This document shows, in pieces, positions 1 to 27,821 of a DNA stretch of 27,821 nt. Source of the DNA: a virus; the IMG/VR virus record IMGVR_UViG_3300042905_004680, positions 1 through 27,821 of that record; one strand, written 5' to 3'. The number at the start of each line of letters is the position of its first letter. The stretch's first letter is position 1. Under the pieces are notes generated by a model. That model worked only from the letters and a program-made list of their open reading frames with translations. It was not told the origin of the DNA and made no database searches. The translations under genes were made by a program, and so were the position numbers.

Positions 1-348
1 GAGTCCGAGGCCGACCCAGCCCGTGAGAACGTCCGCGACGCGCTCCTTCATTGGGCTGCGCTGATGGACGCCGCGACGACCGAGAACGGGACCGAGCTCG
101 TGCGCAACTTCGCGGGCTACGGTCCGGCGCTTGATGCCCTGGGCACCGGTGACCGCCTCGAGGTCGCAAAGCAGAACCTGCTCGCGATGCTGCGAGCGGA
201 CTACCTCCTTGAGGCCGAGCGCTACTGCGCCGAGGACCTTGCGCGCCTCTGCCAGCGCTACCAGGTGCGGCTCCGCATCCTCACCAACGCGATGCGGCAG
301 GCTGACAACCCGAGTGAAATCTTTGACTGGTTGGAGGCCAACGCATGA
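1..348 (+). CDS. Hypothetical early-region protein, 5' end outside window
   Basis: The frame is open from the first base of the window, and the ATG at 64 has no recognisable Shine-Dalgarno sequence, so the true start probably lies upstream and this is the C-terminal part of a gene. The visible 115 or so residues are mainly helical, with alternating acidic and basic residues, and end in a DWLEANA tail. No catalytic motif is visible and I do not recognise the family. Its stop overlaps the next gene's ATG in an ATGA junction, so the two are probably translationally coupled. It lies on the strand opposite the late block, in what is probably an early or regulatory operon entering from the left. 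Confidence 0.6.
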   Translation, partial: ESEADPARENVRDALLHWAALMDAATTENGTELVRNFAGYGPALDALGTGDRLEVAKQNLLAMLRADYLLEAERYCAEDLARLCQRYQVRLRILTNAMRQADNPSEIFDWLEANA

Positions 349-596
349 CACGCCAGGAGAAACACATGCACGACGACATCCGCCGCAGCCGGGCCCGTGA
401 CAGCATGCCGCAGTCGGAGCTCGACCGTCAGCGCCAACTCAACGCCGACTACCGGCTGGCGGAGAACAGCGACACCGCCCGCCTCCTCGTGCGCGAGCGG
501 CACGGCCTGCTCACCGGCAACGAGGCCCTGCGCCTTGGGCGTCTACGCTCGGCCCTCATTCGCATTGCGGAGCTCGTCGAGGCCGGGATGCTGTAG
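345..596 (+). CDS. Small charged hypothetical protein
   Basis: An 83-residue protein rich in Arg, Glu and Leu, with a probable C-terminal helix and no membrane segment. Two starts are possible. ATG 345 overlaps the upstream stop (ATGA) and has GGAGG seven bases upstream. ATG 366 (76 residues) has AGGAG six bases upstream. I keep the first because of the overlap. The family is not recognised; size and charge would suit a small phage regulator, but that is a guess. A strong intrinsic terminator follows 20 bases after the stop, which makes this the last gene of its transcript. Confidence 0.6.
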   Translation: MTRQEKHMHDDIRRSRARDSMPQSELDRQRQLNADYRLAENSDTARLLVRERHGLLTGNEALRLGRLRSALIRIAELVEAGML

Positions 597-616
597 CCCG
601 CACAAACACTGGACTT

Positions 617-659
617 GACAGCCCTTCGCTAAAAAAGCGACAGGGCTTGTCGTTTTTTT
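617..659 (+). terminator. Rho-independent terminator
   Basis: GACA, GCCCT and TCGCT (617-630) pair with AGCGA, AGGGC and TGTC (636-651). This makes a 14-bp stem with two single-base bulges (C641, T647) and an AAAAA loop. It is followed by G and seven T residues (653-659). It closes the two-gene plus-strand transcript ending at 596. Confidence 0.9.
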
Positions 660-660
660 G

Positions 661-689
661 TTGAACGCGGGACGGGCTGGCCTCATAAC
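661..689 (+). promoter_or_regulatory. Candidate sigma70-type promoter
   Basis: TTGAAC at 661-666 and CATAAC at 684-689 are separated by exactly 17 bases. Each matches the consensus hexamer at four of six positions. It sits directly after the terminator and about 45 bases before the ATG at 733, where a promoter for that gene would be needed. It is a pattern match only, and the host's promoter consensus is unknown. Confidence 0.4.
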
Positions 690-732
690 TCGACTCACGG
701 CGGACGCGACCACCCGCCGAAAGGATAACCAG

Positions 733-1035
733 ATGAAGCTCGACAAGTTCAACCACTTCGTGATCATGCTCCCCTGCTGCTTCAGCGGAACCTTCGAGAT
801 CGTCAAGGAGACGGAGAAGGCCCTGCAGGTTGCCTGCATCCAGACCAACGCGGCCTGCTGGCTGCCCAAGGCGGCGCTGGTCTACAAGGCCCCGACCAAG
901 AAGATGCTGGCCTACGACCCAAACGGCGAGCAGTACTACGTCGAGTATCGGCTGGCCAGCTGGTTCAAGCCGAACGAATACCAGAAGAAGTGGATGAGCG
1001 TGCTTTGCGACTGGACGCCGGTTGCGGTCTACTGA
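733..1035 (+). CDS. Small hypothetical phage protein
   Basis: A 100-residue protein. The start is ATG 733, preceded by AAAGGA at a suitable distance; a TTG at 658 opens the same frame further upstream but lies inside the terminator T-tract and is unlikely. The middle of the protein (ALQVACIQ, then CWLPKAAL) resembles, from memory, small phage proteins with an aliphatic strand followed by a WLPKSAL-like motif; they have no known function. It carries four Cys residues but no clear metal-site spacing. It stands alone between a terminator upstream and a GC-rich hairpin downstream, so it is probably transcribed as a single gene. Confidence 0.65.
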   Translation: MKLDKFNHFVIMLPCCFSGTFEIVKETEKALQVACIQTNAACWLPKAALVYKAPTKKMLAYDPNGEQYYVEYRLASWFKPNEYQKKWMSVLCDWTPVAVY

Positions 1036-1044
1036 CAGACGAAG

Positions 1045-1075
1045 AGGCCCGGGCAACCGGGCCTTTCGCTTTTCA
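1045..1075. terminator. Terminator hairpin between convergent transcripts
   Basis: AGGCCCGG (1045-1052) pairs perfectly with CCGGGCCT (1057-1064) around a GCAA (GNRA) tetraloop. On the plus strand TTCGCTTTT follows, a usable T-tract. On the minus strand the trailing sequence is only moderately T-rich. It lies between convergent genes ending at 1035 and 1073 and probably stops plus-strand transcription and perhaps the late minus-strand transcript. Confidence 0.7.
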
Positions 1076-1453
1076 GCGCGCGGCCACGACGCTAGCAATG
1101 ACGCCGATGGCCGCGCCGACCCCGAGGCCCGTCAGCCAGGCGGACCACGAAAAGCGGTCGACCTCGACGAGCTTTTCGTTCGCGCGTGACAGCGCCTGCT
1201 CGACGAGCGCCACCCGCTGGTCGCACGCCCGGCGGTCGATGACGCTGACGGCCTCGGACGCCTTGAGCTCCGCCTTGCACACGGCAAGCTCGTCACGGGC
1301 GTCGAGGAGCTTGGCCAGCTTGCCCGGTCCGACGAGGACCCCGTCGCACTCGGCCTCTTCGCCCTCCAACAGCGGCGCCGACTCCTCGCACGCAGCCGCG
1401 ACAGCCGGCCGCGGTAGCGCCACGAGGGCCACGACGAGGACAGTGCGCATCAT
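1073..1453 (-). CDS. Spanin-like lysis protein with N-terminal signal and C-terminal membrane segment
   Basis: A 126-residue protein. Residues 1-21 form a signal peptide ending VAAA before Cys22, a weak lipobox. Residues 23-100 are charged and probably coiled-coil, with Cys at 36, 59 and 77. Residues about 102-124 are a Gly/Ala-rich transmembrane segment, and only a terminal Arg follows. A lipidated N-terminus plus a C-terminal membrane anchor is the arrangement of single-molecule spanins such as T1 gp11, which join the outer and inner membranes at lysis. The start overlaps the previous stop (ATGA), and it is the last gene of the lysis block. The role is inferred from topology and position. 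An Arg close to the cleavage site weakens the lipoprotein call, so it could instead be an ordinary membrane protein. Confidence 0.6.
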   Translation of the reverse strand: MMRTVLVVALVALPRPAVAAACEESAPLLEGEEAECDGVLVGPGKLAKLLDARDELAVCKAELKASEAVSVIDRRACDQRVALVEQALSRANEKLVEVDRFSWSAWLTGLGVGAAIGVIASVVAAR

Positions 1454-1740
1454 CGGTCGACCTTGGCCGCCAGCTTGCGGAGGGCTGACTTGCGCCGCTG
1501 GCGGTCGGGCGTCTTCGCCTCCTCGACGAGCTGCGCGGTCTCTGCCTGGCTTGCGACCGCTGGCGCAACCTCCTCGGCAGCCTGCACGCGGACGGCCTCC
1601 ACGGCCTCGCCCTGCGCTTCGGTGACTGACGTGGTATCAGGCATAGGCTCGGGCGCCGAAGGTGCTTTCCTGCGCCACACAGACAGCAGCAGCGTCACGA
1701 CAGCCGCGACCATGGCGCCGAGGTAGGCGAGCAGCTTCAT
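1450..1740 (-). CDS. Small lysis-block membrane protein (holin or inner-membrane spanin candidate)
   Basis: A 96-residue protein starting MKLLAYLGAM at ATG 1740, which overlaps the upstream stop by four bases. The frame stays open further upstream, but that stretch is a shadow of the upstream gene. Residues about 3-22 form a single transmembrane helix followed by WRRK. The rest is Pro/Ala/Glu-rich, then strongly basic at the C-terminus (RQRRKSALRKLAAK). One N-terminal helix with a soluble tail fits an inner-membrane spanin subunit or a single-pass holin. It directly precedes the spanin-like gene with an ATGA overlap, as Rz precedes Rz1 in many phages. No sequence family is recognised. Confidence 0.55.
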   Translation of the reverse strand: MKLLAYLGAMVAAVVTLLLSVWRRKAPSAPEPMPDTTSVTEAQGEAVEAVRVQAAEEVAPAVASQAETAQLVEEAKTPDRQRRKSALRKLAAKVDR

Positions 1741-2012
1741 TTGACCCTCCGCCGCACGAGGCCCTTGACGAGCGCGAACACCCACGGCCCGGCCTCCACC
1801 ATCGCCAGACCGGCCGCGAGACCGAGCGGCCCGGTCGCGTGCTCGGTGTCCTCGGCTATCTGCCACCCGAGGTAGCCCGCGACGGCTAGAGCCAAGAGGT
1901 ACACGACCAGCTCTTTTGGGCGCGAGACCAGCTCGCCGAGACCTCGCACGGCGAGCGAAGCACCCGCCAGTGAGACCAGCCCCGCGACCACAAGCCAGGC
2001 ATCAACGTCCAC
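1737..2012 (-). CDS. Holin-like multi-pass membrane protein
   Basis: A 91-residue protein starting at GTG 2012, inside the last codons of the upstream gene; an upstream in-frame stretch is the shadow of that gene. Hydrophobic segments fall at about residues 5-21, 34-49 and 65-84, and the tail is basic (VKGLVRRRVK). Three membrane spans, short length and a charged C-terminus match class I holins, which open the inner membrane at a set time so that the endolysin can act. It lies two genes downstream of the endolysin. The call is from topology and position, not sequence similarity, and it overlaps its neighbours at both ends. Confidence 0.55.
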   Translation of the reverse strand: MDVDAWLVVAGLVSLAGASLAVRGLGELVSRPKELVVYLLALAVAGYLGWQIAEDTEHATGPLGLAAGLAMVEAGPWVFALVKGLVRRRVK

Positions 2013-2256
2013 CTTGCACCCCAAGATGACCAGCGATGGCGCGGACGTAGCCCTTGATTTCCGCGAGGTCTTGCGCCTGCACCTCGAGCTTGCCCTCGAG
2101 CTTGCCCGTACGCTCCTCGAGCGCGAGGACGCGAGGCTCGAGCTCATTCGCGCCGGCAATCTGGCCCGCCACGAAGGTGGCCCCAGCGGCGAGCAGCATC
2201 CCGCCAGCGATTGCCACGCGGCCCCAGGTGAAGACAGACGGAAGGTCGACTTGCAT
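2002..2256 (-). CDS. Small membrane protein with coiled-coil tail
   Basis: An 84-residue protein with a strong ribosome site (AGGAGG five bases before ATG 2256). A transmembrane helix runs over about residues 12-33 (VAIAGGMLLAAGATFVAG). Residues 38-70 form a heptad-rich coiled coil (LEERTGKLEGKLEVQAQDL). This shape resembles XhlA-type or Rz-type lysis accessory proteins. It sits nine bases downstream of the endolysin stop, at the head of a run of four small membrane proteins. I cannot tell whether it is a holin partner, an antiholin or a short inner-membrane spanin. Confidence 0.55.
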   Translation of the reverse strand: MQVDLPSVFTWGRVAIAGGMLLAAGATFVAGQIAGANELEPRVLALEERTGKLEGKLEVQAQDLAEIKGYVRAIAGHLGVQGGR

Positions 2257-2264
2257 GCGGCCTC

Positions 2265-2939
2265 CTAGCGGACGAGGTTATGGCAGGCGTCAAGGTCGGA
2301 CACGCGGCCGACCCCGTAGATGAGCTCGCGGTCGGCGGCCTTTGTGAGGTCAAGCGTGCGCGTCACGACGGAGTCTCGGCGGACCTTGCCATCCCCGCAC
2401 TTGCCCGTCGCGTTGCCCTCCCACGTCGAGAGCGTCCGCCCGTCGTAGGCCCGGACCATGGTGATGTGGTCGGCGTCATTGCGCCGCGACCAGTCGATGA
2501 GCACCACGTCGCCAGGGCGAAAGGTGTCGGGCTGGCCCATGAGCGCGGGCAGGTGGTCACGCGGGAGCCACCGGCGGAGCTTGTCGCTCTTGCGGTGGAG
2601 CTCCTCGATGCTCACCCACACGCCCGGCTCCATCTGAATCTGCCGGTCAAGCCGCGCCGGGTTGACGTTCTTCTGCCTGCCGTAGGTGAAGAAGGCCTCC
2701 ACGTTCAGGCAGTGCAGGAAGCTGGTGTTGAACCCCGGGTTCATCCCGCCCTCGATGAGCCACGTCCCGACCGCCATCCCGCACCAGTCGGGCACCTTCG
2801 ACTCCGGCTCCCGCGGACACTGCTTGGCAAAGCCAGAGGTGCGGAAGAACTTGTCGAGGCCCGGCCTGTCATGCTCGCCCAGCATCGCGCGCCAGTCGCG
2901 CTCAGCGGCCGCTAGGGCCTTGTCGAGTGGGCTTGTCAT
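2265..2939 (-). CDS. Endolysin, CHAP/NlpC-P60-like cysteine peptidase or amidase
   Basis: A 224-residue protein starting at ATG 2939 with GAGGA upstream. The likely nucleophile is Cys53 in DWCGMAVGTW, at the start of a helix as in CHAP and NlpC/P60 enzymes. GDVVLIDW (about residues 143-150) is the usual strand before the catalytic His, probably His158 in DADHITMV. A TWEGNA stretch (about 172-177) supplies the polar third residue and resembles the xxEGN motif of CHAP domains. It would cleave peptidoglycan for host lysis. There is no signal peptide, so it needs a holin, in keeping with the small membrane proteins downstream. Residues 80-135 form an insertion of unknown role. The start overlaps the upstream gene by 38 bases. 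Confidence 0.75.
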   Translation of the reverse strand: MTSPLDKALAAAERDWRAMLGEHDRPGLDKFFRTSGFAKQCPREPESKVPDWCGMAVGTWLIEGGMNPGFNTSFLHCLNVEAFFTYGRQKNVNPARLDRQIQMEPGVWVSIEELHRKSDKLRRWLPRDHLPALMGQPDTFRPGDVVLIDWSRRNDADHITMVRAYDGRTLSTWEGNATGKCGDGKVRRDSVVTRTLDLTKAADRELIYGVGRVSDLDACHNLVR

Positions 2940-3189
2940 GGGCGGTCCTCGGGAGGTGTCGGGCAACCTCCGCGACAACGCGCCGCACGAGGTCCTCGGT
3001 GTTAGCGTAGCCCATCGCGCGCTGGCTGTCTCGCACCTCAGTGTGCTTGACGAGCCGCGCGAAGAGGCGGTCTTCGCGGGCCTGCATGCAGACGGCGTGA
3101 CCGCAAGCGACCTGCCGCCGGCTGCCCGAGACCTCGACGAAGAGAACGCCGAGGCCCGAGCAGTCGGGGCAGGTCACAGGCTTGGCCAT
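2902..3189 (-). CDS. Small zinc-ribbon protein
   Basis: A 95-residue protein with CPDC at residues 7-10 and CGHAVC at 29-34: four Cys plus one His in zinc-ribbon spacing. The C-terminal two thirds are basic and probably helical. The function is unknown; small phage zinc-ribbon proteins include transcription modulators and assembly factors, but nothing here selects one. It starts two bases after the previous stop and runs 38 bases into the endolysin gene. Its position beside the endolysin suggests late expression. Confidence 0.6.
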   Translation of the reverse strand: MAKPVTCPDCSGLGVLFVEVSGSRRQVACGHAVCMQAREDRLFARLVKHTEVRDSQRAMGYANTEDLVRRVVAEVARHLPRTAHDKPTRQGPSGR

Positions 3190-3191
3190 CG

Positions 3192-3611
3192 TCAGATGGC
3201 GACGGGCGTGATGGAGGGCTTGGGCGAGGGGGCGTTGAGCTGGTAGTTCTGGCCCGCGACGTCCTGCTCGGCGCCGAAGTCGAGGTAGAGGAGGAGGGCG
3301 TTCGAGGTGCTGTTGTACACGACCGCCTTCTGGAAGGTGAAGGTGGCCGTGCTGAACAGCACGGAGCCGAGGGTGAACTCGGTCTTGCTGTCGTCGTCCG
3401 ACTGCGCCGCGGTAACGGTGATGGTCGCGCCGCCGGTGGTGTAACCGGTGCCGCTGATCTGGTTGCTGGACACGTCAGCAACCACGGTGTGTGCATTGCT
3501 GTAGGTGTAGGCATCGGCCAGCAACATGAGCTTGTATGTGTCGCCGGTGTTGTTGTCGTTGTTGAACATGGCCGCGAAGGCCGACGGGTAGAACTGCGAG
3601 CTGATAGCCAT
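3192..3611 (-). CDS. Small beta-rich virion or tail-fibre accessory protein
   Basis: A 139-residue protein with GAGGAG upstream of ATG 3611. It begins SSQFYPSAFAAMFNND and has central ISGTGYTTGGATITV and C-terminal alternating strands ending YLDFGAEQ. From memory this resembles small beta-sandwich proteins encoded next to tail fibres in many siphoviruses (SGTGYTAGG is a recurrent motif there). A structural or adhesin accessory role is likely, but the exact function is unknown. It follows the large adhesin gene after 60 bases holding two inverted repeats. Confidence 0.55.
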   Translation of the reverse strand: MAISSQFYPSAFAAMFNNDNNTGDTYKLMLLADAYTYSNAHTVVADVSSNQISGTGYTTGGATITVTAAQSDDDSKTEFTLGSVLFSTATFTFQKAVVYNSTSNALLLYLDFGAEQDVAGQNYQLNAPSPKPSITPVAI

Positions 3612-3622
3612 CTGTCACTCCT

Positions 3623-3669
3623 CGGGGCGCGCCCCGTCTGTTGTTGCCCACCGCGGGCATGAGGTGGGC
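3623..3669 (-). other. Palindrome and hairpin in the gap between two late genes
   Basis: Positions 3623-3636 are a perfect 14-bp palindrome (CGGGGCGCGCCCCG) directly upstream of the ribosome site for the gene starting at 3611. Positions 3646-3652 (GCCCACC) pair with 3663-3669 (GGTGGGC) around a 10-base loop. No T-tract follows on the minus strand, so a simple terminator is unlikely. Transcript processing, attenuation or a protein-binding site are possible. In a block where most genes overlap, this is one of the few real gaps. Confidence 0.4.
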
Positions 3670-3671
3670 GG

Positions 3672-6377
3672 TTACGCTGCCGCCCCGATTGCCAGGACAG
3701 ACCCGGCCGCGAACGTGAGGTTGCCCCCGTAGCGGCATTGTCCGCGCTGGTTGACGCCGCTGCCGGTCGCGAGCGTGCCGGTGACCGTCACGTTGCTCGC
3801 GCCGGTTACCTTACCATCCCCGACGACGCCAGGGTTGGAGTCAGTGACAAGCTCAAGGGTTGCGCCACTTTGAACCGTGGTGTTGCCCGTGTAGGTGTTG
3901 GACCCGTCGGCCGTCAGCGGCTGAAGGCGCCCGGTCCCGCTGGTGGCCGTGACCGTCGACGTGCTGTCGAGGAGCGCGATGACCGTCCCGCCGGTAAACG
4001 TGACCGCCGAGACCAGCGTGTCGCCGATGTTGCCGTTTGCCAGCGTGCCGCCAGCCATGGCCACGCCGCCGGACAGGCTCAGCGTCTGGCCGCCGAAGTC
4101 GAGCGTGCCCGCGTTGACCGTCGTGGCGCCCGTGTAGCTCGGCGTCCCCGTGATCAACCACTGTCCCGCGCCTTCCTTTGTCAGGCTCAGCGTGCCGCCG
4201 GAGCCGTTGCCCAGCGCCGACTGCAGCTGATTGGTCGCCGTGCTCGTGCCCCGCAGCGTCAGCGTCCGCGTCCCGCTCGCCTGGCTGACGTTCGAGAAGT
4301 GGACGTGGTGAGTGCCGCTAGCGTCGAGCGCCGGCGTCGCGCCCGTGAGCTGCACCGAGCGCGAGATGTTGCTGTTGCTGGTGCCATCGAACTTGAGGGT
4401 ACCCGTCACCACGACGGCCGACGAGGCGTTGCCGAGCGGCCCGTTCGTCGACGGAGCGCACGAGGCCGAGACCGTCAGCGTGCCCGCGTTGACCGATACC
4501 GCGCCCGTGAACTGATTCGCCGCTGCGTTGAGGTCAAGCTCGCCCGTGCCGTTCTTCGTGACGCCGAACGTCGAGCCCGTGATGGCGCCGGTGTTGGCAA
4601 ACCGCAGCGCGGCATTCGCGCCCACGTCGACAAGCACGGTCGAGTTAAGGGTGATGGACCCGACCTCAAGCGTGTTGTCGTTACCGTCCGCCGGCACCTG
4701 GAAGGCGTTGGTCGGCGATGCCGTGGTGACGGTCGAGATGTTGAGGCCGGACTTGTCGAGCGTGATGCCGCCGGACAGCTCGAGGGTTCCGCCAGTGACC
4801 GAGATTGCACCGCCGGACAGCGAGCTGTCAGGCCCGAGGGCCGACGAGCTCTGCGCCGACAGCGTGCCCGCGCTAATGGTGGTCGTGCCCGTGTAGGTGT
4901 TGGTGCCCGACAGCGCCCACTTGCCGGAACCTGCTTTGGACAGGAACAGCCTCCCACGACCCGTTGATTGATCAATCGCGCTGTTCATTGCGCTTGCGGT
5001 GTTGGTTCCGGCTAGTTGCACGGTGTTATCGGCGCCCGAAACAGAACCAGCCCGAAGCAACACACCACCCGTAAACGATGTTGCGCCGGTGCTGTTATCT
5101 ACCAAGGCATGCGTGACACCGGTGCTTGCGGGCGCAGTGGTGTTTGTCACATTGATGTCAATCAAAGCGGCAGTAGTTCCACCGGTGCCAGTAAATGTGA
5201 CGGTGTTTGTTCTCGCAGTAGTGGAATTGCAATCGTTGCGAAAAATCAAGCTTCCGGCAACTGCAGGGATTGCGCTCAAGGTCAACGCAGCCTGTGCATT
5301 AGCCGTGTTGCTGCACTCAAGATAAAAATACCCTCGAAACGCAGCACATGACGCAGCGTCCGAAAGAGTGATCCCGCCAGGGTTGTAAATTAGAAATCCG
5401 GCTTGATTGCTTCCAGCAGGGCCAGTAAAAGGCTGCGATATTGAAGCTGCGTTCAAGCCCTGAATTTGCAGTCCAGAGCCGTCGGTGTTATTGATGGCAA
5501 AGCTAAGATTCGAGAAAACAGGAACTGAACCAGAGTATGCAAGTCCTAATTGCACATTGCCTTGAGTCAAAGTGCAAGTGCCTGAAATAGTTCCTGCTTG
5601 TGTCAAAATTAATTTATCAGCGCCAGACTTCGTGAAACCCGCCGTACCGCTGATGCTACCAGACAGGGTCACTGGTCCAGCGACATTAAGCGTGCGCGTG
5701 GTGCTGCCCAATGCGATGGGGTAAGCAATCGTGAACGTGCGGCTTGCAAAGCCTAGCTCCACGTTATTGTTGATTGTGAGCAGACCACTCGCGCCACCAA
5801 GCGTTTGATTGGTGGCCGCCGAATACAACGAGCAGCCAGTGCCGTTGACTTCGAGCTTGGCAGTAGTCAGGGCGCCGGTGCTGTTTGCGGCGATGGCGGT
5901 GTAGTTATTGAGCGCAATGGTGCCCGTGAACCCGGTGCACGCGCCCGTGGCCAAGATGTATGCGTAGCCGTTGGAGGCATTCCCGCTGTTGTTGGTCAAC
6001 TGAATAATGGCAGTGCCAGTCAGGCTTGATGCACCTGCGAGCCGCAACAGCGAACTTTGCGTGCTATGTGCAAAGGCCCAAGTCTGATTAAAGCTTCCGA
6101 CCGCAATCGTTCCGTTTTCGTTCCACGAGCGGTTATTCGTCGACGCAGATATCCATCCGTTTGCGCCGAGAGTGATGGTCCCGGACGAGTGCGTAACGTC
6201 CGCGCTGGTCGTGCCATTGAAAATGAGCTGAAGAGCCGAGAACGCACCTGTAAGCGCTCCCCCAAGTGACGTTGTCAGCCATTGTGCTTCATCTGCAAGT
6301 GTAGGCACCTGCGCCGGCGTCCAAGCTGCAGTCGCCGCAAGGTTCGTCCCGCTTCCAGCTTTCGTAATGAGTGTCAT
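3672..6377 (-). CDS. Large tail adhesin with autotransporter-type beta-strand repeats
   Basis: A 901-residue protein with AAGGAGG six bases before ATG 6377. It is rich in Thr, Ser, Gly, Asn and Ala and built of repeats of the type KxGxGxWxLxGTNTYTGxTTxxxGTL. Clear copies lie near residues 480-505 (SKAGSGKWALSGTNTYTG), 605-635 (TKNGTGELDLN, then VNAGTLTV) and 720-750 (TKEGAGQWLITGTPSYTG), with a weaker one near 250. This is the autotransporter-associated beta-strand repeat, which folds as a right-handed beta-helix. There is no signal peptide and no C-terminal beta-barrel, so it is a phage structure rather than a secreted host protein. The best guess is a tail fibre or spike for receptor binding. 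The first half has much lower GC than the second, suggesting recombination. Confidence 0.7.
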   Translation of the reverse strand: MTLITKAGSGTNLAATAAWTPAQVPTLADEAQWLTTSLGGALTGAFSALQLIFNGTTSADVTHSSGTITLGANGWISASTNNRSWNENGTIAVGSFNQTWAFAHSTQSSLLRLAGASSLTGTAIIQLTNNSGNASNGYAYILATGACTGFTGTIALNNYTAIAANSTGALTTAKLEVNGTGCSLYSAATNQTLGGASGLLTINNNVELGFASRTFTIAYPIALGSTTRTLNVAGPVTLSGSISGTAGFTKSGADKLILTQAGTISGTCTLTQGNVQLGLAYSGSVPVFSNLSFAINNTDGSGLQIQGLNAASISQPFTGPAGSNQAGFLIYNPGGITLSDAASCAAFRGYFYLECSNTANAQAALTLSAIPAVAGSLIFRNDCNSTTARTNTVTFTGTGGTTAALIDINVTNTTAPASTGVTHALVDNSTGATSFTGGVLLRAGSVSGADNTVQLAGTNTASAMNSAIDQSTGRGRLFLSKAGSGKWALSGTNTYTGTTTISAGTLSAQSSSALGPDSSLSGGAISVTGGTLELSGGITLDKSGLNISTVTTASPTNAFQVPADGNDNTLEVGSITLNSTVLVDVGANAALRFANTGAITGSTFGVTKNGTGELDLNAAANQFTGAVSVNAGTLTVSASCAPSTNGPLGNASSAVVVTGTLKFDGTSNSNISRSVQLTGATPALDASGTHHVHFSNVSQASGTRTLTLRGTSTATNQLQSALGNGSGGTLSLTKEGAGQWLITGTPSYTGATTVNAGTLDFGGQTLSLSGGVAMAGGTLANGNIGDTLVSAVTFTGGTVIALLDSTSTVTATSGTGRLQPLTADGSNTYTGNTTVQSGATLELVTDSNPGVVGDGKVTGASNVTVTGTLATGSGVNQRGQCRYGGNLTFAAGSVLAIGAAA

Positions 6378-6450
6378 TCATTGCCTCCTTACGACATCAA
6401 CTCAGGGTCAATGACAGGCTGCGGGTCAACAACAGGCCCAGCTTCATTCT
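4950..6450. other. Low-GC island inside the adhesin gene
   Basis: Rows counted by hand give 45% GC (5521-5580) and 42% (5581-5640), against 72% in the same gene at 4201-4260. The change lies near 4950-5000, about residue 470 of the 901-residue adhesin. High GC returns near 6450-6500, inside the next gene upstream. The boundaries are approximate. The reading frame is unbroken. This looks like a recently acquired segment encoding the adhesin's N-terminal half and the C-terminus of the neighbouring small protein. Confidence 0.6.
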
Positions 6451-6736
6451 CGGACGCAACGCCTTCGTCCGGGTTGAAGTCCACCGCCTGCTCAAAGCCC
6501 GGCTGCGTCTTCACAAAGGCGTACATCGCCGGGTAGATGGGCGCCACGACGTCCGCCGTCGGCATGACCGGCTCCTCGGCCGCGATAGGGTACTTGCCGT
6601 CCAAGCGGTCCTGGTACGTCGCGTGCGTCGTCACGAAGACGTATGTGCTCTCGACGTCCATGCGGATGGACGTGATGCGGCTGTAGGCCTCGGGATAGTG
6701 AACGCCGTCCTTGTCATATGGGCGGAGCAGAGCCAT
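6389..6736 (-). CDS. Small tail-fibre-associated protein
   Basis: A 115-residue protein with GTGAGGT upstream of ATG 6736. The N-terminal half (GVHYPEAYSRITSIRMD, then TYVFVTTHATYQDRLDGKYPI) resembles, from memory, short phage proteins coded beside tail fibres that combine a Y-x-AYxRI motif with a V-x-V-x-x-Y strand. The C-terminal half is acidic and Pro-rich, with no clear fold. It lies between the two largest fibre-like genes, so a fibre attachment or assembly role is plausible but unproven. Its 3' end runs into the low-GC island. Confidence 0.5.
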   Translation of the reverse strand: MALLRPYDKDGVHYPEAYSRITSIRMDVESTYVFVTTHATYQDRLDGKYPIAAEEPVMPTADVVAPIYPAMYAFVKTQPGFEQAVDFNPDEGVASENEAGPVVDPQPVIDPELMS

Positions 6737-6743
6737 GGCGACC

Positions 6744-7196
6744 TCACGCGAGGGTGACGTAGATGATGTTGGCCACCTGCGAAACGGTGCAGGTGTAGCC
6801 GCGAGCTGAGACGCACGTCAGGTTGCCCAGCCCGGTGACCGTGCCCGTCACCTCGAAGAGCTCGTAGGTGCCCTTGGTGACGTAGGTCGACTCGCCCAGG
6901 TTGACCGTCGTGGCACCCGAAAAGACGAGGTTGCCCTCGACGTACTGCTTGCCATTGGTCGACGCGCTGACGGTGTTCGCAATGACGCGGTCGTTGACCT
7001 CGTCGTAAACCAGAGCGCCCGTCGGCGGCAGCTCCACGCCTTCGGAAAAGCCAACCGCCACCAACGTCACGTGCTCAAGGCCGGTGACGGTGCCGGTGAC
7101 CTTAAAGAGCTCGTAAGCCCCGGCAACCGCGTACACGTCGCCGTGCAGCTCGATGGTCGTCGGCCCGGTGAAGAGCAGGTTGCCTTCGACGTACTG
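6744..7196 (-). repeat. Two-copy C-terminal domain of the repeat fibre
   Basis: Residues 800-882 and 883-949 are two related copies. Each begins QYVEGNLxFxGxTT and contains YELFxVTGTVTGLxxxT. The spacing is 83 residues, and the second copy ends with VSQVANIIYVTLA. The GTYELF phrase resembles strands near the ends of repeat-rich adhesins. It probably forms the fibre tip or trimerisation head. Confidence 0.7.
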
Positions 7197-9593
7197 CGCC
7201 CCGTAGGTGTACTCGTCGCTCTTGGCGAACGTGAAGGTGCCCGCAGCCCCGGTCGCGTCAGGACCCGCCCAATTGCGCACAATATTGAACGTCGCCGTGA
7301 ACGTCCCGCCGTCGGCCGTAGCATCTGGCCCGCTCCACGAGGCGGTCTCGCTGACGCCGAAGGTCCCGCCGTCCGCGTCGCTGTCGGGTCCCGCCCACGA
7401 GGCGAGCTCGGTCGCGGTGAAGGTACCGCCGCCGCCGTTGGCCTCGGGCCCGGTCCAGTTGGCAATCGTGAGCACGGTGCTCGTGAAGGTGCCGCCGTCC
7501 GCGTCAGCGTCGGGACCAGCCCACGCCGCGCCCTCGTTGACCGCGAAGGTGCCGCCGTCCCCAGAGGCGTCAGGCCCTGCCCATGCCGCAGTCTCAAGCG
7601 CCGTGAACGAGCCACCCGCCGCGTCAGCGTCAGGCCCAGCCCACGAGGCAGGCTCGGCCGAGGTGAACGTGCCACCCGCACCGGTCGCGTCGGGCCCTGT
7701 CCAGGACGCGAGCTCGAGGACGGTGAAGGAGCCCGCCGCACCACTGGCGTCAGGACCCGCCCATGCCGCGCTGTCGCTCGCCCCGAAAGTCCCGCCGTCG
7801 GCCTGCGCCGAGGCCCCAGCCCACGAGGCGAGCTCGTCGGCCGTGAACGTGCCCGCAGTGCCATCGGCGTCAGGCCCCGCCCATGCTGCACTCTTCAGAG
7901 CGCCGAAGGTCCCGCCCTCTCCGGTCGCATCCGGCCCGCTCCAAAGCGCCGCCTCTGCACTGGCAAACGTGCCGCCGTCAGCGTCTGCACCCGAACCTGC
8001 CCAGGACGCAGCCTCGGACGCCGAGAACGTCCCGCCATCGGCAGACGCATCCGGCCCAGCCCAGAAGGCGCCGTCGGAGGAGGTGAACGTACCACCCTCG
8101 CCCAGCGCGTCAGGACCGGCCCACGACGAGGCCTCGGTCGTCGAGAAGGTCCCGGCATCCCCGAGGGCGTCCGGACCCGTCCACGAGGCCGTCTCGCTTG
8201 CGTCAAAGGCACCGCCCGCGGCAGACGCATCGGGTCCTGCCCACGACGCCGGCTCCGCGGCCGTGAAGGTCCCGCCGTCGGCAAGCGCGTCAGGCCCGGA
8301 CCAGAGGGCAGCCTCGGCCGCAGTGAAGGCGCCCGCGTCGCCCGACGCATCCGGACCGCTCCACGAGGCCAGCTCAAGCGCGGTAAACGCGCCGCCGTCG
8401 CCCTGGGCGTCCGGCCCGGACCAGTAGACCAGCTCGCCGACGGTGAAGCTGCCGCCGTCAGCGGTCGCGTCAGGACCCGCCCAGCTTGCCAGCTCCAGCG
8501 CGTCGAAGGTGCCAGCCTCGCCGAACGACTGCGGCCCCTGCCACAAGCTCTCGATGTTTACGGAGTAGGCGCCGCCGTCGGCCGTAGCATCTGGCCCTGC
8601 CCAATTGGCGAGCTCAAGCGCTCCAAAGGTGCCGCCGTCGCCGTCGCTCTCCGGGCCCGTCCAGTTGGCCAGTTCGAGCGCCCCGAAGTTGCCGCCGTCG
8701 CCGTCAGCGTTAGGGCCAGACCAGAGCGCCGCCTCGGCCGCGTCAAAGCTGCCACCGCCGGCAATGGCGTCTGGCCCGGACCAAGAGGCGTTTTCGCTGG
8801 CGGTGAACTCGGCCTGCGTCCCGTTCGCGCTTGGCCCCATCCACACCGCGAACTCCAGCACCCCAAAGCTGCCCGCGTCGCCGCTGGCGTCAGGGCCGCC
8901 CCACGACTGGTCCTCCTGCGCCGCCCACGAGCCGCCGTCGCCGACCGCCGTCGAGCCGCTCCAGTTGGCCGACTCAAGCGCCGCGAACGAGCCGCCCACG
9001 CCGAGGGCGTCAGGCCCCGACCAGTTCGCCGCCTCGGCCACGTCGAAGGTGCCGCCGTCGCCCTGGGCGTCTGGCCCAACCCACGACGCCAGCTCGAGCG
9101 CCGAGAAGCTACCGCCCGCGCCGAGGGCGTCAGGTCCGCCCCACGTTGCCTCTTCGTTGACCCCAAAGTTGCCGCCCCACGCACTGGCGTCTGGCCCGGA
9201 CCAGTTGGCGAGCTCCAACGCCGAGAAGCTACCGCCCGCGCCCGAGGCGTCAGGCCCCGCGTAATCGGCCTCTACGGTTGCGCCGAAGGTCCCGCCCGCA
9301 CCCGAGGCGGTAGGCCCGGACCAGTTGGCCGTCTCCAGCGCCGAGAAGAGCGCCGTCGAGCCGTCAGCCTCGGGCCCCTGCCAGTCGGCCGACCGCGACG
9401 CCGCGAAGACGCCAGCGTCAGCGACCGCGTCGGGTCCACCCCAGGTGGCCTGCTCGTTGACGCCAAAGTTCCCGCCAAACGCGACCGCAACAGGCCCAGC
9501 CCACGACGCCACGATAGGCGGCCGGCGCCGGTTCTGCGCACCCGTGGTGACGTACCACAGGTCCGAGTACCACTTGCGGCTCTGCGTCGACAT
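6744..9593 (-). CDS. Giant fibre protein with 38 twenty-residue repeats
   Basis: A 949-residue protein. Residues 1-28 form a basic, Trp/Tyr-rich leader (RKWYSDLWYV). Residues 29-789 hold 38 tandem units of the pattern ASWxGPDAxGxGGTFxAxEL. All are 20 residues except units 34 (22), 37 (23) and 38 (about 16). Residues 790-949 carry two related beta-rich units ending the chain. Regular hydrophobic W and F positions with Gly/Pro turns suggest a repetitive beta structure such as a beta-roll or trimeric beta-spiral shaft, with the C-terminal units as the tip. Its place among distal-tail genes points to a long fibre. ATG 9593 overlaps the upstream stop by one base (TGATG). I do not recognise this repeat as a named family. 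Confidence 0.75.
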   Translation of the reverse strand: MSTQSRKWYSDLWYVTTGAQNRRRPPIVASWAGPVAVAFGGNFGVNEQATWGGPDAVADAGVFAASRSADWQGPEADGSTALFSALETANWSGPTASGAGGTFGATVEADYAGPDASGAGGSFSALELANWSGPDASAWGGNFGVNEEATWGGPDALGAGGSFSALELASWVGPDAQGDGGTFDVAEAANWSGPDALGVGGSFAALESANWSGSTAVGDGGSWAAQEDQSWGGPDASGDAGSFGVLEFAVWMGPSANGTQAEFTASENASWSGPDAIAGGGSFDAAEAALWSGPNADGDGGNFGALELANWTGPESDGDGGTFGALELANWAGPDATADGGAYSVNIESLWQGPQSFGEAGTFDALELASWAGPDATADGGSFTVGELVYWSGPDAQGDGGAFTALELASWSGPDASGDAGAFTAAEAALWSGPDALADGGTFTAAEPASWAGPDASAAGGAFDASETASWTGPDALGDAGTFSTTEASSWAGPDALGEGGTFTSSDGAFWAGPDASADGGTFSASEAASWAGSGADADGGTFASAEAALWSGPDATGEGGTFGALKSAAWAGPDADGTAGTFTADELASWAGASAQADGGTFGASDSAAWAGPDASGAAGSFTVLELASWTGPDATGAGGTFTSAEPASWAGPDADAAGGSFTALETAAWAGPDASGDGGTFAVNEGAAWAGPDADADGGTFTSTVLTIANWTGPEANGGGGTFTATELASWAGPDSDADGGTFGVSETASWSGPDATADGGTFTATFNIVRNWAGPDATGAAGTFTFAKSDEYTYGAQYVEGNLLFTGPTTIELHGDVYAVAGAYELFKVTGTVTGLEHVTLVAVGFSEGVELPPTGALVYDEVNDRVIANTVSASTNGKQYVEGNLVFSGATTVNLGESTYVTKGTYELFEVTGTVTGLGNLTCVSARGYTCTVSQVANIIYVTLA
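7227..9509 (-). repeat. 60-bp tandem coding repeat, about 38 units
   Basis: About 2.3 kb of in-frame 60-bp units encode the 20-residue repeats. Copies differ at many bases while the amino acid pattern (W at position 3, GPDA at 5-8, GG at 12-13, F at 15) is held, so protein selection rather than recent copying keeps the array. Higher-order copies exist: around 9430-9485 and 9128-9183 the DNA is very similar, five units apart. The period explains the long open frames on the opposite strand. Confidence 0.85.
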
Positions 9594-9943
9594 CAGGCCG
9601 GCCGGGTGCGGCTGGTGTACTCGATGATGACGTCGATTTCACCGGCGGTCGCCTCAAGCCGCACGCCCGAGGGCTGCGCCGGAATCCACCCCGTGTCGAT
9701 GCGCGTCTCGTCGAGCTGCGAACACTCCGACGCCGACAGGGCCGCGGTGTCCGCCGGGTCGGCCACGCCCGTGTCGAGCTCGTGGACGTTCCGAAAGAGG
9801 ACCACAACATCTGTCGCGTCGCCGCTCAGCAGCAAGCGGAAGTCGTTGGCGAGCGGCATGATGACGGTAGCCGAGGGCTCCTCGGCCGTCAGCGACACGC
9901 GCGCCACCTGGAAGAAGTCACGGAGAGCCATCGTGCGCCGCAT
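9593..9943 (-). CDS. Small distal-tail protein
   Basis: A 116-residue protein starting at ATG 9943 (MRRTMALRDF), two bases after the upstream stop; ATG 9931 is an alternative. It contains a beta-rich core (VSLTAEEPSATVIMPLANDF, then VVVLFRNVHELDTG) and ends in EIDVIIEYTSR. No family is recognised. Its stop shares one base with the start of the repeat fibre, so it may help attach that fibre to the tail. This is an inference from position only. Confidence 0.5.
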   Translation of the reverse strand: MRRTMALRDFFQVARVSLTAEEPSATVIMPLANDFRLLLSGDATDVVVLFRNVHELDTGVADPADTAALSASECSQLDETRIDTGWIPAQPSGVRLEATAGEIDVIIEYTSRTRPA

Positions 9944-9944
9944 G

Positions 9945-10469
9945 TCAGACCGCCGGTTCGAGGACAGGATAAAAGGCGAGGGCGAGCAGTTGGCCGTAGC
10001 CGTTGGCGAACGCCACCGTCGCGGTGACAGTCGACCATGTTGCAAGCGGTCCGGCCAGCACCTCCAGAGATTGCGTTGAAACTCCGGGCGTTGCGGCTTG
10101 CGCGCTGCCCTCGTCCCACCACGCAGACTGCGGGTCGATGTTGTCCACGCCCCCGAGGGGCAGCGTCGCAGCCAGACCGGTGACCGACAGCCCGAAGGAC
10201 AAGGCGCCCCACGAGTAGACTGCGACCCGCATGCGGCGGCAGTACGGCGGCACGCGAAGTAGCACCTGCCGCGTCTCGGTCCCCGCGTAGAACTGCGCCG
10301 GCTCGTTGAGCGTCAAGACAAAGGGAGGCGTGCCCCACCCACAGGCCAGAGCGTGCTGCCGTGACTCGATGGTCCGCACGATGGCGGCATCGCCGGCGGT
10401 GTAGTCATCGAGCGACGAGGGGCGTTCGAGGAGGTCCAGCGAGACATCGAACTGCGGCGGCCTGCTCAT
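9945..10469 (-). CDS. Distal-tail beta-sandwich protein
   Basis: A 174-residue protein. ATG 10469 is chosen because it overlaps the upstream stop (ATGA) and has GGAGG eight bases upstream. The sequence alternates hydrophobic and polar residues in strands (RQVLLRVPPYCRRMRVAVYSWG, ATVAFANGYGQLLALAFYPV), suggesting a jelly-roll fold. No catalytic motif is visible. It is followed by another small distal-tail gene and the giant fibre. It may be a tail-tip or carbohydrate-binding component. Confidence 0.5.
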   Translation of the reverse strand: MSRPPQFDVSLDLLERPSSLDDYTAGDAAIVRTIESRQHALACGWGTPPFVLTLNEPAQFYAGTETRQVLLRVPPYCRRMRVAVYSWGALSFGLSVTGLAATLPLGGVDNIDPQSAWWDEGSAQAATPGVSTQSLEVLAGPLATWSTVTATVAFANGYGQLLALAFYPVLEPAV

Positions 10470-11437
10470 GGTGCCATCCTCCACGCTTGCACGGTCTCAA
10501 AGTACGCGAAGTCGCCGACCCCGCAAGCGTCGACCTTCGCGACGACGTCAGCGTCGCCGGGCCCGAGGTCAACCTGAAACGAGCCCCACGTGTTGGCCGT
10601 GACGGCATACTCGCTCGCCCCGATGCGAATGGTCCCGCCCGTGCTGTTTGAGCTGCGAAGGAAGTAGTCGACCTGGTACGGCCGCGGCCGGACGTCAGCG
10701 GACGGGATACGACCACGGCCCACAATGGTCGGGTCGGTGTTGTTCTGCGCGCCCCATGAATCCCACCCGGTGAGCTTGGCGAAGCTGGGTGTCAACATGT
10801 CAAGCTGGCTCAGGTGCGAGAAGACGCAGGCCGGCCGGTCGCGCGCGATGAGCACCGGCCCGTTGAGCAGCCGCGCGGCAAGCTCTGTGTGAACCGGCGC
10901 ATTGATCAAGCGGTTGGCGGACAGGGTCTGACGCCACTCGCTCGGGTAGGCCCGGACGCCAGGAGCGGCGCCCACCCAATAGGCGACCATGCTGCACACC
11001 TCAAGCACCTTGCCCGCGCCCGGTGCGAGGGCCAGCGTCCACTCCTCGTTAGCCGCGGCCGGTGTGGCCGTGAGCGTGTAGGTCGCAAACGTCAAGCCGG
11101 ACACCGCGGCCGTGACCGTCGAGGCGCCGCCGTAGAGCTTCAGGTCCCCGCCCGCGCCGGCCGTCGTCGAGCGTGCGATGACCTTCACGCGGAGCTGGAT
11201 GCCCAGCCCCCCGGAGGCGTAGTCGTAGCCGCGCGCCGACAGCCAACGCAGGACGCTCTGCTCGGTGCCCGTAGGCGACGCAATAGGGCCACCTGCCCAC
11301 CCCGCGACGGGCGTCTCTGACAGCGTGTAGAGCTCGTTATGGTTTTCGACGCACACGCGCAACGGGCTGCTCCCGACGGTCGCCAGCGTCTCGATGGGCG
11401 GCACGAGGCCCGTCAGGTCCTGCGGTGTGTAGCTCAT
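10466..11437 (-). CDS. Distal-tail structural protein
   Basis: A 323-residue protein with AGGAG upstream of ATG 11437, which overlaps the hub gene's stop. Residues about 70-155 and 255-323 both look like beta-sandwich domains (GIQLRVKVIARST, then TLALAPGAGKVLEVCSMVAYWV; and TGGTIRIGASEYAVTAN, then WGSFQVDLGPGDADVV). The middle is mixed. The alternating-strand style also appears in the next gene, so the two may be related virion proteins. No named family is recognised; a tail-tip or fibre-base role fits the position directly after the tail hub. Confidence 0.5.
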   Translation of the reverse strand: MSYTPQDLTGLVPPIETLATVGSSPLRVCVENHNELYTLSETPVAGWAGGPIASPTGTEQSVLRWLSARGYDYASGGLGIQLRVKVIARSTTAGAGGDLKLYGGASTVTAAVSGLTFATYTLTATPAAANEEWTLALAPGAGKVLEVCSMVAYWVGAAPGVRAYPSEWRQTLSANRLINAPVHTELAARLLNGPVLIARDRPACVFSHLSQLDMLTPSFAKLTGWDSWGAQNNTDPTIVGRGRIPSADVRPRPYQVDYFLRSSNSTGGTIRIGASEYAVTANTWGSFQVDLGPGDADVVAKVDACGVGDFAYFETVQAWRMAP

Positions 11438-13950
11438 GCCTCGAACTCCTGGTCGGTGCGCACGAAGAGGTGCGCCTGCTGCGTGCTGACGCAGTCGGTG
11501 TAGGTGTCGTAGGTCAGCCAGCTGTCGCCGTCGGACGGGAACGTCGCGGTCGTAGCACCGGCCGTCAGCGTCAGGACCGTCGACGAGTTGACCGCCGAGA
11601 TGATTTGGTCCTCAAAGGTCGTGTCGTCGCCGCGGCGGTACAGGCGCACCTTGTGCCCAGCAGCAAAGCCGACCGTGGAATCGACCTGGACGACCGTCGA
11701 GCTTAGCCAGCCCGTCACACGCGCCGTGGGGCACAGCACCCTCGGGCGCCGCTGCTGGCCAGTGACCATGAACGTCAGCTTGCGCGTCCCGTCCCCGAGG
11801 CTCTCGTGCTGGCCGATGACGCGCGCGGGCGTGTCGGCCGACACCTCGCCCGTCACCCAGTCCCAGATGGCGGGATGGGACAGAACCAAGCGGCACGGGT
11901 CGCCGACGTGAAGGTCGAGCCCGGAGCGCACCGGCAGCGTCACGACGAGCTGCCCGTCGGACAAGCCCAGCATCTTGCCGCCGTAAATGAGCGCGGACGC
12001 GGTGTTGATGCCCGGCGCAATGACCGTGACCGACCGCGCGCCCTCGGCCTGCTGGCGCGGCACGTCGCGCACCACGCTGACGGTCTTGCGCTGGCGCAGG
12101 CTGTCCTCGATGCGCACCACGTTTGGGGTCTCGAAGAGGCGCTCGGCTTGCGTGCCCCCGATGAGCACGTCGCCCGGACCCACTTGCGCGGCCACGCCTG
12201 GCGTATCCAACGACGTCGGCACGGCCTCAATTCGCACATAGCCGTCCGACCCCTGCCGCTGCGTCAGGCAGAAGCCTTGCAGCGCGAGCCAGCCGCCGAC
12301 GATGTTCTCGATGCTCGCTTTGTCGTCCGAGATGCCGTCGACGTACTGCGCTGTCAGCGGGAAGCGGTTCACGTCCAGCCAAGTGTCCGGCAGTGCGAGC
12401 CCCATGCCGAAGGGCAGCGTGTCGTAGACCCCGCGCTCGCCCGTGCCGGAGCTCGTCGCGATGGTTCGGATGACGTCAGACAGGGTGCCGCGTTGCCCAG
12501 GCAGGACGGTAATCTTCGTCGGGCTGGTCCACGGGTTGACCCGCGTCGTGCCCATCAGCGCGCGCTGCGAGAGCCGCACCGCCAGGAACTGGCCGTCAGG
12601 GTCAACGGCCTCGTCCTTCTGGTCGTAGGCCGCAACCTCAAGCCCTTCCTCAGCCTCAAGCAGGACGTAGCCAGAGGCCGGCCACGCGAGCGGCTCGCCG
12701 TCGTTTTCGAGGTCTTTCCGCACGATGACCCACGCGCTCGGCGCACCGTTTGGGTCGAACCGCAGCTCGAACTGGTCGACGTCGAAGCGGTCGTTAAACC
12801 CGGTGTAAATGGCGACCCGTGCCGTGGTCCGCGTCCGCTGACGGAAGAACCACGCGTAGGGCACGCAGTCGATGTCTTCCTTGTTGTAGCTCGCTGGCGT
12901 GTTGGCCCGGAACTGGAAGCGCAACACCGGCTCCGGGTTGGCCTCGTCGACGTCCACGACCGTGTGCTGCGCGTAGGCAAGGTTTAACGTGGGCGCCGCG
13001 TAGAGCGAGGCCTCGGTGACCCATCGACCGAGTTCGGACAGTGTGACCACCTTGCTCGCGTAGTCATTGCCGACCGGGCAAAACTTGGCGTCGCCGGTGA
13101 CGGTGTTGGCCACGAAGATGCGGTCGGAGCTGGTGAGGTAGACCGGGTAAAGGCCCAGAGCATTGGTGCTTTGCTCAAGGCCGCCGCTCACCGTGGTGAA
13201 CTGCACCTCGCCCTTGGCCGTGCCCCCAAGCTGCTGCGCCAACAGGCGGTGGACCGGCAGCGCGCGAAGCAGCATCTGGCGCCCGTCGACCTGTGGTTGC
13301 GCGTCGACGTAGCCCTTCCACAGCTCGCGGCAGTAGCTGCCGACGGTGTTGGCGGTCGCCGCCAGTGCGCGCCCGTCAGGCCCGACGAGGTGCTCGTAGA
13401 GCGTGACCAACCGCCCGCGCCAGTACAGCGGCGTGTCGGTCGCGAAGCGGTAGCCGCTGGCCGTGCTGCTGGGGTGGTAGTGCGCCCACCCAGCCACGGC
13501 CCGGACGCAGTTTTGAAAGGCCGTCGGCGTCGTGCCGTCGTAGTCGATGCGCTCGCGCCCAAGGTAGAAGGACCCCTTGGTGTCCCAGCCCGTCGTCGAG
13601 TCCACGGTGACCGTGGTCGCGGTGCCGTCGAGGTCGGCCGTCAGCTTTGCCCGCAGCGTCGGCTGGCGGAAGAGCGTCACGCTGTTGGCGGCAAGCACGT
13701 CCAATGCCAGGACGAAGTCGACCGACCGCCCGCGTGCGAGGCCGGCCACGCGGTCGAGCTCGGAGCTGATGGCGTCGGACTCGCGCACCCGCAGCGCCCC
13801 CCGGACCACGACCGCGCCCGAAGGCGACGAGATGTCCACGTCAGCCGTCGTGAGTAGGCGGGTCTCGAGAAAGGCATACGGGATGCCCTCAATAGCCAGC
13901 CCGAGGACGCGACTATACCCCGCGTCGATGAGGTCGCCCCATGCCGTCAT
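11434..13950 (-). CDS. Large tail hub or tip protein
   Basis: An 838-residue protein with TGGAGGAG just before ATG 13950, which overlaps the upstream stop (ATGA). In siphoviruses the large gene following tape measure and tail-tip genes usually encodes the central hub that plugs the tube and carries fibres. The first 110 residues are beta-rich (GIPYAFLETRLL, VVVRGALRVRES). Residues near 95-120 and 755-815 each carry a short repeated theme of the type TTVTVDSTTGW/TVVQVDSTVGF, each followed by a Gly-rich strand, which suggests duplicated small beta domains at both ends. No peptidase or lysozyme motif is seen. The function comes from size and order; sequence alone does not assign a family. Confidence 0.6.
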   Translation of the reverse strand: MTAWGDLIDAGYSRVLGLAIEGIPYAFLETRLLTTADVDISSPSGAVVVRGALRVRESDAISSELDRVAGLARGRSVDFVLALDVLAANSVTLFRQPTLRAKLTADLDGTATTVTVDSTTGWDTKGSFYLGRERIDYDGTTPTAFQNCVRAVAGWAHYHPSSTASGYRFATDTPLYWRGRLVTLYEHLVGPDGRALAATANTVGSYCRELWKGYVDAQPQVDGRQMLLRALPVHRLLAQQLGGTAKGEVQFTTVSGGLEQSTNALGLYPVYLTSSDRIFVANTVTGDAKFCPVGNDYASKVVTLSELGRWVTEASLYAAPTLNLAYAQHTVVDVDEANPEPVLRFQFRANTPASYNKEDIDCVPYAWFFRQRTRTTARVAIYTGFNDRFDVDQFELRFDPNGAPSAWVIVRKDLENDGEPLAWPASGYVLLEAEEGLEVAAYDQKDEAVDPDGQFLAVRLSQRALMGTTRVNPWTSPTKITVLPGQRGTLSDVIRTIATSSGTGERGVYDTLPFGMGLALPDTWLDVNRFPLTAQYVDGISDDKASIENIVGGWLALQGFCLTQRQGSDGYVRIEAVPTSLDTPGVAAQVGPGDVLIGGTQAERLFETPNVVRIEDSLRQRKTVSVVRDVPRQQAEGARSVTVIAPGINTASALIYGGKMLGLSDGQLVVTLPVRSGLDLHVGDPCRLVLSHPAIWDWVTGEVSADTPARVIGQHESLGDGTRKLTFMVTGQQRRPRVLCPTARVTGWLSSTVVQVDSTVGFAAGHKVRLYRRGDDTTFEDQIISAVNSSTVLTLTAGATTATFPSDGDSWLTYDTYTDCVSTQQAHLFVRTDQEFEA

Positions 13951-14651
13951 GGCTCCTCCACTGCGAGCGTCATTGAGACCTCCGCCCAAAGCTGCGCCTC
14001 GCCCAGCCACGTCGGCGTCGTCGTCGACATGACGCGCCCGTCGATTCGGCCGTTGGGTCGCAGCCCTTCGAGGATGTCGTCAAGGTTGCCGACGAGCGTG
14101 ACCTTGCCCCGCTGGCACCATCCGAAGAGCCAAGCGTCAAGCGCCCACTTGTGCAGCGTCAGGCGCACCGTGAGCACGCGAGCGGCGCCCCAAGTGTACC
14201 CCATGTCGCGCTCCATGCGGTCGTTGAGGCGCTCGTCGTCGGCGTCGACCCGGTGGGCTTGCGTGTAGAAGCCCGCGATGGGGATAGCTACTGGCGCAAT
14301 GCGCTGCGACGTGAACGAAGTCGCACTGGCCGTCGGCGACAGCGAGGCCTCCTGCGTCAGGCCCATGATGACCGCCAGCCGGTCGGGCGCCGTCAGCGTC
14401 GCCGAGCTTGCCGGCGTCACCGTGTACAGGCCGCCCGCGTGCGTCGTCGGAGCGCCCGCCGTGGTCAGTGCCGTCGCGAGCTCGTCGGCCCGGTAGGCGC
14501 TCAGCGCGGCCGGGATGGTGTACGTCGTCGCGCCCACCTTGAGGCTGCGATACCCCGCCTCGGAGGTGTCGACGTAGCCGTACAGCATGGCCGCCGGTGG
14601 CGGTAGCACGTCGGGCAGCGGGTGTTGCAGTGCCTGCGATAGCGTTCTCAT
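13947..14651 (-). CDS. Tail-tip protein B
   Basis: A 234-residue protein starting at ATG 14651, which overlaps the upstream stop (ATGA); the open frame further upstream is a shadow. It has a beta-rich first half with ATTYTIPAAL and RADELATALTTAG followed by YTVTPASSATL and a polar Ser/Thr linker. The second half contains an acidic-basic helix (DADDERLNDRMERDMG) and Trp-rich strands (LHKWALDAWLFGWC). The arrangement resembles the preceding gene, so the two may be diverged duplicates. Its place between tape measure and hub suggests a distal tail or adaptor role. Confidence 0.5.
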   Translation of the reverse strand: MRTLSQALQHPLPDVLPPPAAMLYGYVDTSEAGYRSLKVGATTYTIPAALSAYRADELATALTTAGAPTTHAGGLYTVTPASSATLTAPDRLAVIMGLTQEASLSPTASATSFTSQRIAPVAIPIAGFYTQAHRVDADDERLNDRMERDMGYTWGAARVLTVRLTLHKWALDAWLFGWCQRGKVTLVGNLDDILEGLRPNGRIDGRVMSTTTPTWLGEAQLWAEVSMTLAVEEP

Positions 14652-15247
14652 GGCGTGGCCACCCCGTTCAGCACGACCTCGACGATGCCAGGGAGGCGCC
14701 CCTGCGGCTGCATGACCGAGCCCGTCACGCGCATGCGCCCGAGCCACACGCCCTCGGCGACCACGTCCCAAATGCCAGACCGAAGCGTGCGCACCTGCGC
14801 GAAGGCGTCGACGAACTCGAACGCCACCGCGACGCTCAGCGACGCTGCCTGCCACCGTAGCGGCGCGACAGCGGTTGCGTCAGCCGACACCCCGCCCTTG
14901 CCCGTCGACCAGCCCGGAGGGGCCATGCGGAGGCCCTGTGGCACGATGACCGCGGGCACCACGCCGCCGGTGTACGAGGACGCCCCCGAAGCCGAGCTGG
15001 GGAGGCCCGTCAGCGTGGCCACGTCGGACCCGAGCCCGAGCGTGAAGTTGCTCGACCGCGACACCGTCAGCGCCCCCGTGCCGTCGACCGACAAGGCGAA
15101 CGAGTTGTCTCGCAGCCGCTGCGTCGCCGCTTGGACTGCGCGCGCCATGATGGACCACGCGCTCTCGCGCTCGTCGCCGTCAACGCCCGTTGACTGGAGG
15201 CTGGCGCTGCCGATGATGGGCGAGGCCGGAAAGAACGCCGCCACCAT
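14648..15247 (-). CDS. Tail-tip protein A
   Basis: A 199-residue protein. ATG 15247 shares a base with the tape measure stop (TGATG) and has GGAGG six bases upstream. It contains a helix (AWSIMARAVQAATQRL), then strands of the type FALSVDGTGALTVSRSSNFTLG, a Ser/Gly-rich turn region and a C-terminal strand block (LGRMRVTGSVM, GIVEVVLNG). It follows the tape measure, where distal tail proteins are usually coded, but I cannot match it to a named family. It shares layout and weak similarity with the next gene. Confidence 0.5.
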   Translation of the reverse strand: MVAAFFPASPIIGSASLQSTGVDGDERESAWSIMARAVQAATQRLRDNSFALSVDGTGALTVSRSSNFTLGLGSDVATLTGLPSSASGASSYTGGVVPAVIVPQGLRMAPPGWSTGKGGVSADATAVAPLRWQAASLSVAVAFEFVDAFAQVRTLRSGIWDVVAEGVWLGRMRVTGSVMQPQGRLPGIVEVVLNGVATP

Positions 15248-17349
15248 CACCAACCTCCCGCGCTTGCCATGCCCGTGTTGCGCGCCTGCTGCTCCGCTTG
15301 GCGGAAGGCCCGCGCCGTGCTCTGGCCGTCCACGATACCCGTCTGGAGGTTGTAGACGTTCGTGATGGGACCGCCACCGCCGGTGTTGCTGCTGGCCGTC
15401 GTTGAGGCCGCCCGCGTGGCCGGTGCCTGCTGGCCGCCCGCGCCACTGCTCGCCCCGGTCTTTAGGACCCCGCCGGCCGCGAGCCCGAACATGGCCGCCG
15501 CCGTGAAGTGGCCCGCGCTCTCAATCGGGTTTGCCAGCGTCGCGAAGCCCATGGCGGTCTCAAAGATGGCGCGGATGCCGGCTTCTGCCTTGACCCCGCC
15601 CACCTGCTTGGCGATGGCGCCAGCGATGGCGCTCGCGCTGCCCGTCACGGCCTTGGCCATGGAGGTCTGGCCGTCCTTGTACTTGCCCAGCTGGTCGGCA
15701 ACTTGCCCGATGACCGAGCTGATTTCGCCAAAGGCAGGCACCGCAACCTGCTCAAGCTGGGAGATGCCCTCCCGGTAGCTCTCAAGCTGCTTGAGCGGCA
15801 TTGCGCGGGCCTGCTTTTCGAGCTCCTCTTCGAGCTTCTTCTGGGTCTTCTCGGCCTCTTCGCGCAGCTTCTGCTCGGACTCCGCGGCCTTGTCCTTTAC
15901 CGCAGTCAGGCCGTCGACGCTCGCCGACAACTTGTCATAAGCCTCGCTCTGCTTCTTCAAGGCTGCAACGACCTCGTCCTCGTTTGGCTTGTCAAACAGG
16001 GAGTCAGCCTTGACCCGTGAGCCCAGCAGCTCGTCGACACCCTTGAGCTGTTTGTCGAGCTCCTTGCGGACCTCGTCGTAGGCCTGCGCGTATTGCCCCA
16101 CAGGCAGCGCCGTCAGCTCGGCCTTGAGCCGCTCCTTCAGCGCAGCCGCCTGCTCGAAGAGCTGCTTCTCGCGCTTGATTGCGACCTCGCGCTCGAACTC
16201 CTCGTTGCGGAAGTCGATAAGCCTGCTGCGCGCCTGCTCCTCTTTCTCGCGAGCTTCCTTCTCGCGCTCGGCCTTGCTCTTGCCGCCGCCACCCTTCGGC
16301 GTGTCCGGCTTTTCTGGCTCTTTCTTCTGCGGCCCGACGTTCGACAGCGCCGCGCCCATGGCTTCAGCGACTCGCGTTGCTAGGCCGAGCACGCCCGACA
16401 GCGCACCCTTCTGCTTGTCCAACTCCACGCGCGTCTTCGCCGCTTGCTCGGCGCGCTCTCTCTCCGGGCCCAAGGTCTGGGTTGTTAGAACCGAAATGTC
16501 GTGTTTGATCCGCTTGACGTCTGCTTCAAGCTTCTTTTTCTGCTCGGCGTAATAGACCAGCAACTCTTCAGAGCCTTGCTCATTGCGACTCGTCTCGGAC
16601 TTGATGCGAGCAATCTCTTTCTCTGCTGCCTCTTGGTCTTTTTTCAGCGCAAGCATAGCTTGCGTCGCCATGCGAACTTGGGAGTTGGCCTCGCGCTCTT
16701 CAAGCACGAGCTTGAGCCGTTGCTCAGCCAGCTCCTCCTGCTTGACCTTGAGCTCCTCGACGCGGGCCAGTTCCTTCTCGTGTTCGAGCTCCGCCTGCGC
16801 CCGCTCCTCTGCGGCCTTGTCGCCGGCGAGCTTGATTAGCTTCAGGCGGTCCTCCGCCATCTGCACGCCGACCGTTCTGTTCACGGCGGCGGCGGCGCGC
16901 TCCGCTTGGGCAAGCTTCTCGACGGCGTCTCTTGTGGTTTGGGCCTGGGCCTCTGCCTTCTTCAACTCCTCGGTGAACTTCTTCTGCGCCTCCTTGGCCT
17001 CCTCCGACTTCTCGGTAAAGAACTTGTAGACGTCGATGGCCGCGCTAACAGCCATCCCAAGGAACCCGAAGACACCGATGATCTTCTCTGTTGCGCCCTT
17101 GATCTTGTCGATGCCCTCGACCACGCCCTCGGCGTTCTTGGCATAGCCCTTCATGCGATCGTTAACGCCGACCGTAGCCGCTGCCGCGGTCTTTGCGGCC
17201 TCGGTCTGGTCCTTGCTGGCCCCCGTCAGCTGGCGAATCTTGGCCTCAAGCTCCGCCATCTGCTTTTTGGTGGCTTCGAGCATGGCCGAAACCTCGCTCT
17301 CGCCGACCAGTGCGACGTTCAGCTCACTCCGAGATGCCGTTAGCGCCAT
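15247..17349 (-). CDS. Tape measure protein
   Basis: A 700-residue protein with GGGAG before ATG 17349. Residues about 89-110 form a hydrophobic stretch (IIGVFGFLGMAVSAAIDVY). Most of residues 110-560 are highly charged coiled coil rich in Ala, Glu, Lys and Gln, interrupted by a Pro/Gly linker (PEKPDTPKGGGGKSKAE). The C-terminal region is hydrophobic and small-residue rich (FTAAAMFGLAAGGVLKTG), then a Gln/Ala tail. This is the layout of siphovirus tape measures, which set tail length and help eject DNA. By the usual 0.15 nm per residue the tail would be about 105 nm. It follows the two chaperone frames, the standard order. No lytic domain is seen. Confidence 0.85.
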   Translation of the reverse strand: MALTASRSELNVALVGESEVSAMLEATKKQMAELEAKIRQLTGASKDQTEAAKTAAAATVGVNDRMKGYAKNAEGVVEGIDKIKGATEKIIGVFGFLGMAVSAAIDVYKFFTEKSEEAKEAQKKFTEELKKAEAQAQTTRDAVEKLAQAERAAAAVNRTVGVQMAEDRLKLIKLAGDKAAEERAQAELEHEKELARVEELKVKQEELAEQRLKLVLEEREANSQVRMATQAMLALKKDQEAAEKEIARIKSETSRNEQGSEELLVYYAEQKKKLEADVKRIKHDISVLTTQTLGPERERAEQAAKTRVELDKQKGALSGVLGLATRVAEAMGAALSNVGPQKKEPEKPDTPKGGGGKSKAEREKEAREKEEQARSRLIDFRNEEFEREVAIKREKQLFEQAAALKERLKAELTALPVGQYAQAYDEVRKELDKQLKGVDELLGSRVKADSLFDKPNEDEVVAALKKQSEAYDKLSASVDGLTAVKDKAAESEQKLREEAEKTQKKLEEELEKQARAMPLKQLESYREGISQLEQVAVPAFGEISSVIGQVADQLGKYKDGQTSMAKAVTGSASAIAGAIAKQVGGVKAEAGIRAIFETAMGFATLANPIESAGHFTAAAMFGLAAGGVLKTGASSGAGGQQAPATRAASTTASSNTGGGGPITNVYNLQTGIVDGQSTARAFRQAEQQARNTGMASAGGW

Positions 17350-17695
17350 GGTGCCGCTCCCATCCTGCCAGGTCGTCGAGGTCTCGTACTACCCACGCGG
17401 GCAGGTCGTCGCCGCGTAGGGTACCACAGACGCGCTTTTCCGCCTGCAACGCGCGCAAGACCCGCAATCTCGGGCTGTTGCGCGCCTCGCCGATGGGGCA
17501 CGAGGGCCAGACCACGTCATAAAGCTTGCCGCCGGCGCAGAGCTCATCGCATGCCCCCTTGGCGATGCAGTGATACCCCCACCGGCCCAGCTCGTGAAGG
17601 CTGGCGGCCACTCGGAGGAGGGCTATTTCGTGGCCGCGAAAGGGTTGGTCGAGACCTTGTAGACCAGAGCCCCCAGCGTGCGCTGGAAATGCCAC
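17324..17695 (-). CDS. Tail assembly chaperone, downstream frame (gpT-like), probably made by -1 frameshift
   Basis: An open frame in the -1 register relative to the previous chaperone frame, overlapping it by 73 bases and the tape measure start by 26. Independent starts are GTG 17695 (GGAG eight bases upstream) or GTG 17611 (no ribosome site). The better reading is that ribosomes slip at 17638-17644, so this frame is read from 17638 on and adds 104 residues (RGHEIALLRV to GANGISE), giving a 215-residue fusion. The added part has Cys at several points, including IAKGACDELCAGG, and a Trp-rich C-terminus. Position between tail tube and tape measure is that of lambda gpGT, which coats the tape measure during tail assembly. 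Confidence 0.65.
   Translation of the reverse strand: MAFPAHAGGSGLQGLDQPFRGHEIALLRVAASLHELGRWGYHCIAKGACDELCAGGKLYDVVWPSCPIGEARNSPRLRVLRALQAEKRVCGTLRGDDLPAWVVRDLDDLAGWERHHGANGISE
17604..17644 (-). promoter_or_regulatory. Candidate -1 ribosomal frameshift signal
   Basis: On the minus strand, positions 17644-17638 read CCCTTTC in zero-frame register C CCT TTC, a perfect X XXY YYZ heptamer. It is followed at once by GCGGCCAC (17637-17630), which pairs perfectly with GTGGCCGC (17611-17604) around an 18-base loop. The zero frame stops at TAG 17625-17623 inside the loop, and the -1 frame stays open to 17324. The hairpin starts closer to the heptamer than the usual 5-9 bases, so the stimulator may be a different fold or a pseudoknot. 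Confidence 0.7.
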
Positions 17696-17970
17696 GGAAT
17701 GGGCTCCGCGCCGCTGATGAGCGGCCTGTCGCCCTCGTGCACCGCAGCATCGACCAGCGCGCCGAGCATCTTGCCGTCGTCCGACAGCGGGATGGCGTCG
17801 AACTCACGCCTGGACAGCGCCCGAATCCTGACCTTGGTGGCCTCTGGCCCCACGGTGGCCTCGGACACGGGCACCCACTCGTTCTCGCCACGCTCCCCGA
17901 CACCGGACACGTCCGGGTCGGAGGTGTTCACCACTTCGAAATAGGCCGTGTTGACCCGCTGCAACCCCAT
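17623..17970 (-). CDS. Tail assembly chaperone, upstream frame (gpG-like)
   Basis: A 115-residue protein with GAGGAG six bases before ATG 17970. It is acidic at the N-terminus and mixed alpha/beta, with VRIRALSRREFDAI in the middle and KVSTNPFAATK at the end. It sits between the tail tube gene and the tape measure gene, the conserved position of gpG-type chaperones, whose sequences are poorly conserved between phages. Its last codons carry a slippery heptamer, and a fraction of ribosomes is expected to continue in the next frame to make a gpGT-type fusion. The identification rests on position, size and the frameshift signal. Confidence 0.7.
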   Translation of the reverse strand: MGLQRVNTAYFEVVNTSDPDVSGVGERGENEWVPVSEATVGPEATKVRIRALSRREFDAIPLSDDGKMLGALVDAAVHEGDRPLISGAEPIPWHFQRTLGALVYKVSTNPFAATK

Positions 17971-17990
17971 CTGCGTCTCCTCAGATGGCG

Positions 17991-19214
17991 TCAGGCGAAC
18001 GACACGCGGAACGCCGTGCCCTTCACGGTGCTCGTCCCGCCTGTGCCGTCCCCTGGCGCAATGACATTGCGGACTTCGAGCACGCGCTCAAAGCCCCAGA
18101 TACCGCCAAGGTCGACCGGCTTGCTGGTGCTCTGCACCTGAAGCGCAGGGCCGTAGGCCGCGACGTGGTAACCCTGCTGCGCCCCGCGGCTGGACAGGTA
18201 CCAAGCGCGCTGCACGGCGTCGCCCGGAGTGCTCTGGCTGGCCATGTCCGCGTAGATGTTTTCGGTCGTCTTGCGCTCGGTGATGACCGCCGTGCGGTCC
18301 GTCGTCACCAGCTGCGACACGCCCTGCGCCGACTGCGCGCAAAGGGCCTCGGCGAGCGTCTGCGTCACGACGATGGACACCTCCGAGAAGCACTCGTAGG
18401 CGTCGGCGATGCTGTCGTAGACGCCGGCCGTGTTGATGACCGGGCCGAGCTGCGTGCGAGGGAAGCTGAAGGCCGGAGCCGTCAGCCCGGTGACGTAGTC
18501 CCAATCAAGGAACTGGAGGGTGATGGCTACCGTCACCTGCGTCTTCGAGTTGGCCGTCAGCGTGCAGTTGGTCACGCGGCCGTCGTAGGCGCGGAAGCCA
18601 CCGTCAACCGAGCCCGCCGTCGCGAACTGCATGGTAAAGGGCAGGTTGGCTAGGCCGCCGGTGCCAAACGCCACGGTGACCGAGGCGCCCGCGGAGTTGC
18701 CCGGCGTGTCCTCCATGTCGAAGGGCAGGTTGACCTCGTCCGGCGTAGGCGCCGTGTCGACCGTCTGCACCCACGAAATCTGGCGATTTCCGTTGTCGAG
18801 CAGCACGCCCGCGCCCTGGCCAATCCAGTCAGCGCTGGCGCTCGCGACGAGCAGCTGGTCTGCGCTGCCGCCCGAAATACCCCCGATGGCCGCGAGCTGC
18901 TGAATCGTGCCGAAGGCGTCGGCGATGAGCTTGTGCTCAATGGTGGTAGCAATGGCGCCACCAACGCCGACGTTACAGTTTGTCAGCACGAACGTGAGCT
19001 GCGCGGTCGCACCGGCCTTGCTGCCCGGCTTCTTGTCCGAGGCGCCGAACACCGGCCGCTGCGTCGGCTGCCCGAGGGCCTCCTGCTCGCCCGCCGGCAT
19101 GAACATGCCCTGCGCGTCGATAGCGTCCGCGTCAGCAAAGGAGGTCTCGGCAGTGCCCCACGCGGCCTGCTGCTTGCACCAAATCCTGCCCAGCTTCGTC
19201 GGTCCCAGTGCCAT
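17991..19214 (-). CDS. Major tail tube protein
   Basis: A 407-residue protein with a GAGGGGGT site before ATG 19214. The N-terminus (GRIWCKQQAAWGTAETSF) has the pattern seen in many siphovirus tube proteins of this type, where a K/Q-x-x-x-WGT motif follows the start. Later strands such as KAGATAQLTFVLTN and NCTLTANSKTQVTVAITLQF suggest beta-rich domains; internal similarity between halves is possible but not proven. It would polymerise as the tail tube that carries DNA. It is longer than the roughly 150-250 residues of minimal tube proteins, so an extra domain decorating the tube is likely. It directly precedes the chaperone pair. Confidence 0.7.
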   Translation of the reverse strand: MALGPTKLGRIWCKQQAAWGTAETSFADADAIDAQGMFMPAGEQEALGQPTQRPVFGASDKKPGSKAGATAQLTFVLTNCNVGVGGAIATTIEHKLIADAFGTIQQLAAIGGISGGSADQLLVASASADWIGQGAGVLLDNGNRQISWVQTVDTAPTPDEVNLPFDMEDTPGNSAGASVTVAFGTGGLANLPFTMQFATAGSVDGGFRAYDGRVTNCTLTANSKTQVTVAITLQFLDWDYVTGLTAPAFSFPRTQLGPVINTAGVYDSIADAYECFSEVSIVVTQTLAEALCAQSAQGVSQLVTTDRTAVITERKTTENIYADMASQSTPGDAVQRAWYLSSRGAQQGYHVAAYGPALQVQSTSKPVDLGGIWGFERVLEVRNVIAPGDGTGGTSTVKGTAFRVSFA

Positions 19215-19225
19215 GAGCTACCCCC

Positions 19226-19666
19226 TCAACCTGTGATGACAGCGCCGTCGAGCTTGTACACGACGACGACGGAAAACGCACTCGTGATTGAACTCGGCGA
19301 CGCCTCCGCCAGCCCGACGGGCTGCACGTCCACGCGCATGACGCCGGCCTCGGTCTCGAAGAGCCGCTCGGCCTTGCTCCAAAAGCGCTCAGAGTCCGAG
19401 GCGATACGGTCCTCCACGCCGGCCTGCATGGCCGCGTAAAAGAAGCTGACCGTGAACTCGACGCGCCAGGTGTCGCAGTTGTTGATTTCGACGCGCGCCG
19501 GCTGGGCCGCTAGCGTCAAGGTGAAGACGCGGTCGGGCGCCGAGTCCGGGTCGATAGCCCCGGCGTCGAGGTGCCGGAAGCGGTCGCCCGCGTGGGCCCG
19601 CACGTCCGGGATGGCGCTCTCGATGGCCGCCGCCAGCGCCTGACGGATGGTCGAGGCGCGCGTCAT
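19226..19666 (-). CDS. Tail terminator or tail completion protein
   Basis: A 146-residue protein starting at ATG 19666, which overlaps the upstream stop (ATGA). An N-terminal helix (STIRQALAAAIESAIP) is followed by strands (FTLTLAAQPARVEI, WRVEFTVSFFYAAM) and a C-terminal strand (AFSVVVVYKLDG). This order is typical of gpU-like terminators, which cap the tube and bind the connector. Its place between neck adaptor and tail tube genes supports the call. The sequence itself is not distinctive. Confidence 0.6.
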   Translation of the reverse strand: MTRASTIRQALAAAIESAIPDVRAHAGDRFRHLDAGAIDPDSAPDRVFTLTLAAQPARVEINNCDTWRVEFTVSFFYAAMQAGVEDRIASDSERFWSKAERLFETEAGVMRVDVQPVGLAEASPSSITSAFSVVVVYKLDGAVITG

Positions 19667-20535
19667 GTGCGGTTCAGCCGGATGGTCTTGGGCCCGACGA
19701 ACTCGGCGACGTCGACCTTGCCGTCGTCGTTGTCGTCGTGCCAAGTGCCAGACAGCGCAAACTCAAGCTGCTGCTTTAACTCCTCCTCCATGCGGTCGAC
19801 GAACGTGGTGCCGTCGAAGCCCGGAGGGATGAGCCCGTCGCGCGCGAGCTCGATGCGAAGCGCCGCCATGCCCGCGTCCGCGAGCAGGCTCTGGTCGCCG
19901 ACGAGGTAGGGCATGCGGCCGCTCGCCAGCACGCGCTGAATGACCCGCCGCGACGCCCGCTCGGCCACGCCGACCCAGTACTCGGACCGCTTGCCGGCCG
20001 CGACGCCAGGGAACGCATAGCCCGCGTGGCGAGCTGCGACGTCCGGCGTCATCGGCGTGGTGAATACGGTGCGACATACGCAGGCCGGCTCGAGGTAGTT
20101 GCTGACCTGACCCGCCGTCGGAGTGACGAGCCAGCGCAGCTGATACCACTGGCCGACCTGCGCAGTCGACGCGCTCGGGATGGTGGCCGACAGCGTGGCG
20201 CCGTAGAGGCTGGACGCGGTCGTGACCGTCACACCGAGGGTGTCCTGGTACGACACAGTCGAACCGGACACCGACGAGGGGCGGATGAGCGCCGCACCCT
20301 CGGTCGGATTAACGAGCCAGTACGCCCGGCCCGCCACGATGGTGCCCGCCCCGGCCGCCACCGTGAAAGAAAAGTCCCCGACGCTGGCGATCGCTCGCGA
20401 CACCGGGTCGAGGGTCACACTGGGAGACGACAGCGTGACACCCGCCGATGAGACGAACGCCAGCGTCGCAGACGCGGGACGCACCGGCGGCACGAGCTCC
20501 ACCGGTGCGCTTTGGTTCTGTTGCAGAAACCGCAT
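19663..20535 (-). CDS. Neck or head-tail adaptor with EF-hand-like loop
   Basis: A 290-residue protein with GAGGAG before ATG 20535. Residues 1-160 are beta-rich and look like an Ig-like or sandwich domain (WYQLRWLVTPTAGQ, CVCRTVFTTP). Residues about 160-260 are helical and end in a connector-like part (DRMEEELKQQLEFAL). Residues 267-278 (DDNDDGKVDVAE) match a 12-residue EF-hand loop: Asp1, Asn3, Asp5, Gly6, Val8, Asp9, Glu12. Its place between capsid and tail terminator genes suggests a head-tail connector or adaptor. Calcium binding is inferred from the loop only. Confidence 0.6.
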   Translation of the reverse strand: MRFLQQNQSAPVELVPPVRPASATLAFVSSAGVTLSSPSVTLDPVSRAIASVGDFSFTVAAGAGTIVAGRAYWLVNPTEGAALIRPSSVSGSTVSYQDTLGVTVTTASSLYGATLSATIPSASTAQVGQWYQLRWLVTPTAGQVSNYLEPACVCRTVFTTPMTPDVAARHAGYAFPGVAAGKRSEYWVGVAERASRRVIQRVLASGRMPYLVGDQSLLADAGMAALRIELARDGLIPPGFDGTTFVDRMEEELKQQLEFALSGTWHDDNDDGKVDVAEFVGPKTIRLNRT

Positions 20536-20561
20536 GGCGTCTCCTCACACGCGGTCGGACT

Positions 20562-21440
20562 TCAGACCTCGGAGCCGACGATGCCGTCAGGCAGGGCCGA
20601 GACGGCCGCGCTGATCGCAAAATCAAGGCTGTACTTGCCAGCCTTGGAATCCTCGTCGATCTGCACCTGAAGGTCCGGCGCGCTGCGCTCCCAGAAGATG
20701 AGCGGCGAGCTGGAGCGGCTGACGAGGAACCAGTTGTCGGCATCGCTCAGGTGGTTCCAGACGATGGTCTGAATCCCGTAGGAGCCCGCCATGTTGAGCT
20801 GGTTCTGATCGCTGGTGACGGCCGAGCCGAGGGCCTGACCGGCAGCCTCCTCGAGGTCCGGCGGGACGATGAGGTAGAACCCACCCTCGGCGACAACGTC
20901 GCGCGGCAGGCCCTGGTAATCGCGCCACCGGCGGAACATGGCGATGGCCGCCATGATGGCCGCGGAGTCAAGAGCCGTGGTGAGCTTGTTGGACCGCGTG
21001 CCAATGGCCGTGGTGTGGTCCACAGCGCAGAGGGCCTTGCCGTCCACCGACGTGGTCTGCGTCGAGAACGCGCCAGCGAGGACCTCGGCAGCCTTGGCGG
21101 CGTAGGTCGAAGCGGTCGCCACGCCGATTCGCTGCGGCAGCGTGGTGGTCGACTCGGGCACGTCCTTGGCGTCGTACTTGTCAACGCGCACCTGGACGCC
21201 GTACTTTTCGTATTCGACGAGCTGCGGCGTCAACGCCTCAAGCTCCTGCACCGGGAGGTCGCCGCCCATCCACTTCGGAATCTGGGACACGCCGGTGATG
21301 GGCGAGATGCGGAGGTCGGCAATGTCGTTTCGACGGTAGTCGAACGCCTGCGCCCACTGCTCGGAGACCGAGAAGACGCCCTCGAAAAAGCGCTCGACGA
21401 CGGTCTGCTTGACGTTGGTATTGTTGAAATTGGTAGCCAT
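20562..21440 (-). CDS. Major capsid protein, Mu gpT-like
   Basis: A 292-residue protein with a strong AGGAGGT seven bases before ATG 21440. Features seen in Mu gpT-type HK97-fold capsids include DGKALCAVDHTT followed by a Ser/Asn/Lys stretch, an AIMAAIAMFRRWRD helix, FYLIVPPDLEEAAGQAL, and C-terminal FWERSAPDLQVQIDE, a typical capsid strand motif. The start (NTNVKQTVVERFFEGVF) resembles gpT-like N-terminal arms. It forms the icosahedral head. It is preceded by a decoration-like gene and a scaffold-like gene and followed by neck genes, the expected order. There is no obvious N-terminal delta domain, which fits a separate scaffold protein. Confidence 0.8.
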   Translation of the reverse strand: MATNFNNTNVKQTVVERFFEGVFSVSEQWAQAFDYRRNDIADLRISPITGVSQIPKWMGGDLPVQELEALTPQLVEYEKYGVQVRVDKYDAKDVPESTTTLPQRIGVATASTYAAKAAEVLAGAFSTQTTSVDGKALCAVDHTTAIGTRSNKLTTALDSAAIMAAIAMFRRWRDYQGLPRDVVAEGGFYLIVPPDLEEAAGQALGSAVTSDQNQLNMAGSYGIQTIVWNHLSDADNWFLVSRSSSPLIFWERSAPDLQVQIDEDSKAGKYSLDFAISAAVSALPDGIVGSEV

Positions 21441-21455
21441 GTCAGTGACCTCCTA

Positions 21456-21923
21456 TCAGTCGAGCGGCTGGAGAGAGACGATGAACTCCTTGGCGTCCGC
21501 CTGGTTTGCCGCGGAAGCCGCGTTGAACTGGCCCGTCAGGGAGATGACCACGTCGGAGTTGGTGTCAAGCGCGAGGTCCGCCAGGTGGCTCCCCGAAACG
21601 AGAACCGCCGAACCAGCCGACAGCGACCGAACCTGAAGCAGGTCGTTGGCGATGCTGCCCGAGACAAAGCCGTCAATGACCTCGTTGTTGACGACGTCAT
21701 GAGCCGCGACCGTCGCCACGACGTGGCTTCCGATTTTCACCTTGGTCAGGAAGGTGTCGGACCCGTTGGTCGACGGCAGCTTCAGCGCATAGTCGATGCT
21801 AAGCTTGTAGGGGCTGCGCAGAAAAAACGCCGGCACAGTGACCGAGGCCATGACGATCTCGGCAGTCGAGTTCGTGGCCTGGGTAAACGACGCAGGCTGA
21901 AACAGATTGGCAGGCTTTGCCAT
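21456..21923 (-). CDS. Possible head decoration protein
   Basis: A 155-residue protein with GGAGG five bases before ATG 21923 (MAKPANLF); an in-frame TTG at 21935 would add only four residues. It is beta-rich with small residues: AEIVMASVTVPAFFLRSPYKLSIDYALKLPST, KVKIGSHVVATVAAHDVV and SDVVISLTGQF. It sits directly before the major capsid gene, where decoration proteins are commonly coded, and has a good ribosome site, expected for an abundant protein. No specific motif confirms it. A virion stabilising role is the most likely of several. Confidence 0.5.
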   Translation of the reverse strand: MAKPANLFQPASFTQATNSTAEIVMASVTVPAFFLRSPYKLSIDYALKLPSTNGSDTFLTKVKIGSHVVATVAAHDVVNNEVIDGFVSGSIANDLLQVRSLSAGSAVLVSGSHLADLALDTNSDVVISLTGQFNAASAANQADAKEFIVSLQPLD

Positions 21924-21944
21924 GTTGTCCTCCAAGTGAAAGAG

Positions 21945-21958
21945 CCGGCCCGCGCCGG
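21945..21958 (-). other. Short hairpin in a 96-base gap
   Basis: On the minus strand CCGGC, GCGG, GCCGG form a 5-bp stem with a four-base loop, followed by CTCTTTC. It lies in the 21924-22019 gap, the largest in the head region, upstream of the decoration-like and capsid genes. It may be a weak terminator or a processing site that raises capsid expression. No promoter was recognised in the gap. Confidence 0.3.
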
Positions 21959-22019
21959 TGCCCGACCACTATGGGCGCGCCGACACGGGCCTGCAATCAC
22001 CACCAGAAACCCCTAACAA

Positions 22020-22469
22020 TCACCGACGCTTGGCTTTGTCAAAACCCTTGGAAACGGTGATGTCCACACCCTGCCCAAGCTCGCGCTGCATGACCTGCGC
22101 CGCCGTCGGACGGTTGCGCGACAGGGCCTTCCGCGCGGCCTGCACGTTGGCCCACACTTGCGGGTCGTACCAGACGTAGACGCCGAGCTTGCCATCGCGC
22201 TCGAAGCCCAGCGGCGGACGCATCCCTGCCGGCGCGTCCATAGCGCCCATGGCCTTGTGCTTGTGGTAGATGCGCGCACACGCCGGCGGCATCGACCCGT
22301 CCGTGTGGCGGGCTCCGCAGCGGAACCAGTGCATGCGCTCCATGCCCGGAGGGGCGAACCACATGCCGACCTCGTCGGTCTTGCTGATGTCGTCGAGGTC
22401 GCGGACAAACCGCTCCGCCTGCGCGCGCTGTTCGGCGAGGGCCTTCTCAAGGTCGAAGTTGGTCGTCAT
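22020..22469 (-). CDS. Hypothetical head-region protein
   Basis: A 149-residue protein starting at ATG 22469, which overlaps the previous stop (ATGA). The N-terminus is a charged helix. The middle (residues about 45-75) has FRCGARHTDGSMPPACARIYHKHK: two Cys and several His, a possible metal site. GVYVWYDPQVWANVQAARKAL follows, and the C-terminus is basic. The family is not recognised. It lies between the scaffold-like and decoration-like genes. A head assembly role is inferred from position only. Confidence 0.5.
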   Translation of the reverse strand: MTTNFDLEKALAEQRAQAERFVRDLDDISKTDEVGMWFAPPGMERMHWFRCGARHTDGSMPPACARIYHKHKAMGAMDAPAGMRPPLGFERDGKLGVYVWYDPQVWANVQAARKALSRNRPTAAQVMQRELGQGVDITVSKGFDKAKRR

Positions 22470-22990
22470 GCCTCACCCCCGAGGTTCTTCGCGATTGTCC
22501 GCCGCACGAGCTCCTGGTCAAAGACCTTGCGGTCTTCGAGCTTCTGCTGGCCACGGTTGCGCGCGGTCTTTTCGATGCGCTCGACCACGCCGGCCGTGAC
22601 GTCGCCCGCCGGCCGCGGAGACGCCGCAAAGATGTCCGCGTGCGCGGCCCGGAACTCCTCAAGCGCCTTCCGCCCGTCGGCCGTCCGCGGGTCGACCTGC
22701 GGCGCCACCTGGGCGAGGAGCGACGGGCTGACGCGAGCACCCGCCCGCGTGAGGTAGCCCACCACCTCCTCGCGCTGCGAGGCTGCCATCTGCTGGCGCT
22801 GCTGGTCCAAGAACGCAGCCTGCTGCGCCCGGAGGTCCGCCATCTGCTTCTCAAGCTCCGCCGCCCGAAGCTCCGCCTCGCTTGGCCCTTTCTTGCTGGG
22901 CTTGGCAGGAGCCGCCGCGGTCGCACGCCGCTGCTCCTGCTTCGCCTTTTGCTTTGCCCGCATCGCTGCAAGCTGGTCTTTCAGACTCAT
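22466..22990 (-). CDS. Scaffold-like coiled-coil protein
   Basis: A 174-residue protein with AGGAGG upstream of ATG 22990. Residues 1-75 are Lys/Gln/Ala/Glu-rich and form a coiled coil with a Pro/Ala break near 25-35. After a short linker, the rest is helical, with a basic C-terminus (RRTIAKNLGGEA). High charge, a coiled coil and a position upstream of the major capsid gene are typical of scaffold proteins, which guide procapsid assembly and then leave. No protease gene is seen nearby, so a non-cleaved scaffold would be expected. It could also be another assembly factor. Confidence 0.5.
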   Translation of the reverse strand: MSLKDQLAAMRAKQKAKQEQRRATAAAPAKPSKKGPSEAELRAAELEKQMADLRAQQAAFLDQQRQQMAASQREEVVGYLTRAGARVSPSLLAQVAPQVDPRTADGRKALEEFRAAHADIFAASPRPAGDVTAGVVERIEKTARNRGQQKLEDRKVFDQELVRRTIAKNLGGEA

Positions 22991-23007
22991 GTCTCCACCC
23001 TCCTGCT

Positions 23008-23232
23008 TTACGCGGCCTCGACGTCGACCACTTCGGCCTCGGCCGCTGCCTCGTCCTCGAGGACCTCGTCCTCTTCGCCGTCGTCTTCCATGAACTCAAG
23101 GTGCTGAATCAGACGCGCGACCATCTCGGCCACCTTCGCCTCAAGCTCCGTCGTCGGCTCCGCCGGCAGCAGCGCCACGAGCTCGTCCGCGAGAATACCC
23201 AGCTTGTCCACGTTCTCCTGAAACTCGTCCAT
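23008..23232 (-). CDS. Small acidic head-region protein
   Basis: A 74-residue protein with GGGAGG five bases before ATG 23232; the frame continues upstream only as a shadow of the previous gene. It has an N-terminal amphipathic helix region (ENVDKLGILADELVALL, LEAKVAEMVARLIQHLEF), then a strongly acidic tail of about 25 residues rich in Glu, Asp and Ala. No motif is recognised. Its position before the scaffold-like gene suggests a role in head assembly; acidic tails of this kind can act as binding partners for basic segments, such as that of the next protein, but this is speculation. Confidence 0.55.
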   Translation of the reverse strand: MDEFQENVDKLGILADELVALLPAEPTTELEAKVAEMVARLIQHLEFMEDDGEEDEVLEDEAAAEAEVVDVEAA

Positions 23233-23233
23233 G

Positions 23234-23890
23234 TCACCCTCCCAACAGCCGCGAGGCCCGCCGGTTTGCACCACGCACCCGGCTCTGGATTCGCCCCGCC
23301 TCTCCCACTTGCCCGATGCGCTTGGCCATCTCGTCGTCGATGTCGGCCTTGATAGCGTCCACCAGCGCAGCGCGCTCGGGCTCGTTGTACATCAGCACGT
23401 TCGCCGTTTCGTTGCGCCCGGCCAGATAGGCGACCTGCGCCTGTGCTGCCTTGCCCCGGCCCCGCGTGCCGTAGAACGAAATCTTGACCCGGTTGACCGC
23501 CATGGCCCGGACGCCCAGCGAGGCCCACAGGCTGCCGCTCTTGCTCCAGTCGCGACGCCGGCCGCCGGGCTGAAGGTCGAGGTAGCGGTCGTAGTTCTCG
23601 TAGACCGCCCACCCTTGCCACTTGCCCTCGCCAACGCGGTACATGTACCCCGCCGGCTGCGGCTGCCCAGGTGCAACCCACCACCGGTTAGCCTCGTCTT
23701 TGCTGCGCCCGGTGGTGCTGTACTCCCCGAGCGGTGTCCACCGTCCGCCGGTCGGGCTGATGCCCATCTGCACCCGGCGGCGGATGGCCGCGGCCAACGT
23801 GGTCGCCGCGTCCTTCAAGGGCACAATAAGGCGCCTCGACAGCTCGTCGAGCTTGTCAAAGCCCTTGTGGGTAATCTCAAAGCCCAGCAC
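23234..23890 (-). CDS. Mu gpG-like virion morphogenesis protein
   Basis: A 218-residue protein starting at GTG 23890 with GGAGG six bases upstream, overlapping the portal stop by 14 bases. It has an N-terminal helical part (HKGFDKLDELSRRLIVPLKDAATTLAAAIRRRV), then ISPTGGRWTPLGEY. From memory this order is seen in Mu gpG/phage virion morphogenesis proteins, where a helix is followed by a SPxGxxWxPL motif. The C-terminal half is basic, ending RRASRLLGG. It is coded directly after the portal, like head-tail proteins of Mu-like phages. The role is likely in head completion or the neck. Confidence 0.55.
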   Translation of the reverse strand: MLGFEITHKGFDKLDELSRRLIVPLKDAATTLAAAIRRRVQMGISPTGGRWTPLGEYSTTGRSKDEANRWWVAPGQPQPAGYMYRVGEGKWQGWAVYENYDRYLDLQPGGRRRDWSKSGSLWASLGVRAMAVNRVKISFYGTRGRGKAAQAQVAYLAGRNETANVLMYNEPERAALVDAIKADIDDEMAKRIGQVGEAGRIQSRVRGANRRASRLLGG

Positions 23891-25280
23891 CGGGGACCTC
23901 CGGCGGCGGCTCGGCTGGCACGGGCTCGACCGCCTGCTCCTCCTCGGGCATCAGGCGCGCGTCGAGCTCCTCGTCGGCCAGCATGCGACGCAGCGCCTCC
24001 TCGACGCCAATTCCGTCCATCTTGGCGCGGGCGCGCACCTTGCCGATGAGCCCCAGGGTCTGCTGAAGCTGGAGGGCCTGCGCGTCGTGGAGCGGGTCGG
24101 CCGGCAGCACGGGCTCGCGGAACTCGAGCTCCACCTTCGCCGGCGGCAGGACCTCGACGCCACGCACCGCGTTGACGTACGCGCGGACGAGGTCGTAGCA
24201 CCGCTGTTCCCCGCGCTGGAGCTCGTCGAGGTACTTCTGCCGCTCGGTGTCGCGGTCAATCTGCTCCATCTTCTTCGCGAGCGCCGTGATGCCCGCCGAC
24301 TTCAGGAACGTCGCCGGGTTCATGCCCTGGGCGCTGATGACGGCCCGCATGTACTGCTCGTTGGTCGCAGCATACCCCGCGAGGTCCGGCTGCGGGCGCG
24401 CGAAGTCCAGGCGAGCGGTAGGGTCCCCGAACGCCGCCAGTGTCTCCGGCCCCGTGTCCATGTTCTCGGCCTCGCCCGCGCTGACGCCCGAGACGTACAT
24501 CTGGCTGTAGCCCTGCAACCGCGCGATGTGCCCGAGGTCGGTCATGTCGTGGTTGATTGCCCGCTGCGCGTCGAGAAGGTCGTCGGGCGCGTAGCACCAC
24601 CACGCCCCAGAGACCGTGTCGTCTCCACGCATGCACACGACGGGGATGCGGCCAAACGGATTGACTCCGCCAAACGGCGGCGGGTACTCCTCCGCGTACT
24701 CGTCCATCCAAGTGATGTCCGTCGCCGTGAAGCGCGCGGTCGCGTACCGCACCCCGCCGAGGTCCGGGTCCTGCTCGATGGGCACGAGGATGCGCCACGC
24801 CGAGACCTCGTCCTCCGACTGCGCCAGCGGGTCTGTCAGCTCCACCGCCTGGTCGTGCGGCGGCATGGTCACGCAGCGCAGCGAGGCCCCGTTCGGGAAC
24901 AGCCAGACCGTCGACTGGTTGAGCGTGACCAACTGCCCGTAGGCCGCTTGCATCGCCTTGTCGACGCCGGCCTCCGAGTACACAAGCTCGATGACGCGCT
25001 GCACCGCCTCCGGCAGCGGCAGCCCCGTCACCGGGTCCACAAAGGCCCGCGTGCGCTTCATCGAGGCCATCTCGCGGGCGTTGCGCCAGATGAACGGGAC
25101 GACGCGCTGGACGTGCTTCTGCCACGTCTTCGGGTACAGGCGCGCCCGCTGCCGGCGGCTGTCCTCCATGTTGCGGTGCAGGTACTCCCAGAGGATGCGC
25201 ATCTTGTCGCGCCAGACCTGCGAGCCCGGACCGTCCGTGAGGTATCGCCACCCGCCGTTAAGTTGCAGCGCCAGACTCAT
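23877..25280 (-). CDS. Portal protein
   Basis: A 467-residue protein with GTGAGGT before ATG 25280, eight bases after the terminase stop. An N-terminal helical region (RDKMRILWEYLHRNMEDSRRQRARLYP) leads into a long mixed region with VRYATARFTATDITWMDE and NPFGRIPVVCMRGDD, the latter typical of portal proteins (a GxxPvv strand). Then come AINHDMTDLGHIARLQGYSQMY and a long helix (EQIDRDTERQKYLDELQRGEQRCYDL) matching the clip/stem region. The C-terminus is acidic and Pro-rich. It would form the dodecameric ring through which DNA is packaged and ejected. Its position straight after the large terminase and its size support the call. Confidence 0.8.
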   Translation of the reverse strand: MSLALQLNGGWRYLTDGPGSQVWRDKMRILWEYLHRNMEDSRRQRARLYPKTWQKHVQRVVPFIWRNAREMASMKRTRAFVDPVTGLPLPEAVQRVIELVYSEAGVDKAMQAAYGQLVTLNQSTVWLFPNGASLRCVTMPPHDQAVELTDPLAQSEDEVSAWRILVPIEQDPDLGGVRYATARFTATDITWMDEYAEEYPPPFGGVNPFGRIPVVCMRGDDTVSGAWWCYAPDDLLDAQRAINHDMTDLGHIARLQGYSQMYVSGVSAGEAENMDTGPETLAAFGDPTARLDFARPQPDLAGYAATNEQYMRAVISAQGMNPATFLKSAGITALAKKMEQIDRDTERQKYLDELQRGEQRCYDLVRAYVNAVRGVEVLPPAKVELEFREPVLPADPLHDAQALQLQQTLGLIGKVRARAKMDGIGVEEALRRMLADEELDARLMPEEEQAVEPVPAEPPPEVPGAGL

Positions 25281-25287
25281 CGAGACC

Positions 25288-26781
25288 TCACAAGTGCTTG
25301 CGGCTCAGCATGTAAGCCGTCGAGTGCCGGGAATGTACCATCACCTGGTGCATGCGCAAAGCGTCGCACCCGTGGTCAAAGACGTTGTCTTTGTGCGGGA
25401 TGTTGGTGATTACTCCAAACATGTCCTGCTTGTACCTGTAGTTTTGGACGCATGCAACGATTCCGCGCCGTTCGTCCGTCTTCGCCAGGTGCCGCGCGAA
25501 GAGCAGCATCGGCGAGCGCTCCACCGGGTCGAGCTGGTCACGCACAAGCTCAATGCCCTCGGCCACGCTCTGCTCAAGGCGACTGTTCATTCGATGCACC
25601 TGCGACTTCGGGAACTGCTCAAGGCACCACTGAATCTCCCGCTTGACCGCGCGGTCGCAGACGATGTGCGTGGGCTCGCGCTGAAGGCGCTTGCAGCGCA
25701 TGACGATTTCCTCGTGGAGCTTGCCCGTCGGCACGTTGTCCGGGCAGAGCTCGTCGAAGACGATGCTGCGGCCCTGCGGGTCGCGGGCAATCCAGAGGAC
25801 GTGCGGGTACTGGTCGCCGGCGTCGTACGCCAGGTCGTACTCCATGTTAGCCAAGAAGCGACTGAACTCGACGCAATGCCGCTGCTCGTCGAACTCGGCC
25901 CAGATGACCGACTCCGGCCGCAGGATTTCGGCGAGCACCTCCTGCCGCCAGCGCCGCGCGCTGTAGTGGACCCGCAGGCCGTCGAGGTAGTTGGCGGGCA
26001 GGTGCGGGTTGTCCAGCGCCGTGTTGCGCCACCAGCCCCACCGCATCAGCTCCTTGCGGCGCTCGCCCTCGTCCTCGATGCCCTGCGCCTTGGTGCGGGC
26101 CTCGTGGAACTTGGCGACCACACCGCGCAGGCCGTTCGGCGTGGTGGTCCCGAAGATCTGGCGCCACTTGCTCCCCGGCCGCCGGATACGCCCGTCGACG
26201 GTGTCCCAGACCTCCAGCGACCGCGGGATGGTTTCGATTTCGTCCATCCACGCCGTGCTGAACTCGAAGCCCAGCAGGTTTGCAATCTTGGCGTAGGTGC
26301 GGGCGAAGACCTTGCCGCCGCAGACGAGGGTCTGCTCCTTGGCCGCCTTGTGCCACTTGCCACTCGCCAGCGGGTAGCCGGCCTGCTCCATCTCCTCGAC
26401 GTACCGGTGCCAGTGCGGCAGGTTCACGTTGCTGACCTGGTCGTGCGTCGGACCCGACAGCATGTGCCAGCCGCCCGGATTGGCGATGACGCCCATGACG
26501 AACTCGGCCCCGGCCCACGCCGTCTTGCCCGCCCCGATGCCCCCGAGGTGCAGCTTTTGGGTCTTCGGGCTCGTGTAGCGACCCTTCGCCGCGTCCCACT
26601 CCGGCAGCGACAGACCCGCGCAGTGCGCCTGTATCATGTGCGCCATGGGCTTGTAGGTCGTGACCGAGCAGAAGAACTGCAGCAACAGCCGCCGGTCCTT
26701 GGACAGCTCCTCGCGCAGCTCCCGCCACCCACGCATCTTGATGCTGGCCGCCGCGCGTCGGGCGCTCCGCCTGTCACTCAT
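25288..26781 (-). CDS. terL: Terminase large subunit
   Basis: A 497-residue protein taken from ATG 26781, which overlaps the methyltransferase stop in an ATGA junction; earlier in-frame ATGs at 26796 and 26838 lie inside the upstream genes. The ATPase half shows Walker A GGIGAGKT (residues 80-87), Walker B FSTAWMDE (174-181) and the coupling motif TTTPNG (212-217). The nuclease half has acidic residues at the expected places: Asp320 and Asp323 in AYDAGDQ, Asp376 in HIVCDRA, and Asp469/Asp473 in FDHGCDALR. It packages DNA into the procapsid through the portal and cuts concatemers. All key residues are intact. The packaging strategy cannot be told from this window. Confidence 0.95.
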   Translation of the reverse strand: MSDRRSARRAAASIKMRGWRELREELSKDRRLLLQFFCSVTTYKPMAHMIQAHCAGLSLPEWDAAKGRYTSPKTQKLHLGGIGAGKTAWAGAEFVMGVIANPGGWHMLSGPTHDQVSNVNLPHWHRYVEEMEQAGYPLASGKWHKAAKEQTLVCGGKVFARTYAKIANLLGFEFSTAWMDEIETIPRSLEVWDTVDGRIRRPGSKWRQIFGTTTPNGLRGVVAKFHEARTKAQGIEDEGERRKELMRWGWWRNTALDNPHLPANYLDGLRVHYSARRWRQEVLAEILRPESVIWAEFDEQRHCVEFSRFLANMEYDLAYDAGDQYPHVLWIARDPQGRSIVFDELCPDNVPTGKLHEEIVMRCKRLQREPTHIVCDRAVKREIQWCLEQFPKSQVHRMNSRLEQSVAEGIELVRDQLDPVERSPMLLFARHLAKTDERRGIVACVQNYRYKQDMFGVITNIPHKDNVFDHGCDALRMHQVMVHSRHSTAYMLSRKHL

Positions 26782-27469
26782 CGGAGCATCCGCCATGCTG
26801 TTGCCGCCACTGCTGGTACTTGTCCGTTTCCGATGCATCGCAGGCGGTCCACTCGAGCGGCCACCCCATCAGCCACTCGACCCACGTCGGGTTCAACGCC
26901 CCACCAGCTTGCTCCGCCAAATTGCGATGCGCCGGCCACTTCTGCATAGACGGCGCCATCATGTTCGCCTTTGCCGTCGGCGTCGGTAGCCACGAGCCAG
27001 AGTCGGTCGCGCTTGTGAGGGGCGCCAACGTGGTGCGCTCCCAGCACGCCCCACCGCGCATCATACCCCAGCGCGGCAAAGTCACCGAGGACTCTGGCAA
27101 GGCCTCGTCCCACAAGCATCGGTGAGTTCTCCACGAACGCGTAGCGAGGTCGTACCTCACCAATGATTCGCGCCATGTGCTTCCACATGGAGGACCGCTG
27201 TCCGTCGATTCCCGCGCCCTTTCCGGCGGCGCTGATGTCCTGGCAGGGAAAGCCCCCAGAAACAACGTCAACACGGCCTCGCCATGGGCGGCCGTCAAAG
27301 GTTTGAACGTCATCCCAGATTGGGAAAGGCGGCAGTGCTCCGTCGTTCTGGCGGGCAACCAAGACGCTTGCGGCGTAGGCGTCCCACTCGACAGCGCACA
27401 CGGTGCGCCATCCAAGCAGGTGTCCGCCGAGTATGCCTCCACCAGCGCCCGCGAAAAGAGCCAGCTCAT
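26774..27469 (-). CDS. Trp-rich protein overlapping the methyltransferase in a second frame
   Basis: A 231-residue open frame on the same strand as the methyltransferase, shifted by one base in register, starting and stopping four bases further on. It starts MSWLFSRALV at an ATG seven bases after GAGGAG, better spacing than the methyltransferase ATG (three bases). Notable stretches are PARTSAPPERA, WRESLVRYDLATRSWRTH, TLPRWGMMRGG, LPTPTA, NPTWVEWLMGWP and TDKYQQW. From memory, phage proteins annotated on their own carry the same series (MSFLFSRALV, WPRWGMMRNG, LNPxWVEWLMGWP). It may be a real overprinted gene of unknown function, or a conserved shadow of the methyltransferase family that has been annotated widely. 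Confidence 0.5.
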   Translation of the reverse strand: MSWLFSRALVEAYSADTCLDGAPCALSSGTPTPQASWLPARTTEHCRLSQSGMTFKPLTAAHGEAVLTLFLGAFPARTSAPPERARESTDSGPPCGSTWRESLVRYDLATRSWRTHRCLWDEALPESSVTLPRWGMMRGGACWERTTLAPLTSATDSGSWLPTPTAKANMMAPSMQKWPAHRNLAEQAGGALNPTWVEWLMGWPLEWTACDASETDKYQQWRQQHGGCSDE

Positions 27470-27473
27470 TCAT
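26778..27473 (-). CDS. DNA cytosine-5 methyltransferase (short phage type)
   Basis: A 231-residue protein starting MNELALFAGAGGG at ATG 27473. C5 methyltransferase motifs appear in order: motif I LFAGAGG (6-12), AVEWD (II, 27-31), WDDVQ (III, 53-57), catalytic Cys77 in GGFPCQD (IV), VENSP (VI, 114-118), GAPHKRDRLWLVA (VIII, about 150-162) and GNGQVP (X, 215-220). Only about 50 residues separate VIII and X, and no clear motif IX is seen, so target recognition is minimal. It would methylate phage DNA, probably to evade host restriction; no restriction nuclease is coded nearby. Its stop overlaps terL (ATGA). A second full-length frame shares the same DNA. Confidence 0.85.
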   Translation of the reverse strand: MNELALFAGAGGGILGGHLLGWRTVCAVEWDAYAASVLVARQNDGALPPFPIWDDVQTFDGRPWRGRVDVVSGGFPCQDISAAGKGAGIDGQRSSMWKHMARIIGEVRPRYAFVENSPMLVGRGLARVLGDFAALGYDARWGVLGAHHVGAPHKRDRLWLVATDADGKGEHDGAVYAEVAGASQFGGASWWGVEPDVGRVADGVAARVDRLRCIGNGQVPAVAATAWRMLR

Positions 27474-27482
27474 TGTCTCCTC
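27467..27482 (-). promoter_or_regulatory. Shared ribosome site with two ATG starts in two frames
   Basis: Minus strand GAGGAG (27482-27477) is followed by ACA, ATG (27473), A, ATG (27469). The first ATG opens the methyltransferase with three-base spacing; the second opens the overlapping Trp-rich frame with seven-base spacing. The upstream gene's TGA (27483-27481) is built into the site, so termination there may feed re-initiation. Confidence 0.7.
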
Positions 27483-27821
27483 AGCTGACGATGTTGTCAT
27501 CACCGGTCGCACGCTCCGGAAAGGGTAGGGGCATCTGGAGGTCCAGCGGCACCTGGACAAGCTGGTTGTCGGCGGTCGCGTTGGCCCCGAAGCGCTCGGC
27601 CATCAGCCGCAAATGGCGCAGCTGCGCCGCCGCGAGCTTCTCGTAGCTCAGAGTCTGCGCATCCTCGGCCCCCATGCCCGCCAGCATCGAGCGGAGACGC
27701 AGACAGTCGGCCGCCTGAAGCATCATGACGGTCTGGATGTTTAGCGCGTTGTCGTCGAAGAGGCGCTCAACCGCCTGCGCGACGTGCGCCGGGTAGTACT
27801 CCCGGAACACCTGCCACCCGA
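27481..27821 (-). CDS. Partial protein upstream of the methyltransferase, possible terminase small subunit
   Basis: The frame is open to the window edge (GWQVFREYYPAHVAQ), so the GTG at 27810 is probably not the start and the N-terminus lies outside. About 112 residues are visible: helical and charged (AVERLFDDNALNIQTVMMLQ, LAAAQLRHLRLMAERFGAN), with an acidic Pro-rich tail (PLDLQMPLPFPERATGDDN). Small terminases are usually coded just upstream of terL and end in such a tail, so that role is plausible, but no DNA-binding motif is visible in this part. Its stop codon overlaps the ribosome site of the next genes. Confidence 0.4.
   Translation of the reverse strand, partial: GWQVFREYYPAHVAQAVERLFDDNALNIQTVMMLQAADCLRLRSMLAGMGAEDAQTLSYEKLAAAQLRHLRLMAERFGANATADNQLVQVPLDLQMPLPFPERATGDDNIVS

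Follow-up and report, generated by a model that had tools for sequence, protein, structure and literature searches.

Organization of the late genes and the overlapping pair

The window analysed here is the whole of IMG/VR record IMGVR_UViG_3300042905_004680, a virus record of 27,821 nt with a GC content of 67%. The minus strand carries its late genes, in the order terminase, portal, major head protein, putative major tail protein, a pair of overlapping open reading frames (ORFs) and tape measure protein (Table 1). The terminase was matched by Pfam Terminase_6N, and the portal and the major head protein were matched by PHROGs; no family match was found for the putative major tail protein. The PHROGs match of the tape measure protein had an E value of 1.2e-3 in the window, and of 1.4e-6 and 5.1e-5 in relatives. 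The last 26 nt of the −1 frame are shared with the start of the tape measure gene. The overlapping G and T ORFs immediately precede the tape measure gene, the arrangement seen in G/GT pairs of the lambda type. Divergence along the late operon is uneven: the major head protein (20562-21440) is 100% identical in protein to that of contig 3300044616 (L009:6001-6879), whereas the tape measure proteins of the two are only 52% identical.

Table 1. Positions of the genes and sequence features at the tail chaperone overlap (window coordinates).
Feature	Position	Strand	Remarks
Putative major tail protein, 407 aa	17991..19214	minus	assigned by position and conservation only
G-like ORF, 115 aa, zero-frame product	17623..17970	minus	ATG, Shine-Dalgarno GAGGAG
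Slippery heptamer C_CCU_UUC (CCCTTTC), zero frame AAC CCT TTC	17638..17644	minus	
−1-frame extension (T-like), 104 codons and stop TGA	17324..17637	minus	
Stem of 8 bp with 18-nt loop, directly after the heptamer	17604..17637	minus	probably incidental
Zero-frame stop TAG	17623..17625	minus	invariant in all four sequences
GTG in the −1 frame	17609..17611	minus	only candidate independent start; invariant in all four sequences
Tape measure protein, 700 aa	15247..17349	minus	PHROGs tail length tape measure protein

The zero frame of the minus strand reads AAC CCT TTC GCG GCC ACG AAA TAG through the overlap, so the CCCTTTC heptamer of the original prediction does lie in the zero frame. The −1 frame reads NPF-RGHEIALLR at the junction and terminates at 17324, and translation gave the predicted 104 further residues and a fusion of 215 aa (111 + 104). 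The zero-frame TAG forces a rare ATA Ile codon onto the −1 frame. Within the window, the long −1 ORF has a GTG start at 17695. Heptamers of the form X_XXY_YYZ occur in frame eight times in the 5966 late-gene codons of this phage (approximately one per 750 codons), CCCTTTC being found once, and the chance of meeting such a heptamer within ten codons is about 1%.

Searches of Pfam and PHROGs gave no match for G or T, and no chaperone family was detected. The structure model of G was poor (pLDDT 41) and that of T had no fold match; the first helix of T is predicted at residues 4-25. The two proteins are thus putative G and T by their position rather than by a family match. Five cysteines of the −1-frame protein (17324-17644, minus strand; aligned-frame positions 26, 32, 36, 49 and 73) are invariant in all four sequences compared below and could form a metal site.

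The heptamer and both reading frames are conserved in relatives

Relatives were sought by protein-based scans, and the window was compared with three IMG/VR contigs, L003, L004 and L005, which have 72-83% nucleotide identity to it over G-T. The closest is L003, with a G protein 82% identical to that of the window, compared with 73% for L004 and L005. As the DNA of L004 and that of L005 are 94% alike over their shared stretch, the comparison covers about three independent lineages. Repeated viral scans yielded no contigs carrying the chaperone pair beyond these three; they also returned L012, which stops short of the pair. Genome scans gave no further relatives, G, T and the tape measure protein had no match in cultured phages, and the ORF table of distant capsid relatives (about 30% identity) held no clear comparable overlap with a heptamer.

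The four sequences align gap-free across the overlap. The original prediction had called for a comparison of the heptamer in related phages, and the result showed that an X_XXY_YYZ heptamer is kept at the same codon in all three contigs, as CCCTTTC in L004 and L005 and as CCCTTTA in L003. In L003, Phe is replaced by Leu through the very rare codon TTA (2 of 232 Leu codons), with CCCTTT retained. The 11-nt run ACCAACCCTTT, which contains the heptamer, is invariant in all four sequences and ranks among the three longest stretches without variation in 600 nt; no third position varies within it, compared with 70 of 108 third positions in G. Between the deeper lineages, about 60-70% of fourfold sites have changed. 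The G proteins end in NPFAATK, NPLAVTK or NPFGPTK, and the −1 frame continues after the heptamer as RGHEIALLRV, SGHEIALIRV or RPDEIAVLRV.

In L003, a TAG lies in the −1 frame two codons before the heptamer. No upstream start can therefore serve the −1 frame, the GTG at 17695 of the window is not conserved as a gene start, and the change of frame is confined to about ten codons, up to the zero-frame stop. The heptamer is the only in-frame X_XXY_YYZ in that stretch. A sequencing or assembly error that splits one continuous gene can practically be dismissed: nothing specific speaks for it, and the same frame break and TAG are present in the window and in the three contigs, which come from different metagenome datasets. 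Transcriptional slippage was also set aside, as the homopolymer run at the site is never longer than three.

The downstream frame lacks an initiation signal of its own

The original prediction had named a conserved independent start of the downstream frame as evidence against frameshifting. Such a codon exists, as the GTG at 17611 is invariant in all four sequences, yet none of them has a Shine-Dalgarno sequence before it. Pairing with the anti-Shine-Dalgarno sequence was 0.1 kcal/mol at this GTG in each of the four, compared with about −9 kcal/mol for G and about −7 kcal/mol for the tape measure gene. Together with the closure of the frame upstream in L003, this leaves the downstream frame without an initiation signal of its own, as is found in pairs of the lambda type.

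The invariance of the GTG is what would be expected if ribosomes terminated at the TAG at 17623 and restarted at 17611, 11 nt downstream, to make a separate T of about 95 aa, and the distance between stop and restart suits such coupling. However, besides lacking a Shine-Dalgarno sequence, a restart at this codon would cut the predicted first helix of T and would leave the conservation of the heptamer unexplained. The pattern of variation ahead of the GTG also argues against it, on few sites. From the GTG onwards, variable columns at −1-frame codon positions 1, 2 and 3 number 21, 16 and 51, an excess at third positions. Between the zero-frame stop and the GTG the numbers are 2, 0 and 3, a small set, and the four codons there (A-L/V-L/I-R) change at codon positions 1 and 3 only. 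These few sites, which precede the GTG, are suggestive of codons that vary as a translated −1 frame would. Termination followed by reinitiation is thus considered quite improbable.

The adjoining hairpin is probably incidental

Directly after the heptamer, the 8-bp perfect stem with an 18-base loop holding the zero-frame stop was found exactly where it had been described, with GCGGCCAC (17637-17630) pairing with GTGGCCGC (17611-17604) around a loop at 17629-17612. At only 0.7% of positions does a perfect stem of at least 8 bp with a loop of up to 30 nt begin within 0-9 nt. Folded in isolation, the hairpin has an energy of −15.3 kcal/mol (z −3.4); folded with 60 nt of context, z is +0.6. Across the relatives, four of the eight pairs are lost in one sequence or more, with breaks in the closest relative, L003, too; no compensatory change restoring them was found among the four sequences, and in this comparison every shuffle was at least as good by all measures. 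The hairpin was therefore rejected as a conserved stimulator.

Its placement points the same way. With CCU in the P site, the stem begins at +7 from the first P-site base, that is, with a spacer of zero, whereas spacers are usually 5-9 nt after the heptamer (PMC5009743). Beyond the first P-site base, the bacterial mRNA channel accommodates 11 nt, and the stem-loops examined in that work inhibit at 11-12 nt (PMC7282821). These figures suggest that the stem would be inside the channel and largely melted when slippage happens. Of the original prediction, the frameshift reading is upheld by gene position and by the conserved heptamer and frames, but the inclusion of the hairpin in the signal is not, and the unusual spacer is better explained by an incidental hairpin. 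It probably lies outside the signal and does not act as a stimulator.

A variant in which the heptamer is used with the hairpin as a stimulator or pausing element peculiar to this phage is doubtful. The z of −3.4 in isolation is consistent with it, as is the fact that the stem would meet the entry of the mRNA channel one to two codons before the slip. It is opposed by the lack of conserved pairs or compensatory change, by the position of the stem within the channel when the P and A sites hold the heptamer (deduced from PMC7282821) and by competing folds in longer context. The probability given below for frameshifting includes this variant.

A conserved structure about 5-9 nt after the heptamer, as in canonical −1 signals, was likewise not found: the consensus fold of the four sequences contained no conserved, well-placed substitute stimulator. 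Its best-supported helix starts 31 nt downstream of the heptamer and has one clean covarying pair, but it was rejected as a stimulator since similar or better helices occurred in an ordinary gene. As a by-product of this control, the 290-aa gene that follows the major head protein gene (19663-20535) was seen to hold two 9-bp helices that are present in all four sequences and show several two-sided changes.

Proposed frameshift and relation to known systems

A programmed −1 ribosomal frameshift like that of lambda G/GT is the favoured reading of this locus, with a probability of roughly 0.88. The sequence evidence supports it well: the position next to the tape measure gene, a heptamer and two reading frames that the relatives retain, the −1 stop in L003 and the missing ribosome-binding site of T. 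From these features we infer that the shift occurs, that it does so at a low rate and that the products have a chaperone role. Most ribosomes would make the 115-aa G protein and end at the TAG. In a minority, the P-site tRNA-Pro, decoding CCU, and the A-site tRNA-Phe, decoding UUC (in L003, tRNA-Leu decoding UUA), would slip back by one base to CCC and UUU, giving a G-T fusion of 215 aa. If the proteins work as in lambda, G would coat the tape measure protein, and the T part of the fusion would recruit the major tail protein.

The lambda heptamer is GGGAAAG. The order putative major tail protein, overlapping pair and tape measure protein is the same as in lambda; the heptamer differs, family searches gave no sequence similarity, and the pair described here is known from sequence. 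Lambda makes gpG plus gpGT by a low-level −1 shift, and a 30:1 ratio of the two is needed for tail assembly (PMC5009743). The remark in the original prediction that many siphoviruses make such fusions at this gene position agrees with the wide conservation of G-T frameshifting in long-tailed phages despite low sequence similarity (PMC5009743).

The heptamer had been called unusual, and C_CCU_UUC/A is indeed uncommon, though precedents exist. A survey of annotated chaperones showed that all four bases occur at each position of the heptamer motif (PMC10885494). The G/T site of phage 9g, CCCUUUUUUU, likewise places a slippery CCC-UUU run in the gene of a tail chaperone, but the shift reported there is −2 and uses a longer run of U (PMC4276943), compared with −1 on C_CCU_UUC, or C_CCU_UUA in L003, here. 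In phage SPP1, gp17.5/17.5* are the products of a putative −1 shift on the likewise pyrimidine-only UUUUUUC and share 112 aa, compared with 111 here, but the P-site half is UUU instead of CCC (PMC6316719). The C_CCU_UUA of Giardiavirus is identical to the L003 heptamer; however, this is a eukaryotic dsRNA virus for which a pseudoknot was proposed, and use of the site is disputed in the same work (PMC8230311). No report of C_CCU_UUC in a tail chaperone was found in the openly licensed literature. It is tentatively suggested that the locus represents a pyrimidine-only −1 shift on C_CCU_UUC/UUA that works without conserved downstream structure, in a phage group with G and T proteins unrelated by sequence to known chaperones.

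The proposed shift would place tail-chaperone frameshifting in a GC-rich phage group without a close cultured relative, and would add an uncommon heptamer to the list of tail-chaperone sites. It also indicates that an eye-catching hairpin beside a slippery site can be incidental.

Follow-up and report, generated by a model that had tools for sequence, protein, structure and literature searches.

Two fully overlapping reading frames of a phage locus as the probable halves of one C5-cytosine methyltransferase

Introduction

Prokaryotes rarely have long gene pairs that overlap fully on the same strand and in which each frame has a clear function. In the viral record IMGVR_UViG_3300042905_004680, analysed here over its whole length of 27,821 nucleotides (the window), two open reading frames of the minus strand cover nearly the same DNA. 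One, here MT, encodes a C5 methyltransferase; the other, SH, lies in its +1 frame. This raises the questions of whether SH is a gene at all and, if it is, what its product has to do with a methyltransferase. A preliminary description of the sequence had left the choice between a striking case of overprinting and a mere shadow of MT. The answer that we reach is a different one: MT and SH very probably encode the two subunits of a C5-cytosine methyltransferase of the M.EcoHK31I type, in fully overlapping frames of the same strand.

Results and discussion

The locus

As Table 1 shows, the coordinates bear out the earlier statement that two same-strand frames of 231 residues are offset by four bases: SH lies 4 nt downstream of MT at the start and at the end alike, and each has 231 codons. 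The peptide strings that had been picked out in SH, LPRWGMMRGG, NPTWVEWLMGWP and TDKYQQW, are all present. The start region of the pair reads AGGAG-ACA-ATG-A-ATG, with the AGGAG 3 nt before the ATG of MT and 7 nt before that of SH. Downstream, the ATG of the terminase gene overlaps the stop codon of MT (ATGA), and portal, major-head and terminase genes are all present in this 27.8 kb viral record. Two long plus-strand frames, 24958-26949 (663 aa) and 7071-10079 (1002 aa), run opposite minus-strand genes, the former mostly opposite the terminase gene; both are probably ordinary spurious ORFs of high GC.

Table 1. Features of the overlapping pair and its surroundings in the window
Feature	Position	Strand	Basis and remarks
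Predicted alpha subunit, MT	26778..27473	(-)	C5-cytosine methyltransferase catalytic domain, 231 aa; ATG at 27473, stop codon 26780-26778 (ORF list); PF00145
Predicted beta subunit, SH	26774..27469	(-)	+1 frame of MT, 231 aa; ATG at 27469, stop codon 26776-26774 (ORF list); phrog_1008; selection tests
AGGAG, Shine-Dalgarno-like site	27477..27481	(-)	sequence; common to both starts
Catalytic Cys77 of MT (motif IV, GGFPCQD)	27243..27245	(-)	invariant in alignment
Variable region between motifs VIII and X	26886..26978	(-)	region-wise site classes
WLPTPTA module of SH	26972-26992	(-)	begins at upstream edge of variable region
Motif IX in SH frame, LNPTWVEWLMGWP	26858..26896	(-)	near-invariant in 90 homologues; hhalign
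Motif X in MT frame, IGNGQVP	26814..26834	(-)	G215, N216, G217, Q218 and V219 invariant
Terminase large subunit, next gene	25288..26781	(-)	phrog_2, E=4.5e-27; outside the enzyme

MT, a catalytic domain on its own

Homologues were drawn from IMG/VR, named phages, plasmids, and bacterial and archaeal genomes, and make up 136 homologous loci of 40-68% GC. MT had been described as an intact C5 methyltransferase, and motifs I (FAGAGGG), IV (GGFPCQD), VI (VENSP), VIII (HKRDRLW) and X (IGNGQVP) are indeed there, but motif IX is absent, which had gone unnoticed. MT shows the score, the catalytic PCQ, the ENx and the cofactor motifs by which Pfam recognises PF00145 (109 bits, against a cut-off of 22), and the match (E=3e-31, Pfam) covers only residues 4-166. 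The profile phrog_116 of single-chain enzymes is matched at its positions 212-375. Among the 136 MT genes, the pattern of motif VIII was found in 110 and that of motif IX, in the MT frame, in none.

The AF2 model of MT (pLDDT 77, pTM 0.76) leaves residues 169-217 unstructured. It matches M.HhaI with Z 18.8 and an rmsd of 2.6, with 179 of 327 residues aligned; the match is to the large domain of M.HhaI, which differs in being one chain with its small domain, comprising the target-recognition region (TRD) and motif IX, in frame. With a PF00145 match that stops at residue 166, a partial match to M.HhaI and residues 169-217 unstructured, MT is on this model a large domain, with motifs I-VIII and X, from which the small domain is missing.

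The missing motif in the second frame

In HhaI-type enzymes motif IX reads R-x-L-T-P-x-E-C-x-R-L-x-G-F-P. A motif IX lies in the SH frame (Table 1), and it is carried by 129 of 133 SH homologues. When one motif IX pattern was run over all frames, 84 of 85 canonical single-chain methyltransferases (IPP48-like and KPN-like) had it in frame and none of the 85 in +1. The reverse arrangement, in +1 and absent in frame, was found in 121/136 genes of the MT family and 49/58 Newport-like genes (170/194 in total). In these canonical, MT-family and Newport-like sets no gene had the motif both in frame and in +1, and none had it in +2. Several misses of the initial pattern are variants, for example FVTEMMGFP.

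Profile comparisons point the same way. SH belongs to phrog_1008 (E=5e-19), as do 89 of 90 SH homologues; the family has 329 positions and is annotated ‘DNA methyltransferase’, an annotation that is silent on its being half an enzyme. Mycobacterium phage Blue7 gp91 and Gordonia phage Upyo gp53 match it too, and in these members motifs IX and X are consecutive; the profile extends into motif X, in which it differs from the window's SH, where X is missing. Blue7 gp91 matches phrog_116 at positions 381-491, directly after the stretch matched by MT, and both it and Upyo gp53 match this profile just past the stretch of MT or of their own alpha partner. With hhalign, SH aligns to actinophage single-chain methyltransferases with E=8e-9, over the PTP modules and motif IX; against the canonical HhaI-type enzymes the best alignment also lies at motif IX, with a non-significant E of 0.067. 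Searches with SH of Pfam (E<=0.1 and E<=10), NCBIfam and PDB sequences gave no match. SH has no PF00145 signature, and its link to methyltransferases runs through phrog_1008, phrog_116 and hhalign. Modelled alone with AF2 it is of low confidence (pLDDT 60, pTM 0.24), and Foldseek found no fold match for the model.

The variable region between motifs VIII and X is near-neutral in the MT frame (pNN/pSN 0.91) and constrained in the SH frame (pNN/pNS 0.50, pSN/pSS 0.33); the regions of motifs I-VIII and of motif X show constraint in both frames. Because of this difference in the variable region, the recognition function would by inference sit in SH. There are 0-4 W/L-PTP modules per SH, mostly 1-3, and the length of SH tracks the number of modules (r=0.73).

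We read MT and SH as two halves of one enzyme because SH has the motif IX and the recognition region that MT lacks. The alpha subunit (MT) would provide the large catalytic domain with motifs I-VIII and X, and the beta subunit (SH) the small domain with the variable target-recognition region and motif IX. The two would bind each other to form one DNA-methylating enzyme, with beta setting the target site, and it is presumably phage DNA that is methylated, as a protection against host restriction. The idea of overprinting thus survives in part: both frames are under selection, but the product of SH is related to that of MT in function, since it has the very motif that MT is missing. Nor is the C-terminal part of SH confined to the overlap, as in a gene overprinted de novo: in Blue7 gp91 and Upyo gp53 it stands largely free of any overlap, and in DLane gp65 it is joined on in frame.

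The alternative that SH, though overprinted and functional, has no part in methylation and serves for example host takeover or anti-defence might appeal to its residues 1-150, which overlap motifs I-VII and are conserved and under selection with no known fold, as well as to the want of a Pfam match. We consider it improbable: SH has exactly the motif missing from MT, in a distribution complementary to that of the in-frame motif IX; in DLane gp65 motifs I-VIII are continued, in one frame, by SH-like modules, IX and X; and the hhalign similarity to single-chain enzymes is significant.

Two starts from one ribosome-binding site

If MT and SH are halves of one enzyme, collinear within it and offset by +1, they could also be joined into a single polypeptide by programmed frameshifting, all the more so as there are relatives with the halves fused in a single frame. 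The start regions of the homologues speak for separate initiation. SH begins with ATG or GTG in 132 of the 136 loci, and a stop codon in its frame directly precedes that start in 121; MT has ATG, GTG or TTG at the aligned start position in 123. Among the homologues the Shine-Dalgarno site most often lies 4 nt from the MT start, which puts it 8 nt from that of SH. Start codons, preceding stops and spacing, as read from the sequences, support two independent starts over frameshifting. Moreover, motif X stays in MT's own frame, and residues 1-150 of SH are under selection, yet a frameshift product would not use them. A frameshifted single chain is therefore very improbable, and in the preferred reading of two subunits both would probably be translated from the one ribosome-binding site, with starts 4 nt apart.

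Is the second frame a real gene?

In this GC-rich window by itself, an open SH frame is no more than mildly unusual: it has no stops, against about 2.2 expected when the synonymous codons of MT are permuted (p=0.035) or 6.4 when they are drawn by GC weight. Over the homologues as a set, chance falls far short of explaining it. Among 85 MT genes, 74 stops lie in the SH frame, nearly all of them the terminator of SH itself, against 423 expected with within-gene synonymous permutation and 882 with GC-weighted draws. Over the 136 loci SH remains open, apart from the few exceptions given below; the third frame, by comparison, has 2054 stops there and is open in none of them. Nearly all of the 80 IMG/VR loci have both frames open over their full length and keep the 4-nt start offset.

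Stops or frameshifts, which would be common in the second frame of homologues of a shadow, are few. Among loci with a full N-terminus, the sole stop within the body of SH (L033) arises from a single base change that also costs MT the glutamate of motif VI (VEN to VVN), as might be expected of a dead gene. Early stops in L086 and L157 precede a later SH start, and L157 also has a stop near the end of SH. Two further loci outside the 136 (L139 and L144) have frameshifts that disrupt MT and SH together. A copy in an E. coli prophage, annotated as a pseudogene (L191:1501-2262), has adjacent stops, TGA in MT and TAG in SH; judging by these, both genes are dead.

Selection on SH was estimated with site classes set in both frames, comparable to OLGenie, as a tree-free approximation over 36 independent pairs. 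The dNN/dNS of SH is 0.456 (95% CI 0.383-0.526), and for the unused +2 frame, taken as control, this ratio is 1.40 (1.28-1.56). SH has a dSN/dSS of 0.09-0.21, the control one of 0.68-1.13, from SS sites that are few (about 208) and saturated. Although the tests approximate OLGenie, the effects are large.

Two further results concern the synonymous choices in MT. A profile HMM of SH was built on phage sequences and scored on genome loci, with 20 synonymous permutations per locus. The mean score was 319 bits for the real genome loci and 143 bits once the MT codons were permuted, and in all 51 genome loci the real score exceeded every one of the 20 permutations. At RVA(D/H/N)GVA of MT, the codons are GTG (99/99), GCT (99/99), GGG (99/99), GTG (97/99) and GCC (98/99); elsewhere in these genes the same residues use all synonymous codons. 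The fixed third positions at RVADGVA of MT are such that SH spells EWLMGWP. Tests of the kinds that the preliminary description had proposed, for overlapping-gene selection and for synonymous constraint, both favour SH, which is a real gene under purifying selection.

The view of SH as a shadow, open and conserved-looking in +1 only by way of a conserved and GC-rich MT, could draw on the not very unlikely chance openness of the window by itself and on the higher conservation of MT, but it is refuted by the selection tests and hardly tenable given an SH frame that is open also at loci of 40-45% GC, purifying selection specific to SH, the loss of more than half of the SH score on synonymous permutation, the fixed third positions under EWLMGWP, and canonical methyltransferases whose +1 stops are near expectation (16.9 vs 20.0 and 11.2 vs 13.9).

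Comparison with known split methyltransferases

M.EcoHK31I, an E. coli enzyme, recognises YGGCCR and M.AquI CYCGRG. The subunits of M.EcoHK31I are of about 309 and 176 aa, and the ORF of the smaller one lies, in a different frame, inside the gene for the larger. The window's pair resembles this enzyme in motif layout, MT having I-VIII and X without IX, and in motif IX lying in a second predicted polypeptide, encoded in the other frame of the same DNA. It differs in its geometry, with 231 codons in both genes and starts and ends each 4 nt apart.

The two natural split C5 methyltransferases that have been described are M.AquI (I-VIII / IX-X) and M.EcoHK31I (I-VIII + X / IX) (PMC3404938), and the motif division of the latter is credited there to Lee, Kam and Shaw 1995. 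The same paper places the predicted TRD of M.EcoHK31I in its larger subunit, whereas the constraint on the variable region here is in SH. M.AquI shares with our pair a natural split after motif VIII, between a catalytic and a recognition part (PMC3404938), but its smaller subunit has both IX and X, and in the window the second chain has IX only, motif X being in the MT frame.

The kind of enzyme has thus been known since 1995, and it extends well beyond the single example that has been described. A literature search found no phage-wide description of the overlap; subscription papers lay outside the search, which makes this weak evidence of absence. The breadth, the complete overlap and the recognition region in the second frame go beyond the descriptions that were found.

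Distribution and annotation

Wherever both profiles were run on a locus, each SH homologue sits in +1 over an MT homologue. The pair is conserved over phages, bacteria and archaea, and ranges from Pseudomonadota to Patescibacteria, Verrucomicrobiota, Spirochaetia, Actinobacteria, Bacillota and Euryarchaeota. It is also seen on Leptospira interrogans plasmids (L391:1497-2312), with a single frame annotated.

Databases usually annotate one half only, and inconsistently which. The SH frame is listed as a hypothetical protein, with the MT frame unannotated, in Pseudomonas phage phPA-G, Vibrio phage 1.236.O and virus Rctr197k, in agreement with the earlier statement that independently annotated phage proteins share the second series; the MT frame alone is annotated in Acinetobacter phage ABMM1 and Salmonella phage S9-5. 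Gene callers, then, discard one of the two genes, and cloning only the annotated frame should yield an inactive protein.

We are inclined to go further and to see here an old, pan-prokaryotic overlap, in which the whole recognition domain lies in +1 of the catalytic domain, the linker of the alpha frame is a mere by-product, each gain or loss of a recognition module affects the two frames together, and many methyltransferases annotated without motif IX are half-enzymes with an unannotated partner. The pair, which appears in phages, many bacterial phyla and archaea, makes it testable how a new DNA specificity evolves in one stretch of DNA while the catalytic domain is kept intact, and why overlapped, split and fused layouts interconvert.

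Alternative layouts

In relatives the same halves, to judge by their motifs, are either fused in a single frame or encoded by two genes apart from each other. DLane gp65 (of a mycobacteriophage), ShiLan gp70 and DillTech15 gp66 are of the fused kind, with motifs I-VIII, PTP modules, EWMMGWPAGWV (IX) and X following one another in a single frame; they differ from the window's pair in that +1 retains only an SH-type N-terminal remnant. An AquI-like layout is found in six loci (L004, L028, L029, L148, L156 and L161) and in Blue7 gp92/gp91, where gp91, in the SH frame, carries both IX and X.

Three actinophage single-chain methyltransferases (L186, L189 and L192) have PTP modules in frame 0, and their +1 frame holds an SH-type N-terminal remnant with PTP modules of its own and then stops, apparently the trace of a frame switch that fused the halves. 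The methyltransferase of Arthrobacter phage 1191A (L188:346-1461) has IX and X in frame and a long +1 ORF with PTP modules, possibly a third layout in which the second frame holds recognition modules only. In that of Streptomyces phage Raleigh (L190) the variable linker is rich in R, G and E and of low complexity, as if it were the by-product of another frame. Finally, in two loci (L089 and L122) MT stops right after motif VIII and motif X is in a separate downstream ORF, with SH intact, in what looks like a natural loss of the variable region of MT.
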